Part shown: positions 1 through 64,000 of the stretch, piece after piece | Layout: each line of letters begins with the position of its first letter | How positions within the stretch are numbered: the first letter of the stretch is position 1 | NCBI RefSeq assembly: GCF_030758295.1 | Contig: NZ_CP132335.1 | Span: 434,001 to 498,000 of the forward strand | Source of the DNA: Pararhizobium sp. IMCC21322 | GTDB lineage: Bacteria; Pseudomonadota; Alphaproteobacteria; Rhizobiales; GCA-2746425 | Direction of reading: 5' to 3' | DNA: 64,000 bases | The notes under the pieces: generated by a model | The model's database searches: none | What the model saw: the letters and a program-made list of their open reading frames with translations, nothing else | Told to the model about the DNA's origin: nothing | Position numbers and translations under genes: made by a program

Positions 1-1
1 T

Positions 2-331
2 GAAGTCGCTGACAAGTTTGGCAAGCAGGCAACCATTATTGTTCCCATGCTTATTGTGGCGGGGGTCACGTTCTCATGGTATATTCTGGGGGGTCTGGAA
101 AAACTGTTTGGCACAAATTATGGGATAGTTCTTCTGGTCAAGCTGGGCATCGTGTCGATTGTTTTGCTGTTCGCTGCGCTGAACAAACTGAAATTCGTTC
201 CTGATCTCGCGCAATCAGCGCCTGGCGCTGCCCTTCGTTTTCGGCGTTCATTGCGATGGGAAGGGCTTGTTTTCATGTTGGTTTTTGCCATCACCGCCAT
301 CCTCACAACCTCATTCACAGTTCCCGCATAA
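2..331 (+). CDS. copD: CopD-family copper resistance membrane protein, C-terminal part
   Basis: The reading frame is open from the left edge of the window, so the gene starts outside it and only about the last 109 residues are seen. The visible part has two hydrophobic segments separated by a basic loop (LNKLKFVPDL and RFRRSLRWE) and ends in a hydrophobic helix followed by TVPA, the usual layout of the CopD C-terminus. CopD proteins are inner-membrane proteins implicated in copper import or transfer, often with periplasmic CopC. The downstream DUF411 protein, multicopper oxidase and Dsb genes support a copper role. The family call rests on the C-terminal pattern only. Confidence 0.72.
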   Translation, partial: EVADKFGKQATIIVPMLIVAGVTFSWYILGGLEKLFGTNYGIVLLVKLGIVSIVLLFAALNKLKFVPDLAQSAPGAALRFRRSLRWEGLVFMLVFAITAILTTSFTVPA

Positions 332-342
332 GGTGACGATTT

Positions 343-645
343 ATGATTTCTCGCCGTAACATTTTGATCGGAATTGCGGGCACTGCAACCTCCACATAAT
401 CGCCCGGGCGGAGCGGAGTCCGGTTTTTGGACCAATAATGGCCCTGCGGCTGGCCCTGCGGTTGGCCCGGCGACTGGAATGAAAACCTGATTGAACGGAA
501 GTTGATGCGGCAGGCCGTGATTTTTAAAACCTTCTTAAGTCTTGAACTGCAAGATGGCGTCTTCGGCACAGTTGCTCTGATTACGGCCATATTTGTCGCA
601 CAGACACCGCACATCAAGCTCCGATGCCCGCAGAATAATAGATGA
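343..645 (+). pseudogene. Possible remnants of copper-island genes
   Basis: This stretch holds only short open pieces. At 343-399 an 18-residue ORF begins MISRRNILIGIAG, which looks like the start of a Tat signal and stops at once. At 440-475 there are three imperfect 12-bp GGCCCTGCGGYT units. At 505-645 a 46-residue ORF contains SLELQDGVFGTVALITAIF; its spacing of basic, Glu and hydrophobic residues resembles the CopD C-terminus just upstream (SLRWEGLVFMLVFAITAIL). I read the stretch as decayed pieces of a Tat-exported protein and of a second CopD-like gene. A functional small membrane protein at 505-645 cannot be excluded. The rest, 646-770, shows no gene. Confidence 0.35.
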
Positions 646-770
646 GCTGGATGGTGGGTTATTTGGCCCACCATTCTGCGAACCAGATAAATATCTTGAT
701 CAAGTTAGTTTGATTAAGCAAATGCCTTACGGCTATGGAAAAGCCTTGGAGAAAAGTGTAATATATTTCT

Positions 771-1190
771 ATGCGTAGTTTTGTTGCTGCATTGATGGTG
801 TTGGCTTTGACTATGGCTTCATTGCCGTGGGAGGAGACCCGTGCCGACCATTCCGGGATGACATATGTAGCTGCTGCTGTCAGTGACAACGCCGCTGAAG
901 ACATTGCCGCTGAAGACATTGCCGCGAAAGACATTGCCGCGAAAGACATTGCCGCGAGAGACATGGCTGCAAAAGAAAATGCCGCCGAAGACAAATTTGC
1001 CGGTTGTTGCGATATGCCGGCGAGTTCCGTGTATCATGGTAATATTCATTGCTCCATCGACTGTTCTGCATTAACTTTTTCGTCAGGCATTCTGCCTGCT
1101 GCGCACATCGTTAGGTTTCCCAGCGCCATACACGATCACCGCATAGTTGAAACCGCTTCAACCCCTTTTAGACCCCCGATTTTTAGCTAA
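771..1190 (+). CDS. Secreted Cys-containing protein with AAxDI pentapeptide repeats
   Basis: The 139-residue product begins with a Sec-type signal (MRSFVAALMVLALTMASLP), so it should be exported. Residues about 40-66 form a run of five-residue repeats of the type AAEDI/AAKDI. The following part carries Cys-Cys plus two further Cys and several His (CCDMPAS...HGNIHCSIDC), and the tail is Pro-rich (STPFRPPIFS). The layout recalls small Cys/His-containing periplasmic proteins found in copper clusters (DUF2946-like), but I cannot assign a family. The start at 771 follows GGAGAAAA at 749-756, somewhat far upstream. It precedes the transpeptidase operon on the same strand and is likely part of the copper response. 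Confidence 0.5.
   Translation: MRSFVAALMVLALTMASLPWEETRADHSGMTYVAAAVSDNAAEDIAAEDIAAKDIAAKDIAARDMAAKENAAEDKFAGCCDMPASSVYHGNIHCSIDCSALTFSSGILPAAHIVRFPSAIHDHRIVETASTPFRPPIFS
890..966 (+). repeat. 15-bp in-frame tandem repeat
   Basis: About five copies of a 15-bp unit (GACATTGCCGCGAAA and close variants) lie head to tail inside the secreted-protein gene and encode the AAKDI repeats. The unit length keeps the frame, so copy number can change without breaking the protein. Confidence 0.85.
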
Positions 1191-1253
1191 TCAAATATAG
1201 CTGACGCCTGAAATGGCGTCTGATCCGATTAGTATAAAATTATAGGGTATATC

Positions 1254-1808
1254 ATGCTTACAAAGCGCAGTTTTGTGCTTGGCCTCGGGGCCATGGCATT
1301 TGCGCCTGCCGCACCGGCGATGGCGCATAACAAGTTTAAGCTACTTGAAAAATATCAACCGCAAACAGTTGGCTTTTCCGGCTATCCGCCGGGAACCATT
1401 ATTGTCGATCCGCGTGCTTATTTTTTGTATCTGCAACTGGGTGACGACAAGGCTCGCAGATATGGTGTCGGTGTTGGTAAAGCAGGCCTGGCTTTTCGTG
1501 GAACCGCAACCATTGGCAGAAAAGCTAAATGGCCAAGCTGGACTCCGACATCCAACATGATCCGTCGAGAGCCAAGAAAATACGCAAAATTCGCTGGAGG
1601 TGTTCCCGGTGGGCCAGGAAATCCGCTGGGCGCTCGTGCGCTTTACCTCTATCGCGAGAATAGAGACACCATGTACCGGATTCACGGGACAACGGAACCC
1701 GCCTCGATTGGAATGTCCGTTTCAAATGGATGCATTCGCATGATCAATCAGCATGTTGAAGATCTTTATGAACGCGTACCGGTCGGCGCAAAGGTGGTGG
1801 TGCTATGA
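1254..1808 (+). CDS. L,D-transpeptidase (YkuD domain)
   Basis: This 184-residue exported enzyme has a KRSF-type Tat-like signal ending near APAMA (residues 1-24), then a YkuD domain. The catalytic signature H-x16-C is visible as H144-GTTEPASIGMSVSNG-C160-IR; Cys160 is the nucleophile. L,D-transpeptidases make 3-3 peptidoglycan cross-links or attach lipoproteins to peptidoglycan in the periplasm. It is close in sequence to the second copy at 2595. Its stop overlaps the next start by 4 bp (ATGA), so it is the first gene of a tight operon with copper-related genes. The 63-bp gap upstream is AT-rich and may hold the operon promoter. The exact reaction is not determined. Confidence 0.88.
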   Translation: MLTKRSFVLGLGAMAFAPAAPAMAHNKFKLLEKYQPQTVGFSGYPPGTIIVDPRAYFLYLQLGDDKARRYGVGVGKAGLAFRGTATIGRKAKWPSWTPTSNMIRREPRKYAKFAGGVPGGPGNPLGARALYLYRENRDTMYRIHGTTEPASIGMSVSNGCIRMINQHVEDLYERVPVGAKVVVL

Positions 1809-2113
1809 TCGAGAAAACCCAGGAAGATCTAACGCTGACCAACCATACCAGCGGTGTTCCCGCGATCAGGAAACCCGTAAAGGCACAAGAAGAAAAGAAA
1901 CGAACGGTCATGAATATGTTCATGATGGCTTGTTGCGTACCAATGGTTATTGGCGGCGCGCTGATCTTCTTTGCCTTTCCTGCTGATCAGTCATTTGGCG
2001 CACGATTGCTTGCCTTGGCTCCCATTGCCGGTTGCCTGGGCATGCATTTGGTCATGCATAAATTCATGGGCAAGGCATGCCATGAAAAATCTCCTAGAAA
2101 GGAAGCGCAGTGA
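1805..2113 (+). CDS. Small metal-ligand-rich membrane protein
   Basis: The 102-residue product has a charged N-terminal tail (residues 1-34), then two hydrophobic segments (MFMMACCVPMVIGGALIFFAF and LLALAPIAGCLGMHLVMH). Potential soft-metal ligands are dense: MxxMMACC in the first segment and GMHLVMHKFMGKACH at the end. It resembles the short DUF2933-type membrane proteins of copper and heavy-metal islands, but the match is by pattern only. It overlaps the upstream transpeptidase by ATGA and the downstream DUF411 gene by GTGA, so translation of the three is probably coupled. Confidence 0.6.
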   Translation: MIEKTQEDLTLTNHTSGVPAIRKPVKAQEEKKRTVMNMFMMACCVPMVIGGALIFFAFPADQSFGARLLALAPIAGCLGMHLVMHKFMGKACHEKSPRKEAQ

Positions 2114-2598
2114 ATTTCTCAAAAATTTGTGTATCGGTTGGCTTTGGGGTTCTCTTTGCTTTATCGGCAGGCTCGATCTCCCATGCATCTGCAGGTCACG
2201 ATGATAAGACAATCGTTGTTTTCAAGACACCATGGTGTGGTTGTTGCCAAGTCTGGGCAAAAGCCATGGAAAAAGCAGGGTATGTCGTCGAAATCAACGA
2301 TCTCGACGATCTGTCCGGCATAAAAAAACAGGCCGGTGTCAGCAAGGATCTGGAAGCTTGCCACACGGCAGTCATTGGCGGAGACCGTACCTATGTGCTG
2401 GAAGGGCACATTCCGCTGGCGGCGGTTGAAAAACTCAGATCCGAACAACCAGCCATCAAAGGTATTTCAACTCCGGGAATGCCCATGGGTTCTTTGGGAA
2501 TGGGCTTTGATGCGCAAGCCAAGTACAAGGTCTATGCCTATACCAACCAGTCAACTGATAAGCCGACGGTATTTTATGAGACTGGTGGTGGTAAATGA
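2110..2598 (+). CDS. DUF411 periplasmic metal-binding protein
   Basis: The 162-residue product uses a GTG start overlapping the previous stop. It has a signal peptide (residues 1-28) and the DUF411 hallmark FKTPWCGCC at residues 38-46, a thioredoxin-like fold with a Cys-x-Cys-Cys metal site. It also keeps the conserved ACHTAVIGG and VEGHIP-like (VLEGHIP) blocks and the GMPMGSLGM segment rich in Met. DUF411 proteins occur almost always in copper or silver resistance clusters, where they are thought to bind or transfer the metal. Position inside this operon agrees. Enzymatic activity is not implied. Confidence 0.85.
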   Translation: MNFSKICVSVGFGVLFALSAGSISHASAGHDDKTIVVFKTPWCGCCQVWAKAMEKAGYVVEINDLDDLSGIKKQAGVSKDLEACHTAVIGGDRTYVLEGHIPLAAVEKLRSEQPAIKGISTPGMPMGSLGMGFDAQAKYKVYAYTNQSTDKPTVFYETGGGK

Positions 2599-3284
2599 CC
2601 GGTGTAAAAAAGCGCATTAGCAGGCGGATGTTTGTATCAGGGTCAGCAAGTCTTTTGGGGCTTGCTGTGAGCGGTTGCACGACAAGCAATGTGCGTGTGG
2701 CAAATCCTGTCTCACCGCGAAAGATGGCAATTCCCCAGAGTTATGTTGCTGCCTACGGCCCGATGCCGCAAGAGCGGTTTCCTGTTCCTGCTGTGGATTT
2801 GAACAAGGTTCCGGAAAAGTTCTGGCGGCGCCAGGTGGCTTTTGAAACGACGTATCCGGTTGGGACGATTATTGTCAATACCAACACTTTTTTCCTGCAC
2901 CTCGTGCAAGAACAGGGCACGGCGATGCGATATGGCGTCGGGCTTGGTCGTGCCGGTTTTGCATGGTCGGGCGAAGGGCGGATTGCCTGGAAACAGGAAT
3001 GGCCTAAATGGACGCCTCCGGCGGAGATGATCGCTCGTGAACCCGAGCTGGAAAAATGGAGCGCTGCCAATGGCGGCATGCCACCTGGCCTTAGTAATCC
3101 GCTCGGCGCACGCGCTCTTTATATATTCCAGGGAAATGTAGACACGCTTTACCGGATCCACGGTACGGCGGAATTCTGGTCCATTGGAAAAGCGGTATCA
3201 AGCGGCTGCGTGCGATTGATGAACCAGGATGTTATCGACCTGTATGATCGCGTGCCGGAACGTTCGACGCTGATCGTGATCTGA
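2595..3284 (+). CDS. L,D-transpeptidase lipoprotein (YkuD domain)
   Basis: The 229-residue second transpeptidase carries a twin-Arg-like SRRMF motif and a lipobox (LAVSGC, Cys about residue 28), so it is predicted to be a membrane-anchored lipoprotein. After a linker, the YkuD domain spans about residues 85-229, with catalytic H189-GTAEFWSIGKAVSSG-C205-VR. The core resembles the 1254 copy strongly (NPLGARALYxxxxNxDTxYRIHGT in both). It overlaps DUF411 by 4 bp. The pair, one soluble and one lipid-anchored, probably works on the same cell wall under copper stress; that role is inferred from context. Confidence 0.87.
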   Translation: MTGVKKRISRRMFVSGSASLLGLAVSGCTTSNVRVANPVSPRKMAIPQSYVAAYGPMPQERFPVPAVDLNKVPEKFWRRQVAFETTYPVGTIIVNTNTFFLHLVQEQGTAMRYGVGLGRAGFAWSGEGRIAWKQEWPKWTPPAEMIAREPELEKWSAANGGMPPGLSNPLGARALYIFQGNVDTLYRIHGTAEFWSIGKAVSSGCVRLMNQDVIDLYDRVPERSTLIVI

Positions 3285-3296
3285 TGGCGGTTTCAA

Positions 3297-3788
3297 TTGA
3301 TTAGCAAACAGACCCGCCTGGCAGTATTTATGCTCATTTGCGCAGCTCTTGGCGTCACCGCTGCCGGTCTTTGGCTGCTTCCCGGCGAAGCAGAGCGGGC
3401 CGGTTTATTTCTACCTGAAAATGCCGAGTACGTTTTGATGGGCAAACAGATTTATCGGGGAAGTTGTGCGTCGTGTCATGGCGTAAATCTGGAGGGACAG
3501 GTGCCAGACTGGCAAACCCCTGGAGCTGATGGAAAGTTGCCCGCACCACCTCATGATGAAACCGGCCACACATGGCATCATGCAGACCGGGTTTTGTTCG
3601 ACATCACAAAACTGGGTGTCGCCAAAGCGGCCAATCTGAAAAACTATGAATCCGGCATGCCAGCATATGAAGGCGTGCTGTCTGACGATGAGATCGTGGC
3701 GGTTCTCTCTTACATCAAAAGTTCATGGCCCGAGGAAATTCGAAACCGCCATGATGAATTGAACAAGCAATTTCAAGAAAGGGACTGA
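3297..3788 (+). CDS. Monohaem c-type cytochrome
   Basis: The 163-residue protein has an uncleaved or cleaved N-terminal hydrophobic segment (residues 8-28), then a class I cytochrome c domain with the haem motif C57-ASC60-H61 and a likely Met ligand in SGMPAYEGVLSDDEI near residue 123. Such proteins carry electrons in the periplasm. The start is a TTG at 3297, 12 bp after the previous stop, behind a GGCGG stretch; no in-frame ATG precedes the signal segment. It sits between a transpeptidase and dsbB and could accept electrons from an oxidase or from copper oxidation. The partner is unknown. Confidence 0.8.
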   Translation: MISKQTRLAVFMLICAALGVTAAGLWLLPGEAERAGLFLPENAEYVLMGKQIYRGSCASCHGVNLEGQVPDWQTPGADGKLPAPPHDETGHTWHHADRVLFDITKLGVAKAANLKNYESGMPAYEGVLSDDEIVAVLSYIKSSWPEEIRNRHDELNKQFQERD

Positions 3789-3790
3789 TT

Positions 3791-4330
3791 ATGATCGCCA
3801 GCTTTCAATTGGTCGCGCGAAAGAACCCCGCTTTCGTTACATTTTTCCTGGGTATATCTGCACTGGCGGTTGTCGGGTCCGCCTGGTTGTTTCAATTGGC
3901 AGGTTACCTGCCATGCCAATTGTGCCTATGGCAACGAATACCATATTACATCGCGGGTCCAATTTTGTTGGGAGCAGCATTAATTGCGATTTTCGGCTTT
4001 TGGAGCACAAGTGCGCTGAGAGTTGTTCTGCTTTTCGTCGGTCTGATTTTCATTGCAAGCACTTTCCTGGCGGCCTTTCATTCAGGTGTTGAATGGGGGT
4101 TCTGGCCCGGACCCACCAGTTGCGGCGCTGGAGGCGACTTTTCGACCATAAATGCCAGTGACCTGTTGGACGTATTATCCACAACACGGCCCGCATCATG
4201 CAACGAGGCGGCGGGCCGCTTCCTCGGGCTGTCATTTGCCGGATGGAACACAATAGCCAGCATTGCTCTGTCGGCAGCCAGCTTTGTGTCCGCCGCGGCA
4301 ATTTCAAACCACCCCAATAACACGAAATGA
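3791..4330 (+). CDS. dsbB: Disulfide bond formation protein DsbB
   Basis: The 179-residue inner-membrane protein has four hydrophobic helices and the two redox Cys pairs expected of DsbB: C42-QL-C45 (LPCQLCLWQRIPYY) in the first periplasmic loop and C111/C137 in the second (TSCGAGGDF and RPASCNEA). DsbB passes electrons from the periplasmic thiol oxidase DsbA to quinone. It starts 2 bp after the cytochrome gene and is followed directly by a DsbA-family gene, giving an oxidase pair inside the copper island. Copper generates wrong disulfides, so dedicated folding capacity fits the setting. Confidence 0.9.
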   Translation: MIASFQLVARKNPAFVTFFLGISALAVVGSAWLFQLAGYLPCQLCLWQRIPYYIAGPILLGAALIAIFGFWSTSALRVVLLFVGLIFIASTFLAAFHSGVEWGFWPGPTSCGAGGDFSTINASDLLDVLSTTRPASCNEAAGRFLGLSFAGWNTIASIALSAASFVSAAAISNHPNNTK

Positions 4331-4331
4331 G

Positions 4332-5114
4332 ATGACAATGACTTCAGGACGTAAAATGTTGCCATTCACCAAAGCGTTGTTTTGCATTCTGCGTGCGTCT
4401 TTCGTAGTGCTGCTGCTGGCATTTGTGCACGCTCCCGCAAGCGCAGATACAAACCTGACTGAAGATCAGATCAAAGAGCTTGCGCTTGAGGCGATTCTGG
4501 AAAACCCTGAAATCATCCAACAGGCTTTTGAGCGTTTGGAACAAATTGAGCAACGGCGTCAACAAGCGCAGATGGCAACCGTCCTGTCTGGCCGGCGCGA
4601 GTTGTTGGAGCGGGATGCAAATGCACCGGTTTTGGGCAACCCGGACGGCGATGTTACAATCGTCGAGTTCTTCGACTATAATTGCCCCTACTGCAGACGG
4701 GTAAAACCTGAAATGTCAGCGCTTCTGGAGCAGGATCAGAATGTGCGCCTGGTTTATCGTGAATGGCCAATTCTGGGAGCAGGATCAGTCTTTGCTGCAC
4801 GCGCTGCGTTAGCCTCTCGCAACCAGGGTAAATATGAAGAATTTCATTGGGCCCTGATGTCGCTTCAAAGCCGGGCAAGGGAGCCCACAGTTCTCAAAGT
4901 AGCAGCAGACATTGGTTTGGATATTGAGCTATTACAGCGGGATATGAACGCTCCGGAAATCGAAAGTCATATCGCGCTCTCGATGGAACTCGCTGACGGA
5001 CTAAATATTACCGGGACGCCAACGTTTGTGATTGGCAGATCAATTGTACCGGGTTTGGTACAGGTGGATCGTCTGGTTGAGCTGGTTGATCAAGCGCGGC
5101 TTGAAAACAAGTAG
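4332..5114 (+). CDS. DsbA/Com1-family thiol:disulfide oxidoreductase
   Basis: The 260-residue protein has a signal sequence (about residues 12-38, ending APASA), a charged helical N-terminal extension with many Glu and Gln (residues 42-90), and a thioredoxin fold with the active site C118-PY-C121. A GTPTF cis-Pro loop follows near residue 233. The Glu/Gln extension is typical of Com1-like DsbA proteins. I chose the ATG at 4332, one base after the dsbB stop; longer in-frame starts would lie inside dsbB. It probably works with DsbB just upstream. Confidence 0.87.
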   Translation: MTMTSGRKMLPFTKALFCILRASFVVLLLAFVHAPASADTNLTEDQIKELALEAILENPEIIQQAFERLEQIEQRRQQAQMATVLSGRRELLERDANAPVLGNPDGDVTIVEFFDYNCPYCRRVKPEMSALLEQDQNVRLVYREWPILGAGSVFAARAALASRNQGKYEEFHWALMSLQSRAREPTVLKVAADIGLDIELLQRDMNAPEIESHIALSMELADGLNITGTPTFVIGRSIVPGLVQVDRLVELVDQARLENK

Positions 5115-5143
5115 GAATGTTTTTCAACGCTTTGAAAACACGG

Positions 5144-5179
5144 TCACAAGGTTTGGCAAGTTCACAAGGTTTGGCAGGC
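5144..5179. repeat. 18-bp tandem duplication (x2)
   Basis: TCACAAGGTTTGGCA occurs at 5144-5158 and again at 5162-5176 with an 18-bp period, in the gap between the DsbA-family gene and the VTT-domain gene. It is one of many such short duplications in the window. Confidence 0.85.
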
Positions 5180-5262
5180 AGCGCAAAACATCCTGATCGG
5201 CAGCCACCGGGGAAAGTCACAAAGATTCCGCGCCCTTGTAGGGCCGAAAATTGGATAAATTG

Positions 5263-5931
5263 ATGTCGAGGGGATTAATACTGAAAGCAGCATTAGCGGT
5301 GATCGCAATTGCGGTCCTGGCATATCTTTGGCAGAGCGGATTTATAAAGGCCTTTGTCGAAAACCTGGATTCAGCACAGATCTCCATCTGGGTAGACACT
5401 GCGGGACCTTGGGGCCCGCTGATGATAATCGGTTTGATGATGGCAGCCGTTGTTGCCAGCCCGATACCGAGCGCACCAATTGCAATTGCTGCAGGGGCAG
5501 CCTACGGCCACAATCTGGGAACTGTTTACGTCATCATTGGTGCGTTTATGGGGGCGATGATTGCGTTTTATCTCTCAAGGTGGCTTGGTCGAAATGCCAT
5601 TCAAAAGTGGCTCGGTGAAAAAGCCGACAGAGGCCTGCTTGGCTCACAAAATGCACTGACCGCGACTGTATTTTTTAGTCGCCTTTTGCCATTCGTTTCG
5701 TTTGATATGATTAGCTATGCTGCCGGATTGAGTAAAATCAAAGCCTGGCGGTTTGCTTTGGCCACATTTGTCGGCGTGATGCCAACAGCCTTTTTGATGG
5801 CCCATCTTGGAGAGATGGCAATTGATGGAAGCACCGATATCGCCGTTTGGTTTTCAATAATATTGGGCATCGTGGTGGCGATACCCTTGTTGGCACTCAT
5901 TTACCAAAAGATGCAAAAACCGTCAGCTTGA
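5263..5931 (+). CDS. TVP38/TMEM64 (VTT/DedA-like) family membrane protein
   Basis: The product of about 222 residues has a first membrane helix (residues 5-24), then the VTT core with re-entrant-type segments: GPWGPLMIIGLMMAAVVASPIPSAPIAIAAGAAYG and the conserved FFSRLLPFVSFDMISYAAGL. The family are membrane lipid scramblase-like or transporter-like proteins of uncertain function in bacteria. The ATG at 5263 is preferred over a TTG at 5251. The gene lies in line with the copper/Dsb operon and ahead of the multicopper oxidase; VTT genes are often found beside mercury and copper genes, which fits. Confidence 0.82.
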   Translation: MSRGLILKAALAVIAIAVLAYLWQSGFIKAFVENLDSAQISIWVDTAGPWGPLMIIGLMMAAVVASPIPSAPIAIAAGAAYGHNLGTVYVIIGAFMGAMIAFYLSRWLGRNAIQKWLGEKADRGLLGSQNALTATVFFSRLLPFVSFDMISYAAGLSKIKAWRFALATFVGVMPTAFLMAHLGEMAIDGSTDIAVWFSIILGIVVAIPLLALIYQKMQKPSA

Positions 5932-6036
5932 AAGACCCGTCTGCTGACTCAAACCGGGTTGGCACAAGCCCACTGTATTGATTTTCTATCAGGTGGAACT
6001 CGGGGACTGTGAAGAGATAGATTTAGGATATTGATC

Positions 6037-7524
6037 ATGAACCGTCGTAATTTTCTACTCGGTACCGGAGCGCTCGTTGCTGCAGGTGGCGCATTTGCCT
6101 GGGCAACAAGTCCCAATGATTTTGGTGTCGATACAAGTCAAAGAGTGGCGCTCAAAATGCCGCCGCTCCTGGATACGCGTGAGAGCAGGAAGCTTGAACT
6201 GACGGCACAGGAGGGAGAGACGTCCTTTTTTGAAAATGCTGCGTCGAAAACCATCGGGTTTAACCAGAACTATCTCGGGCCAACCATAAAGGTGAAGAAT
6301 GGCCCGCTAGGTGCCAAAGTAAGCAATCAACTCCAGACACCGGTAACAGTTCACTGGCATGGGCTCTTGGTGCCCGGTGAACATGATGGGGGACCGCACC
6401 TTCCCATAGCATTTGGCAACAACTGGCAGCCTGATATGCAAATCCAGCAAAGCCCGGCAACAGCTTTCTACCACACCCACATACATGGGCGCACAGCGTC
6501 AGACGTCTATGCAGGTCTGGCCGGTATCATTCATGTTGATGATGGCCGCGATGATGACCGCGGAATTCCCAATTCCTATGGTGTCGATGACCTGACATTG
6601 CTCATCCAGGATCGCAGGTTCACAGACAGCGGACACCTGAGCTACAATTTGTCAATGATGGATGCCATGCACGGTTTTACTGCCGACACGGTATTGGTAA
6701 ATGGCCAGGCAAATACGCGTGCTGTGGTGCCAAAAGGAATTGTACGGCTGAGACTGATCAACGGCTCCAACGCTCGTATTTACACCTTTTCCGCCGATGA
6801 CAACCGCCCGCTTCATCTGATCGCGACTGATGGCGGTTTTCTCCAGGAGCCAAAGCCGATTCAAGAACTGCGCCTTTCTCCCGGAGAACGCGCGGAATTG
6901 CTCGTAGACTTCGGCAATGGTGAGTCCATGACGATGCTGTCATCCGGTGATCCGAACAGCGGTCCGGGAGGTATGATGGGCCGGGTACGCGGAATGCTCG
7001 ATCTTGTTGTTAGTCGCTCCTTCGTTGTTCTGCCATTTGTTGTCGATGATAGAATGCCCACCAGATTCAATGCTTTGCCCGACAGGCTGAATGGCGATGA
7101 ACCGGATCTCGAAGGCGAAGAAATTGTAGCAACCAGACAGATATCGCTTGATATGAACACCGGATCCAGTGGGATGATGGGAGGCGGTATGATGAGCAAT
7201 ATGGGTATCAACGGCCGAAGCTTTGACATGTCGCGAATGGACCTTGGCGTGGGATTGGGAACGGTTGAAAAATGGGTCGTTTCAACATCAATGCTTGCCC
7301 ATCCTTTTCACGTTCACGGCGTTGCGTTTCAGGTGCTCAATGAAAACAGCGGTGAACCGAAACCGGAAAGTATCGGCTGGAAGGATACGGTCGTCGTCGA
7401 CGGTGTGACGGAGTTGCTTGTGAAGTTTAATATGCCAGCTAGCCGAGACAACCCATTCATGTATCACTGCCATATTCTCGAACACGAAGATCGTGGCATG
7501 ATGGGTCAGTTCACAGTGGCTTAG
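6037..7524 (+). CDS. Tat-exported multicopper oxidase (CueO/SufI type)
   Basis: The 495-residue periplasmic protein begins MNRRNFLLGTG, a Tat signal. Copper-site motifs are all present: H106-W-H108 in the first cupredoxin domain, H146-T-H148-I-H150, H422-PF-H425-V-H427-G, and H477-C478-H479-ILE-H483-EDRGM near the end. The last block supplies type 1, 2 and 3 ligands, with M488 a likely axial ligand. Two Met-rich stretches (GGMMGRVRGM and SSGMMGGGMMSNMG) resemble the Met-rich cuprous-oxidase insert of CueO. The probable role is oxidation of Cu(I) to the less toxic Cu(II). The ATG at 6037 is chosen over a TTG at 6031. Confidence 0.92.
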   Translation: MNRRNFLLGTGALVAAGGAFAWATSPNDFGVDTSQRVALKMPPLLDTRESRKLELTAQEGETSFFENAASKTIGFNQNYLGPTIKVKNGPLGAKVSNQLQTPVTVHWHGLLVPGEHDGGPHLPIAFGNNWQPDMQIQQSPATAFYHTHIHGRTASDVYAGLAGIIHVDDGRDDDRGIPNSYGVDDLTLLIQDRRFTDSGHLSYNLSMMDAMHGFTADTVLVNGQANTRAVVPKGIVRLRLINGSNARIYTFSADDNRPLHLIATDGGFLQEPKPIQELRLSPGERAELLVDFGNGESMTMLSSGDPNSGPGGMMGRVRGMLDLVVSRSFVVLPFVVDDRMPTRFNALPDRLNGDEPDLEGEEIVATRQISLDMNTGSSGMMGGGMMSNMGINGRSFDMSRMDLGVGLGTVEKWVVSTSMLAHPFHVHGVAFQVLNENSGEPKPESIGWKDTVVVDGVTELLVKFNMPASRDNPFMYHCHILEHEDRGMMGQFTVA

Positions 7525-7726
7525 TGGCGTTGAGATCAGTAAGGCATATTTCGGAATGGTCGATCTGCAAGATTCAGATTTTCAATTTCAAATAAGGGCC
7601 TTTGGTGGTCGCGCACGGCGCTGCATTTTCAGCCGCTGAAGGTCGGCTTGGCGAGATAAGGCATACGCGTCTGTCAGCGGATTTCACTGCCATCAGGATG
7701 CCGGTCTTTGCAGTCTGGGCGTCTCC

Positions 7727-8620
7727 TCAAAACTTCGCCTCGCCTCCATCCCGTGGGAAATTCTCACCAAGGAACTTCATGAATTTTCGCACGCGCGGTT
7801 CTTGATAGGACTCTCTTGACGCAACAAGCCAGAGCCCGCTGGTCAGGTCTTCCGTTGTGAAGCACATGACAAGGTCGGGAAGCTGGTCGCCTTCCACACA
7901 TGGGAGCACACCGATGGCCTCTTCGGTCCGCAATGAAGCCGACATGGTAATGATGGAATCCACCGTGCTGACGACCTTTGTTCTGTCGACATATTGATCC
8001 AGCCACTTCAGGAGTTTTACACCTTTAATCATCGCCTCGGGGTAGCTCAGAACCGGATGGTGGATCAGTTCATCTATCGACCGTGGCATCCCGTTCGCCG
8101 CAAGATAGGTTTTGCTGCAATAGATTCCCCACCTGACGGATGGCAGCTTTTTGACGATCAGAGTATCGCCCTCAATCCTGTCGGCGGCGCGAATTGCAAT
8201 ATCTGCTTCGCCATTTTCCAACGACACATAATGTTCTGCCGAATTTGTCTCAAAATGGATATCCGGACTGTGTTTTCGAAATTCCGATATCAATGGAAGC
8301 ACCCAGTGGGCCATGCTGGAATGTGCAGCAGTAACCCGGATTTTCCCATCTACCGTGCGCGCCAAATGGCTTGCCCGGGCTAAGACATTTTCAGCAGCTT
8401 CCCCCATATTCGCTGCAACTTCCATCAATGCGCTGCCTTGAGACGTCAGCGAATATCCGCGTGTGTCACGTTCAAACAGCGTCAGCCCCAAGGCGGTTTC
8501 CAGCGCATGCATGCGTCTGCCAACGGTCGTCTGGTTGATGTTCAATTTTCGTGAAGCCGCCAGTGTCGATCCTTCGCGCGCGACAGCAAGAAAAATGCGT
8601 ATGTCGTTCCAGTCAAGCAT
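7727..8620 (-). CDS. LysR-family transcriptional regulator
   Basis: The 297-residue protein has the N-terminal LysR winged helix-turn-helix (residues 4-62, LAVAREGSTLAASRKLNINQTTVGRRMHALE is split here across helices 1-3) followed by an effector-binding domain. It is transcribed away from the sulfotransferase gene across a 143-bp shared promoter region, the usual arrangement for a LysR protein controlling its divergent neighbour. The effector is unknown. The start ATG at 8620 gives the standard family N-terminus MLDWNDIRIFLAV. Confidence 0.9.
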   Translation of the reverse strand: MLDWNDIRIFLAVAREGSTLAASRKLNINQTTVGRRMHALETALGLTLFERDTRGYSLTSQGSALMEVAANMGEAAENVLARASHLARTVDGKIRVTAAHSSMAHWVLPLISEFRKHSPDIHFETNSAEHYVSLENGEADIAIRAADRIEGDTLIVKKLPSVRWGIYCSKTYLAANGMPRSIDELIHHPVLSYPEAMIKGVKLLKWLDQYVDRTKVVSTVDSIITMSASLRTEEAIGVLPCVEGDQLPDLVMCFTTEDLTSGLWLVASRESYQEPRVRKFMKFLGENFPRDGGEAKF

Positions 8621-8763
8621 GGCCCCTCACTCCAGACCCCTCACTCCAGGCCACAGACTCCAGTCTGCACGGATGCCTAGCTGTTATGCAAGAGCGTGGA
8701 TACCCAACGTGCCTTGCCGGGATCATGCTGAATGTGCAGCCCAATCAAGCAAGGAGACAGCAA
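8621..8763. promoter_or_regulatory. Divergent LysR/sulfotransferase promoter region with 14-bp repeat
   Basis: This gap separates the divergent regulator and sulfotransferase genes and should hold both promoters. CCCCTCACTCCAG occurs at 8623-8635 and 8637-8649 (14-bp period), and a small inverted repeat AGACTCCAGTCT follows. AAGGAGACAGCAA at 8751-8763 is the strong ribosome binding site that fixes the sulfotransferase start at 8764. Confidence 0.55.
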
Positions 8764-9660
8764 ATGACCGCGATACCAGCCAAAACCCGAGAAATGCACA
8801 ATCATCACATGGACAGCACGGTGTGGAACGATATCGACTTTCGTGACGATGACATTGTAATCGCGACTTATGCCAAATCGGGCACATCCTGGATGCAACA
8901 GATTGTCAGCCAGCTGATTTTTCAGGGGCAGGAAGGATTGCCAGTCGCTGAAATGTCGCCCTGGGTTGATCTTCGTGTGCCGCCGAAAGAAGTCAAGCTT
9001 CCAGCAATTGCTGGCCAGGAGCATCGTCGATTCATGAAAACGCATCTGCCAGTCGATGCTCTGGTTTTCTCCGATAAAGCCAAATATCTGTATGTCGGGC
9101 GAGACGCCCGGGATGTCATGTGGTCATTGCACAATCACCACGCCAATGCGAACGACATGTGGTACCAGGCATTGAATGAAACGCCTGGGCGCGTTGGCCC
9201 GGAGATTGGCAAGCCGCCCGAAAGTAGGGCTGAGTATTTCACCTACTGGCTGGACAATGACGGTGCACCGTTCTGGCCCTATTGGGAAAATGTACGCAGC
9301 TGGTGGGAAATCCGCGATCTTGCCAACGTCAAACTGCTTCACTTTGCCGATCTCAAGCGTGATCTGCCTGGCCAACTTCGTGACATTGCCGCGTTTCTGG
9401 ATATCGACATCGCTCCGGACACGATGGACGATATCCTGCATCACTGTTCCTTTCACTACATGAAGGAACATGCGCCTGAGTCAGTTCCTCTGGGCGGCGC
9501 GTTTTGGGATGGTGGTGCGAAGACCTTCATTCACAAAGGCACCAACGGGCGTTGGCGCGACGAACTGGAAGCTGAGGTGAGTGAGCGGTATTTATCTCGT
9601 GCCGAGCAGGAACTGGGTCCGGACTGCGCCAGGTGGCTGGCTCAGGGATCACTTGGCTGA
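8764..9660 (+). CDS. PAPS-dependent sulfotransferase
   Basis: The 298-residue cytosolic enzyme has the SULT fold signatures: the 5'-phosphosulfate loop YAKSGTSWMQQ (Lys38), the catalytic-His segment KTHLP (His94), and the 3'-phosphate block YVGRDARDVMWSLHNHH (Arg113, Ser121). It also keeps the C-terminal KGTNGRWRDEL, which corresponds to the KG..G.W cofactor loop. It transfers sulfate from PAPS to a hydroxyl or amine; the acceptor is unknown. The start at 8764 follows AAGGAGACAG; a longer frame reaching 8551 would overlap the divergent regulator. Two sulfatases lie 4-10 kb downstream. Confidence 0.88.
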   Translation: MTAIPAKTREMHNHHMDSTVWNDIDFRDDDIVIATYAKSGTSWMQQIVSQLIFQGQEGLPVAEMSPWVDLRVPPKEVKLPAIAGQEHRRFMKTHLPVDALVFSDKAKYLYVGRDARDVMWSLHNHHANANDMWYQALNETPGRVGPEIGKPPESRAEYFTYWLDNDGAPFWPYWENVRSWWEIRDLANVKLLHFADLKRDLPGQLRDIAAFLDIDIAPDTMDDILHHCSFHYMKEHAPESVPLGGAFWDGGAKTFIHKGTNGRWRDELEAEVSERYLSRAEQELGPDCARWLAQGSLG

Positions 9661-9671
9661 GCCAATACCAG

Positions 9672-9703
9672 ATGAGGGGCGCAACAGGCGTCCCTCATTA
9701 TTA
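9672..9703 (+). terminator. Stem-loop terminator after the sulfotransferase gene
   Basis: An 11-bp stem (ATGAGGGGCGC paired with GCGTCCCTCAT, one G-T pair) with an AACAG loop is followed by TATTATG. It lies 12 bp after the sulfotransferase stop, between convergent genes. Confidence 0.6.
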
Positions 9704-9726
9704 TGCAGGTCTCCACAACGTTTTAT

Positions 9727-11193
9727 CTAAGACCCATTTGCAGCCTGAAGTTCCAAGTCTGCGCCACACTCCAGAACCTTGTCGATGAAAAAGTCCAGAT
9801 CTTCCCGTTTGGTGCGATGGTTGTTGATTGCCACCCGCAGGCAGTGCTTTCCTGCGATCGTCGTATCAGAGGGAACAGCGAAGCCAGACTCCTGTAATCT
9901 CAGCATTATTTCTGTATTGATTTCTCTCAGCGCCGCTTCATCGGTGGTATTGTTTACGTATCGGAAACAAATGATGTTGAGCCCGACAGGAGCAACGATT
10001 TCCAGTTTCGGCTGGCTACGAACAAGTTGTTCCAGATACTGCGCCTGCTCGATATTCTGATCGATCAAGCGACCGAATTTCTCAACACCGTTTTCTTTCA
10101 GTGACATCCAGATTTTAAGGGCCTTGAAGCCACGACTAAGCTCAAACCCATAATCACCCAAAAACTTGCCGGCTATGACGCCTCGGGTCTGCAACTGAAG
10201 ATATTCGCCATGCATTTCAAACGTTTCATAATGCTGTTTGGCATCGCGTAAAAGAACGCATCCGGCCTCAAACGGAGTATGCAGCCACTTGTGTGGATCA
10301 AGCGCAATTGAATCTGCCAACTCCATTCCATCAACGAGAGCCTTGTGCTTGGGCGCGATCCGCAAAAGCGCACCAATACACCCATCGACATGAAACCAGA
10401 TCGCATGTCGTTGACATATTTCAGCAATCGCATTGAGGTCATCAAGCGCACCGGTATTCGTTGTACCGGCCGTGCCAATGACGCAGGCAGGCTTGATGCC
10501 GGCAGCAATGTCTTCAAGAATGGCCTTTTCAAGGGCCGCAATATCCATTTTCTGATGGTCGTCACTTGGGATCTCGGCCAGGGACCTTGCGCCCAACCCC
10601 AATGATTCAAGCGCTTTCTGATGGCAGCTATGCACCTGGTCCGATGCGTAGAACCGCAACGGTTGAGGCATTGCCATAATTCCGTCCGCACGCACGTCAA
10701 TCCCAGCCATGACATTGCGGGCAACCGTATGTGCCACCATGTTCGCCATGGAACCGCCGCTGGTTAATGTGCCGCTGGCGCTGGGCGGAAACCCCATCAA
10801 TTCTTTGAACCAGTCAACAACTTGACTGTCCAGCATGACCGCAGCTGAGTTGCCGCCACCCAGGTTCGACCCCTCCACTGCAGCCAGAAAATCCCCCAGC
10901 GCTCCGGTAAAATTGCCGGACCCCATATACCAACCCCAAAAGCGCGGTTGAATATTGCCCATCGAATACGGAAGAAGGTTTTCTCGCAATTCCTCATAAA
11001 CGGCTTCAAGCTCCTGCGGGCCCATTGGTGCAGGAGTTTTGAAATGAGCTCGCACATGGTCTGGCATCTCCTGCCAAACACCGCGCTCGCGCACAGTGTC
11101 GAGATGCCGGATCGCATCATCAACCATGTCATGTGCCAATCTGCGAGAGGGTTCCCAGTCCTCGGGATCAAGTGTTTCCTCAAAGTTGTTCAT
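9727..11193 (-). CDS. Group II PLP-dependent amino-acid decarboxylase
   Basis: The 488-residue protein matches the aromatic-amino-acid/glutamate decarboxylase family (fold type I). Visible motifs are GTLTSGGSMANMVA, VHSCHQKALESLG (His that stacks on PLP), the cofactor Asp in WFHVDGCIGA, and the Schiff-base Lys at about residue 302 in DPHKWLHTPFE. It removes the carboxyl group of an L-amino acid to give an amine; the substrate cannot be named. I chose the ATG at 11193 (MNNFEETLD), because the extension to 11286 lacks family-like sequence. It converges on the sulfotransferase gene. Confidence 0.87.
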   Translation of the reverse strand: MNNFEETLDPEDWEPSRRLAHDMVDDAIRHLDTVRERGVWQEMPDHVRAHFKTPAPMGPQELEAVYEELRENLLPYSMGNIQPRFWGWYMGSGNFTGALGDFLAAVEGSNLGGGNSAAVMLDSQVVDWFKELMGFPPSASGTLTSGGSMANMVAHTVARNVMAGIDVRADGIMAMPQPLRFYASDQVHSCHQKALESLGLGARSLAEIPSDDHQKMDIAALEKAILEDIAAGIKPACVIGTAGTTNTGALDDLNAIAEICQRHAIWFHVDGCIGALLRIAPKHKALVDGMELADSIALDPHKWLHTPFEAGCVLLRDAKQHYETFEMHGEYLQLQTRGVIAGKFLGDYGFELSRGFKALKIWMSLKENGVEKFGRLIDQNIEQAQYLEQLVRSQPKLEIVAPVGLNIICFRYVNNTTDEAALREINTEIMLRLQESGFAVPSDTTIAGKHCLRVAINNHRTKREDLDFFIDKVLECGADLELQAANGS

Positions 11194-11445
11194 AATCCAG
11201 TTAGCCCCATTGGATGTCCCGACAAAGACCGCCATTGGAATGGTTGTGGGCCAAATGCGCAAGGCAACTATGCAAACTGGTATCAAACGGGGTTCAAATC
11301 ATAATGCAGGAAGAAAGCCGATTGCCCCGAACGGCATTGCAAGTTGAGCCCAGAGAAATTTGCGCATGGACATGGCTCGGTCGCGGATCTGGACTGAGGC
11401 CTTTTGGTGAAAGCTCTGCAAAATATGCGGCGCGTCGTCCATGGA

Positions 11446-11811
11446 TTACCCGTGTTGCACGATCACCGATACAAAGTCTTCTTCGCTTGTGACCGCCGTG
11501 TGATGGCCCTTGCCGTGATTGTCTTCCATGCACCAGACATCGCCGCAACCTATGTCCCGCACCTCACCGTCACTGGCGGTTACTCGGACGCTTCCGGAAA
11601 GGCAGATAAGCTTTTGTCGAACGGGTGTCGGGTGAATGGGCTCATTCCAACCGGAGCGAAGCCTGAGGAACATCATTTGTGTGACGGGTTCCGGCTCAGA
11701 GACTTCGATTTTTTGCGCCGGTGGAGCAAATACGCGCTCCTCAAACGCGACTTCAACATCTTGCCAATGACTTTCGCCTTCAGCATCGGAGTATAATCTC
11801 TGGAATTTCAA
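11446..11811 (-). CDS. Cupin-domain protein
   Basis: The 121-residue protein is a small single-domain cupin. A beta-rich core contains IHPTPVRQKLICLSGSVRVTASDGEVRDIGCGDVWCMEDNHGKGHHT, which keeps the G(x)5-HxH-like and G-D-V spacing of cupin motifs 1 and 2, with His residues able to bind a metal. No signal peptide is present. It lies 250 bp upstream of the decarboxylase on the same strand. Function is unknown. Confidence 0.72.
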   Translation of the reverse strand: MKFQRLYSDAEGESHWQDVEVAFEERVFAPPAQKIEVSEPEPVTQMMFLRLRSGWNEPIHPTPVRQKLICLSGSVRVTASDGEVRDIGCGDVWCMEDNHGKGHHTAVTSEEDFVSVIVQHG

Positions 11812-12093
11812 CAGACTTCCTCTCTGAAAATGCCTTCAATAAAACTTTAGCGCCGCGCATTTTTTATGTCCATGCAGACATTGGGATTGCGCATCTGGAA
11901 GTCGTGCCAAACGATATGGCCTGTAGTGGCATCGGCTGTCATTATTGGCCCCGTTAGCGGCCAGGTTTTTCAACGCTCATTGGATAAGACACTACGATTG
12001 ATCAATGGGGCGCTTCCAGAGAGCCAAATTTGATATATTGGTGATTTCAATTTAAAAAAGATCAATGTTAAATTGAATTTTGGGGATTCTACC

Positions 12094-12918
12094 TTGGCAA
12101 ACAGATATTTCATCCGCAGAGCATTTGCCCATTTGATAGATTTCATACTTGTTTCTATCGTGTTTGCGTTCATCACCGTCGCGCTAAATTCAGTATTTGA
12201 CGTTCAATTCATCGCCCCGGGTTTCTACAAATCCACAGCATGCGTACCCCAACAAATAGTCTCCGCCGAAAGAATGCAGGAACTGTTGCCGACATCTGCG
12301 GGGCAGGTACTTCATCAGTCAATCTGCAGAACAACCAACATGGGTTTGACGACCCATAACACCGTGGTCCTGCGTCGCTCGGGGATAGCCGATAATGGCA
12401 ATACAACAACAACCATAGAATATTTGGTGGATGAAAGTGGCAAGCAGACCGTTGCGTATTCCATGGAACCGTTTCTGGTGCTTTTGGCTCCATTGATATT
12501 TGCGGGTTTGATCACGATGAGAGGAAAAACATTCGGGAAACAGGCTCTCGGTCTCGTAATTTTTGACAGCCACCTGGAAAAACCCAAACTGTTGGCAGCA
12601 CTCAAACGTGAATACCTTAAAGCACTGTTTTTTGTATTAGGCGGGCTGATTGGCATTTATGGAATGTTCCAAAATTCGAATGAAAACCTTGATCAATTGG
12701 CTGCCGATTTAGATTCATTGGCAGCTTCAATAGGCGGGGCAGGGTTCTGGCTGATCATGGGTGTCGGGTTGGCGGTGTTGCTGGGGTTGTTTTGGTACAC
12801 ATTTGGCTCGTTTATTCGCTGGAGAGGGCGCACATATTGGGACAAGTGGAGCAATTTGGACGTGGGCACAAATAATGATCTGCTTGATTTAATCAGTGCC
12901 AGGGACCGCAACGGCTAA
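12094..12918 (+). CDS. RDD-family membrane protein
   Basis: The 274-residue protein starts with the family's charged segment NRYFIRRAFAHLIDFILVS (an R-x-x-A-x-x-x-D pattern), then a membrane helix, a periplasmic loop with two Cys (residues about 48 and 76), and three further hydrophobic segments, including GKTFGKQALGLVIFD, the G-K-x-x-x-G motif of RDD proteins. The start is a TTG at 12094 with GGGGATT six bases upstream. RDD proteins are small integral membrane proteins, some linked to ion or osmolyte transport. The role here is not known; the gene stands alone. Confidence 0.75.
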   Translation: MANRYFIRRAFAHLIDFILVSIVFAFITVALNSVFDVQFIAPGFYKSTACVPQQIVSAERMQELLPTSAGQVLHQSICRTTNMGLTTHNTVVLRRSGIADNGNTTTTIEYLVDESGKQTVAYSMEPFLVLLAPLIFAGLITMRGKTFGKQALGLVIFDSHLEKPKLLAALKREYLKALFFVLGGLIGIYGMFQNSNENLDQLAADLDSLAASIGGAGFWLIMGVGLAVLLGLFWYTFGSFIRWRGRTYWDKWSNLDVGTNNDLLDLISARDRNG

Positions 12919-13009
12919 CTTGCCGATGCGCACTTTGGTGCGCCTGACCCATCATGGTGACTGTTCGGGCCTCACGACCAAAAGGCTAATCATCGGGTTT
13001 TGCCAACAC

Positions 13010-13226
13010 AAATGCCTCGTCTACCACTGCCGCAAACAGTGGCACCCGGCGCTATGGACGACGTGAGGAAAACAGACACAGCATTGCCGTCTTCAATATT
13101 GATATCTGCAATGTTGATATCAGTTCTGCTCAACACCGGTTGCGCCAATAAGGACTGCCAGCGCGAAATCCTGTTGGCTGAAGAGCCCAGGCAGTGCTGG
13201 ATCATTCTCCGACCGTATTCCCGGCA
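13010..13226 (-). pseudogene. Decayed C-terminal fragment of an enolase-superfamily gene
   Basis: On the minus strand, 13138-13212 reads PALPGLFSQQDFALAVLIGATGVEQN, split here as PALPGLFSQQDFALAV and LIGATGVEQN. It closely matches MPGISTQQDFALAALIGATHVERN of the intact enzyme at 20647-22074. A stop follows, then about 30 codons are missing, and the match resumes in another frame with NIEDGNAVS...LTSSIAPGATV against RIEDGSVSLKSLSVPGLAVAT. No start or catalytic domain remains. The fragment is therefore a frameshifted, internally deleted relic of a second copy or close homologue, left beside the first sulfatase gene. Confidence 0.78.
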
Positions 13227-13250
13227 CTTCGTCTGAAGGGAGATCTAATG

Positions 13251-13269
13251 TGATAGGCGGAGCCTATCA
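13251..13269. promoter_or_regulatory. Perfect 8-bp inverted repeat upstream of the first sulfatase
   Basis: TGATAGGC-GGA-GCCTATCA is a perfect dyad 68 bp upstream of the sulfatase start. Size and symmetry suit a dimeric repressor site. No second copy was seen in the window, and the cognate regulator is unknown. Confidence 0.45.
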
Positions 13270-13336
13270 ACTAATCCAATATTATTATTTGCGCTGATGA
13301 GCATATTCGGTGATTCCTAATACAGGAGGACCCACG

Positions 13337-14872
13337 ATGCGAAAAAGCAGACCAAACATCATCCTTGTGACCACAGATCAGCATCGCGGAGATTGCTTTG
13401 GTTTTGAAGGGCGTGCCGTCAAAACACCACATCTTGATGAATTTGCCCGCAAGGGAACGCGGTTCTCCAATTGCACAACAGCCAACCCGATTTGCCAGCC
13501 CTCCCGTGCTTCAATCCTGACCGGGCTTTTCCCATTGACCCATGGTGTCAAGGATAATGGCATCGATTTGCCGCTGGAAACCGGCGAAAATGGCTGGGCT
13601 GGCAAGTTGGCCGCTTCGGGCTACGCAACCGGCTTCATAGGCAAGCCGCATCTGTCAACGGTTCGCACGTTTGAACCCACTGGCCGTCCGGAATGCCTGT
13701 CCAGTACGCCGGATTACAATATGGACGAATGGTCTGGTCCCTATATGGGCTTCGATCATTGTGAGTTGATGCTGATGGGGCATTTCAATCTCAAACCCAG
13801 CCCGCCGCCCCATGTGCTGCACTATGAAAACTGGTTCTTTGCCGATGGCCGTGGTGCGGAAAAACTGGAAGCACATGAGACACGCCTGCCGCCGGAATCC
13901 GGCTTTGAGCAGGTCTGGCATTCTGCATTGCCGTCAGCCTGGCATACATCCTCCTGGTGCGGTGACCGTGCGGTTGAGTTCATCAAAGGCAAGCATGAAG
14001 ACCCCTTTGCGCTTTGGGTGTCGATTCCTGACCCACACACGCCCTTCGATGCGCCCGAGCCGTGGAGCCGGATGCATGATCCCAAAGACGTGGATTTACC
14101 GCCAGAACGCGTGCGAGACTTTACAGGCAAGCCATGGTGGCACGAGGCGTCACGGAAAAACGAGCCGGTCATGGAAGACGAAGTGTTCCGCAAGATCCGG
14201 GCGAACTGGTCGCGACCCGAGCAGCTTGAGGATGATGTTCTGCGCGAAGTCATCTCCAATTATTACGGTATGATTTCGCTGGCCGACCACACATTCGGAC
14301 GCATCATGAATGCGGTGAGGGAAGCTGGTCTCGACGACAACACCTATGTCATTTTCACCTCTGATCATGGCGACTGGCTGGGTGATCATGGTCTGCTGCT
14401 GAAAGGACCGATGCTGTATGACGGACTGATCCGTGTTGGCTGTCTGATAGCCGGTCCCGGCATTCCTGAAAACAACATAATCGATACACCCATCTCACTC
14501 GTCGATCTGCTCCCCACATTCCTTGAACTGTCAGGTGCAAAGGATGACCGGGACCGGCATGGAAGAAGCCTCATGCCGGTAATCCGAGGAGAGGAAGAAC
14601 GTACGCATTCCTATGTGGAATGGGGATTGGCGGCCTCGCGCTGCGGGGTGGAGCTGGAATTGCGCACAGCCCGCACGCCGGACTGGAAACTGACAGTCGA
14701 TATGTTGTCGGAAGTAGGTGAAATGTATGATCTCTCGAACGATCCTTATGAGGTGAATAATCTGTGGGAAAAGTCCGAACACAGAGATGAGAGGCAGCGA
14801 CTTATGGGCCTGATAAATGAGCGCCCGGACGATATTTTGAAGGAGCCTCTGCCCGTTGTGGGGATGGCCTGA
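13337..14872 (+). CDS. Type I (formylglycine) sulfatase
   Basis: The 511-residue protein is an arylsulfatase-type enzyme. Metal ligands occur in NIILVTTDQHRGD near the start, the formylglycine precursor site is C53-QPSRASILTG, and further conserved blocks are HTPFDAP, FTSDHGDWLGDHGLLLKG and GRSLMP. Cys53 must be oxidised to formylglycine by a separate maturase, not found in this window. No signal peptide is seen, so action is probably cytosolic. The ATG at 13337 follows a strong AGGAGG. It heads a probable operon with the TTT genes (14943-17938), suggesting that the imported substrate is sulfated. Confidence 0.9.
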   Translation: MRKSRPNIILVTTDQHRGDCFGFEGRAVKTPHLDEFARKGTRFSNCTTANPICQPSRASILTGLFPLTHGVKDNGIDLPLETGENGWAGKLAASGYATGFIGKPHLSTVRTFEPTGRPECLSSTPDYNMDEWSGPYMGFDHCELMLMGHFNLKPSPPPHVLHYENWFFADGRGAEKLEAHETRLPPESGFEQVWHSALPSAWHTSSWCGDRAVEFIKGKHEDPFALWVSIPDPHTPFDAPEPWSRMHDPKDVDLPPERVRDFTGKPWWHEASRKNEPVMEDEVFRKIRANWSRPEQLEDDVLREVISNYYGMISLADHTFGRIMNAVREAGLDDNTYVIFTSDHGDWLGDHGLLLKGPMLYDGLIRVGCLIAGPGIPENNIIDTPISLVDLLPTFLELSGAKDDRDRHGRSLMPVIRGEEERTHSYVEWGLAASRCGVELELRTARTPDWKLTVDMLSEVGEMYDLSNDPYEVNNLWEKSEHRDERQRLMGLINERPDDILKEPLPVVGMA

Positions 14873-14942
14873 CTTTTAAGAAAGCCGGCTAAGCAATGGT
14901 CAGAGACGATGAACAAAGAAACTTTAGGTGAGGAGAAATATC

Positions 14943-15875
14943 ATGAAAAGTATAATTGCAGCCGTGGTCGCAACGGTGTTGGCAGGGCCAGCAATGGCGG
15001 AATTCCCGGAAAAGGAAATCACACTGGTGGTGCCCTCTGCACCGGGTGGTTCCGGTGACAGGGTGGCGCGCACGCTGTCGAAATACAATCGTGAAATCAA
15101 GGCCTTCGGTCAGGAAATCACGGTAAAGAACTCTCGCGGTGGCGGTGGCTCTGTCGCCTCTCGCCAGGTCAAGGAGGCTGATCCGGATGGCTACACGATC
15201 CTTTTGTTGCATCAGGGTCTGATTACGGCCAACGTTCTGGGTGTCACAGATTATGGACCGGAAGCGTTTGAACCGCTGGCAGAGGTTGCCCAGCAATGTC
15301 TGGTCTATGTCGGTGCGCCAAAATCTCCCTATGCGGACTACAAGGCTGCGGTTGAGGCTGTCAAAGGCGGAACCAAAATGCGCGAAGCGGCCAACATTGG
15401 CGCGCCGGCCCATTTTGCCTCCATGTATCTCAATGAAGTTGCAGGGATCAATGTATCCCTTGTTCAGGCAGGTCAGGGCTCCGAGCGCCTGGCATCTTTG
15501 ATGGGCGGTCATACCGATGTTTCGATTTTCGCTGTTTCCGAGGCCTTGGCCTATCAGGAAAATGGCTTGAAGCCACTTGTGATCATGTCAGCGGAACGCG
15601 ACCCTGTTTTGCCCGATGTCCCGACCGCAAAAGAGCTTGGTTACGACGCTGAATTTTGCATTGGAAACTGGATTCTCGCTCCCAAGGGCACACCGGATGA
15701 TGTGCTGGCCAAGCTGCAACAGGGCCTGGAAACCCTGATGACTGATCCCGCGCTCGTGAAAGAAATGACGGAAGGCGGGTTCAAGCCGGTTTTTGTGTCC
15801 GGGGATATGCTCGCAGACAAGATCGAGGCCGCGACTGAAACGATCACACGTCTGGGCGAAAAAATCGCCAAATAG
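14943..15875 (+). CDS. tctC: Bug/TctC substrate-binding protein of a TTT transporter
   Basis: The 310-residue periplasmic protein has a Sec signal (MKSIIAAVVATVLAGPAMA) and the Bug-family core EKEITLVVPSAPGGSGDRVARTL, VKNSRGGGGSVASRQV and DPDGYTIL. It binds an organic acid for delivery to the TctAB membrane components, which follow at 16003 and 16475. The ATG at 14943 follows GAGGAGA. Operon position behind a sulfatase suggests a sulfated or sulfate-released sugar acid as ligand; this is inference. Confidence 0.88.
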   Translation: MKSIIAAVVATVLAGPAMAEFPEKEITLVVPSAPGGSGDRVARTLSKYNREIKAFGQEITVKNSRGGGGSVASRQVKEADPDGYTILLLHQGLITANVLGVTDYGPEAFEPLAEVAQQCLVYVGAPKSPYADYKAAVEAVKGGTKMREAANIGAPAHFASMYLNEVAGINVSLVQAGQGSERLASLMGGHTDVSIFAVSEALAYQENGLKPLVIMSAERDPVLPDVPTAKELGYDAEFCIGNWILAPKGTPDDVLAKLQQGLETLMTDPALVKEMTEGGFKPVFVSGDMLADKIEAATETITRLGEKIAK

Positions 15876-15924
15876 GGTGACTTGACACTTCTGGATCGCC
15901 ATCCTGTTGATCCGGAAGGTGTTA

Positions 15925-15967
15925 GCAGACTATCTGCAAATGGCCAGAAGTTGTTTGCAGACTATCT
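15925..15967. repeat. 11-bp direct repeat between tctC and tctB
   Basis: GCAGACTATCT occurs at 15925-15935 and 15957-15967 in the 127-bp gap between the binding-protein and TctB genes. No regulator is assigned. Confidence 0.7.
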
Positions 15968-16002
15968 TTAGATGGAATGCCCGTTTGAACCATGGGGAGG
16001 CT

Positions 16003-16470
16003 ATGGTGCGTTATCTAGCGAATGCCACACTTTGCCTGATCGTTGCGATTGTCACATTGAGTTCAGTTGGCTCCATTCGCGAATTCGGGTTTGACAGTCT
16101 GGGTGGGCGCGCTTTCCCACGCGCCCTTGCAATTTGTTTGATTGTTCTGGCCCTGGTGCAACTGGTCAGAGCCTTTCAGACTTTTCGGCAAACCGGTTCT
16201 GATCAATTCAAACAGTTTTTTGGCACATTGAATCTGCCGCCCAGATCCAATGTAATCGTCACGTTGGCAACGGTGTTTTACGGTCTGGTTCTGCTGTCCG
16301 GCAAGGTGGATTTCATCTGGCTATCAACAGCCTATGTGCTGTGTGCCGGTTTTCTGGCACGTACCAGCCGACACAATTTTACAGTTGCAGCGGCCACCGC
16401 CGGTGCCATTTGTGTGCTGCTTCTGGGGGCCGATATAGGCCTCGGATTCAAGATGATCGGGCAGGGCTAG
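16003..16470 (+). CDS. tctB: TctB small membrane subunit of a TTT transporter
   Basis: The product of about 155 residues has four hydrophobic segments and the TctB-type periplasmic stretch FDSLGGRAFPRALAICLIVLALVQLVRAF. TctB is the poorly conserved small subunit of the Na+-dependent TctABC importer. The start ATG at 16003 is preceded by GGGGAGGCT; a longer frame to 15907 is less likely. TctA starts 5 bp downstream. Confidence 0.8.
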   Translation: MVRYLANATLCLIVAIVTLSSVGSIREFGFDSLGGRAFPRALAICLIVLALVQLVRAFQTFRQTGSDQFKQFFGTLNLPPRSNVIVTLATVFYGLVLLSGKVDFIWLSTAYVLCAGFLARTSRHNFTVAAATAGAICVLLLGADIGLGFKMIGQG

Positions 16471-16474
16471 CCAT

Positions 16475-17938
16475 ATGTTCAGCTTCTTCGGCCTGTCACC
16501 AATCCTCTTCGCCATCATAGGCGGGCTGGCCGGGCTTGTGGTTGGCGTCATCCCCGGTATCGGTCCTGCCACCCTGATTGCCGTCATGGTTCCGCTGACC
16601 CTGTCAATGTCCAGCGTCGATGCGATTGTAATGCTTGTCGGCATGTATGTGGGCGGTGTCAGCGGTGGCATGGTCAGCGCTGCGCTGTTGCGTATGCCGG
16701 GCACGCCGTCGTCAATCATGACCACGCTTGATGCCTTTCCCATGGCGCAAAAAGGTCAGCCCGAACGCGCGCTTGCAATCTGCATTGTTGCATCACTAAC
16801 CGGCGGGTTGATTGCCGGACTGGTTTTGCTGCTTCTGGCCCGTCCGCTCTCCATCTGGGGAACCTATTTTGGCCCGTGGGAGTATTTCGCGCTGATAACA
16901 ATGGGGCTGGTTTTGATGGCATCCCTTATTCGCGGAAACATGACCGGTGGCTTGATTGCAGGCATTTTGGGCCTGTTGGCCTCGGTGCCGGGCGTCAGCG
17001 CAGCAGATGGTGCCTTGCGGCTTGATTTTGGCATTGGTCAAATGGTTGGCGGTCTGGACACGCTGCCTGTTCTTCTCGGGTTGTTCGTCATCGGCACATC
17101 CCTGAGCGCTCTGTTGAGCAAAGAGCCTGAAGTGGAATCCGTATCACTGACCGGCAATGCGGTGAGTGGCATGCGTGACATTTTCAAGGACAATTGGGTC
17201 AACCTGCTGCGCTCGTCTTTTGTCGGAGCCTGGATCGGAATTCTTCCCGGCGTTGGAGCCAGCATTGCGTCCACAATCTCTTATTCGGTGGCAAAAACCT
17301 TTCACAAGAACGGTGCCAAATTCGGCACCGGAGAGCCGGGCGGCATCATCGCTGCGGAATCGGCCAACAATGCCAATGTCGGCGGTGCGTTGATCCCGCT
17401 TGTGGCTCTGGGCATTCCCGGCAGCGCTGTTGACGCAATACTTCTTGGCGCGTTGATCCTCCACAACATTACACCAGGGCCGCTTCTGTTCACCAATTCA
17501 CCTGATCTGGCCTGGGGCGTCGTCTTCGCTTATCTGTTCACGACAATCCTGTGCGGCATTGTTCTGTTCACTGGCATGCGCGCCTTTGTGTCGCTGGTCC
17601 GGGTGCCTCGGGAACTGCTCTATCCGATCATGATCGTCTTTGCCGTATTGGGTTGCTATTCGCTGCGCAACGAGGTTTTCGACGTGGTTGTTCTTTTCAT
17701 TTTTGGAATTCTTGGCCTCGTCTTCGAGCGGCTTAAAATTCCGCTGGCCCCGTTCGTTATCGGGTTTGTTCTGGGCGGACTGGCAGAAACGCAGCTGCGG
17801 TCAGCGCTGATGTGGTCGGAAGGGTCCTATCTCGGTATCCTAGAGCGCCCGGTTGCCGTGATCTTCATTGTCATTGCGACAGCAACCCTGCTGTTACCGC
17901 CTCTGGTCACGTATGTCCTGCGGCGCAGAGCGGCGTAG
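16475..17938 (+). CDS. tctA: TctA large membrane subunit of a TTT transporter
   Basis: The 487-residue inner-membrane protein has about eleven hydrophobic helices and the family signatures GLVVGVIPGIGPATLIAVMVPLT near the N-terminus and GILPGVGASIASTISYSVAK in the middle, plus GGIIAAESANNANVGGALIPL. TctA forms the translocation path of the transporter. It is the third gene of a tctC-tctB-tctA set. A second, clearly different TctA is encoded at 22927-24456. Confidence 0.92.
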   Translation: MFSFFGLSPILFAIIGGLAGLVVGVIPGIGPATLIAVMVPLTLSMSSVDAIVMLVGMYVGGVSGGMVSAALLRMPGTPSSIMTTLDAFPMAQKGQPERALAICIVASLTGGLIAGLVLLLLARPLSIWGTYFGPWEYFALITMGLVLMASLIRGNMTGGLIAGILGLLASVPGVSAADGALRLDFGIGQMVGGLDTLPVLLGLFVIGTSLSALLSKEPEVESVSLTGNAVSGMRDIFKDNWVNLLRSSFVGAWIGILPGVGASIASTISYSVAKTFHKNGAKFGTGEPGGIIAAESANNANVGGALIPLVALGIPGSAVDAILLGALILHNITPGPLLFTNSPDLAWGVVFAYLFTTILCGIVLFTGMRAFVSLVRVPRELLYPIMIVFAVLGCYSLRNEVFDVVVLFIFGILGLVFERLKIPLAPFVIGFVLGGLAETQLRSALMWSEGSYLGILERPVAVIFIVIATATLLLPPLVTYVLRRRAA

Positions 17939-17950
17939 TTTCAGATGAGT

Positions 17951-18904
17951 CTACAGCACATCCTGCAGCTTCATGACCGGCAAATCTCCATGGTCAGGAT
18001 CGGAAGCTTGTTTTCCGTAATGGGCCCTCAGGGCCTCCCGCACCACGGGTATATAGGCCCAATCAACACTGACTTTCCTATAAAAAAGACCAACACCACG
18101 GATCCAGGTAATATCCCGCAAATTGAGAGACATGAGGTTTTGCGATCTCAGGACGCGCGTATGCTCCAGTGGAATAAAAGCAAAATAATCACTTTCACTC
18201 AGCAGACGCAGAGCAAGGGCGGTATTATCGGTCTCAACAACCACTTTTGGCCGCGCAATCTCTCCGCTGCTGAAAAAATTCTCAAACCGTTCTTTCAATT
18301 CGGTCGCACGCACCATGGTGACCCATTTTTGATCCGACAGATAGGCAAGACCTTTATCCTCCAGCGCCGATTTATGATGACGCTGACAGATTGCGGTAAT
18401 GGTGGAATTGCCCAAATGTTCGTAAGCCAGCGCTTCATCAGCGCAGCCGGGATTCCACAGATAGCTGACAGCAAGATCGATTGCGCCTTCCCGCAAGGCA
18501 GGAATCAGAGCATCCGACGTTCCTTCATTCACATGGACCGACGTTGCAAATCCGCCATCCACCAAAGCCGCTGTAATGGCTGGCAAAGCGCCGGCGCAAA
18601 TACTCGCCGAAGCGCCAATTCTGAGCGACACATCCCGGCGCTCTCGGATGGCAATCACCGCATCCTTCAGAAGCGACAAATCATTGGACAGAACATTTGC
18701 ATAGACAGCGAGTTGTCGGCCCTCGGGGGTGATGCTCAAACCACGCGGCGTGCGTTCAAAAAGCTGAAATCCAATTTCAAGCTCAAGTTCCCGAAGGCTT
18801 TGGCTCAAAGCCGGTTGGCTGATATTGAGAAATTCAGCGGCCTTGCGCATGGAGCCCTTTTGCCAGATTTCCAAAAAACGGATGAGAGACAGCGGGTTCG
18901 TCAT
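17951..18904 (-). CDS. LysR-family transcriptional regulator
   Basis: The 317-residue protein has a LysR N-terminal helix-turn-helix (residues 5-64, with GSMRKAAEFLNISQPALSQ) and a substrate-binding-like C-terminal domain. It converges on tctA and is divergent from the second sulfatase gene at 19141, so it probably controls that gene and perhaps its own. The effector is likely a metabolite of the sulfated substrate; this is inferred from position. Confidence 0.9.
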   Translation of the reverse strand: MTNPLSLIRFLEIWQKGSMRKAAEFLNISQPALSQSLRELELEIGFQLFERTPRGLSITPEGRQLAVYANVLSNDLSLLKDAVIAIRERRDVSLRIGASASICAGALPAITAALVDGGFATSVHVNEGTSDALIPALREGAIDLAVSYLWNPGCADEALAYEHLGNSTITAICQRHHKSALEDKGLAYLSDQKWVTMVRATELKERFENFFSSGEIARPKVVVETDNTALALRLLSESDYFAFIPLEHTRVLRSQNLMSLNLRDITWIRGVGLFYRKVSVDWAYIPVVREALRAHYGKQASDPDHGDLPVMKLQDVL

Positions 18905-18938
18905 CGCAGGTTTTTCCCCTTTTCAACCATTCTTTCCC

Positions 18939-18990
18939 CAGTGCGTGTGCTGTTGTCAGTGCGTGTGCGGTTGCCAGTGCCGTATGCTGC
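18939..18990. repeat. 18-bp tandem repeat in the LysR/sulfatase promoter region
   Basis: CAGTGCGTGTGCTGTTGT at 18939-18956 is followed by CAGTGCGTGTGCGGTTGC at 18957-18974 and a third, degraded copy (CAGTGCCGTATGCTGC). It lies in the 236-bp divergent promoter gap and could alter spacing or serve as a regulator contact region. Confidence 0.8.
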
Positions 18991-19140
18991 ACCATTACCT
19001 GTATTGCGCAGAATTGCAGGAAGCCATAATCTGAATTGCAAGCCTAGGCCAGCGCCTTGTTCCAGTCTATCCAACCCGCACTATCTCCAGCTCCCTCGGT
19101 GTGAGAACATCGCAAATTCCAACCTGTGTGATCCTTCCGT

Positions 19141-20601
19141 ATGACAAAAACCAATCATCCCAATATTCTGTGGATCTGCACTGATCAGCAGAGATTTGAC
19201 ACAATTTCCGCCCTTGGAAACCAGCATATTTCCACGCCAAATCTGGATCGGCTTTGTGCTCAGGGCACAGCCTTTACAAGGGCCTATTGCCAGGCACCCA
19301 TCTGCACACCCAGCCGATCAAGTTTTCTAAGCGGCATGTATCCATCCACCATCGGTGCAAGCCGCAATGGCAATGCCTATTTTGCAGACCGGTTTCCTCT
19401 GTTGCCAAAAATTCTGGCAGATGAAGGGTATCGCTGCGGCAATGTCGGAAAGCTGCATCTGGCATCGGCATCGAACGGTGTGGAACCGCGTGTTGATGAT
19501 GGTTACAGCGAGTTTTACTACAGTCATGCCCCACGTGATGATTGGGAAATTGGCCATGACTATGCTGACTGGGTGAACGAAAAGGGCCAGAATCTCGGTG
19601 AACTCTCCATGAATATTGACGGGATTCCCGCCGAGTTTCATCAGTCCGCCTGGATGGCAGATCGCAGCATTGAGTTTATGTCCCGCAACGATGCGCGTCC
19701 CTGGTTTTTGAGCGTCAATGTCTATGACCCGCACCCACCGTTCAATCCACCCAAACAATATCGCGACATGTTCCCGCCAGACTCGGTGCCGGCCCCGCAT
19801 TTCCAGCCAGGCGATTTGGAGCAGCAGAAATATCTTGAGGACATTGATTTTCAGTCCAAGGCGCAAAGCCCGGACATGTTGGACATTCCAAATCCTGTTC
19901 TGCCGGTGGATCCCGCGCCCGACCCGGATAATCCGGGAGGCGAGACCGCAGGTGAACGTGATGCGCAAACACTGATCAGTGCCTATTATGCAATGATACG
20001 TCTGATTGACGACCAGCTAGGCCGAATTCTGGATGCTTTGGAAGAAAGCGGGCAAGCCGGGAACACAATTATTGTCTTCACCTCAGATCATGGTGAAACG
20101 CTCGGAGATCATGGTCTTATTCTTAAAGGCTGTCGGTTCTATGAAGGCTTGGTCCGCGTGCCGATGATCTGGAGCTGGCCCGGACATATCAAGGCAAATG
20201 AAGTGCGCGATGATCTGGTCGAATTGACCGATATTGCCCCAACCCTGATGGCGCTTGCCGGTCTGGACCCGCTGGAGCGGATGCAGGGTCTTTCACTCCA
20301 GCCAACCTTGGAACATGGTGCGGTGGTGGCGCGGTCCGGGGTCAGGTCCGAGTTTTATGATGCTCTTGATCTGCCACACCACAACCGGGCCACCATGTGG
20401 CGCACAGACCAATACAAGCTGGTGGTCTATCATGGCACCGGTAAGGGAGAGCTGTTTGATCTTGATGCTGATCCCTGGGAACATGACAATCTGTGGCTTG
20501 ATCCGGCGCATGCGGGCATCAAAAACGCATTGCTGGCCGAAAGCTATGATCACACAGTTGCGTCTATTGACCCAGGCCCGCCGCGCTCCGGTTCTTATTA
20601 A
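19141..20601 (+). CDS. Type I (formylglycine) sulfatase
   Basis: The 486-residue second sulfatase has NILWICTDQQRFDT metal-ligand sequence, the maturation site C55-TPSRSSFLSGMYP, a substrate-pocket block YDPHPPFNPP, and FTSDHGETLGDHGLILKG. It shares the fold but only moderate sequence with the 13337 copy, so the two may remove different sulfate groups. No signal peptide is seen. It is divergent from a LysR gene and converges on the enolase-superfamily gene. The ribosome binding site before 19141 is weak. Confidence 0.9.
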   Translation: MTKTNHPNILWICTDQQRFDTISALGNQHISTPNLDRLCAQGTAFTRAYCQAPICTPSRSSFLSGMYPSTIGASRNGNAYFADRFPLLPKILADEGYRCGNVGKLHLASASNGVEPRVDDGYSEFYYSHAPRDDWEIGHDYADWVNEKGQNLGELSMNIDGIPAEFHQSAWMADRSIEFMSRNDARPWFLSVNVYDPHPPFNPPKQYRDMFPPDSVPAPHFQPGDLEQQKYLEDIDFQSKAQSPDMLDIPNPVLPVDPAPDPDNPGGETAGERDAQTLISAYYAMIRLIDDQLGRILDALEESGQAGNTIIVFTSDHGETLGDHGLILKGCRFYEGLVRVPMIWSWPGHIKANEVRDDLVELTDIAPTLMALAGLDPLERMQGLSLQPTLEHGAVVARSGVRSEFYDALDLPHHNRATMWRTDQYKLVVYHGTGKGELFDLDADPWEHDNLWLDPAHAGIKNALLAESYDHTVASIDPGPPRSGSY

Positions 20602-20646
20602 AGTTTTTTACGTGGGGTCGATGAGTGCGTAATAGAGAGCACCTTC

Positions 20647-22074
20647 TCAAATACTGTCAGTAAGCCGGCTCAAGGATTCCCAGTCCGGATGAGTTGCAAC
20701 AGCAAGTCCCGGCACGGAAAGTGATTTCAGCGACACAGAGCCATCTTCAATCCTGAGCCGGACGCGCCCATCCGTATCGGTGGTGTAAAGGTCCTCATGG
20801 GCGGCGGCATAGCGCTGTTGCTCGGACAAGGGGGCTTCGCCAAAGCCGTGGACATAGTGATAGCCGTTGCGCTCCACATGGGTAGCCCCGATCAGGGCTG
20901 CCAGCGCAAAATCCTGTTGGGTGGAAATACCGGGCATGGTGGTCAGGTCTTCTGCAATCATGAAATGATCATCTCTGCCTGCAGCCGCATTCCAGTGGCG
21001 CACACGCACCGCATTCAAAATGGCCTTGTAGAATCCCTTGCAGGATTTTGAGGACATGCCGCGATAACCAAGCGCGCGGGCAACCGGGAAAATACCAATA
21101 TGTGAATCAGATTCGTCCACTGCGACGGGCTTGTGGGCGGCAATGGCGTGAACCGGTTTTTCCAGCGCCTTGGCGCGGGCAATGGGCTGCTCCAGATAGA
21201 GCGTTGCGGCCCACAGCTTTGCCAATTGTGGCGTGTTCTCGACCACATCAATCCAGTCCACGACGGCATCCGCATCGGTAAATTGTTCATTGCCATCAAG
21301 GCTGACATTATACGGCGCTCCGCTCTCATCCAGCAAAGCGGCAATCCGGCTGAGGCGGTCGATATCCGCCTTGGTATCACCGCTGACTTTCAGTTTGAAA
21401 TAGTGCTGACCATACATCGCAATGACGGCTTCCAGACTTTCCGGCAGGCCATCATTGATGCGCTTGGTTAAATCCGTTTCCACAATCGCATCGGCCATTC
21501 CGACCGTATGCCGTATGGCAATCCGCTCCGGCGCCGACAGTGTTTTCAAATGGCTGGCAATATCAACGCCATACAGATCAGGCGTTGTCGCGGCAACGAT
21601 GCCGGGCAGATTATTCTGCACGGCCTGAAAGATGGAAACGCCTTGCGATCGACAAAGCGCATCCAGCACGGCGCGGTCCATCAGGGCCGTGCCATAGGAT
21701 GCAATCAGCCCGTTCTGATCGCGCTTGGCGCAGGCTGCAAAATGGCCGGCCTGCAATGCGGCATGAAGCGCGAAGGCAGACGGGAAGCGCCCAGCCTGCT
21801 GATAACGCTCGGCCGCAAGGCTCATGGAAGTGCGCAATTGCTCGAAATTGTCTTCGTTGGAGAGGTCCGGGTTTTTGTCGAACCATTTGGGAGCCAGAAG
21901 TTCTGCTGCAACGCCGGTTTCTTCCACGCCATTGCAGACGATTTGCGCACGGACAAAAAGTTGCGGCGTCGCGGTGAGTGTGACTGCGCCAAATTTGAAG
22001 GGCAGGCGCAAGGTCACCGGACGTTCAAACAGTTCAACGGAACGAACGTCGATAGTTGGTGTTTGGTCACTCAT
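20647..22074 (-). CDS. Mandelate racemase/enolase-superfamily enzyme
   Basis: The 475-residue protein has the enolase-superfamily barrel: K227-L-K229 at the end of strand 2, metal ligands D260 (SLDGNEQ), E295 (YLEQP) and D320/E321 (AVDESDS), and K343/K346 in SSKSCKGFYKAI as the second acid/base. It is longer than the usual 370-400 residues because of N-terminal and C-terminal extensions. Members dehydrate or epimerise sugar acids. Its start overlaps the following isomerase stop by 4 bp, and it is the last gene of the tctC-tctB-tctA-isomerase-enolase operon. A sugar-acid dehydratase role is likely. Confidence 0.85.
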   Translation of the reverse strand: MSDQTPTIDVRSVELFERPVTLRLPFKFGAVTLTATPQLFVRAQIVCNGVEETGVAAELLAPKWFDKNPDLSNEDNFEQLRTSMSLAAERYQQAGRFPSAFALHAALQAGHFAACAKRDQNGLIASYGTALMDRAVLDALCRSQGVSIFQAVQNNLPGIVAATTPDLYGVDIASHLKTLSAPERIAIRHTVGMADAIVETDLTKRINDGLPESLEAVIAMYGQHYFKLKVSGDTKADIDRLSRIAALLDESGAPYNVSLDGNEQFTDADAVVDWIDVVENTPQLAKLWAATLYLEQPIARAKALEKPVHAIAAHKPVAVDESDSHIGIFPVARALGYRGMSSKSCKGFYKAILNAVRVRHWNAAAGRDDHFMIAEDLTTMPGISTQQDFALAALIGATHVERNGYHYVHGFGEAPLSEQQRYAAAHEDLYTTDTDGRVRLRIEDGSVSLKSLSVPGLAVATHPDWESLSRLTDSI

Positions 22075-22916
22075 GATGCAGTTCCCGCTTTCGCGGCCTG
22101 TTCAAGCGCTCTTATGGTGCCAATGGCACGGGCGGCAGAGGTAGGACCATCCGGTACATAATCAAACGGCTCAACACCAATCCAGCCATCATAATTCAGC
22201 GCGAGAAGCCGTTTCACGATTGGCAGAAAATCAAGCTCTCCCTGTCCCGGCCCGCGCTTATTGGGATCGTTGAAATGCACATGACGAATGAGACCGCTCG
22301 GCAAATGCTGTGACAGCAGATCGGGAATTGATGTGCTCTCAGTCGGTGCAGCAGAACAACAATCAATCATGGCGGAAAAATAAGGCTGATCCACAGCGTT
22401 CACGATGGCGGCTGCATCTGCCAGCGTGTTTACATAGGCGGTTTGTGCCGGGGACAATGGTTCGAGCAGATAATGAACTTTTGCGGTGTTCGCAGCCTCT
22501 GCTGCGTGCCGGAAATGAGTGAGTGCCCGCGCCTTGGCCGCCTCAGCACCGCTATCCGGCAAAACCCGTTGCGCCGGGGAACCGTGAATGACATAGCTGC
22601 CGCCAAGAGCGGCACACATTGAGACAAGCGCATCAATGGTTTGCTTCGTTCGCTGCTGCGTAGCCGGGTCAGCATCCGTGATCGACAATCCATCGGGTGC
22701 CACCAGCAACCAGTGCAGCCCGGAAACGGCAATGCCTTCCGCCTCGACTGTGTTGCGGATTTTGGCCAGGGCATCTGCATCCAATGCCGATGGGCCATTT
22801 TCATTCAGCGTGAAGGGTGCGATTTCCAGACCGTCATAACCAAGTTCGGCGGCAAAGCCCGCTTGTCGGCCGATCTCCCAATCGCGGATGACTTCGTTGC
22901 AGAGGGAGATTTTCAT
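22071..22916 (-). CDS. Sugar isomerase/epimerase, AP-endonuclease-2 TIM barrel
   Basis: The 281-residue protein has the xylose-isomerase-like barrel: GYDGLEIAPFTL, SGLHWLLVAPDGL, the metal ligand Glu in YLLEPLSP, MIDCCSA, RHVHFNDPNKRGPGQGELDF and WIGVEPFDY. These provide the Glu/Asp/His/Glu metal site. The enzyme is expected to interconvert a keto sugar or sugar acid. The ATG at 22916 (MKISLCNEVI) is chosen; the longer frame to 22967 would run into the tctA stop region. It overlaps the enolase gene by ATGA. Confidence 0.85.
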   Translation of the reverse strand: MKISLCNEVIRDWEIGRQAGFAAELGYDGLEIAPFTLNENGPSALDADALAKIRNTVEAEGIAVSGLHWLLVAPDGLSITDADPATQQRTKQTIDALVSMCAALGGSYVIHGSPAQRVLPDSGAEAAKARALTHFRHAAEAANTAKVHYLLEPLSPAQTAYVNTLADAAAIVNAVDQPYFSAMIDCCSAAPTESTSIPDLLSQHLPSGLIRHVHFNDPNKRGPGQGELDFLPIVKRLLALNYDGWIGVEPFDYVPDGPTSAARAIGTIRALEQAAKAGTAS

Positions 22917-22926
22917 GGCAAAGCCT

Positions 22927-24456
22927 TCATTGTTTTGTCTCGGATGGTTTTTTTCGCAGAGAGCCAAGAAGCGCAGTTACGCGGCGGCGCACTGGCGGAA
23001 TAGCACCCAGCAGCATCAGCACACAGGCCAGCGCCAGAAAGGCTGATATGGGCCGGGTGAGAAAGGCGACAAAATCGCCGTCTGACAAGGTCATGCCCCG
23101 CCGAAAGCTCTTGTCCAGCAAGTCACCCAGCACAATGCCCAGCACCAGCGGTGCCATGGGATACTTCATTTCCCGTAAGGCAAAGCCGATAAGGCCGAAG
23201 GCCAGCATGACGTAAATGTCAAAAATACGCCCGGCAATGGCAAACGAGCCAATGGTGCACAGCGTGAAGATCAGCGGCATCAGATAGGCGCGCGGCACGG
23301 CCAGAACCATCAGCAACGGACGGGTCAGCAAAAGGCCGATAATGAGCATGGCAAACATCGCCATGGCGACCATCGCCACCACTTCAAATACAAAGGATGG
23401 AAACTCAATCATGATCATGGGTCCGGGCCGGATGCCATGAATAAACATCGCGGCCAGCAATACGGCGGCTGGCGCAGAGCCTGGAACCGCCAGCGTAAGC
23501 ACCGGAATAATGGCACCTGGAACCGCAGCATTATTGCCGGTTTCCGCAGCCATCAAGCCATCGAGTGAGCCTTTGCCAAAGGTTTCCTTCACCTTGCTGG
23601 CGCGCTTGGCGGCGGCATAGGACATCCATGCCCCCATATCTTCACCCACGCCGGGCAACAGCCCCATGAAAGTACCGATGAGGCCGGAGCGGACAATGGT
23701 GCGTTTGTAACGCCATATATCAGCCATGCGTGGCAGTATCCGGTCAGAGGCATCGCGCACTGATTGGAAGCCACGTGCTTTCATAACGGTGAGAATTTCC
23801 GCAAAACCGAAGGCACCAACCAGCGCAGGCAGCAATCCAATGCCACCTGAAAGATCTGACGAGCCATAGGAAAAGCGTTGATAGGAATGAATGCCTTCCT
23901 GTCCGATCATGGCCACGAACAGGCCGATAAAGCCTGCAATCCAGCCTTTCAGGGCATCGCCCGTGGTTGTGATCTGCCCGGAGATCAACACGCCGAACAG
24001 CGCCAGCCAGAAAAATTCGTAAGAGCCGAAGGACAGGGCAAAATCACCCAGAACGGGCGCCACAAGTGCCAGCGCCAGCATGCCGATCATACCGCCGGCA
24101 AATGACCCCGCCGTGGCAATGCCCATGGCCTTTCCCGCCTTGCCAGCGCGCGCCAGCGGGAAGCCATCAAGGGCTGTGGCTGCATTGGCAGGCGTTCCGG
24201 GAATGTTGAGCAGAATGGCAGAGCGCGAGCCGCCATAAATCGCCCCGACATACATGCAGATCAGGATCAGAATGGCCTGTGTCCCGTCCATGCGAAAGGT
24301 CAGCGTGGTTAGAAGGGCAATGCCAAGTGTGGCCGTCAGGCCCGGCAGGGAGCCTACAAGAATACCGAGAAATGTGGCCCAAGCCACATTGAACAGGGTC
24401 ATCGGGCTGGTCAGAAAACCACCCAGCGCATCGAGGAAAAAACCAAGTCCGCTCAT
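22927..24456 (-). CDS. tctA: TctA large membrane subunit of the second TTT transporter
   Basis: The 509-residue polytopic protein has the TctA motifs GILVGSLPGLTATLGIALLT near the N-terminus and MGLLPGVGEDMGAWMSYAAAKR in the middle, followed by GLMAAETGNNAAVPGAIIPVL. In the central motif a Glu-Asp pair replaces the usual small residues, which may reflect a different ligand from the first TctA. It overlaps tctB by 4 bp and lies 10 bp before the isomerase gene. Confidence 0.92.
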   Translation of the reverse strand: MSGLGFFLDALGGFLTSPMTLFNVAWATFLGILVGSLPGLTATLGIALLTTLTFRMDGTQAILILICMYVGAIYGGSRSAILLNIPGTPANAATALDGFPLARAGKAGKAMGIATAGSFAGGMIGMLALALVAPVLGDFALSFGSYEFFWLALFGVLISGQITTTGDALKGWIAGFIGLFVAMIGQEGIHSYQRFSYGSSDLSGGIGLLPALVGAFGFAEILTVMKARGFQSVRDASDRILPRMADIWRYKRTIVRSGLIGTFMGLLPGVGEDMGAWMSYAAAKRASKVKETFGKGSLDGLMAAETGNNAAVPGAIIPVLTLAVPGSAPAAVLLAAMFIHGIRPGPMIMIEFPSFVFEVVAMVAMAMFAMLIIGLLLTRPLLMVLAVPRAYLMPLIFTLCTIGSFAIAGRIFDIYVMLAFGLIGFALREMKYPMAPLVLGIVLGDLLDKSFRRGMTLSDGDFVAFLTRPISAFLALACVLMLLGAIPPVRRRVTALLGSLRKKPSETKQ

Positions 24457-25001
24457 GGCAGACGCACAAAGAAAACGTCTTCAAAGACGGTGGTGATGGT
24501 CCATGCAGCGACCGCTGCCACAGTGAAAGCAAGCGCTATACGTTTGACAAGCGGTTTGCCGGTCAGCGGTTTGCCTTCCACGCGCCGGTCCTGCAGATCA
24601 AATATCATGATGAAGGAAAACAAAAACAGAAACGCGGCCAGAACAAAGGGAATAAGCCCCACGGCCACAAAGGCAAAACCGAAGCAGAGCCCCAGAGTTA
24701 TCAGCACGCGCAGCTTGGCGCCAGGCTCACCCTTGGGCGGTGCAATGTTGAGCGACTGCCGGGAGCGCATAAACAGGAAGAAACCCATCAATGTCAGGCA
24801 GAGGCCAATCATGCCGGGAACGACACCCGGAGCCGACCAGATGTTGGAGCCGAACTCCTCCATGCGCGGCATGCGCCATGCCTCGAATGTGATGATCAGT
24901 CCGAAAAAGACAAAAACAAGGCCCATCAAGGCATCTGCTCTTGTGGGCTGATCAGAAGGTGGCGAAGCTTCTGCAACTGTTACGCCAGTATCATCGACCA
25001 T
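24453..25001 (-). CDS. tctB: TctB small membrane subunit of the second TTT transporter
   Basis: The 182-residue protein has an N-terminal hydrophilic tail and four hydrophobic segments (ALMGLVFVFFGLIITFEAW, APGVVPGMIGLCLTLMGFFLF and two more). The stretch EFGSNIWSAPGVVPGMIG is the TctB family core. A short in-frame duplication gives GKPLTGKPL near residue 147. It is translationally coupled to tctA through an ATGA overlap. Confidence 0.82.
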   Translation of the reverse strand: MVDDTGVTVAEASPPSDQPTRADALMGLVFVFFGLIITFEAWRMPRMEEFGSNIWSAPGVVPGMIGLCLTLMGFFLFMRSRQSLNIAPPKGEPGAKLRVLITLGLCFGFAFVAVGLIPFVLAAFLFLFSFIMIFDLQDRRVEGKPLTGKPLVKRIALAFTVAAVAAWTITTVFEDVFFVRLP

Positions 25002-25084
25002 AGTGCCGATAGACCTCCGCTGCGATAATGACCCCGGCGAAATTCAGGAAACCCGCCGGGGCATATCTGCCTTTGAAAAAAGGC

Positions 25085-26101
25085 TTATTTCATGCGTTCG
25101 ATACCAACAGTAGCAGGATCGACTTTGGCTTTGCCAGCATCAAACAACAGATAGGCATTGTTCTGGATGGCAGGCAGGACGCGCTTTTGTGCATCTTCAC
25201 CATAGAAGGGTGCGAACACGGCACCGCGACCGGCAGCATAGTCTTTCAGCGCCTGACTGTTGGCGATGGACTCAGCCCAGACCTTATCAAGAGCAGCCAC
25301 AACTTCAGCCGGAGCCGTACCAGGTACGAACACGCCGAAATAGTTCGGTGCAATTGGCACACCGTCCACGAAATCCGTGATCGGCGGGATTTCACCATAG
25401 CCTTCCAGAATCAGCGGCTCGCCATTCAGGACAGCCAATGGACGAATGCGCTTGGCGCGGATCATTTCAGCCTGTTCCACGGCCAATTGTGTTGTCGCAA
25501 CGGTTTCACCGGAGACAGTAGCGATAACCGCTGGGTTACCACCATCATAGGTGACGTGCTTGTAACCGCCACCGGCAGCAGATTTCAAAGCTTCCATGGC
25601 ATTGTGACCACCGGAATTGAGGCCAGCCGTTGCCACGGAGATGGCATTTGGATCATCCTTCATGGCTTTCAGGAAATCATCCATTGTCTGATAGGGCGAG
25701 TCTGCATTCACGCCGATCACCGCCACATTGGCAACGTCGAGATAAAGGTTCCAGTCACCAATGGATGTGTCCAGCATGCCGAGCACCTTGTAGGTGCCAA
25801 GATCCTGCGCCGCACCGGCTGTCCATGTGTAACCGTCCGGGTCTGACTCAAGCGCGCTTTTGGAGCCGATAGAGCCGGATGCGCCGGGCTGGTTCTGAAC
25901 GACAACGGTTGCGCCAAGGGCTTTTTCCAACTCAGCAGCCACAACGCGGGTCACCTGATCGGTTGATCCACCGGCTGACCATGGCACAATGATGTTAATC
26001 GGTTTTTCCGGTTTCCAGTCCATGGCTGCAGCCGTTCCGGCTGCCGCGCCAAGGGCAAGACCTGCCCCTACAAATAGACCTGTTACGCTTTTAATGTTCA
26101 T
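25085..26101 (-). CDS. tctC: Bug/TctC substrate-binding protein of the second TTT transporter
   Basis: The 338-residue periplasmic binding protein has a signal peptide ending GTAAA, then KPINIIVPWSAGGSTDQVTRVVA and VVQNQPGASGSIGSKSALESDPDGYTW, both diagnostic of the family. The ATG at 26101 is preceded by a strong ACAGGAGGAC. It is the first gene of the tctC-tctB-tctA-isomerase-enolase operon, and a palindromic operator-like site lies 58 bp upstream at 26159. Confidence 0.9.
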   Translation of the reverse strand: MNIKSVTGLFVGAGLALGAAAGTAAAMDWKPEKPINIIVPWSAGGSTDQVTRVVAAELEKALGATVVVQNQPGASGSIGSKSALESDPDGYTWTAGAAQDLGTYKVLGMLDTSIGDWNLYLDVANVAVIGVNADSPYQTMDDFLKAMKDDPNAISVATAGLNSGGHNAMEALKSAAGGGYKHVTYDGGNPAVIATVSGETVATTQLAVEQAEMIRAKRIRPLAVLNGEPLILEGYGEIPPITDFVDGVPIAPNYFGVFVPGTAPAEVVAALDKVWAESIANSQALKDYAAGRGAVFAPFYGEDAQKRVLPAIQNNAYLLFDAGKAKVDPATVGIERMK

Positions 26102-26158
26102 GCGATATGTCCTCCTGTTGAATTTCGGAACCGGTATACCGCAATGCTTTGCACGCAA

Positions 26159-26174
26159 GTAACCAGTTGGTTAT
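26159..26174. promoter_or_regulatory. Likely TetR operator upstream of the second tctC operon
   Basis: GTAACCA-GT-TGGTTAT is a near-perfect dyad. It is nearly identical to the site at 28402 (GTAACCA-AA-TGGTTAC), which precedes the epimerase/aldolase operon beside the TetR gene. Two copies in front of two operons of the same pathway support a shared repressor. Confidence 0.72.
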
Positions 26175-26250
26175 GGCAGAATGAAACGCTCCTCATTCCA
26201 TGTCAAGTTTGCCGCCCTCACAATACGGAAGGCCGCAATCAATCAGTAAA

Positions 26251-27312
26251 TCAATCATCCAGCCAGCGCTCCAGATGCGCGGCGACAAATGCATCATCAG
26301 TCAGATGCGGATAGTCTTCGGTAACGCGGGTCAATTCATCGGCCTGTCCGGGAGAGAGCGTTTCGTTTGGATCAAGACACCAGATGCCGGCGAGCAGACC
26401 CTGCCGGCGTAAAATTTCATGACAGCCGGCGATCACGCCCGCAAAATCATGGGCCACATCAAAGACAGCCGCGTTGATATCGGTCATTTGCGAATCCAGC
26501 GCCAACAATTCGGCAGGCAGGTCAGCCTCTGCCTGAACGGCTGCACGGCAGCTTGTATGTAAATCAACAGCCGCTTTGGTCCAGACCGACCATTGGCCAA
26601 GCAGACCGCCAACAATGCGCAAAGTCACGTCTTCACCCCTGCGCCGATGGGTAAAGGGCAGCAACAGATCAGCAACAATATGATCATCATTGCCAGTATA
26701 CAGCGCCACCCGGTCCTCGGCATTGGCCGCAATCACACCGCGCACCACATCAATGGTCCGGTGCCGATGAAATGGTGCAATCTTGATGGCGATGACATTG
26801 TCGAGTGACGCAAATCTTTGCCAGAAATCCACTGACAACACGCGACCACCAACCGCTGGCTGCAGATAGAAGCCGATAATCGGCATGATGTCCGCAACTG
26901 CGCTGCAATGTGCGATCAACTCATCTTCACTGGCATCGCGAAAGGGAGCCGGACTGACTAGTGCAGCATGATAGCCAAGCGCCAACGCGGTCTTGGCTTC
27001 CGCCACCGCCTGGGCCGTTTTGCCAGCCACACCGGCAATCATGGCCAGCGGGCGTTCCGTCCAGTCAGAGGCGGTTTGCGCGGCCAGTTCCAGCACCGGT
27101 GCATAGAGCCCGGCCTCCCGGATTTCAAATTGTGTGGTGTGCACACCAACAGCCAGACCACCGCTGCCCGCGTCGATATAGTACCGCGACAGCGCCCGTT
27201 GGCGTCGACGGTCCAGCACCCGCTCGGCATCAAGCGCCAGCGGATGGGCCGGGATAGCCGTGCCCTCTGCAATCAATTGGCGGATGTCGGTTGGAAGATC
27301 AGCGATTTTCAT
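26251..27312 (-). CDS. DHDPS/N-acetylneuraminate lyase-family aldolase or dehydratase
   Basis: The 353-residue protein is a class I aldolase-type barrel. The Schiff-base Lys is visible at residue 177 (AIKIAPF), and Y149 in GFYLQP is the paired Tyr of the family. The usual GTTGE motif is replaced by GVHTTQFEIRE at residues 56-66, so the substrate differs from DapA. It is about 50 residues longer than DapA, with a C-terminal helical extension. In this setting a 2-keto-3-deoxy sugar-acid aldolase or dehydratase is likely. The start at 27312 is 16 bp after the epimerase stop. Confidence 0.82.
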   Translation of the reverse strand: MKIADLPTDIRQLIAEGTAIPAHPLALDAERVLDRRRQRALSRYYIDAGSGGLAVGVHTTQFEIREAGLYAPVLELAAQTASDWTERPLAMIAGVAGKTAQAVAEAKTALALGYHAALVSPAPFRDASEDELIAHCSAVADIMPIIGFYLQPAVGGRVLSVDFWQRFASLDNVIAIKIAPFHRHRTIDVVRGVIAANAEDRVALYTGNDDHIVADLLLPFTHRRRGEDVTLRIVGGLLGQWSVWTKAAVDLHTSCRAAVQAEADLPAELLALDSQMTDINAAVFDVAHDFAGVIAGCHEILRRQGLLAGIWCLDPNETLSPGQADELTRVTEDYPHLTDDAFVAAHLERWLDD

Positions 27313-27328
27313 AAAATGAGTCCCGGCC

Positions 27329-28372
27329 CTAATACTTCCCGTCACGCGCTTCAAAATGGGTGGGCTTGTCCAGACTTCTGCCACCGCGGATCAGCCAGTC
27401 CGCCTGCCAGTCAATCATATCTTCCAGCGAGATCGCTAAAGGACCAAAGGCTTTCATGGAGGCGCTGGCATCATTCAGCCATGCAGTTGGCGCTTCCGTA
27501 CCGACAATATTTGCCGGCTTATCAAATCGTTTTGCAAAGGCCTCGGCAATGTCCCGCACGGCAATGACATGCTCGCCAGTGACGTTGATCGGGCTGGTTG
27601 GCGTGGTGGTCTGTGCCAGGCTGCGCAGGGCGCGGGCATTGGCCTCTCCCTGCCAGATCAGGGTCACATGGCCCATCGACACATCGATAGGTTCTCCCGC
27701 CAGCACCTTTTGCGCCAGATCGTGCAGCACGCCATAACGCACATCAATGGCGTAGTTCAGCCGGAACAGCCGCCCCGGCGTGTTGTGAACCACACTCATA
27801 TGCTCAAACATGCGCTCGCGGGCAACGCAGGACCAGGCATAATCGCCGGGCGGCGGATTGGGAGCCACGTCTTCCGTTGGCCCGGATAGGGCATCAACAG
27901 GCCAGAACGGATAAACACACCCGGTCGAAAAGGCGATGATGCGGGAACTGGCATAACGTTCTGCAACCAGCGCCGGGCAAAGAGCATTCATGGCCCAGGT
28001 CAGGTGTTCCGCGCCGGAAGAGCCGAATTTGCGGCCTGCCATGAACATCACATTTTCCGCATCCGGCAAGGCCGCAACCGCATCACGATCAAGCAGGTCA
28101 GCGGCAATGGTTTCAATGCCATCGCGCTCCAGAGTGTCGCGCAGTCCGCTTTCGGAAAAGCGTGCAACAGCAATGACTTTCCGATCCTCTGCCATGGCAT
28201 TGCGGGCAAGCCGCGCAAGGCTGGGACCCATTTTACCACCGGCACCAAGAACAATCAGATCGCCAGAGGTCTTTGCCAAATCAGCGCGCAGTGCAGCGTC
28301 CGGCGCGGCAAGGGCGGCTTCAAGGGCGGCTTCATCCATGAAAGGTCCGCGCGCCGCATTATCCTGGGTCAT
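27329..28372 (-). CDS. NAD-dependent epimerase/dehydratase-like (extended SDR) protein
   Basis: The 347-residue protein has a Rossmann glycine motif LGAGGKMGPSLARL at about residues 43-56 after an N-terminal helical tail, then FSTGCVYPF and DYAWSCVARERMFEH. The catalytic Tyr is present, but the usual Lys four residues later is replaced (YAWSC), so the mechanism may differ or the Lys may come from elsewhere. I chose the ATG at 28372, with GGGAGGACCTG directly upstream. It leads a two-gene operon with the DHDPS-family gene, behind a TetR-type operator. Confidence 0.78.
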   Translation of the reverse strand: MTQDNAARGPFMDEAALEAALAAPDAALRADLAKTSGDLIVLGAGGKMGPSLARLARNAMAEDRKVIAVARFSESGLRDTLERDGIETIAADLLDRDAVAALPDAENVMFMAGRKFGSSGAEHLTWAMNALCPALVAERYASSRIIAFSTGCVYPFWPVDALSGPTEDVAPNPPPGDYAWSCVARERMFEHMSVVHNTPGRLFRLNYAIDVRYGVLHDLAQKVLAGEPIDVSMGHVTLIWQGEANARALRSLAQTTTPTSPINVTGEHVIAVRDIAEAFAKRFDKPANIVGTEAPTAWLNDASASMKAFGPLAISLEDMIDWQADWLIRGGRSLDKPTHFEARDGKY

Positions 28373-28401
28373 CAGGTCCTCCCAAAGGGCCAATTTCATA
28401 A

Positions 28402-28417
28402 GTAACCAAATGGTTAC
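28402..28417. promoter_or_regulatory. Likely TetR operator upstream of the epimerase/aldolase operon
   Basis: GTAACCA-AA-TGGTTAC is a perfect dyad with 7-bp arms and a 2-bp spacer, 30 bp upstream of the epimerase start and between that operon and the TetR gene. Its partner is at 26159-26174. Confidence 0.75.
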
Positions 28418-28468
28418 AATAGAGATGTCAAAACCTGTGTGTCAAGCCGTGAACCCGTTTTGGTGAAG

Positions 28469-29131
28469 TCAGGCGCGCAGAAAACATGTGATGACAGCCA
28501 CCACATGTTCACGCCGCCGATCGAGCGCATCCGGTGATGCCAGTTCCTGATTGAAAATAACCGACAATGTGTGCCGGTTCGACATGTGAAAGAAGCAGAG
28601 CGACGCGATCGTAATATACAATTCAACCGGATCGACATCGGCGCGCAACACACCATCAACCTGCCCGCGTTTCAGCACATCCTGAATCTGTGCCACCAGA
28701 GGTGAGTGCATCTGCTGAATCTTGGCAGACTTTTTCAAATGCCGCGCCTGATACATGTTCTCGATATTGAGAAGGGTCAGAAAATCCGGGTGTTCAAAAA
28801 AATGATCATAACTGAACCGGACCAGCCGCTCGATGGCCTGCATCGGCTGCAGATGATCCAGCTCAAGCGTGCGTTCGCCGGTCCGGATCTGCGCGTAGGT
28901 GGATTCCAGAACCGCCAGAAACAGCTCTTCCTTATTGCCGAAGTAATGGTAGAGCATGCGCTTATTGATGGCAGCCCGCGCCGCAATTTCATTGACGCTT
29001 GCGCCGGAAAACCCGTGCGCCACAAACTCATCCGTCGCCGCTTTCAAAATAGATCTGCGACTGCGCTCCGGATCGCGGGTCGCGGTCTGTTGTTTGCCAG
29101 GCCGTTTGCTGACCTGAGAAGGCGTCTGCAT
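28469..29131 (-). CDS. TetR-family transcriptional regulator
   Basis: The 220-residue protein has a basic N-terminal tail and a TetR DNA-binding domain at about residues 23-70 (SILKAATDEFVAHGFSGASV, then NEIAARAAINKRMLYHYFGN). The C-terminal ligand domain is helical and unassigned. It is transcribed in the same direction as the epimerase operon, 96 bp upstream of it, and is the obvious candidate for binding the two GTAACCA dyads. The inducer is probably an intermediate of the sugar-acid pathway. Confidence 0.9.
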   Translation of the reverse strand: MQTPSQVSKRPGKQQTATRDPERSRRSILKAATDEFVAHGFSGASVNEIAARAAINKRMLYHYFGNKEELFLAVLESTYAQIRTGERTLELDHLQPMQAIERLVRFSYDHFFEHPDFLTLLNIENMYQARHLKKSAKIQQMHSPLVAQIQDVLKRGQVDGVLRADVDPVELYITIASLCFFHMSNRHTLSVIFNQELASPDALDRRREHVVAVITCFLRA

Positions 29132-29230
29132 GTCTGATCTACCCTTACCGGTCTGCGCGGAACAGATGGTCAGGTCTATAGCCGACAGCGCCGGGAAATC
29201 AAAATGCCGGTATCCGCTAAAGTAGAAAAA

Positions 29231-29554
29231 TCAGTTAAACTGCTTGAAAAAAGGCCTGCGCGGTTCCCGGCAAATGAAAAGCGCACACATGCCACTTTTG
29301 GTCGGCACGCTGTGGCGCGTATGCACATTGGAAATCGGGCATTGATAATTGGGCGCGTAGAATTTGCGATAGACGTGACGGTTCTTGGTGTTCATCACCA
29401 CCGTACCTTGTTGATCGACAAAGGCACGCACGCCTGCACAGGTATAATTCTGCGTATTGGGACGCGCTTCAGCGGCACCACCGGACAAGGCCATAATGGT
29501 GAAAAATGCACCCAGAAAGGTGAGGAAAGGTGTGATGGATCGGGTCAAATTCAT
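29231..29554 (-). CDS. Small secreted protein of unknown function
   Basis: The 107-residue product starts with a signal peptide (residues 1-30, ending GGAAEA) and continues with a short basic domain containing four Cys (YTCAG, YQCPI, GMCAL, FICRE), suitable for two disulfides in the periplasm. A VFVDQQGTVVMNTK-like strand pattern (AFVDQQGTVVMNTK) is visible. I do not recognise the family. It stands alone between the TetR gene and the stem-loop islet. Confidence 0.55.
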   Translation of the reverse strand: MNLTRSITPFLTFLGAFFTIMALSGGAAEARPNTQNYTCAGVRAFVDQQGTVVMNTKNRHVYRKFYAPNYQCPISNVHTRHSVPTKSGMCALFICREPRRPFFKQFN

Positions 29555-29581
29555 ATGCGGATCTCTGATATGCTAATTTTA

Positions 29582-29638
29582 AAAACGCCCATATCATAAT
29601 GTAAACAGGAAATTTTGTCAGAAATACGCGGGCGTTTT
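29582..29638. repeat. 9-bp inverted repeat upstream of the small secreted gene
   Basis: AAAACGCCC at 29582-29590 and GGGCGTTTT at 29630-29638 are perfect complements separated by 39 bp. The pair lies 28-84 bp upstream of the secreted-protein start and could be a looped regulatory element. Confidence 0.5.
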
Positions 29639-29723
29639 GAGTGCCCCTAATCGGATAAGTGATAGGAAATCGCAGAATTTGTGAAAAACCTTTGCGTGAG
29701 GCACTAGCAGGATCTATGATTCA

Positions 29724-30044
29724 CAACACGTCGGGTGTTGGAATCCCGACGTGTTGCTCTAAGTTTCCTTTTGGAAGGGAATCCCAATATGTGTGTGGCA
29801 AATCAGGCGTCCCTGAACTGCCTTATCCCCTACGGGACTGCCGGATGTTGGCCTAGGCCTAGGCCAACATCCGCGATGGTGGTTATATAGGCACGGTGTG
29901 CTCCACAACTGGCGGAAACACTCTTTCCGCCCTTTAGTCCGCTTGCACGGATTACACGAAATAGACCGTCTATTTCGTGATCAACCGACAAAGCCAATTT
30001 GTCGGAGATTTAGAGACGTAGGCGTATTTTCGCCTACGTCTTTA
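29724..30044. other. Array of unrelated stem-loops
   Basis: No gene is seen here; instead the DNA is packed with perfect or near-perfect inverted repeats of different sequence. They are: 29724-29756 (12-bp arms, 9-nt loop); 29842-29873 (32-bp palindrome, no loop); 29911-29931 (8-bp arms); 29935-29954 (7 bp with one G-T); 29955-29979 (12-bp arms, 1-nt centre); 29985-30005 (8-bp arms); 30011-30044 (11-bp arms plus 3 weaker pairs, then a T-rich tail). The last five follow one another with gaps of 0-5 nt. This suggests a structured RNA, with the final hairpin as its terminator, or a protein-recognised DNA array. Confidence 0.7.
29842..29873. repeat. Perfect 32-bp palindrome
   Basis: The arms run outward from a central AGGCCT: the left half is CGGATGTTGGCCTAGG and the right half is its exact reverse complement, with no spacer. 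Long perfect palindromes are unstable in replication, so persistence suggests recent origin or selection. Confidence 0.9.
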
Positions 30045-30086
30045 TTACTTTCGGCGTTTCTAACTGCATCGACGCTTTCTAAGCCG

Positions 30087-30428
30087 CTAGGTAAGAGTCC
30101 ATTTAGTCCTTCCCGCAGCATCTGAAACAGTCTTCAGCGAACCTCTATCTTTGCAACGAGATAGGAAGGTTCGAAACGCCCCATTGCTCATTTTTTCATC
30201 CGAAGACATCAGTTCCCTATACATCCGCGAACTACTCATACCTCTATTCCCAGCAGTGCTTAGCATTGGGACAATTTTGTCATCGAAAAAAGCTCGATCA
30301 AGTCTTGTGTGCCGGAGGGGATCAGCTTTCTGAATTTCTGATTCAACCAACCGGATTTCGAGTTCCAATAGCTTTTGCATTTCCAAAAGGCGCATTTTCC
30401 GATCTTTGAGTTCGTTCAGTTTTAGCAT
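30087..30428 (-). CDS. Coiled-coil plus winged-helix-like protein of unknown function
   Basis: The 113-residue product has an N-terminal amphipathic helix rich in Leu, Glu and Lys (residues 1-35, LKDRKMRLLEMQKLLELEIR) that probably forms a coiled coil. Residues about 45-113 have the helix-helix-helix-hairpin pattern of a winged helix (FDDKIVPMLSTAG, SSRMYREL, NGAFRTFLSRCKDRG, LKTVSD..GRTKWTLT). A small dimeric DNA- or RNA-binding protein is the best guess. It lies between the stem-loop array and the long hairpin, so those may be its targets. The region looks more AT-rich than its neighbours, which suggests transfer. Confidence 0.5.
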   Translation of the reverse strand: MLKLNELKDRKMRLLEMQKLLELEIRLVESEIQKADPLRHTRLDRAFFDDKIVPMLSTAGNRGMSSSRMYRELMSSDEKMSNGAFRTFLSRCKDRGSLKTVSDAAGRTKWTLT

Positions 30429-30771
30429 CGATTCTCAACTAGTGCTTCACAATTGGACTAAACGTAACAGAGATGCCATAAAAAAAATAGGAAATCTGCA
30501 GAAAATAAAGGCCCGGCAGATTGCGTTTGTATTTTATATGTGATAGATGCTTCTTTCTTCAGCATCTATCACATATAAGTATTATTTAAATCTTGCTGAT
30601 TTTCTCATTTTCCTTTGTCGATGCAGCTATGCCCCTAGCCGCTAAGTTGATTCGCGCACACCGGAAGCCTAAAACAGTTACATTCTTCTCTCAATTGTGG
30701 CTATTGCGAGTTGAATGTTTAATGCGATATAGGCACGGTATTCGCGACCAGATTTGAGATGAAGGTGTTTA
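30429..30771. other. Intergenic region containing a long hairpin
   Basis: No gene is seen in these 343 bp. They contain a weak inverted pair AATCTGC/GCAGATT near 30493-30522, the 18-bp hairpin at 30534-30578, and the second copy of the 13-bp direct repeat at 30727. AAGG at 30762 is the likely ribosome binding site of the GT2 gene. Confidence 0.6.
30534..30578. repeat. Perfect 18-bp-arm hairpin
   Basis: TTATATGTGATAGATGCT and its exact reverse complement are separated by a 9-nt pyrimidine loop (TCTTTCTTC). No poly-T tail follows on either strand, so it is not an ordinary terminator. Confidence 0.9.
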
Positions 30772-31557
30772 TTGGTGCTTGTTTCACACCCTCTATCAAT
30801 ATTCATAATCACGCTCAATGAAGCGGACCGGTTGGGCGCAACGTTGGAAGCCGCCCGGCAATTATCTGATGATATTGTGGTGGTGGATAGCGGGTCGACA
30901 GACAACACGGTTCAGGTTGCAAAAGATCTTGGTGGGCGGGTCATTCACAATGACTGGCAGGGCTTTGGCCCGCAAAAACGCTTTGCCGAAGAGCAATGCC
31001 GCCATGACTGGCTGCTTAATCTGGATGCGGATGAAGTTTTGAGCGATCAGGCAATAGCGGAGATCAAAGCGCTGTTCGCCAACGGCGCGCCACCAAAGCC
31101 GGGCTATTATCTGAATGTGGTTACAATCTATCCCGGCAAGACAAAGCCAAGACCCATTGCGGATTTTTACCGCATCAACCGGCTCTATGACCGACGTGAA
31201 ATGCGCTACTCAGACAGCCGCACCGATGACCGGGTGATCGATGACGGGCAGACACTGGGTCAGATCGACGGCCCGGTCTGGCATTACAGTTTCAGAGATA
31301 TTTCCGACATTGCTCCAAAAATGGAAACCTATGCCCGGCAACAAATTCATGAAAAGGCGCATAAACGCACCGTAGCAGGTCTGAGGGCACGGATGCTGAT
31401 TGAATATCCGGTCAATCTCATGCGCTATCTGTTTGGACGCAGACACATTACCGGCGGTGTTCAGGGCGTTCGCTATGCTCATGAAATTGCCAAATCCAAA
31501 AGAAAGCGCCTAAAAATTTTTCTCCAGGCGCTTCAGAGTGGAAAAGACCATGAATGA
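30772..31557 (+). CDS. Glycosyltransferase family 2 (LPS core type)
   Basis: The 261-residue protein has the GT-A fold signatures of the WaaE/KdtX-like group: SIFIITLNEADRLGATLEA, DDIVVVDSGSTDNTVQVA, GFGPQKRFAEEQC and the DxD-like WLLNLDADEVLS. It transfers a sugar from a nucleotide donor, probably to lipopolysaccharide core on the inner face of the membrane. The start is either TTG 30772 or GTG 30775, both behind AAGG at 30762. It overlaps the alcohol dehydrogenase gene by 8 bp, so the two are co-transcribed. Confidence 0.85.
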   Translation: MVLVSHPLSIFIITLNEADRLGATLEAARQLSDDIVVVDSGSTDNTVQVAKDLGGRVIHNDWQGFGPQKRFAEEQCRHDWLLNLDADEVLSDQAIAEIKALFANGAPPKPGYYLNVVTIYPGKTKPRPIADFYRINRLYDRREMRYSDSRTDDRVIDDGQTLGQIDGPVWHYSFRDISDIAPKMETYARQQIHEKAHKRTVAGLRARMLIEYPVNLMRYLFGRRHITGGVQGVRYAHEIAKSKRKRLKIFLQALQSGKDHE

Positions 31558-32707
31558 GTTCACTTTCAACACAGCCAAGAGCATCAGATTTGGGTCCGGC
31601 CAGCTGGACTTGTTGGGGGACATCACCAAAACACTGACGGATGACAAGCTACTGTTGATTACCGACCCCGGTATGATGGCCACCGGCATCGTGGACCGCG
31701 CCATAAATATCCTCGGGCAAAGTGGGTTCGAAATTGTTCTGTTCAATGAAGTCGAGGCTGACCCGCCGGAAGTTAAAATCCTGCAGGCCGTGGAGCTTGC
31801 AACAAGTCAGAAAATTGGATGTGTTATCGGCCTTGGGGGCGGATCGTCACTGGATGTTGCAAAGCTCGTTGCCCTGCTGGCCGTTGGTAAGGAAAAGCTC
31901 AGCGATATCTACGGGGTGGGCAATGTCAAAGGCCCGCGATTGCCTCTTATTCTTGTACCCACGACGTCCGGTACAGGGTCTGAAGTCACGCCCATTTCGA
32001 TTGTGACCACTGGAACAAATGAAAAAATGGGTGTTGTTTCGCCCATTATCCTGCCGGATATTGCAGTTCTTGATCCCGTTTTGACAATCGGACTGCCACC
32101 ACACATCACTGCGGCGACCGGGATTGATGCAATGGTTCACGCAATTGAGGCATACGCATCGGCCAATCCCAACAACAATCCTATGTCGCGCATGTTGGCC
32201 GAGAAGGCTTTGACGTTGACGGGCGGCTCTCTTCTCACCGCCGTGCAGGATGGGCAGAACCTGACAGCAAGATCTGACATGTTGCTGGGCTCATTGCTGG
32301 CGGGGCAGGCCTTTGCGAATTCTCCCGTTGCAGCGGTGCATGCGCTGGCCTATCCGCTTGGTGGGCGTTTCCACATACCACATGGATTGTCGAATGCGCT
32401 GGTTTTGCCGCACGTGTTGCGCTTCAACGCCGAATTGAAGCCTGAGCCTTATGCGGAACTTGCCCCATTTGCATTTGCTGAATTGGCACAAATTGACCCG
32501 CAGAAACGCGCCAATGCCTTCATCGAAAAATTGGTTGAATTGTCATGTGATTGTGGACTTCAACAAAACCTGCGGCAGATGGGAATAGCGCAGGAGGTCT
32601 TGCCGGACCTTGCAGATGACGCCATGAACCAGTCACGTCTGCTGGTCAACAATCCGCGCGCTTTAACGCGCGAGGATGCATTGGCGATTTATAGCAGTGC
32701 GTTTTAG
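31550..32707 (+). CDS. Iron-type (group III) alcohol dehydrogenase
   Basis: The 385-residue cytosolic oxidoreductase has the NAD-binding block GCVIGLGGGSSLDVAKLVA, the PTTSGTGSEVTPIS motif and metal-ligand regions TGIDAMVHAIEAY and HALAYPLGGRFHIPHGLSNAL. These give the Asp/His/His/His divalent metal site. It oxidises or reduces a short alcohol or aldehyde; the substrate is not predictable. The ATG at 31550 lies within the end of the glycosyltransferase gene. Confidence 0.9.
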   Translation: MNEFTFNTAKSIRFGSGQLDLLGDITKTLTDDKLLLITDPGMMATGIVDRAINILGQSGFEIVLFNEVEADPPEVKILQAVELATSQKIGCVIGLGGGSSLDVAKLVALLAVGKEKLSDIYGVGNVKGPRLPLILVPTTSGTGSEVTPISIVTTGTNEKMGVVSPIILPDIAVLDPVLTIGLPPHITAATGIDAMVHAIEAYASANPNNNPMSRMLAEKALTLTGGSLLTAVQDGQNLTARSDMLLGSLLAGQAFANSPVAAVHALAYPLGGRFHIPHGLSNALVLPHVLRFNAELKPEPYAELAPFAFAELAQIDPQKRANAFIEKLVELSCDCGLQQNLRQMGIAQEVLPDLADDAMNQSRLLVNNPRALTREDALAIYSSAF

Positions 32708-32737
32708 CTTGAAAAAGACAACAGCGAGGAACAGACC

Positions 32738-33142
32738 CTAGCTGTTGACGCAACCACGTGCGCCTTTGATTTTTTTGCCATTCAATGCGGTCACCTTGAC
32801 CGCCGCAACGCCAGCACGCACCAGACCGATTTTTTTGGCAGCGCCTTTTGACACATCTATCACCCGACCTTTGATGAACGGGCCACGATCATTGATCCGC
32901 ACAACAACGGATTTGCCGTTTTTCATGTTGGTTACCTGCACCCGGGTGCCGAATGGCAAGGAGCGGTGCGCGGCTGTCAACAGGTTCGGGTTCATCATTT
33001 CACCACTGGCAGTACGGCTGTACAGCGCATACCAGGAGGCTTTTCCGCACTGCGTCGGAGCAGCTGCCTCAGCCGGGGTGGTGTTGATGCCAAGCAAGGC
33101 CAGCATCATCAGCCCGTAGGCCGCGAAAACGAGTTTAATCAT
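32738..33142 (-). CDS. rlpA: RlpA-like septal ring/lytic transglycosylase-type protein
   Basis: The 134-residue exported protein has a signal peptide (residues 1-27, ending PAEAA) and a double-psi beta-barrel domain with [40 protein letters not shown] split over several strands, then [28 protein letters not shown]. These are RlpA hallmarks, including the catalytic-type Asp in INDRGPF. It is short: there is no SPOR domain, so septal targeting is not obvious. Confidence 0.85.
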
Positions 33143-33216
33143 GAGTCTACTTTACTTCTCTTGGGGGTAAGAGAGTGTCTTATGCTGCGGTGCGGCAAAA
33201 ATATGGCAGAAAGCGC

Positions 33217-35679
<2,463 letters not shown>

Positions 35680-35799
35680 TCACTTTCAGGTCTGTCAAAA
35701 AGGCTTGAACCCTTATATGGGGTTTCTGCCCACTTTCAACCACCCAAACAAGGCGCTGTAGGGGCGAAAACCGCAGAAATCCGCCAAAGCGCGGCGAAA

Positions 35800-36417
35800 T
35801 CAGGCTTTGGTTGCGATGCCCACGGCAGCCCCGGCCAGAAATGTCGCCGCAACCCGGTTCATCCGCTTCAGCGTTGAGGGTTTGCTAAACAGGGACCGGG
35901 CCTTGGCCGCCAGCGCCACGTAACAGGTTATAACGCCGCTCACCACAACAAACACAACCAGCGCCAACTGGCCGTAACTGACCAGGGTGATTTTGGTGAT
36001 GTCCAGCAATGTGGGCACCAGCGCCAGATAGAATGTGATGGTTTTCGGATTGCTCACTGTGACTGCCAGCCCGGCCAGAAAACTGGACACCACAGAGTTG
36101 GATTTAGCCTCTGTCACCTGCGACAGCGCGCGTGGCTCAGCATGCCAGAACTTCCAGGCGAGATAGGCCAGATAGGCAATGCCTGCCCATTTGACGATGA
36201 TGAAGAAAGTGCCCAGCCCCTGTGCAATGAATGCCAGGCCAAACACGGCCAGCGTGAGATAACTCAAATCTCCGGCAACCAGACCGAGCACCATCGGCAA
36301 TGTCGGCCAGAAACCGGTTGCCAGCGACCGCCCCACCAATGCGGCAATGCCGGGCCCCGGAATGGCAGCGGCAATCGCCAGCGGAATTGCAAAAGTTGAA
36401 AGGGTGACAATATCCAT
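35800..36417 (-). CDS. LysE-family amino-acid/metabolite exporter
   Basis: The 205-residue inner-membrane protein has about six hydrophobic helices and the family's N-terminal pattern AIPGPGIAALVGRSLATGFW, followed by GIAYLAYLAWKFW and VTVSNPKTITFYLALVP. LysE/RhtB proteins export amino acids such as lysine, homoserine or threonine. The gene sits between recF and gyrB, which are often adjacent, so it looks like an insertion into the replication block. Confidence 0.88.
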   Translation of the reverse strand: MDIVTLSTFAIPLAIAAAIPGPGIAALVGRSLATGFWPTLPMVLGLVAGDLSYLTLAVFGLAFIAQGLGTFFIIVKWAGIAYLAYLAWKFWHAEPRALSQVTEAKSNSVVSSFLAGLAVTVSNPKTITFYLALVPTLLDITKITLVSYGQLALVVFVVVSGVITCYVALAAKARSLFSKPSTLKRMNRVAATFLAGAAVGIATKA

Positions 36418-36429
36418 CGGGTTTCCAGT

Positions 36430-36461
36430 CTATCTGCATGTCCAACTATCTGCATGTCCAA
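36430..36461. repeat. 16-bp tandem duplication (x2)
   Basis: CTATCTGCATGTCCAA is present at 36430-36445 and immediately again at 36446-36461, just upstream of the LysE start. Confidence 0.9.
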
Positions 36462-36530
36462 ATTTCGCCATGCGCACCCATCCATGTCAGATCGACCGAA
36501 ACCTATCAACACCACTTTGTGTCAAGATGC

Positions 36531-37679
36531 TTACACCACCGGTGACACAGAGCCCTGATCCACGCGAAAGTGCTGAGCGCGGTCTCCCAATGCTTCAAAC
36601 AGGATTGGATCCGTGCCTGTCATCCACGCCTGTCCGCCCAGTGTCAGCAAGGCTTCAAAAAGGGCCGCGCGCCGTCCCGGATCAAGATGCGCTGCGATTT
36701 CGTCCAGCAGCAGAACAGGGCTGCGCCCGTCAATCTCGCTGACCAGCTTGGCATGTGCCAGCACCAGCCCGATCAAAAGGGCCTTCTGCTCACCGGTTGA
36801 GGCCAGTGCTGCAGGCATATCCTTCTCGCGGTGGCGCACCAGCAGATCGCTGCGTTGTGGCCCGTCCAGCGTGCGTCCGGCAGCGGCATCGCGGCGGCGA
36901 TTACTCCGCAGCAGCCCGCAAAAATTTTCCTCCACCTCAAGCGCTGGTCCGTTCTGCTGTGCCAAAAGCTCCTCGAAAGGCCCGGCCAGGGTCAGCATAG
37001 CGCTTGGGAATGCATTGGATGGGCGTTGGTCAGCCGCCAGTCTTGCATCCAGCTGTTCCACCAGCTGCTGGCGCGCAAAGCCAATGGCAACGCCCAACTC
37101 GGCAATCTGGATTTCAAGACCGTCCAGCCAGGATGCGTCGGGCTGTGGCGCATCCAGCAACCGGTTGCGGCCGGTGAGCGCTTTTTCATAGGCGCTGACG
37201 CGACGTCCGTGACCGGGGTCCCCTGCCAGCACCAGCCTGTCCAGAAACCGCCGCCGATCCCCTGCCGGGCCGGTGAACAGCCCATCCATGGCAGGTGTCA
37301 GCCAGAGAATTCGCAAATACTCCAGCAGCGCATCTGAACTGTTGGCATTGGCCTGATTGATGCGCAGCCTTTTGCTGCGCTCAGTGCCATTGGGCGTGGA
37401 CTGCAGCCCGATACCAATTCGGGTAACCTCGTCGCCTTCGGTAATGTCGGTTGAGACAGCCCATTGCCCGTCGCCGCTAACGCGGGCCACCTGATCCTGC
37501 GCCGCACGGCGCAAACCCCGCCCGGGCGAGAGAAAGGAAACGGCTTCCAAAAGGTTGGTTTTTCCCGCGCCATTGGCACCGGTCAGCACCACTGGACGCG
37601 CATCGAATGTCAGGGACAGCTGGTTGTAATTGCGAAACCCCGTCAGCGACAGACGGCTGATATAGGGCGCTTCTGCCAA
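36531..37679 (-). CDS. recF: DNA replication and repair protein RecF
   Basis: The 382-residue SMC-like ATPase has Walker A (VVLTGANGAGKTNLLEAVSFLSPG, of which GANGAGKT is the core), the ABC-type signature region STGEQKALLIGLVLAHA, and Walker B VLLLDEIAAHLD. RecF loads RecA at single-strand gaps with RecO and RecR. It begins 6 bp after dnaN and is certainly co-transcribed with it. Confidence 0.96.
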   Translation of the reverse strand: MAEAPYISRLSLTGFRNYNQLSLTFDARPVVLTGANGAGKTNLLEAVSFLSPGRGLRRAAQDQVARVSGDGQWAVSTDITEGDEVTRIGIGLQSTPNGTERSKRLRINQANANSSDALLEYLRILWLTPAMDGLFTGPAGDRRRFLDRLVLAGDPGHGRRVSAYEKALTGRNRLLDAPQPDASWLDGLEIQIAELGVAIGFARQQLVEQLDARLAADQRPSNAFPSAMLTLAGPFEELLAQQNGPALEVEENFCGLLRSNRRRDAAAGRTLDGPQRSDLLVRHREKDMPAALASTGEQKALLIGLVLAHAKLVSEIDGRSPVLLLDEIAAHLDPGRRAALFEALLTLGGQAWMTGTDPILFEALGDRAQHFRVDQGSVSPVV

Positions 37680-37685
37680 GTGTGC

Positions 37686-38804
37686 CTAGACCCGCATTGG
37701 CATCAGAACGAACAGGGTCGTCGGATCAGCCTCATCGCAAACCAGTGTCGGCATGCCCGGATCAGAAAATTTGAAGAGCGCCGCTTCGCTTTGCAGTTGA
37801 CCGGCAATATCCAGCAGATATTTGGCATTGAAGCCGATATCCAGACCTTCGGCGCCATATTGCACCGCAAGCTCTTCAGTCGCCGTTCCAGAATCCGGAT
37901 TGGTCACGCTCAGCACAAGCTGATCTTCGCTCAGCGACAGTTTGACAGCACGTCCGCGCTCGCTGGAAATGGTTGAAACGCGATCAACCGCCTTTTCAAA
38001 CGTGGCACGGTCCAGACGCAATTCACGGTCATTATTGCGCGGTATGACGCGCTCATAATCCGGGAATGTTCCATCAATCAGTTTGCTGGTCAGGACCACA
38101 GTGCCCAAGGAAATCCGAATTTTGCTTTCGGACAGTTCGACCTGAACCCGCTCTTCCGAGCCATCGAGCAATTTCTGAATCTCGCCAACGGCTTTGCGCG
38201 GCACAATAATGCCCGGCATATTCTCGCAGCCGCTTGGCGCTGGAATGTCGGCAAGTGCCAGTCTGTGCCCGTCAGTGGCGACAGCGCGCAGCACCAATTC
38301 GCCAGCCTGGTCTTCGGCATGAAGATAAATACCGTTCAGATAATACCGGGTCTCTTCGGTCGAGATGGCAAACTGGGTGCGATCAATGAGCTTTTTAAAC
38401 TCCTTCGCATCCAGCGAAAATGTGTGGCTGAACTCGCCGGCCGTAATGTCGGGAAATTCACTGTCCGGCAGCATCTGCAATGTGAAACGGGATTTCCCGG
38501 CGCTCAGCGCCATGGTGCCGTCTGAGCCTGACGTGTCGAGACTGACCTCTACGCCGTCAGGCAGTTTGCGAATGATATCATGCAGAATATGTGCGGGAAC
38601 TGTGGTTGCGCCGGTTTGTTCCACCATTGCAGGCACATGTTCCACAACTTCCAGATCCAGATCAGTGGCCTTCAGCTCAACATTGCCCTCCGCACTTTTG
38701 ATCAGCACGTTGGACAGGATGGGAATGGTGTTGCGCCGTTCGACCACCCGATGCACATGACCAAGTGATTTCAGCAGATGGGAGCGTTCCAGTGTGGCTT
38801 TCAT
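37686..38804 (-). CDS. dnaN: DNA polymerase III beta sliding clamp
   Basis: The 372-residue protein has three repeated clamp domains. It begins MKATLERSHLLKSLGHVHRVVERRNTIPILSNV and ends PTTLFVLMPMRV, both typical of alphaproteobacterial DnaN. The ring tethers polymerase III to DNA and also recruits repair proteins. It lies between dnaA (243-bp gap with tandem repeats and a terminator) and recF (6-bp gap). Confidence 0.97.
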   Translation of the reverse strand: MKATLERSHLLKSLGHVHRVVERRNTIPILSNVLIKSAEGNVELKATDLDLEVVEHVPAMVEQTGATTVPAHILHDIIRKLPDGVEVSLDTSGSDGTMALSAGKSRFTLQMLPDSEFPDITAGEFSHTFSLDAKEFKKLIDRTQFAISTEETRYYLNGIYLHAEDQAGELVLRAVATDGHRLALADIPAPSGCENMPGIIVPRKAVGEIQKLLDGSEERVQVELSESKIRISLGTVVLTSKLIDGTFPDYERVIPRNNDRELRLDRATFEKAVDRVSTISSERGRAVKLSLSEDQLVLSVTNPDSGTATEELAVQYGAEGLDIGFNAKYLLDIAGQLQSEAALFKFSDPGMPTLVCDEADPTTLFVLMPMRV

Positions 38805-38836
38805 GGAGATAACCGATTTTCAAAACTTAAAGACAA

Positions 38837-38900
38837 GATACGAAGCGATAGAGATACGAAGCGATAGAGATACGAAGCGATAGTTAGAAAGCAATAGAGA
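38837..38900. repeat. 16-bp tandem repeat between dnaA and dnaN
   Basis: GATACGAAGCGATAGA is repeated exactly at 38837-38852 and 38853-38868, once with the last base changed at 38869-38884, and in degraded form at 38885-38900. It lies 33 bp upstream of the dnaN start, in the region that should contain its promoter. Confidence 0.92.
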
Positions 38901-38907
38901 CACGAAA

Positions 38908-38930
38908 GACCTCCGCTTGGAACGGAGGCC
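38908..38930 (-). terminator. Stem-loop terminator after dnaA
   Basis: Read on the minus strand, GGCCTCCG and CGGAGGTC form an 8-bp stem (one G-T pair) with a 7-nt loop, followed by TTTCGTG. It lies 117 bp downstream of the dnaA stop and may reduce read-through into dnaN. Confidence 0.55.
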
Positions 38931-39047
38931 TTTGATTTGTTTAAATTTGGCGTGCCCAAGCCAAAAGTGCAAGGGGTATTCGGTTTTCTCGTAAAACTTG
39001 TCGCTCAATCGGCCCAGAATCGGTCCCGATTGGGTCTTGAATGAGAC

Positions 39048-40796
39048 CTATTCTTCAACAAGTCGGCGCAGCAATTCAATCTCCTGGCTCAGCTTCTTGT
39101 CAGTCTGCAACAGGCCTTCAATCTTGCGGACCGCATGCAGAACCGTGGTGTGATCGCGATTGCCGAACCGCCGACCGATTTCGGGCAGTGATCTGGGTGT
39201 CACATTCTTGGCAATGTACATGGCGATCTGGCGCGGCAGGACGATCGTCCTTGTACGGCGGGCCGACAGCATATCGGTACGCGACACATTGTAATGTTGC
39301 GAGACGATTTTCTGAATGTCCTCAATCCGCACTTTCCGGGGTTCGCGTGAACCCAGCAAATCGGCCAAAGCCTTTTCCGCAACGGCAATGGTCACCGGTT
39401 CCCGGCTTGTCTGTGCATGACAGATCAGCCGGTTCAGAGCACCATCCAGATCACGTCCGTTGGTGGTGATCAGATTGGCCACATAATCCAGCACCGTATC
39501 GCTGATTTCCATGCTGGGATGATTGAGGGAAACAGTCTGGCAACGACGTGTCAGAATATCCCGGCGCAACTGGGTATCAGGCGTATCAATCTGAACGGCG
39601 GCGCCGCCCTGAAGCCGTGAACGCACCCGTTCTTCCAGGGCATCCAGCTCTGATGCCGGGCGGTCCGCCGCAACGACAACCTGTTTGCCGCCATCAATCA
39701 GCGCATTCAGCATGTGGCAGAATTCCTGCTGGATCGCCTTTCCGGTCAAAAACTGCATATCGTCAATCAGCAGCAGATCAATGGCCCGCAATTGCTCCTT
39801 GAACTGCAGGGCCCGCTCACTGCGCAGGGCCTGAACGAAGTTGGACATGAACCGCTCGGCAGTCAGATAGACCACCTGCCGCGTTCCAGTGCTGGCTGCC
39901 TGATTGGCGATGGCCTGCAACAGATGCGTCTTGCCAAGGCCGACACTGCCGTGAAGATAGAGCGGATTATACAGAACCGGCGAGCCGGGAAGCGCCATGG
40001 CAACGGCGCGGGCTGCTTCAAACGCTACTTTGTTGGCAGCTCCTGCACAGAAATTGTCGAACACGTAACGCCGATCAAGGGCACTGCTGAGTGACTGGAC
40101 CAGTGACAGGGAATTGCCGGTAATGGCCATTCCGCTCTGTCCGCCAAATCCTGCCTGTGCGCCTGATGCGACACCGGAGGGTTTTGACGTCTTATAGGCC
40201 CGTGCACCGGTTTCAAACCGTGTGCCGCGCTGGTCGCCCACATGGGACGGGCTGACACGCATATCTGCAAGGCGACGAGCCGCTGCGGATTTTCCGCCCT
40301 GTGCGTTTTGTTGATCACCGGCATTGAGGTTGGTTCCCGGAGCCTGAACATGCAACGCGCTGCGGACACGCACATCCAGCTTGTAAACAGTTCCGATCTC
40401 ATCCTTCCAGAAGCCGATCAGCGTTTCCTTGAAATGCGACATAATCCAGTTGCGCAGAAAACGTGTTGCCGCAGACAGGGTAACCACACCGCCGGAGATA
40501 TCTTCCAGCTCAACGCGCAAAAACCACGATGTAAAGACATCTTCACCAAGCTCGGCACGCAAGCGAACCAGTATCCGCTTCCAGATTTCCTGTAAATCTT
40601 CGTCTGTTGCGTCACAGTCGATCTGATCGGTCATATCGGGGTGGGCCTGTTTGGCTGCGGTGTTGGTGGGTGTCTTCGAATTTGAAGAGCACAATGATTG
40701 TTCAGCGCTGTGAGACGCCTCTCCCCCCGCGTCTAAAGACGCCAGTTTTGTTGGGCCATTATATGGCCCTTCGTCTGTTTTGATTTGCAAACTCAT
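39048..40796 (-). CDS. dnaA: Chromosomal replication initiator DnaA
   Basis: The product of about 582 residues has domain I (LQEIWKRILVRLRAEL...FTSWFLRVELEDI), a long low-complexity linker, the AAA+ domain with Walker A HGSVGLGKTHLLQAIAN and Walker B IDLLLIDDMQFL, and domain IV ending with GNRDHTTVLHAVRKIE, the DnaA-box recognition signature. It is longer than typical DnaA (about 450-520), because of an acidic, Ser/Thr-rich N-terminal extension of about 55 residues before domain I. The start at 40796 follows AAGGGCAGCAG; an ATG at 40895 would add 33 more residues and one at 40634 would remove the extension. Confidence 0.95.
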   Translation of the reverse strand: MSLQIKTDEGPYNGPTKLASLDAGGEASHSAEQSLCSSNSKTPTNTAAKQAHPDMTDQIDCDATDEDLQEIWKRILVRLRAELGEDVFTSWFLRVELEDISGGVVTLSAATRFLRNWIMSHFKETLIGFWKDEIGTVYKLDVRVRSALHVQAPGTNLNAGDQQNAQGGKSAAARRLADMRVSPSHVGDQRGTRFETGARAYKTSKPSGVASGAQAGFGGQSGMAITGNSLSLVQSLSSALDRRYVFDNFCAGAANKVAFEAARAVAMALPGSPVLYNPLYLHGSVGLGKTHLLQAIANQAASTGTRQVVYLTAERFMSNFVQALRSERALQFKEQLRAIDLLLIDDMQFLTGKAIQQEFCHMLNALIDGGKQVVVAADRPASELDALEERVRSRLQGGAAVQIDTPDTQLRRDILTRRCQTVSLNHPSMEISDTVLDYVANLITTNGRDLDGALNRLICHAQTSREPVTIAVAEKALADLLGSREPRKVRIEDIQKIVSQHYNVSRTDMLSARRTRTIVLPRQIAMYIAKNVTPRSLPEIGRRFGNRDHTTVLHAVRKIEGLLQTDKKLSQEIELLRRLVEE

Positions 40797-40950
40797 CTGC
40801 TGCCCTTCGACATCGCCCGTGCCATTCATATTGCCCCCAAATTCGCCTAAAAGTTCTTCTGCACCATCATGCGTGTGTCGTTCATCTTCGCCCATGATTC
40901 AGTCTGCTTTTCTCTCAGTTCATTTCGTCTTTCGGCCAGTCTTCGCTGAG

Positions 40951-40995
40951 TCAACTGGTTCCAAGCCAACTGGCCCCAAATCAACTGGCCTCAAA
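40951..40995. repeat. 15-bp tandem repeat (x3)
   Basis: Three imperfect units, TCAACTGGTTCCAAG, CCAACTGGCCCCAAA and TCAACTGGCCTCAAA, lie head to tail in the gap between the rhodanese gene and dnaA. Confidence 0.88.
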
Positions 40996-41010
40996 TCAGC
41001 CCGCTATCAG

Positions 41011-41562
41011 TCAACCTTGACGCCATGGCAAACCATCGACCTTCCAGCCATTGACGGTGCCGCGATGGCCATCCGCGTCTGGATCTCCTTCAAACCCGTT
41101 TTTGATGTTGAAACATTTTGGAAATCCGGCCTGCGTCATAGCCAGCGCAGCTGATCGGCTGCGCGCGCCAGATCGGCACAGAAAATACACCTCCGGTGCA
41201 TCTGCCGGAGCCTCTGCGGTGCTACGAGCCAGAATTTCTTCACTCACCTTGGCAACAAAACCGGGGTTCCGCTGCATGTCCGGATAGGCCTGCCATTCAC
41301 ACACCACCAGTTGCTCGGGAGACAGTGCGGGAAGTCCCACAAAATTCCATTCCGCAATTGTGCGCACGTCAACAATGATCGCGTTGCTGGATAGAGCGGC
41401 ATAGGCATAAGGTGCTGCCACATCACCGGCATAGCCGGTGGTGTTGACGGCATCCTGTATGGCGCTTTCCGAAAGCCGGTTAGCCTGATTATTGGCCTGA
41501 TTATTGGAGTGCGGAGCATCTGAGGACGAGGCTGATGTGTTGTCAATCTTGGAGTCAGTCAT
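41011..41562 (-). CDS. Rhodanese-domain protein
   Basis: The product of about 183 residues has a hydrophilic N-terminal tail with an in-frame 12-bp duplication (NNQANNQAN), then a single rhodanese domain: IIVDVRTIAEWNFVGLP and the active-site loop FLCRSGARSRSAAL, whose Cys would carry the persulfide. The C-terminal GHRGTVNGWKVDGLPWRQG is typical of alphaproteobacterial rhodanese-like proteins. The ATG at 41562 follows GGATTGA; a longer frame reaches 41631. It is transcribed toward dnaA. Confidence 0.85.
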   Translation of the reverse strand: MTDSKIDNTSASSSDAPHSNNQANNQANRLSESAIQDAVNTTGYAGDVAAPYAYAALSSNAIIVDVRTIAEWNFVGLPALSPEQLVVCEWQAYPDMQRNPGFVAKVSEEILARSTAEAPADAPEVYFLCRSGARSRSAALAMTQAGFPKCFNIKNGFEGDPDADGHRGTVNGWKVDGLPWRQG

Positions 41563-41950
41563 TTCAATCCACATTTCTGCTGCGCCGTCATCGGCGCTTT
41601 TTTCCGCGTGCCCGACCAGCACATTCACCAAATATCACCCGGCGATTTGTAGAACCCAGGACAACATCCTGCGCCAGCACGCCAGACGATCAATACGCAA
41701 CGGTCAAGGAAGCTTTCCCAAACCGTATCTCTCAAGCACATTCACAATTACAGTCCGGCTAATACTTGAGCCGAATAATATTCCTGCCATAAGGCAAAAA
41801 AATACCGCTTGCGCAAAGTCCAATAAATGGGCTTGGCGCATTGTGAATACTCAATCAGGAACTAATTTTACTTGAAAGCACTCTGTACAAGAGTGTGTGT
41901 ACCGCTGTTGATAGGGTGAAGATACACACTGATTTTTGCCTCGGCAAGCC
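41563..41950. other. Intergenic region upstream of the rhodanese gene
   Basis: No gene is supported here. There is a small inverted pair CACTCT-GTACA-AGAGTG near 41880-41896 and a longer-range pair GTGTGTA/TACACAC around 41897-41932. The region probably carries the promoter of the rhodanese-dnaA direction. Confidence 0.4.
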
Positions 41951-42244
41951 GACTCAGCCAAGATTCTTTTTCGTTTTTTGAACCTCGCGGCGGATTCCGA
42001 TGAGTCAACTGCGACCCTCAATATGTTAAGGCTTTGCGACTCAATGTTTTTTATGTCAAGCGCCACTTCTGACGCGCTTGCGACGATCTCTCCAAAAATA
42101 TTTTTTGCCCTGATAGTTGACAAAAACAGAATCGCCAAATCGTCTGATCCTTAGGCTAAATTGGTGTGTGGGCGGTTCGTAACATATTGAAATATATGGA
42201 CAAAAAAAGACAACTTGGTAGCCGAGTAAGATTCGTCGTGAGTC
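41951..42244. promoter_or_regulatory. Cluster of eight GANTC (CcrM methylation) sites
   Basis: GANTC occurs at 41951, 41962, 41993, 42002, 42038, 42129, 42230 and 42240. About one site is expected in 294 bp. In alphaproteobacteria CcrM methylates GANTC and ties transcription, including that of dnaA, to the replication cycle. The AT-rich core (42090-42130) lies within the cluster. It is likely a cell-cycle-controlled promoter region for the dnaA side, rpsT side or both. Confidence 0.62.
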
Positions 42245-42315
42245 TTCAATGACTTAGTTCAAGCTGCGCTGATGCAGGTTCGGAAGGGGGCTTGGGATCG
42301 CAAAACCCGAAACCA

Positions 42316-42345
42316 AAAATGGCCCGCCTTGAAGCGAGCCATTTT
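42316..42345 (-). terminator. Terminator of rpsT
   Basis: AAAATGGC and GCCATTTT form an 8-bp stem extended by CGC/GCG inside, with a T run on the minus strand after the stem. It lies 125 bp downstream of the rpsT stop and can act in both directions. Confidence 0.75.
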
Positions 42346-42469
42346 CGTAATTGTATCAGTAAGTTCTACTTAAAGTTCCGGCTCTGAAGCCAGGCAAAAG
42401 TCAAAAAATATTTAACCAGCATTCATCAGCGATGGCTGAGCTGCATCTCGGACCATTCGGCAAGGAAGC

Positions 42470-42736
42470 TTAAGCGCTGAGCGCTTTTACTCTGGCCGCC
42501 AGACGGGATACTTTCCGTGACGCGGTGTTTTTCGGCAGTACGCCTTTACCCGCAGCGCGCATCAATTCAGGTTGAACATCCTTAAGCGCGGCTGCAGCAT
42601 CAGTCTTAACGCCGGAAGCAATAGCTTCCTCGACTTTGCGCAGGTAAGTGCGGATACGGCTACGGCGCGCTTTGTTCACTTCGGTGCGTGCAAGAATCTT
42701 ACGCGCGGACTTTTTGGCTGAAGGTGTATTAGCCAT
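42470..42736 (-). CDS. rpsT: Ribosomal protein S20
   Basis: The 88-residue basic protein [31 protein letters not shown]... has the normal S20 length and composition and ends [14 protein letters not shown]20 binds 16S rRNA early in 30S assembly. The ATG at 42736 is the family start; upstream in-frame Met codons give no family sequence. rpsT next to dnaA is a common alphaproteobacterial arrangement. Confidence 0.96.
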
Positions 42737-42915
42737 GGGCTTGAGCCCCTCTATTTGCATAGGGCAATTCAGACTGGCCATTCCGGCAGTCATTCATCAC
42801 CCGGTGATTAAAACGAAAAGGGCGGCAATCACGGTTGCCACCATATGGCGCGCCTTATAGGGGTAAAGCGGTTCATCCGTCAATGGTGGAATCCCCCTGC
42901 CGGGCCAATTTTACA

Positions 42916-43773
42916 TCATATCAGCAAGGTGTCGATGCTGCGTGTGAGCCGTTGCAGGTCTTCTGGCCGCGAAAGCCTGTGATCACCACCCGGTATCATT
43001 GACAGAACCACATCATCCAAAGGCAACTGGCTGGCCAGCTTCAGGGCATGGGATGGCGGAACATCTGTATCAAGACCACCCTGTAGAATATGAACAGGAC
43101 ATCCCATCTCCATAATGTCCGCCCCAAACAGATGTTGCCGTCCATCCTCGATCAGATCGCGTGTCAGAATGTAAGGGTCATCTGAATATTCGCTGGGTTT
43201 TTCAATTTGGCCATCTTGCATCAGCGTGGCCCTGACCGCATCCGGCATCTTGTCCCACATCAGATCAGCCGTCATATCCACCGCCGGTGCAATCAGCACG
43301 AGACCATGGACTGACACATCATCGCTCCGCCGCAGCTTCTGCGCCAGCAACAGCGCAATCCAGGCCCCCATGGAAGAGCCGATCACAATGCGCTTTTCAC
43401 CGGTATTGGCTGTGGCTTTGACAATGGCTTCTGCTTCTTCCAGCCAGCGCGAAATCGTGCCATCCAGAAAGTCGCCGCCAGACTGGCCGTGGCCGGAATA
43501 ATCAAACCGTGTAAAGCTGAGGCCGTTCACTCTGGCATAGTCATCAATGGCAAGGGCCTTGGACCCATCCATGTCGGATTTGAAGCCGCCCAGCCAGAAA
43601 AGGCCGGGCTTGGCGTTATTTGTTGCGGGTCTGTGACGATAAGCAATATCCCGGTGCTCCGCACCATGGCCAATGTCATGGTGCTCAGGCGGCGGCAGAT
43701 CATTTGGCATGTCAGTTATATCGGGCATATCGGGCTCTCGCACTGGCTGGTCTTTCGGTTCGTTTGATGCCAT
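42916..43773 (-). CDS. Alpha/beta hydrolase, ABHD10-like
   Basis: The product of about 285 residues has an alpha/beta-hydrolase core: LFWLGGFKSDMDGSKA (oxyanion region), RFDYSGHGQSGGDF, the nucleophile elbow IGSSMGAWIAL (Ser), a late Asp in LQGGLDTDVPP and the catalytic His in IPGGDHRLSRPEDL. The FKSDM..GSKA pattern is seen in mitochondrial ABHD10-type thioesterases and their alphaproteobacterial relatives. No signal peptide. The start could also be at 43806; 43773 is preferred as it removes a Cys-rich unlikely leader. Confidence 0.85.
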   Translation of the reverse strand: MASNEPKDQPVREPDMPDITDMPNDLPPPEHHDIGHGAEHRDIAYRHRPATNNAKPGLFWLGGFKSDMDGSKALAIDDYARVNGLSFTRFDYSGHGQSGGDFLDGTISRWLEEAEAIVKATANTGEKRIVIGSSMGAWIALLLAQKLRRSDDVSVHGLVLIAPAVDMTADLMWDKMPDAVRATLMQDGQIEKPSEYSDDPYILTRDLIEDGRQHLFGADIMEMGCPVHILQGGLDTDVPPSHALKLASQLPLDDVVLSMIPGGDHRLSRPEDLQRLTRSIDTLLI

Positions 43774-43849
43774 AGCGGGACGATCAGAACAAGAATGCAA
43801 ACACACTTATGCGCCGGCACCAATTTCGCTCCTGAATAACTGGCCCAAT

Positions 43850-43878
43850 TAGAAATTATGACCAACTAGAAATTATGA
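43850..43878. repeat. 17-bp duplication spanning the GT4 start codon
   Basis: TAGAAATTATGA occurs at 43850-43861 and 43867-43878. The second copy contains the ATG of the glycosyltransferase gene, so the duplication places a second ATG 17 bp upstream, out of frame. Confidence 0.85.
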
Positions 43879-45080
43879 AAAGAACGACCGATCTTACGGG
43901 CAAGACCATCTTGCAGATTATTCCGCGCCTGGAAGCTGGCGGCGCGGAACGCACGACGGTTGATATTGCACAGGCCATTACCAACGCTGGTGGCAGAGCC
44001 ATTGTGGTCGCAGAGCATGGCGGCATGGTATCGGAGCTGGAAGCGGCCGGTGGCGAGTATATCGCCATGAAAGCCGCCAGCAAAAATCCGGTCCAGATGG
44101 TGATAACCGCATTCAGGCTGCAAACGCTGATCCAACAGAACAATGTAGATATTATTCATGCCCGCTCACGCGCACCGGCATGGCCGGCGCTGTGGGCGGC
44201 CCGCTGGACCAGGCGCCCTTTCGTCACCACCTATCATGGCAATTATAACCAGACCAATAAGCTGAAGGCGTTTTACAATTCGGCCATGACCCGCAGTGAC
44301 GTTATCATCGCCAATTCCGGCATGACTGCTGCACTTGTTGCGGAACGCGCACCAGCAGCAAAGCAGCGGATCAACAAGATTTATCGCGGCACGGATATAA
44401 AAGCATTTGCACCGGATGCGGTCTCTCTGGAACGCAGTGAAGCACTGCGGCGGAAATGGGGTCTGAAACCAGCGGACACCGGCCGCCCAATGATCCTCAA
44501 TGTTGCCAGATTGACCGGTTGGAAAGGCCAGGAAGTGTTGATCGACGCCATGGCCGAGGTACTGAAAACCAGTGGGCCAGATCAACCCCTGCTGATCCTG
44601 GCAGGCGGCAGTCAGGGCGATGCCGCCTATGAAACGCGACTGCGCCAAACCATTGAAACGCGTGGATTGAGCGATCATATCCGTCTGGTCGGCCATTGTG
44701 ATGATGTGCCGGCAGCGCTGAGCCTGGCCACATGCATGGTTGTGGCCTCTACGCGACAGGAGGCGTTCGGGCGCGCCGCTGTCGAGGCAGGCGCAGCCGG
44801 AGTTCCGACCATCGCAACCGATCATGGCGGCGCAAAAGAAACAATTCTGGCACCGCCGGATGTGAGTGAAGCTGAGCGCACTGGCTGGCGCGTGCCACCG
44901 GGCGATGCGGATGCGATGGCTCAGGCGTTGCAACTCGTTCTGAGTATGCGGCCGGAAGCGCGTGGCCTCATTGGCGCACGGGCAAGGGAGTATGTGTCCA
45001 GACATTTTTCTTTGCAGGCCATGTGCGCGCAGACATTGGAGGTTTATAGCGCTCTTTTAAGCGCCAAAAAGCAAAATTGA
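43875..45080 (+). CDS. Glycosyltransferase family 4 (GT-B)
   Basis: The 401-residue protein has N-terminal QIIPRLEAGGAERTTVDIAQA and C-terminal ASTRQEAFGRAAVEAGAAGVPTIATDHGG, with the E-x7-E motif that binds the nucleotide sugar; LNVARLTGWKGQEVLIDA is the hinge. Such enzymes build lipopolysaccharide or capsule on the inner membrane. No strong ribosome binding site is visible before 43875. It is divergent from the hydrolase gene and unlinked to other polysaccharide genes here. Confidence 0.9.
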   Translation: MKRTTDLTGKTILQIIPRLEAGGAERTTVDIAQAITNAGGRAIVVAEHGGMVSELEAAGGEYIAMKAASKNPVQMVITAFRLQTLIQQNNVDIIHARSRAPAWPALWAARWTRRPFVTTYHGNYNQTNKLKAFYNSAMTRSDVIIANSGMTAALVAERAPAAKQRINKIYRGTDIKAFAPDAVSLERSEALRRKWGLKPADTGRPMILNVARLTGWKGQEVLIDAMAEVLKTSGPDQPLLILAGGSQGDAAYETRLRQTIETRGLSDHIRLVGHCDDVPAALSLATCMVVASTRQEAFGRAAVEAGAAGVPTIATDHGGAKETILAPPDVSEAERTGWRVPPGDADAMAQALQLVLSMRPEARGLIGARAREYVSRHFSLQAMCAQTLEVYSALLSAKKQN

Positions 45081-45320
45081 ATCCCGTAGCGGCACAATGA
45101 TTGCAAAATTTTAATGTTTTATGCCTTCAGAACAGCAGAGTTCTTGACTTTTTCGTCGCAGCACAGGATTTTAAGCACGTGTGGGCGGAGGACTGCCGAC
45201 AAATTGCCGGAAACTTTGTTCAGGATGATGAAACTGCATTCAATATGCTACACAACACTGGACTAATGACTCGCCAACACCAATCTAGCGCATATCTTTA
45301 ATAATCAGGAGTAAACCACC

Positions 45321-45857
45321 ATTCGCCGTCCCCATAGAGCCGCTCCGGCAGTGAAAGAAGGCCCTCGGGCCAACAAGGAAATTACATCAGCCGATGTCCA
45401 GCTGATTGATGATCAAGGTGAAAACCACGGCATCGTGCCAACCGCACGCGCATTGGAAATGGCCGCTGAAGCAGGGTTGGACCTTGTAGAAATTGCAGCA
45501 AATTCCAAACCGCCTGTCTGTAAAATTTTGGACCACGGTAAATTTAAATATCAGGCCCAGAAAAAAGCTGCGGAAGCCCGCAAGAAGCAGAAGACCGTCG
45601 ACGTCAAAGAAATCAAGATGCGACCCAATATCGACATCCATGATTATGAGGTCAAGATGCGGTCAGTGAACCGGTTCTTTGAAGAGGGCGACAAGGTCAA
45701 GGTGACCATGCGTTTTCGTGGCCGTGAAATGGCCCACCAGGAACTGGGCATGCAGGTTTTGATGCGCGTCAAGGAAGCCACCAAGGATATTGCCAAGGTA
45801 GAGATGCCGCCAAAGCTGGAAGGCCGCCAGATGACAATGGTGCTGGCACCGGTCTGA
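45321..45857 (+). CDS. infC: Translation initiation factor IF-3, ATT start
   Basis: The 178-residue protein has the IF-3 N-domain ([23 protein letters not shown]), the Lys-rich linker and the C-domain ([40 protein letters not shown]). Conserved N-terminal sequence [20 protein letters not shown] extends upstream of the first GTG (45351) to an ATT at 45321, with AGGAG at 45307-45311 in the right place. infC is known to use ATT, ATC or ATA starts, which lets IF-3 repress its own translation. The ATT start is therefore preferred. Confidence 0.95.
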
Positions 45858-45876
45858 TCAGGCTTCAGTGCAGTGA

Positions 45877-45924
45877 GGCCTTATCCCAGTCTGGCCTTAT
45901 CGCAGTTTGGCCTTATCGCAGTCT
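45877..45924. repeat. 16-bp tandem repeat (x3) after infC
   Basis: GGCCTTATCCCAGTCT, GGCCTTATCGCAGTTT and GGCCTTATCGCAGTCT lie head to tail at 45877-45924, between the infC stop and its terminator. Confidence 0.92.
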
Positions 45925-45951
45925 GAAATGATTGAAATTTGAAATGACAGC

Positions 45952-45981
45952 AAACCCGGATCATCCAGATCCGGGTTTTTG
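45952..45981 (+). terminator. Terminator of infC
   Basis: AAACCCGGAT and ATCCGGGTTT form a 10-bp stem with a 7-nt loop followed by TT and further T-rich sequence. It lies 95 bp after infC, between convergent infC and glpK. Confidence 0.88.
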
Positions 45982-45993
45982 TTTGAGCAAATC

Positions 45994-47487
45994 TCAGGCT
46001 GGCTTGCTCAGTGTCCGGCTGACAGCATCTTTCCAGCCCGCATATTTTTGCGCGCGCATGTCTTCATCCATGTCAGGGGTAAAGGTCCGGTCCAGACGCC
46101 AGCGCGCTGCAAAGGCCTCCTGATCGCCCCACACACCAACCTGATGGCCTGCCAGCCATGCAGCTCCCAATGCCGTGGTTTCCAATATGGTCGGACGATC
46201 AACCGGGGCATCCAGAATATCGGCGAGAAACTGCATGGTCCAGTCGCTGGCCACCATACCGCCATCAACCCGCAACACCGTATCCGCATCTGCCGCCCAA
46301 TCCTTGTGCATGGCTTCCAGCAGATCACGGGTCTGATAACACACCGCCTCCAGCGCTGCGCGGGCCAGCTCATTGGGGCCTGATCCGCGTGTCAGGCCGA
46401 AAATGGCACCCCGTGCCTCCGCGTCCCAATAAGGCGCGCCAAGTCCGACAAAGGCCGGCACCAGATAGACATTTTGATGCGGATCAGCCGCCTCTGCCAT
46501 GGCACCACTCTGGCTGGCATCGCCCAGCATTTTCATGCCATCACGCAGCCATTGAACAGCAGCGCCAGCGATGAAGATAGAGCCTTCCAGCGCATAAGTG
46601 ACCTTGCCATTCAGCCGATAGGCAATCGTTGTCAGCAGCCTGTTATTGGAAGGAACCGGCTTGTCGCCTGTATTCAAAAGGGCAAAGCAGCCGGTTCCAT
46701 AGGTGGATTTGAACATGCCGGGTTCAAAACAGGCCTGACCGATTGTAGCAGCCTGCTGATCGCCCGCGACGCCGGCAATGGGAATCTCAGCCCCGAAAAT
46801 ATGAGCTTCTGTGGTGCCGAAATCACTGGCGCAATCCAGCACATCAGGCAGCAAAGCGCGGGGGATCTTGAGAATGTCCAGCAATTCATCATCCCAATCC
46901 TGGGTGTGAATGTTGAAAATCAGGGTCCGGGCTGCATTGGTGGCATCTGTGACATGGGATTTGCCGCCGGTCAGACGCCAGATCAGAAAACTGTCGATAG
47001 TGCCAAACGCCAACTCACCCGCCTCTGCGCGCGCACGGGCACCCTCTACGTGATCCAGCATCCAGGCCAGCTTCGTTGCCGAAAAATAGGGGTCCAGCAG
47101 CAAGCCGGTTTTTTCCGTAAACAAAGGCTCATGACCTTCGGATTTCAGTTGTGCGCAAAACTCTGCTGTGCGCCGGTCCTGCCAGACAATAGCCTTGTGG
47201 ATGGCAGCCCCGCTATTGCGGTCCCAGACCACAATGGTCTCGCGCTGATTGGTTATGCCGATGGCGGAAATTGCGTCTGCACCCAGTCCGCAATCAGCAA
47301 GGGCGGCCTGACCGGTGGCCACAACACTGTCCCAAATTTCCTCCACATCATGTTCCACCCAGCCGGATTTAGGGAAAAACTGCGTGAATTCCTGTTGGCT
47401 GGAGCCGATGGATGCCAGTGAGGCGTCAAAAATGATGGAGCGGCTCGATGTCGTTCCCTGATCGATTGCGAGAATATTGCCTGTCAT
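45994..47487 (-). CDS. glpK: Glycerol kinase
   Basis: The 497-residue FGGY kinase begins [21 protein letters not shown] (phosphate-1 motif) and has [23 protein letters not shown], the phosphate-2 region [14 protein letters not shown] and the adenosine motif [19 protein letters not shown]. It phosphorylates glycerol to glycerol-3-phosphate in the cytosol. The ATG at 47487 is the family start. No glpF or glpD lies near; it is followed upstream by an acyl-CoA synthetase gene on the same strand (41-bp gap). Confidence 0.95.
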
Positions 47488-47528
47488 GATGTCCCAATTC
47501 GAAAATTTGCCGAAAACCAAACGGCCAT

Positions 47529-49364
47529 TTAAAGCCGCCTTTTACCAGAGCATATGTCCTCGTAAAGCGCCGGTGTCAGGTTCACATAGGATTGTGCCCC
47601 GTCGTCAATGATAAACAGCGGATCTGAAAGCCCATCAGGATTAAAACCCTGTTTCACCAGTTCAATCTTGCGCTGCTTGAACGTGCCTGTGACTTCAATG
47701 TGGTTTTGCAGGCGCAGAAATACTGGATGCGCGTAGTCGGGCAGGGCCTTGCGCACATGGGTGTAGAAGGCAGCCGGATCGAAATCATCCTCCACCACAA
47801 GAGCCACCATGCCTGCACGGCCTTCGATCCCGGGAACCGAAACGCCATAGACATTGGCTTCATGGACGCCGGCAAAATTGGTCAGGCTTTCCGACACCTC
47901 TGACGTGGCAACATTTTCGCCTTTCCAGCGGAATGTATCCCCGATGCGGTCGATAAAGTAAAAGTACCCCAGCGCATCCCGGCGCATGAGATCGCCGGAC
48001 CGAAACCAGCGGTCCCCCGGTTCAAAAACAGAGCCCAGAACCTTCTGCTGGCTTTCCTGGCTGTTGCTGTAGCCCTCAAAGCGTTGGCTCGGTCGTTTCG
48101 GATCATTGAGAATCTGCGATATGACCTCACCGGTCTCACCAGGGTCGCAGATTTCACAAAATCCCTGTGCATTGCGTTTCGGCGCTTCGGTTTCGTAGTC
48201 AAACCGCACGACTTCCGTGACGAATTTATGCTCGGCCCATTTTGGAATACGGCCAATAGCGCCGACCTTGGCATCGAAATTGAAGAAAACCGCATTGCTT
48301 TCCGTGGCAGCATACCACTCAAGAATGTGTGGAATCTGAAACCGGCTTTGAAACGCCTCCCAGATATCAGGCCGCAAGCCATTGCCATTGCACATGCGGA
48401 TCTTGTGGGATCGTTCCTTGGCATGGGGCGGGGAATTGAGAAGATAGCGGCACAACTCACCAATATATTGAAACATGGTGCAGTCATTATCGACCACATC
48501 GTCCCAGAAAGTGCTGGCTGAAAAGCGTTCGGCAATAAACACGGAACCGCCACGGGTCAGAACCGAGCCTGTGGCAATCAACCCGCCTGCCGAATGATAC
48601 ATTGGCATGCAATCATACATGCGGTCCTGATCGCTGGCACCTGTGGCCGCAGAAAAGCCATGCATGATCGCCTGAACCCGATAATGATTGATGTTTGCTG
48701 CTTTCGGCAGACCGGTGGTGCCACTTGTATAGATGTAGAGGCATTTATCATCGGTGGTGATGGCGGGCCGGTCTTCAGGGGGCAGCGGCCCGGCATCGGC
48801 CGCGTCCACCAATGGCTTCAGGGGCTTGAATGTTCCCTCCGAGCTGGCACCATTTTCTGCAGCGTTGCCATAGACCCAGAGCTCGGGCCGCTCTGATTCC
48901 GACCCGTATTCCAGATGCTGCTCGGCATCTGTAAATTGTCCGGCCAGCGCTGCATCAACGATGATATGCTTCGGCGTGACAATGTTCACGCAATGGGCCA
49001 GGGACGTCTCCCGCAAATTGGTGTTCAACAGAGCCGTAACACCGCCAGCGCGTGCAATTCCGGTCCAGACAGCCAGAAATTCCGGACAGTTCGGCATCAG
49101 CAGTCCAACCACATCGCCCTTTTGCAGGTTTTGTGCTTTGGCCCAATGCGCATATTGGTTCGCGCGGCCCATAAAGGCGGCATAGGTGAGTTGCTGATTG
49201 TGGCTGAGCAGCGCAGGCTTGTCACCGTACCTGTCGGCCAGCTCTTCAAGCACATCCGGCCACAGGCGTGTCTTTTTCTCGACAACCGGTTTCAGACGTC
49301 GCAAAGTGCGGATTGCGCCGGACAGATAGGCATATTCACTGCGTATCCTTGCAAAAAGGTCCAC
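47529..49364 (-). CDS. Long-chain acyl-CoA synthetase (FATP/ACSVL type)
   Basis: The protein of about 611 residues has the AMP-binding motif [16 protein letters not shown], the adenylate block [14 protein letters not shown], and [37 protein letters not shown] near the C-terminus. These are typical of very-long-chain acyl-CoA synthetases and fatty-acid transport proteins. It activates fatty acids with ATP and CoA. The GTG at 49364 directly follows GGGAGGATGC and is preferred over an upstream start at 49487. It is divergent from tusA. Confidence 0.9.
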
Positions 49365-49552
49365 GCATCCTCCCTTGTTACGGCCCCCAACCGGTAGGTC
49401 CCCGATTAATAGGTATTGACCACCTTTGCTACTCAATATTTTGTGTTCGGATTGAACGATACCGTGCAGAATCACCAAGTTCAACAATTGCTTTCTTGGT
49501 TGGTTTTCTGCCAGAACAGCACAAATGACTTGGAAGATTGGTGCAGACCCTT

Positions 49553-49822
49553 ATGAGCGATACAGGCCAGGCCGCTAGTGGCGGAACACCGAATGAAAGC
49601 AGCGTCACTGTGCTCGATGTGACGGGCCTGCAATGTCCGCTGCCCGTGCTCAAAGCCCAGAAAGCATTGCGTCTTCTTGCTGCAGGCGATGTGTTGCAGG
49701 TGATCAGCACCGATCCCATGGCAACCATCGACATACCGCATTTCTGCACAGAACATCGCCACAAACTGTTGCGGCAGGAGCCGCATGGGGACGCTGTCCA
49801 TTACTTTGTTGAAAAAGGATAG
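49553..49822 (+). CDS. tusA: TusA/SirA-family sulfur carrier protein
   Basis: The 89-residue cytosolic protein has the family motif LQCPLPVLKAQKAL (Cys28-Pro-x-Pro), DPMATIDIPHFC and a C-terminal hydrophobic strand. The motif Cys carries a persulfide in sulfur relay for tRNA thiolation or cofactor assembly. The ATG at 49553 is preferred over a TTG at 49538. It stands alone between the acyl-CoA synthetase and carboxypeptidase genes. Confidence 0.88.
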   Translation: MSDTGQAASGGTPNESSVTVLDVTGLQCPLPVLKAQKALRLLAAGDVLQVISTDPMATIDIPHFCTEHRHKLLRQEPHGDAVHYFVEKG

Positions 49823-49915
49823 AGACAAGCAGTCAGATCAAACAGATCGGACCGGAAGCCCGGATCTTGAGGCCCGGAAGCTTGAGACTTTAGGCCCGCG
49901 AGCCTGAAGCCCGCC

Positions 49916-51241
49916 TCATTGTACCTGATGACCTGCCGCGGAATTGGCCGATACTTCTCCGGTTTTGGAAAATGCGGGGCGACTGACCGGGAGCGGAATA
50001 CCGCCCGGCGTTGTTTTAGACGTTAATTGGCTTTTGTCGCCATCACCATCGCCGGTATCAACCTGATCGGCCGCTGAGTTATCGGATGTTGCAGCGCTGC
50101 CTGATGCATTGGCCACAATCGGCTTCGGCAAAGATGTCAGGACAATGTTGGGGCGCGGCACTGGTGTGGGCGCATTGCGCAAATTGGCTGCGATGGTCTT
50201 GATCGCATTGCCAGTGCGCACAACAATCGGGGCTGTGCTGACCAGAACATTTTTGCTGAGCAGGGATTTACCTTCACCCATCTTGTAGGTTTCCAGGCGC
50301 TTGAAACGTTCTGTACGCGCTTCCTTGCTACAGATTTGCGGGCGCAGATCAACGGGCTCTGTGGTCAGGCCGGACGCCTTGAACTTGCTCACATTCCGGC
50401 GGCCTTTGAAGCCAAAGGCCCGAAACCCCTTGTTCAGCAACCTGGCAGCCTCTTCCGCACGTTCCTGCGAAGAGGGCGCGCCAAAGACGACCGCGATCAA
50501 ATGCTTGTTGCCGCGTTTGGCTGTCGCAACCATGTTAAAACCGGAGGAGCAGATGAAGCCTGTTTTCATGCCGGTGGCGCCGCTGTAGCGCGTTAGCAAT
50601 GGGTTGTAGGAGCGCAGGACTTTTTTGCCGGCCTTGATGGCGGTGATTTTGAACAGATCGCCATGTTCCGGGAAACGCTTTAATATGGCTTGTGTCAACA
50701 CAGCCATATCCCGTGCATTGGTCGTCTGACCCTTGGCAGGCAAGCCGTTTGGATTGCGGAACCGCGTGCCGGTCATGCCCAGTCTTTGCGCCGTCGTGTT
50801 CATGCGGGCGACGAATTTCGCCTCGGTGCCGGAGACCGCTTCTCCAAGTGCCACCGCAATGTCATTGGCCGATTTCACCAGAACCATTTTCAGAGCATTT
50901 TCGACGGTAATTTCGGTGCCGACTCGAAAACCCATCTTGCTGGGTGGCTCGTTCAGTGCGTTTTGCGAGACAATCACAGCGGACCGCATGGTCAGTTCGC
51001 CGGCTGCCATGGCTTCAAAAGTCACATAGGAGGTCATCAGCTTCGTCACGGAAGCCGGGTACCAGGGGGTCAGCCCGTCTTTTTCTTCAAGAATGCGACC
51101 ACTGTTCATATCAACCAGAATGTAGGGAGCAGCAATGGCGGGTTGGGACGACACCAGCACGAAAGGCAGCAGCACGAAAGGCAACAGGGCGATAATTGCC
51201 CGTCGACCGAGCACTTGGCGTGTCGGCATTTCTGTTATCAT
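49916..51241 (-). CDS. dacF: D-alanyl-D-alanine carboxypeptidase (PBP5/6 type)
   Basis: The 441-residue periplasmic enzyme has a signal sequence containing an in-frame 15-bp duplication (LLPFVLLPFVL), then the serine-protease-like penicillin-binding motifs S64-VT-K67, S125-A-N127 and KTG in GATGMKTGFIC. It trims the terminal D-Ala from peptidoglycan stem peptides, which limits D,D-cross-linking. The long Pro/Ala/Ser-rich C-terminal tail after residue 330 is unlike the PBP5 anchor. The start could also be the GTG at 51280. Confidence 0.9.
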   Translation of the reverse strand: MITEMPTRQVLGRRAIIALLPFVLLPFVLVSSQPAIAAPYILVDMNSGRILEEKDGLTPWYPASVTKLMTSYVTFEAMAAGELTMRSAVIVSQNALNEPPSKMGFRVGTEITVENALKMVLVKSANDIAVALGEAVSGTEAKFVARMNTTAQRLGMTGTRFRNPNGLPAKGQTTNARDMAVLTQAILKRFPEHGDLFKITAIKAGKKVLRSYNPLLTRYSGATGMKTGFICSSGFNMVATAKRGNKHLIAVVFGAPSSQERAEEAARLLNKGFRAFGFKGRRNVSKFKASGLTTEPVDLRPQICSKEARTERFKRLETYKMGEGKSLLSKNVLVSTAPIVVRTGNAIKTIAANLRNAPTPVPRPNIVLTSLPKPIVANASGSAATSDNSAADQVDTGDGDGDKSQLTSKTTPGGIPLPVSRPAFSKTGEVSANSAAGHQVQ

Positions 51242-51880
51242 CTGCCTGATTATGCGTACAAGACTCACGGCCAGCTCCACGGTTCTGGTTGTCTATCAAT
51301 TGATCACAATCAGATATAACTCGGTCTTGCGGTTACAAGAGCGTCAGCGTGCATCGGAAATATCAGAGTGCATCAGACACGTGCCGGTTAGTCTTTCCCA
51401 GAGTGATTTGTTATCTCCATAGCTGATTTGCCATGGTGTTGGCAAAGGTTAGCACGGGTCTTGCTACCGATTCAGCTTACATATTGGCAAGAAAGCAACA
51501 GTTGCTGAGTCGGGTGACGTTGTTTGTGACGCTGTAGAATACGAAAACTGATACATCTCGTTCGTGACACGACGCCATTAATGCTGGCCCGAAACGCAAT
51601 GTTTAGCTGTGAAAACCCCATTCATTTTATCAGTATTGCCGCCCACCACCGGGCTGTTAGCTAGAAAAAACTGATCCAGACTAGCCGCGCGAGCGTTCCA
51701 TCTGGCGGGCCGATCTTTGGTTGAATTCGCAACTCTACCTCTCCGGGGCGTTAAGATTTTTGACGTATCTATGATTGTTAAATGACTGTTTTTATTGAAA
51801 AAATCGCGTTTTTTGGTGTGGGTGGGCTTGTTATTCAAGCAGCGTCTGATACCCACCAAGCTGATTTTAAGTGGGGTTTT
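51242..51880. other. Long intergenic region before the tandem barrel genes
   Basis: No gene is supported in these 639 bp; the open frames on either strand lack family-like sequence and signals. The right end should carry the promoter of the barrel gene, with GTGGGG at 51871-51876 as its ribosome binding site. Confidence 0.5.
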
Positions 51881-52807
51881 ATGTCTTTACGAAATGTGTT
51901 TTTTATCTCTGCTGCGTTATTTAGTGGTGCAGCTTTTGCGGGTTCCGCTTTGGCGGCTGATATGTATCTGGAAGGAACGCCTGTTGCGCCAAGTGTGCTG
52001 CCCGCGGTTTCCGGTATCAACGGTAAGATTTCCGTTTTAGGTGGTTCTTTGTTCGACGAAGGTTATGGCGCTCTGGCCGGATCGATCACGATCCCGGTAG
52101 GTGTCAGATACGGTCTGCAATTGGATGGCGCCGTTGGCACCCATGATGGAGAGTTCATCGGTGGCGGCGCGGGCCATCTGTTCTGGCGTGATCCAGGCAT
52201 GGCGTTGCTGGGTGTGTACGGCTCTCATACCTATCATGACAATTTGGGTGGCAGTGTCAGTCGCATTGGTGTGGAAGGCGAATATTATTGGAACCAGATA
52301 ACCTTCAAAGCTGTTGTTGGTGCTGAGTTTTTCGATGTTGATGTTACCACTGACGTAGATGATGAAAACTTCTTCGCATTCAGTGATTTGTCATACTATC
52401 CGCTCGACAATCTTGAGCTGAGTGTTGGTCACCGTTACACAGCTGAGACCCATGCATTGGCTCTGGGCGTTGAATATCAACTCGACCAACAGGTCTTCTC
52501 CAGTGGAGTTGCCCTGTTTGCAGAAGGCCGGATTGGTGAAAATGATTATGAAGGCATCTGGGGCGGTGTGACCTTCTACATTGGTGACGACAAGTCTCTC
52601 ATTCGCCGCCATCGTGAAGATGATCCGGATGATTGGGGCGAAGACAATCTTCTGGGAGCGATTTTGGGCGGTACCTGCGATTCTGGGTCAACGTCTGAAG
52701 GATCGTCGTCGGGTAGAGATATAACGGTTCTTGACAAACCTATTTTCTACAATAGCTGCACAGGCGAACCGCGTAAGAAAATGGTTACCGAAGTCGACCC
52801 TGCCTAA
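51881..52807 (+). CDS. Outer-membrane beta-barrel-like protein, copy 1
   Basis: The 308-residue protein has a signal peptide (residues 1-27, ending LAA) and then alternating hydrophobic/polar strands rich in Gly, Tyr and Asp (ISVLGGSLFDEGYGALAG, YGLQLDGAVGTHDG, LGVYGSHTYHDNLGG), as in small outer-membrane barrels. A very conserved acidic/basic tail follows (YIGDDKSLIRRHREDD). The C-terminus adds a Ser/Gly-rich stretch with two Cys. The ATG at 51881 follows GTGGGG. Function is unknown; it is a tandem paralogue of the next gene. Confidence 0.7.
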   Translation: MSLRNVFFISAALFSGAAFAGSALAADMYLEGTPVAPSVLPAVSGINGKISVLGGSLFDEGYGALAGSITIPVGVRYGLQLDGAVGTHDGEFIGGGAGHLFWRDPGMALLGVYGSHTYHDNLGGSVSRIGVEGEYYWNQITFKAVVGAEFFDVDVTTDVDDENFFAFSDLSYYPLDNLELSVGHRYTAETHALALGVEYQLDQQVFSSGVALFAEGRIGENDYEGIWGGVTFYIGDDKSLIRRHREDDPDDWGEDNLLGAILGGTCDSGSTSEGSSSGRDITVLDKPIFYNSCTGEPRKKMVTEVDPA

Positions 52808-52828
52808 AACTTCTGATATGCTATTCAA

Positions 52829-52865
52829 GGCGCTGAGAACCAGACTGGGTTTTTAGCGTCTTTTT
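52829..52865 (+). terminator. Terminator after barrel copy 1
   Basis: A 13-bp stem with three G-T pairs (GGCGCTGAGAACC with GGTTTTTAGCGTC) and a 6-nt loop is followed by five T. It ends the first barrel transcript before the second gene. Confidence 0.78.
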
Positions 52866-53002
52866 CAATTTATACGTGTGATATGTCGAAAAGCGTTGCA
52901 ATTCTATCGCAGCATCAAAAAAACGAAATTTCCACAACTTTAAGGAATTGATAGTCGTAAAATTCCTTGTTAGAAATGTTCAACAATTATTTGGGGAAAC
53001 TT

Positions 53003-53869
53003 ATGTCTATCCGAAACGTATTTCTAGTATCGACAGCACTGGTGACAGGTGTGGTGTTTGCCGGACCAGCCGTTGCAGCCGATCTGTATCTTGAGGGAAC
53101 GCCGGTTGAGCCAGTTGTGTTGCCCGCTGTTTCGGGCATCAACGGCAAGATTTCTATTCTCGGCGGCTCTTTGTTCGACGAAGGCTATGGCGCTCTTGAA
53201 GGGTCGCTCTCGGTTCCCGTCGGCACCCGCTACGGCTTGCAATTGGATGCTGCGGTTGGCGTTCACGATGAAGACTTTGTCGGTGGCGGTGCAGCCCATC
53301 TGTTCTGGCGCGATCCGACGATTGGTCTGCTGGGCCTCTATGGGTCTTACACACATCATGATGATTTGGGTGGAGGCATCAGCCGCGTTGGTGTGGAAGC
53401 CGAGTATTACTGGGACCGGGTAACCGTCAAAGGTGTTGTCGGTGCCGAGTTTATTGATGTTGATAATGTCATTGAAGTGGATGAAGAAAATCTGTTCGCA
53501 TTCAGTGACATTTCTTACTACGCGATGGATAATCTTGAGCTGAGTGTTGGCCATCGCTACACCGCTGAGACCCATGCGCTTGCACTGGGCATTGAGTACC
53601 AGCTTGACCAGCAAATCTTCTCCAGCGGCGTTGCCCTGTTTGCAGAAGGTCGGATCGGCGAGAACGATTATGAAGGCATCTGGGGCGGCGTAACCTTCTA
53701 TATTGGTGACGACAAGTCCCTCATTCGCCGTCATCGTGAAGATGATCCGGATGATTGGGGTGAAGACAATCTTCTTGGACTTATTTTGTCTGATGCTTCC
53801 TGCGTGCCAGAATCGTTCGACTTGAGCGAAGGCTTCAATACCTGTGAAGGTGAAGAGTATATTCCCTAA
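53003..53869 (+). CDS. Outer-membrane beta-barrel-like protein, copy 2
   Basis: The 288-residue paralogue of the preceding gene has a signal peptide (residues 1-26), the same strand pattern, and an almost identical stretch from SVGHRYTAETHALALG through LIRRHREDDPDDWGEDNLLG. The first half differs more and the tail after DNLLG is unrelated except for two Cys. Each copy has its own terminator and its own upstream gap, so they may be expressed under different conditions. The ATG at 53003 follows GGGGAAACTT. Confidence 0.7.
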   Translation: MSIRNVFLVSTALVTGVVFAGPAVAADLYLEGTPVEPVVLPAVSGINGKISILGGSLFDEGYGALEGSLSVPVGTRYGLQLDAAVGVHDEDFVGGGAAHLFWRDPTIGLLGLYGSYTHHDDLGGGISRVGVEAEYYWDRVTVKGVVGAEFIDVDNVIEVDEENLFAFSDISYYAMDNLELSVGHRYTAETHALALGIEYQLDQQIFSSGVALFAEGRIGENDYEGIWGGVTFYIGDDKSLIRRHREDDPDDWGEDNLLGLILSDASCVPESFDLSEGFNTCEGEEYIP

Positions 53870-53912
53870 TTCGGAACTCCAGGGTTCGTACTCTGGATAG
53901 CAAGAATTCAAG

Positions 53913-53949
53913 ACGCCGAGAGCTGTTTGGGCTCTTGGCGTTTTTTTTG
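53913..53949 (+). terminator. Terminator after barrel copy 2
   Basis: ACGCCGAGAGC and GCTCTTGGCGT form an 11-bp stem (one G-T pair) with a 7-nt loop, followed by at least seven T. Confidence 0.92.
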
Positions 53950-54133
53950 AGTGCTCAGAATTTCGGGTGTGACCTTTTGCAGTGATGAGATGCGCCAGAT
54001 CATCCCACAAGCGATCTACGTCACAGAGCTGAGTGCACTTGTGCAATTTTCAACTGCGCGTTAGATTGAACACCCCTCCCACCGGTCTCATCTGGATTCC
54101 GACATGTACTCCAAACATCGAAACGCAAGCTAA

Positions 54134-54892
54134 GTGCTGGCGTCCTTTTTACCTGATTCCGTTGAGCCGTGGTTCGCGCTCATTCTGATGATTGCAAGCT
54201 TTGGAACATCGGCCATTTCAGCAGCCTTTGGTCTGGGCGGTGGTGTTTTGCTGATCGCGATTATGGGGCTGGGCATGCCGCTGAGCGCGCTGGTGCCTGT
54301 CCATGGGGCTGTACAACTTGGCTCGAATGCCGGGCGCGCCATGTTGCAATGGCGTAATGCAACGCCATGGATACTGGTGTGGTTTGGAGCGGGCAGTGTG
54401 CTTGGTACAATGTTCGCCGGTCGGCTGACCCTGGAGGTGCCGGAAACCCTTTGGCGGCTTGCTCTGGGCCTCTTCATTCTGGTGATTACCTGGATGCCCA
54501 AACCGAAATTCGGAAAGACCGCAAAGCCGGTCGTGTTTCTGAACGGCGTGCTTGCAGCCATCTTGACCATGTTTTTCGGGGCCACCGGGCCGCTGGTGGT
54601 GTCCATCAACGCGCCCCATTCAAAAACCCGTCACGGTGTTGTCGCCACCCACGCCATTGCCATGACCATGCAGCATTTCCTGAAAATACTAATGTTTGGC
54701 TTTCTTGGTTTTGTCTTTGCCCCTTGGGTGCCGCTGATTGTTGTGATGATCCTGTCTGGCTATCTGGGCACAGTCCTGGGCACCCGCATCCTCGACCGCT
54801 TGCCTGAAGCCTTTTTCCGCACGGCATTACGCGCCGTCGTAACCGCGCTGGCGCTTGCTTTGATTGTCCAGGGACTGCTCATTTTATTCTAG
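54134..54892 (+). CDS. TSUP/TauE-SafE family permease
   Basis: The 252-residue inner-membrane protein has about eight hydrophobic segments in two repeats, with SAAFGLGGGVLLIAIMGLGMPLSALVPVHGAVQLGSNAGR and GATGPLVVSINAP, the family signatures. TSUP proteins move sulfite, sulfonates or other organic anions. The start is a GTG at 54134. A third barrel-like gene follows 9 bp downstream. Sulfite export would fit a genome rich in sulfatases, but the substrate is not known. Confidence 0.88.
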   Translation: MLASFLPDSVEPWFALILMIASFGTSAISAAFGLGGGVLLIAIMGLGMPLSALVPVHGAVQLGSNAGRAMLQWRNATPWILVWFGAGSVLGTMFAGRLTLEVPETLWRLALGLFILVITWMPKPKFGKTAKPVVFLNGVLAAILTMFFGATGPLVVSINAPHSKTRHGVVATHAIAMTMQHFLKILMFGFLGFVFAPWVPLIVVMILSGYLGTVLGTRILDRLPEAFFRTALRAVVTALALALIVQGLLILF

Positions 54893-54901
54893 AGGACTGT
54901 C

Positions 54902-55648
54902 TTGGCAGCCTGTCAGCATTGTCAAAAGGTGCTGTTTGGTGGCGCCGCTTTGCGCGCCGGGAAAATATTCGACAAGCGTTGGATCATACAGGGAGATATT
55001 TTCGGCGAGCTAACGGATACTAATGCAGGTGACAGCTACGACTACGGTATTGGGGGTGCGGTACATATTGCAAAGCGGTCCGACACTCATCTGTTGGGTG
55101 TTTTCGGCGGGTACCTTCATACAGACCAGGATAAGGAAGACGACAGCGAAACCAGTGGCCGGATTTTCGCCGGAGTGGAAGCGCAGCGCTATTACGACTA
55201 CACCACACTATACGGGCAGCTCGGGTGGATTGACGGACACTGGGGCAATGATGACGATGGATATGATTCTTTAAGCCGTGCGGTTTTTGCACGTGCCATG
55301 GTTCGGTATTTCGTAAATCCTGCAACACGGCTAGATTTATCAGCCGCAGCATTTTACGGAAAAATGGACGATGATTTCAGCGATGATGCAAAGGGCGGTG
55401 GTCTGACTGCCGGCATTGAGCATCGACTGCACAACAGTAGTTTTTCAATCTTTTCAGGCTACGAAATCGGTTACTACAATCAGCTTGAAAATGGTCACGA
55501 TGAGATAGTTGAGCAAACTGTCTGGGCGGGCTTGAAATACCGCTTCGGTGTTGACGGCACCTTGAAACAGCAGGATCGTGATCGTCCAAGCCTGGACCTG
55601 CCACAATTGTTGCGTTGGATGGCACAAACCGCCGGACCGCTTGATTAG
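54902..55648 (+). CDS. Barrel-like protein, diverged copy without signal peptide
   Basis: The 248-residue product aligns by pattern with the two upstream barrel proteins: YGIGGAVHIAKRSDTHLLGVFGGYLHTD matches VGGGAAHLFWRDPTIGLLGLYGSYTHHD, and GRIFAGVEAQRYYDYTTLYGQLG matches SRVGVEAEYYWDRVTVKGVVG. It ends with an acidic/basic tail (KQQDRDRPSLDLPQLL). It begins MAACQHCQKVLFGG from a TTG behind AGAGGA and has no signal peptide, so it is either 5'-truncated or a non-exported derivative. It is placed in operon with the TSUP gene. Confidence 0.55.
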   Translation: MAACQHCQKVLFGGAALRAGKIFDKRWIIQGDIFGELTDTNAGDSYDYGIGGAVHIAKRSDTHLLGVFGGYLHTDQDKEDDSETSGRIFAGVEAQRYYDYTTLYGQLGWIDGHWGNDDDGYDSLSRAVFARAMVRYFVNPATRLDLSAAAFYGKMDDDFSDDAKGGGLTAGIEHRLHNSSFSIFSGYEIGYYNQLENGHDEIVEQTVWAGLKYRFGVDGTLKQQDRDRPSLDLPQLLRWMAQTAGPLD

Positions 55649-55962
55649 AGCGTATTCACACAGGGACGTTACGGCACATAGTGCTTGAACAGTCACAATT
55701 GCGAATATAGTGCTGTCGCAGCGATGAAACGACCTTAGGCAGACAACCATTCATTGACGCTATGGCTGAAAAAGCTCCGCTGTATCTGCCACGGCGTCAA
55801 TGGAACTGAGTATAAATGGAACTGAGTATAGAAGGCCCGGCATCGGCTCCATGTCTGTCGCCACCCTTTGTGCTCCCATGATCACGCTCTAAAACATGCC
55901 ACCGAGCAGCGCCGGAAAAACGGCAGGGGTGAGCAATGGCGCGATATCATACAAAGGCTACC
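55649..55962. other. Intergenic region with a 16-bp tandem duplication
   Basis: No gene is seen in these 314 bp. AATGGAACTGAGTATA is repeated exactly at 55799-55814 and 55815-55830. No clear terminator was found between the convergent genes on either side. Confidence 0.75.
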
Positions 55963-56994
55963 TCAGAAGTATTTTTGCCCCAACACGGTCAGCAGCGCAT
56001 CCCTGTCAACATTTGATGCCGGATCCAGAACCGAGTTTGTGGCGCTGGCAATGGCACCGGCTGTCACAAAATTGATGGCGCGGCCGCGTTCGGCTGCTGA
56101 CTTGATGAAATCCGGATCAGTGAGAATGCGTTGCAAAGCCTGGCGCAGAAAATCCACATTTGCTTGCGGAGTACCGGGCGCAATTATCAAAGCTCGGCCC
56201 AGCGTGGACAGATTGACCTGGTAGTCGATCCATTCGCGGCTCGCTGGATGCATATCCATTTCATACAGCGTTGGCAGATCAGGTGCCAGTTTCGACCTTT
56301 TGTCCGACAGCACTGCAGCAATGGTAAGGTCGGTCTCATGCACGAAATTCATGGCGGTCTCAATGGAAACCACAGTTCCGTCTGCTTCGCCGCGCAACAA
56401 GGCCGCAATGGCTTCGTTGCTGCCCTTGTAACCTGTAATGATTTTGGAATTGAAGCCAAAAGCCTCTGAAAGCAGCGCAGCAGACAGCGCCAGATTGTCT
56501 GTCTTGCCGCCAGCGGCCCAGCGGATCAGCGCCGGGCTTTGCGGTGTGGATCGCCAATCGGCAAGGCTGGTTCCCGCTGCCATCAGCAAAACGCGTTTGT
56601 CGGATGAAATACCGCCCAGCCAGACAAAATCAGTCACACTAAACCGGGCCGCTTCAGAACCGATCAATTTCGCATTAACCGCTGCCGAAACATTGGCAAT
56701 GGTCAGTGTCGCAATATCAGAATCTGTGCGCGCTACATCATTCAGCACCGCCAGCCCACCCGCGCCGGACTTGTTCTGAACCACCACATTGGCCCCTGTT
56801 TCCCGCTCCAGCTCTGGCGCAATCAACCGGGCAAACGCATCATATCCGCCGCCTGCGCCATAGCCGACAATCAGTCTGATTGTCCTGTCAACATAGGCTG
56901 CCTTCACATCATCGGTTGCAAACGACTTTGATCCGGTTGTGAAAAGAGCCAGCAATACGGCAAAAAGCAGTGTAAATCCTGTACTTATCTTCAT
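55963..56994 (-). CDS. Orphan Bug/TctC-type substrate-binding protein
   Basis: The 343-residue periplasmic protein has a signal peptide (residues 1-26) and the family patterns IRLIVGYGAGGGYDAFARLIAPELERETGANVVVQNKSGAGGLAVLND, here with Tyr-Gly-Ala at the ligand loop in place of the usual Pro. No tctA or tctB lies near it, so it must use a transporter elsewhere or act as a sensor. The ATG at 56994 is the family start. It is divergent from a small ORF and the DUF1801 gene. Confidence 0.87.
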   Translation of the reverse strand: MKISTGFTLLFAVLLALFTTGSKSFATDDVKAAYVDRTIRLIVGYGAGGGYDAFARLIAPELERETGANVVVQNKSGAGGLAVLNDVARTDSDIATLTIANVSAAVNAKLIGSEAARFSVTDFVWLGGISSDKRVLLMAAGTSLADWRSTPQSPALIRWAAGGKTDNLALSAALLSEAFGFNSKIITGYKGSNEAIAALLRGEADGTVVSIETAMNFVHETDLTIAAVLSDKRSKLAPDLPTLYEMDMHPASREWIDYQVNLSTLGRALIIAPGTPQANVDFLRQALQRILTDPDFIKSAAERGRAINFVTAGAIASATNSVLDPASNVDRDALLTVLGQKYF

Positions 56995-57196
56995 AGGCGC
57001 TCCGGTCTTTGGGGCTGTTGTGATCCATGACGCAGGCTTTAGCCTATTGATGGATGTATGCAAATACCAGTTGCATTTTCCTTGCGGCATTGCCGCGCTT
57101 GCGAAGCGGTTCGACGCTTATCACAAGCATTTTGCAACTGATACTCCGATGCTTGAAGTCCGTTATCAGCACATTGGGCGATCTTGGTGAGAGCAA

Positions 57197-57313
57197 ATGA
57201 CAATACTCCACTTCAGTTTGCAGCTGGTCTTCACGATGGCCGTTCTAATGTTTTTCAACTCGGCAGCTCCGGTACCCCCGCCTCCAAACTATTTGCCATT
57301 GCAGGGGCGGTAG
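57197..57313 (+). CDS. Possible 38-residue membrane peptide
   Basis: A short frame from an ATG behind GGTGAGAGC encodes a hydrophobic helix (LHFSLQLVFTMAVLMFFN) followed by a Pro-rich tail (APVPPPPNYLPLQGR). The layout suits a small membrane or exported peptide. There is no family evidence, so it may be chance. Confidence 0.25.
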   Translation: MTILHFSLQLVFTMAVLMFFNSAAPVPPPPNYLPLQGR

Positions 57314-57352
57314 CGGATTATGCTCCATACGAATGAATGGAAATGGGACGCA

Positions 57353-57760
57353 ATGGCCAAAATACAGCATCCGTTTGAAGACCCTGCCGTCAAAGCAGTA
57401 TTTGCCAGCTACCCGGAGCCGGAGCAATCCAGCCTGCTTGTGATACGCGACCGGATATTCAGAACAGCCGGGCAGACGGCAGGTGTTGGAAACCTGCTGG
57501 AGACGTTGAAATGGGGTCAGCCTGCCTATCTGACACCGGATACCAAATCGGGGTCAACACTTCGGCTGGGACTGCCCAAAACCGGCGGTTACGCCATTTA
57601 TGTGCATTGCCAGACAACAATCATGTCCGATTTCCAGCAGGTATTTCCCTCTGACTTTACCTATGAAGGCAATCGCGCAATTCATTTCAGTACTGACAAC
57701 CCGCCAGAGCTGTCAAAACTGGAATTGCTGATCAGCCGGGTATTGACCTATCATCTGTGA
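57353..57760 (+). CDS. DUF1801-domain protein
   Basis: The product of about 135 residues has the YdhG/DUF1801 fold pattern: FASYPEPEQSSLLVIRDRIFRTA, LKWGQPAYL, LRLGLPKTGGYAIYVHCQ and FEGNRAIHF-like FTYEGNRAIHFS. Members are small cytosolic proteins of unknown biochemical role. The start may be 57353 or an upstream ATG at 57320. It is the last gene before the 117-bp repeat block. Confidence 0.8.
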   Translation: MAKIQHPFEDPAVKAVFASYPEPEQSSLLVIRDRIFRTAGQTAGVGNLLETLKWGQPAYLTPDTKSGSTLRLGLPKTGGYAIYVHCQTTIMSDFQQVFPSDFTYEGNRAIHFSTDNPPELSKLELLISRVLTYHL

Positions 57761-57837
57761 CCTGCCGGACTTGAGAATGATGGAAGACCGATAGAATGGA
57801 ATGGCGATGCTGCACACGAGACAACAGAATACACGAA

Positions 57838-58276
57838 ACCGGCACCAAGACGCTCAACCGAGCGTCCGGCGCGTGTGCGCCGCCCCATCGGAGGCGTTTG
57901 CGTCGCACACTGCCGTGAGATCGATAATGGTGCGGGTGAGGGGAACAACCTCAAACCGGACCCAAGGCGCTCAACCGAGCGTCCGTCGCATATGCGCCGC
58001 CCCATCGGAGGCGTTTGCGTAGCAAACTGTCGTGAGATAAATGATGGTGCGGGTAAGAGGAACAACCTCGACCCAGCACCAAGACGCCTGACCGGGCGTC
58101 CGGCGCTTTTGCGCCGCCCCATCGGAGGCGTTTGCGTAGCAAACTGTCGTGAGATAAATAATGGTGCGGGTGGGGAACAATCTCAAACCTGAACCAAGAC
58201 GCCTGACCGGGCGTCCGGCGCATATGCGCCGCCCCATCGGAGGCGTTTGCGTAGCAAACTGTCGTGAGATAAATGA
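57838..58276. repeat. Four tandem 117-bp structured repeats next to tRNA-Leu
   Basis: The marker CCCCATCGG recurs at 57883, 58000, 58117 and 58232, giving periods of 117, 117 and 115 bp. Each unit holds three hairpins: GACGCTC-AACC-GAGCGTC or its variant GACGCCT-GACC-GGGCGTC; GGCGC-NNNN-GCGCC with loops GTGT, ATAT, TTTT, ATAT; and GTTTGC-GTA-GCAAAC. Arm changes between units are partly compensatory. Each unit boundary carries GCACCAT on the minus strand, the same as the 3' end of the adjacent tRNA and the base after it. Short open frames inside are a by-product of the repetition. Confidence 0.9.
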
Positions 58277-58363
58277 TGGTGCCCAGAAGAGGACTCGAAC
58301 CTCCACACCCTTGCGAGTACCAGCACCTGAAGCTGGCGCGTCTACCAATTCCGCCATCTGGGC
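58277..58363 (-). tRNA. tRNA-Leu (anticodon CAG)
   Basis: On the minus strand the sequence starts GCCCAGATGGCGGAATTGG and ends TTCTGGGCACCA. The acceptor stem GCCCAGA/TCTGGGC, the D loop with AATTGGTAGAC, the anticodon stem-loop CCAGC-TTCAGGT-GCTGG, a long class II variable arm (TACTCGCAAGGGTG) and the T arm GAGGTTCGAGTCCTC are all present. The long variable arm and CAG anticodon identify tRNA-Leu. CCA is encoded. Four structured repeats begin right at its 3' end. Confidence 0.95.
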
Positions 58364-58510
58364 ATTGGCGATGGAATAAGGTTCACATGGGTCTGTGTCA
58401 ATGGTCTTTTGGGCGATGATACAGAATCCTTGAAATTTCCACATCCGCACCCTTGGACGGCGCCACACTTCTGCTATAGATCATGCAACAAGCAAGACTA
58501 AGGTGTCAGC

Positions 58511-59485
58511 ATGCAGCAGTTCAGCGGTTCAGAAAAACGGGTTACGGTTTTTGGTGGCTCCGGCTTTGTCGGTCGCCATGTGGTGCGCGCGTTGGCCAAG
58601 CGCGGCTACCGTGTGCGGGTGGCCGTCAGGCGGCCCGATCTGGCCGGACATTTGCGTCCATTGGGCGCGGTGGGGCAGATCCAGCCGGTTCAGGCCAATC
58701 TGCGCTATCCGGACTCCGTGATTGCCGCCGTGGCTGATGCGGATTTTGTGGTCAATCTGGTTGGCATCCTGCATGAAAGCGGTGCCCAGAAGTTTGACGC
58801 GGTTCAGGCCGGTGGTGCTGCCATTGTCGCACGTGCTGCCAAACAGGCCGGTGTTGAACGTCTGGTTCATATGTCGGCGATTGGCGCTAATGCCGATTCA
58901 GAAGCCGCTTACGCCCGCTCCAAGGCGGAAGGCGAAGCAGCCGTTTTACGTGAATTTCCCGAAGCGATGATTGTGCGCCCGTCCATTGTCTTTGGCCAGG
59001 AGGATGCTTTCTTCAACCGCTTTGCAGCCATGACACGTATTTCGCCGTTCCTGCCGTTGATTGGTGGCGGTAAAACAAAGTTTCAGCCGGTTTTTGTGGG
59101 TGATGTGGCCGAGGCCATCGCCATGGGTATTGATGGCAAGATGCAACCCGGCAAAGTGTATGAGCTGGGTGGACCGGATGTTGCCAGCTTCAAGGAATGC
59201 CTGGAGTTGATGCTGAAAATCACTTTGCGCAAACGGCTTTTGCTTTCCATTCCCTGGGGCCTTGCAGAGTTTCAAGGCAAAGTGCTTGGCCTGTTGCCAA
59301 ATGCGCCTTTGACCCATGATCAGGTGCTGATGCTGAAAAGCGATAATGTCGTCGGCACGGCTGCGAAAGCGGACAAGCGCACATTGACCGGCCTCGGCAT
59401 CAGCCCCCATTCAATGGAAGCCATCCTGCCAACCTATCTGATCCAGTATCGCGAACGGGGTCAGTTTGAGCCGGAAATCAGTTAA
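58511..59485 (+). CDS. NDUFA9-like NAD(P)-binding protein (atypical SDR)
   Basis: The 324-residue protein has a Rossmann motif VTVFGGSGFVGRHVVRALAKRGYRVRVAVRRP, VNLVGILHESG, the segment VERLVHMSAIGANADSEAAYARSKAEGE with a YxRSK catalytic-type pair, and IVRPSIVFGQEDAFFNRFA. This is the complex I accessory-subunit NDUFA9-like group found in alphaproteobacteria. It may act as a complex I assembly or quinone-related factor. It begins behind AAGGTG and is the first of a plus-strand series that includes GST and queG. Confidence 0.9.
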   Translation: MQQFSGSEKRVTVFGGSGFVGRHVVRALAKRGYRVRVAVRRPDLAGHLRPLGAVGQIQPVQANLRYPDSVIAAVADADFVVNLVGILHESGAQKFDAVQAGGAAIVARAAKQAGVERLVHMSAIGANADSEAAYARSKAEGEAAVLREFPEAMIVRPSIVFGQEDAFFNRFAAMTRISPFLPLIGGGKTKFQPVFVGDVAEAIAMGIDGKMQPGKVYELGGPDVASFKECLELMLKITLRKRLLLSIPWGLAEFQGKVLGLLPNAPLTHDQVLMLKSDNVVGTAAKADKRTLTGLGISPHSMEAILPTYLIQYRERGQFEPEIS

Positions 59486-59563
59486 ACGAGCTTCCGAATT
59501 CTTTTTCTTCGCCGGTTAAACAGGACGCGGTGCGGTGTCGCCCGACGCCCGACGCCATGACGC

Positions 59564-60367
59564 CTAGAGCAGATAAAGCCCGATCAAACCCAACGTTCCA
59601 ACCGCAATGCGCCAATAGGCGAAGGGTGCAAATCCGTGTTTTGTCACGAAAGCCAACAGGCTGCGCACCACCACTATGGCGGCAAAAAACGCCACAATGA
59701 ACCCCACGGCGATGATCGTGATATCATCACTGTTAAGAGCGTTGCGGTTTAGCCAAAGATCATAGGCAAAAGCACCGCCCATTGTGGGCATCGCCAGAAA
59801 AAATGAAAACTCTGCAGCGGAGCGTTTGTCTGTGCCCATCAACAGGGAGCAGGCAATGGTTGCGCCCGAGCGCGACACGCCGGGAATGAAGGCAATACAC
59901 TGGAAAAGTCCGATTTTGAACGCCAGTGAGGGCGGGTATTCGCGCACATCGGTATAGCGCACCGTGGTTTCCCGGCGGTCCACCCACAGCAACACGAAAC
60001 CACCCAGCACCAGCATGACGCAAATCAGGGTGGGGGCTTCAAACAACACGGTCTTGATGATGTTATGGGCAAAAATGCCAACCAGGGCAGCTGGCAGAAA
60101 CGCCAACAGGATAGCAAGGACAAAGCGGCGGCTGGTAGCCGATGTCGGCAAGGTAACCGCAATATCCCAAAGCCGCCTGAAATAAACCAGCAGAATCGCA
60201 AGAATGGCTCCGAATTGAATCAGAACCTCAAACACCTTGCCTTCGCTCTCAAAGCCAAGGAAATGACCTGCCAGCAGAATATGCCCGGTTGAGGAGACCG
60301 GCAGAAACTCGGTTACCCCTTCCAGCAAACCCAGAATGGCGGCTTCGAAGAGTGTCTGTTGATCCAT
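59564..60367 (-). CDS. uppP: Undecaprenyl-diphosphatase
   Basis: The 267-residue inner-membrane enzyme has the family motifs [17 protein letters not shown] near the N-terminus (E-x-x-x-E-F-x-P-V-S-S-T-G-H) and [17 protein letters not shown] in the middle, with about eight helices. It removes the terminal phosphate from undecaprenyl diphosphate to recycle the cell-wall carrier and gives bacitracin resistance. The ATG at 60367 is preferred over a TTG at 60376. Confidence 0.95.
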
Positions 60368-60431
60368 ATCGGGCAATTCATGAATTGAGATGGCGGGGCA
60401 AAAAGGATTTCTTCCCGGCGTTTAATCATTT

Positions 60432-60486
60432 CTATGTGACAGAAACATAGCGAAAAAAGTGTAAAGTTTTACATACCGGAGGCAGA
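60432..60486 (+). promoter_or_regulatory. Regulatory region with two dyads and a strong orphan RBS
   Basis: CTATGT-GACAGAA-ACATAG (60432-60450) and TGTAAA-GT-TTTACA (60460-60473) lie side by side, followed by CCGGAGGCAGAAA and an ATG at 60489. That ATG opens a 75-residue frame with no recognisable family that runs into the GST gene. It looks like the retained control region of a lost gene, or a leader ORF. Confidence 0.4.
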
Positions 60487-60654
60487 AAATGCCTGTTTCG
60501 ACACAACGTCTCGCGATCTGCCCAATTTTGCCCGCATTGGCGCGGCACGAAACCCAAGTCTGCGATCGTGCAGCGCGCGTCTCAATGGTTTGGAAAGTTT
60601 TTCTGTTTAGAAAGTCTTCACCAAAGTTCCCTCACCTGCCAAGAAGAGCCACCC

Positions 60655-61344
60655 TTGAAGCTATATCATCATCCTATGTCTGCCGGATCGCGCTTGGTGC
60701 GCATGGCCATTGGTGAATATGGCGCGAGTGCTGAATATATTCTGGAACGCACTTGGGAACGCCGCGAAGAGTTTTTGCTGCTGAACCCGGAAGGCACCTT
60801 GCCGGTGCTCGTTGATGAGGGTGATGTGCCGATTTGTGGCGCTAGCACCGTTTGCGAATATCTTGACGAAACCCGTGGCTTTACCCTGGAAGACCGTCGG
60901 TTGATGCCAAGCCATCCGCTGGCCCGGGCTGAAGTGCGGCGTTTGTCACACTGGTTTCTGGTCAAGATGGAAACCGAAGCAACGCAGTATATCGTCAATG
61001 AAAAAGTGACGAAGCGGGAAAAACCGCGCGATGCCGGTGGCGGTGCCCCTGAGTCCAGTGTGCTGCGGGCTGCGCGCGCCAATCTGCGCAATCATCTGGG
61101 CTATCTGGAATATCTGGCCGCGGAGCGCAATTGGCTGGGTGGCGATCAATTATCCTATGCCGACTTTGCCGCAGCGGCTGCAATTTCCGTCATTGATTAC
61201 CTCAATGAAATGCCCTGGGGCGACCATGAAGCCGCTAAAACCTGGTATGCGCGCATCAAATGCCGTCCAGCCTTCCGGGAAATTCTGGCGGATAAAATGC
61301 GCGGCATTCCTCCCCCCGCCCACTACACCGATCTGGATTTTTGA
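60655..61344 (+). CDS. Glutathione S-transferase family protein
   Basis: The product of about 229 residues has a thioredoxin-like N-terminal domain (KLYHHPMSAGSRLVRMAIGEYG, NPEGTLPVLVDEGDVPICGASTVCEYLDE) and an alpha-helical C-terminal domain (SYADFAAAAAISVIDYL). The PVL-x-D and CGAS segments form the glutathione site; a catalytic Ser, Tyr or Cys is not clear at the N-terminus. The TTG at 60655 follows AAGAAGAG and gives the standard family start (KLYHHP). It is 55 bp upstream of queG. Confidence 0.87.
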   Translation: MKLYHHPMSAGSRLVRMAIGEYGASAEYILERTWERREEFLLLNPEGTLPVLVDEGDVPICGASTVCEYLDETRGFTLEDRRLMPSHPLARAEVRRLSHWFLVKMETEATQYIVNEKVTKREKPRDAGGGAPESSVLRAARANLRNHLGYLEYLAAERNWLGGDQLSYADFAAAAAISVIDYLNEMPWGDHEAAKTWYARIKCRPAFREILADKMRGIPPPAHYTDLDF

Positions 61345-61399
61345 CGCTCGGGACTCTAGGCTTGCGCATTGTCATTCGTAACCGCCTTGGCCCTGTCTG

Positions 61400-62431
61400 A
61401 TGTCCATGGAAAAAATCCTGTCTGACCTGCGAAAAGACGTACAGGAATACGGCTTTGACGCCATGGCAATTTGCCCGGCGCATCTGCCCGATCATATTGC
61501 CGAAAATCTTGCGACTTTTCTGGGCGACAAGCGGCATGGCTCCATGGCGTGGATGGAAGAGACAGCGGCACGGCGCGCAGACCCCCGGACCCTTTGGCCG
61601 GAAGCAAAGAGCGTTATCATGCTGGCCATGAATTACGGCCCGGACGATAATCCGCTGCCGCAATTGCAGCGCAAATCCGAAGGCACGATTTCCGTCTACG
61701 CTCAAAACCGCGATTATCACGACATCATCAAGGGCAAGCTGAAAACTGTCGCTGGTCGCTTTGCCAGCCGCAACAAGGCGGATGTCAAAGTGTTTGTCGA
61801 CACCGCTCCCGTCATGGAAAAACCGCTGGCCGCTCAGGCCGGGTTGGGCTGGCAAGGCAAGCACACCAATTTGGTATCCCGCGAATTTGGCTCCTGGCTG
61901 TTTCTGGGTTCTATTTTTACGGACATGGATTTGCCGTCGGATACGCCCGAAATCGATCATTGTGGTTCATGTCGTGCCTGTCTGGATATCTGTCCGACAA
62001 ACGCCTTTCCCGCGCCCTATCAGCTGGATGCAAGACGCTGCATTTCCTACCTGACCATCGAGCATAAGGGGCCGATCCCGCAAGAATTTCGCACCGCCAT
62101 GGGCAATCGTATTTATGGCTGTGATGATTGCCTGGCGGTTTGCCCCTGGAACAAATTTGCCGCCGAGGCGAGGGAAGCAAAACTGCAGGCACGCGCTGAT
62201 CTGAAACATCCGGATCTGGCTTTTCTCGCAGGGCTGGATGACGCCGCTTTTCGCAAGCACTTTTCTGGCTCCCCGATCAAACGCATCGGCCGGGATCGGT
62301 TTTTGAGAAATGTGCTGATTGCCATTGGCAATTCTGGCGATCCGGATTTGGCAGAGACCGCCCGAACCCACCTAACCGATCCGGACCCGGTGGTGCGCGA
62401 TGCTGCGGAATGGGCTCTGGATCAATTCTGA
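61400..62431 (+). CDS. queG: Epoxyqueuosine reductase QueG
   Basis: The 343-residue protein has the cobalamin-binding N-terminal part ([30 protein letters not shown], Asp134 the likely catalytic acid) and two 4Fe-4S clusters: C188-GSC191-RAC194-LDIC198 and C241-DDC244-LAVC248. A HEAT-like C-terminal segment follows. It catalyses the last step of queuosine synthesis, reducing epoxyqueuosine in tRNA. GST and NDUFA9-like genes nearby are its usual alphaproteobacterial neighbours. Confidence 0.95.
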
Positions 62432-62481
62432 GAATAAAGCGCTTTTCAGGTCAAAACTGGAAAGGCGGTATCCTTAGATTG

Positions 62482-62592
62482 TGGATTCTCGGAACAAGTC
62501 CGAGAACGACGGCAGAGGGCTGTCATCCGTTGGAGAACTGTCCGCTCACCACCCCCAAACCCCGTCATTCTTGGACTTGTTCCGAGAATCCA
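62482..62592. repeat. 31-bp inverted repeat element (MITE/REP-like)
   Basis: The left arm 62482-62512 begins TGGATTCTCGGAACAAGTCC and the right arm 62562-62592 is its reverse complement with two mismatches; 49 bp lie between. Intergenic GATTCTCGG...CCGAGAATC elements of this kind are widespread in alphaproteobacterial genomes. It lies between convergent queG and the aldo/keto reductase gene and could form a strong hairpin. Confidence 0.85.
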
Positions 62593-62638
62593 TGATCAAG
62601 GTTTGTAGCCATCTTCAAATCCAGCGCTGTCAAACCGC

Positions 62639-63631
62639 CTAACAGAAATTTTCCACGCCGAGCCATTGGGTGCGGGTGTAGCGGTCGCCATGGGCCCAGC
62701 CGACGGGCAGAATTTTCTCAATCTCGGCCATGATGTCAGCTGTCATCTGAAAATCACTCGCGGCGGCGCATTCTGCAAGATGGTCTGCGCTGCGTGTGCC
62801 GGGAATGGGAATAAGATGGTTGCCTCGTGCCAGACACCAAGCCAGCGACAGGGTGATTGGTTTGGTGCCCAGATCCGCCGCATAATTCTTGAAGCCTTCG
62901 ACCTTTTCGGCATTATAACTGAAATTCGGCTCTACAAATCGCGGATTGGCTTTCCGGAAATCCGTGTCCTCAAATTGGTTGGGATCAGGTGTTTTCGTTC
63001 CGAACATACCGCGCCCGACAGGCGAGAATGGCACAAAGGCAATTTCCAGCTCTGCGCAGGTCTGAACCATCCCCAGATCAGCCGTTCGGGTCCACAGGGA
63101 ATATTCGCTTTGTACGGCGTCAACGGGTCCGACGGCTGTGGCGCGTCGCAGGGATGCGGGGGAAATTTCTGAAAACCCGATGCCGCCAATTTTGCCTTCA
63201 GCCTTGAAAGCCAGAAGCGTTTCCATCACCTCCTCGATCTCCAGATCCGGATCACGGCGATGGATGTAATAAAGCGAGACGTGATCAACCCCGAGACGTT
63301 TGAGAGATTTTTCCAGCTCGGATCGCAGATAATCCGGCTTGTTGTTGAACCCACGCACGCCGGTGTCCGGATCGCGTCCGATACCTGCTTTTGTGGCAAT
63401 GGTAAATTTGTCTGCATTGCCCTTCAGGAAAGAACCAATCGTCGCCTCTGATTTGCCCATACCATAGACATTGGCCGTGTCGAGAAAGTCGATGCCAAGG
63501 TCCAGAGCTGCGCTCAGCGTGGCATGGGAGGTGGTCTCACTGGTTGGACCGTAAAATCCTGCAAAACTCAGGCAACCCAAGCCTATCTCGGATACTTTGG
63601 TGCCGTCTTTCAAAAGTTGACGTTGTTTCAA
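62639..63631 (-). CDS. Aldo/keto reductase
   Basis: The 330-residue cytosolic NADPH enzyme has the catalytic tetrad D51-xxxx-Y56 (FLDTANVYGMGKSE), K81 (IATKAGIG) and H124 (YYIHRRDP), and the cofactor-binding C-terminal IPIPGTRSADHLAECAAA. It reduces an aldehyde or ketone; the substrate is unknown. I chose the TTG at 63631 (AAGGA eight bases upstream), because the same TTGAAACAACGTCAA start is kept in the decayed copy upstream at 63999. Confidence 0.9.
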   Translation of the reverse strand: MKQRQLLKDGTKVSEIGLGCLSFAGFYGPTSETTSHATLSAALDLGIDFLDTANVYGMGKSEATIGSFLKGNADKFTIATKAGIGRDPDTGVRGFNNKPDYLRSELEKSLKRLGVDHVSLYYIHRRDPDLEIEEVMETLLAFKAEGKIGGIGFSEISPASLRRATAVGPVDAVQSEYSLWTRTADLGMVQTCAELEIAFVPFSPVGRGMFGTKTPDPNQFEDTDFRKANPRFVEPNFSYNAEKVEGFKNYAADLGTKPITLSLAWCLARGNHLIPIPGTRSADHLAECAAASDFQMTADIMAEIEKILPVGWAHGDRYTRTQWLGVENFC

Positions 63632-63769
63632 GAGTTCAGTCCTTTTGCTGGCCAACACGGTGTTGTTAAATCATCTGGTTAAACTGCATCATCCAGGCTT
63701 CGGGCTCAACCTGGTTGCCGTTAAAATAGTTGCACCCGCGCGCCTTTTGCAGCGGTGGTGAATCAGCAA

Positions 63770-63999
63770 TGATGAATATGTCTGCGATGCCATCAGGAAG
63801 AAGCCAATCATGGTTTCCGATGTGGCGATACCGCAGGCATTTTCGGTCTCGAGAAAATCAATGCCGAAGTTCAAAGCCGGGCTCAGCGTTTCATGGAAGG
63901 TAACTGCACTGGTCGGGCCGGAATACCCGGCAAAACTCAGGCAGCCAGATCAATCTCCGCCACCAATGTGCCATCGTTCAAAAATTGACGTTGTTTCAA
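63770..63999 (-). pseudogene. Decayed N-terminal copy of the aldo/keto reductase
   Basis: On the minus strand from 63999 the sequence reads KQRQFLNDGTLVAEIDLA, then a stop and a +1 shift, then LSFAGYSGPTS, ETLSPALNFGIDFLETENACG and ATSETMIGFFL. This parallels KQRQLLKDGTKVSEIGLG, LSFAGFYGPTS, ATLSAALDLGIDFLDTANVYG and KSEATIGSFL of the intact gene just downstream. The Asp and Tyr of the tetrad are lost, and similarity fades near 63770. It is a frameshifted fragment of a tandem duplication that may extend past the window edge. Confidence 0.85.
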
Positions 64000-64000
64000 G

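Follow-up and report, generated by a model that had tools for sequence, protein, structure and literature searches.

TIGR and CRISPR arrays are made up of tandem small structured units, and the RNA arrays of type III toxin-antitoxin systems (ToxI) are made up of near-identical tandem repeat units that lie beside a toxin system. Type III systems are mentioned in PMC12373285, which also describes an upstream non-coding RNA of about 100-130 nt in AbiF/AbiD (Abi_2) systems. HEC-09, a candidate defence system with an NYN protein that is modelled in PADLOC, is a further point of comparison. Here we analyse a window of 64,000 nucleotides from Pararhizobium sp. IMCC21322 (NZ_CP132335.1, positions 434,001 to 498,000; all coordinates without a locus name are those of the window), in which an array of hairpins at 29724-30044 resembles each of these systems in part. 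Like TIGR and CRISPR arrays it consists of tandem small structured units, but it has no repeated unit motif and no cas or tas gene was recognised by eye nearby. The tandem structured units also recall ToxI; unlike those of ToxI, the hairpins of the window are unrelated to one another, and the segment that carries them yielded no toxin gene. The likeness to AbiF/AbiD lies in four relatives of the locus, where an Abi_2 gene faces a palindrome-regulator pair of the kind described below and a structured-looking stretch (by eye) lies between them. The window itself has no Abi_2 gene (tblastn of two Abi_2 proteins against the insert and the window), and its ~320 nt and about eleven unrelated hairpins contrast with the ~100-130-nt RNA of that paper. 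Similarly, NYN partners in the same family match the HEC-09 model PDLC04163, whereas the window has no NYN gene and its region 28140-32120 (L001) lacks the exact pattern of the RNA candidate found beside such genes. No Rfam family matches the stretch of the Abi_2 loci, or the array at the gathering score, and the window's only Rfam match is a tRNA.

The array comprises six perfect hairpins with 8-16-bp arms and about five weaker ones, about 10-11 in all. Hairpin 1 (29724-29756) is a perfect inverted repeat with 12-bp arms and a 9-nt loop. It is followed by an interrupted hairpin of 4+5 bp at 29797-29822 (in both the MFE and the centroid fold), a weak hairpin at ~29826-29837 (MFE fold), a 32-bp perfect palindrome with 16-bp arms and no centre at 29842-29873 (inverted-repeat scan) and a second interrupted hairpin at 29879-29907 (MFE fold). 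Next come a perfect hairpin with 8-bp arms and a 5-nt loop (29911-29931), a hairpin of 7 bp that includes one G-T pair when read on the plus strand (29935-29954), one with perfect 12-bp arms about a 1-nt centre (29955-29979), another perfect one with 8-bp arms and a 5-nt loop (29985-30005), and the last hairpin (30011-30044), which has 14 bp with one G-T pair (11 bp perfect) and a T-rich tail, and is terminator-like on the plus strand. Two further stems of just 3-4 bp lie 5' of 29790 in the MFE fold, which is a chain of about eleven hairpins because the weaker ones fill most of the gaps between the perfect ones. The original prediction had described seven inverted repeats, five of them back to back, in a stretch free of genes. 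All seven are present (the six perfect ones and the 7-bp hairpin with one G-T pair), and the run of five occupies 29911-30044. Its view that the hairpins are unrelated in sequence and not copies of one another holds as well, as a repeat comparison across the array found no direct-repeat family in common. The open reading frames bear out the lack of genes: the nearest real candidate starts at 30087 on the minus strand, and a 75-aa GTG ORF (29898-30125) that spans the right end of the array was judged spurious.

The array is real and far beyond chance. It has six non-overlapping perfect stems of at least 8 bp; 300 dinucleotide shuffles averaged 0.07 such stems and never exceeded 2, and none of them gave a perfect stem of at least 10 bp, of which the array has four. 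Across 464 kb of the same genome (the 64-kb window and 20 stretches of 20 kb), the runner-up cluster within 350 bp has three hairpins of 8-9 bp. The fold energy is -154.3 kcal/mol for the plus strand (z -10.6) and -156.3 kcal/mol for the minus strand (z -11.8), and for neither strand did any of 100 shuffles fold as well.

The array lies within a segment (29566-30788) that stands where the sister species G001 and G002 have a divergent intergenic spacer of ~185 bp, as blastn and a sequence comparison against their loci L021 and L022 show. In both species a small ORF and a glycosyltransferase gene are divergent neighbours with ~180-186 bp between them; homology with the window ends at 29565 and restarts at 30789 (G002) or 30802 (G001). 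As ~1.2 kb of unrelated DNA stands in for the sister species' spacer, the array is judged foreign, and by this comparison the whole segment is foreign relative to the two sister species. At the same site G003 has a different ORF, LysE-like by eye, and in G004 the small ORF and the glycosyltransferase gene are located on separate contigs. To the left of the segment are a TetR regulator gene and the small ORF; to the right are genes for the glycosyltransferase, an alcohol dehydrogenase and a DPBB-domain protein, ordinary chromosomal genes like the left neighbours, and farther right is an 818-aa ORF that is gyrB-like by eye. A direct duplication between the segment ends scored 39 against a shuffle maximum of 60 under one scoring, and was borderline under another, where its 34.2 fell short of the highest of 500 shuffles (35.4; mean 22.8). 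Terminal inverted repeats matching at 11 of 12 nt (29696/30439) were rejected, being about at chance level for 1.2 kb by our own arithmetic. The foreign origin of the region was absent from the original prediction, as were a longer hairpin at 30534-30578 and the small gene that lies between it and the array.

This gene (30087-30428, minus strand), the only evident one of the segment in the list of ORFs, encodes a 113-aa protein with no match in Pfam, PADLOC or PHROG. The best of five AF2 single-sequence models (pLDDT 83, pTM 0.50; 65-70 for the other four) predicts a long N-terminal helix, assigned as a coiled coil, and a C-terminal winged helix; its top Foldseek match is the Fur DNA-binding domain 2fu4 (E 4e-4). 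The hairpin at 30534-30578 has perfect 18-bp arms and a 9-nt centre and lies 105 bp upstream of the start codon, within the range of the family described below (arms of at least 14 bp, 80-110 bp upstream). The segment thus pairs a gene for a small, predicted coiled-coil and winged-helix protein with a long upstream palindrome, an arrangement that we found in common at 16 loci. Separately, the sequence ATAAGTGATAG at 29655-29665, about 58 bp before the array, is identical to the palindrome arm at 10 of 11 positions. It is the best match to the arm in the 64 kb outside the palindrome and may be due to chance.

A single-sequence search of 397 genomes with the 113-aa protein found L017 (E 7e-6), L018 (E 0.002) and L019 (E 0.003); the last, in which the longest hairpin arm is 9 bp, was left out of the family. 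The L018 protein led to three plasmid copies, as did that of L048, and profile searches added loci from genomes, MAGs and one viral contig. The first profile searches returned the query itself alone or no match. The L018 protein found no relatives in phages, the window and L017 proteins found none in plasmids and phages, and neither these two nor the A4 query found any in viral contigs; within the eight genomes of its own family, the L017 protein matches itself alone. The window protein is a member of the A4 family (family alignment A4). Its scores with the A4 profile are not independent, because it is a seed row of that alignment; its link to L017 and L018 was made before any profile was built.

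At each of the 16 loci of the family, the longest perfect inverted repeat in the 260 bp that precede the start codon is a palindrome with 14-27-bp arms that ends 82-110 bp short of that codon. By comparison, 4 of 1000 random 260-bp stretches reach arms of at least 13 bp, these being drawn from the window's own genome and so mostly coding DNA, not the upstream regions of other genomes. Fifteen of the loci were accepted on protein score. L055 was admitted partly on its palindrome, which is therefore not independent evidence, and the number of independent cases is about 13-14, as L035 and L044 are near-identical and L033 and L034 are close. The arms vary among loci, with an outer AATATGRTA common to eight; between L033 and L034 one pair is changed on both sides and two tip pairs are lost. 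A TTGAC or TTGAA box stands just outside the palindrome on the gene side in 15 of the 16 loci, the exception being the window, which has TTGCGT at this position (the box is a common, non-defining trait of the family). In 10 of 15 loci scored for hexamer pairs, the top-scoring pair is such a box followed, after 17 nt, by a TA-initial hexamer inside the palindrome that is a weak match to TATAAT. With box and hexamer so placed, the palindrome resembles an operator that overlies a promoter directed outward, and we infer that this may be its role across the family. No description of such a regulator-palindrome family was met in the portions of the literature that our search covered.

Sixteen loci gave weak profile matches (L038-L041, L055-L063 and L084-L086); L055, the one admitted to the family, is among them. 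Among the seven that were measured, with start codons placed by eye, none has arms of at least 13 bp at the family position: L085 has a 12-bp-arm hairpin 145 bp upstream and L056 a 13-bp-arm hairpin 7 bp upstream. The scan of eight others was limited to arms of at least 10-11 bp. Upstream of the weak match at L041:1456-1896 (minus strand; E 9e-4), at a distance of 108 bp, is a hairpin with 10-bp arms; this locus is possibly a distant family member. Seven loci (L033, L034, L042, L043, L044, L051 and L052) show by eye another short inverted repeat immediately 5' of the start codon, consisting of GTTGCA or GTTTCA, about 10 nt, and TGCAAC or TGAAAC; this is perhaps a second, putative regulator site.

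A toxin or defence gene lies beside the palindrome-regulator pair in 12 of the 16 loci, and such a neighbour is thus common, though we do not use it to define the family. It is an NYN-domain gene facing the pair in six and an Abi_2 gene in four; one locus has a TacA antitoxin with an acetyltransferase, and one a ParE-like toxin gene. No such neighbour was seen at the remaining four (the window segment, L037, L043 and L017, the last on a contig that stops 100 bp beyond the gene). In L046:1627-2488, the genes for a TacA1-type antitoxin and a GNAT acetyltransferase face the palindrome-regulator unit. In L055:1196-2351, the pair stands between the ParE-like toxin gene and a small ORF (antitoxin-like by eye, with no Pfam match), as if it had been inserted into a toxin-antitoxin operon. 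A reading frame that is uvrB-like by eye adjoins the pair in both L055 and L017. In L043:2227-2652, a 141-aa ORF with no Pfam match lies upstream of the family member in the same direction, and is possibly another type of effector.

Both of the NYN partners scanned match the HEC-09 model PDLC04163 (E 4e-46 and 7e-45). Directly 5' of the NYN genes we observed a two-hairpin RNA candidate on the minus strand (L044:2752-2784, L047:2750-2782, L048:2752-2784, L051:1279-1311, L052:1276-1308 and L035:2737-2769). All 17 of its base pairs are kept in five distinct sequences. Four of these pairs have changed on both sides, with slid controls yielding none. A T-run follows the candidate in four of five aligned copies, with L035 carrying the candidate too. 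Its exact pattern was found in 9 of 90 loci, all of which are NYN loci or longer stretches of the same sites, and it has no match in Rfam.

The array itself has no DNA relatives in 60 other genomes of the genus and order, where the best non-self match (E 0.006) falls inside the 113-aa gene and the remainder is short noise, or in 72,556 plasmid and 50,697 phage records. The patterns of three of its hairpins found no relative in viral contigs; the lone match, L091, lies in a lysozyme-like ORF without a hairpin cluster and was taken as chance. The array shares no more than words of up to 11 nt with the RNA stretches of the NYN and Abi loci. An equal array is absent from the available flanks of the other 15 family loci, and the link between array and regulator thus rests on one case. 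Nearest to it are clusters of five 7-8-bp hairpins at L035:4825-5117 and L044:4840-5132, perhaps a candidate origin of transfer, which take in the start of a mobQ relaxase gene (annotated in L035) and the sequence immediately 5' of it, and groups of four short hairpins in L048 and L089. The array is a single case, set in a coherent family of cassettes.

Our best explanation, to which we give a probability of roughly 0.35 as a whole, takes the array to be the non-coding part of a cassette gained by horizontal transfer and to encode a multi-hairpin RNA on its plus strand. The 113-aa protein would be a regulator that binds the palindrome and controls an outward transcript; in the window copy, in which the protein effector is absent, the array would provide the RNA of the cassette. 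Transcription would run on the plus strand from ~29725, just before hairpin 1, to the terminator-like last hairpin at ~30050, and would yield a ~320-nt chain of independent hairpins. Such an RNA may act through its double-stranded shape and not through any one sequence, as a decoy or guard for an RNase or an RNA-binding protein. The proposal fits the covarying RNA candidate before the RNase gene of the NYN loci and the structured-looking stretch before the Abi_2 gene.

Three features carry the case for RNA: the terminator-like end, a raised G+C in AT-richer foreign DNA (51% in the array against 44% in the 113-aa gene and 39% upstream of the gene inside the segment), and this RNA habit of the family's RNase loci. 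A terminator scan of 29400-30800 on both strands gave four entries, against 1.0 in shuffles, and two of the four are the last hairpin; the U-rich tail noted in the original prediction is thus matched by a terminator-like score on the plus strand. On the other side, no good promoter was found. A weak promoter-like pair, TTGCGT-17-TATGAT (29692-29720, plus strand; 8/12 matches), lies just 5' of hairpin 1, and is not evidence for a promoter because such scores occur about 5 times per kb. The promoter scan does not include this pair and gave no plus-strand promoter for the array; with hexamer-pair scoring as well, there was no signal above background. Both strands fold equally well, and the G-U pairs (five if the plus strand is transcribed, six if the minus) favour neither. 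Two of the hairpins have centres of 0-1 nt, which are commoner in DNA palindromes than in RNA hairpins, and as no homologue of the array was found there is no covariation to draw on. The earlier suggestion of a multi-hairpin RNA or a structured DNA array is thus partly supported: the architecture and the unrelated hairpins behind it stand, but the promoter signal, at background, and the strand-neutral G-U counts establish neither form.

We consider it tentatively possible, nearly as likely as the RNA reading, that the array acts as palindromic DNA. The winged-helix protein could bind to it or be titrated by it, or it could be a single-strand structure from the source element, such as an origin of transfer, a single-strand origin or a single-strand promoter. 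The stems are mostly Watson-Crick and equal on both strands, centres of 0-1 nt occur among them, and the adjoining family palindrome is itself a DNA palindrome that, with its TTGAC or TTGAA box in 15 of 16 loci, is operator-promoter-like. The five-hairpin cluster of L035 and L044 stands at the start of mobQ, where an origin of transfer is expected. Against this reading, the array hairpins lack the arm sequence of the window palindrome, the sole near match (ATAAGTGATAG at 29655) being outside the array, and inspection by eye of the ORFs at 24-36 kb of the window picked out no relaxase, Rep or recombinase.

Two further explanations appear improbable. The array sits between convergent directions, and a run of terminator-type hairpins could shield the minus-strand gene from plus-strand transcription, in line with the terminator-like last hairpin; a single terminator would suffice for this, however, and in the terminator scan only the last of the about eleven hairpins is followed by a T-rich tail. 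It is just as doubtful that the array is a mutational by-product, an unselected foreign spacer whose quasi-palindromes were perfected by template switching. That process could also yield the palindromes of L033 and L034, which stay paired while their tips change, but six strong hairpins in 321 bp speak against it, with no cluster above three in 400 kb of the genome. We regard a remnant of a protein effector (NYN, Abi_2, GNAT or ParE) or of its RNA as very unlikely: relatives of the cassette carry such genes, and one NYN protein matches 30015-30218 by tblastn (25.8 bits, E 0.001), slightly better than the top score among 200 mononucleotide shuffles (24.6), but an unrelated slice of the window scores higher (26.6 bits), the match is antisense to the 113-aa gene, and none of eight partner proteins matches the full window at E 0.01.

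Returning to the RNA reading, a broader form of it, which also leaves room for a DNA element, is rather unlikely as a whole. In this form the array would be what a member without an effector puts out, within a new class of mobile cassettes for defence or toxins in which a small regulator and a long, sequence-variable palindrome stand before interchangeable effectors (NYN RNase, Abi_2, TacAT and ParE-like), here beside a multi-hairpin RNA or DNA element of an undescribed kind. The array may be a multi-hairpin RNA or a DNA element that lies outside every Rfam model. Firmer than its role is the regulator family, with a near-perfect palindrome at a fixed distance whose sequence varies while its pairing is kept, and the same regulator is met again next to toxin or defence effectors of four unrelated kinds. 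The family thereby offers a way to find new effectors and RNA guards, and makes palindromic control with a variable sequence open to test.
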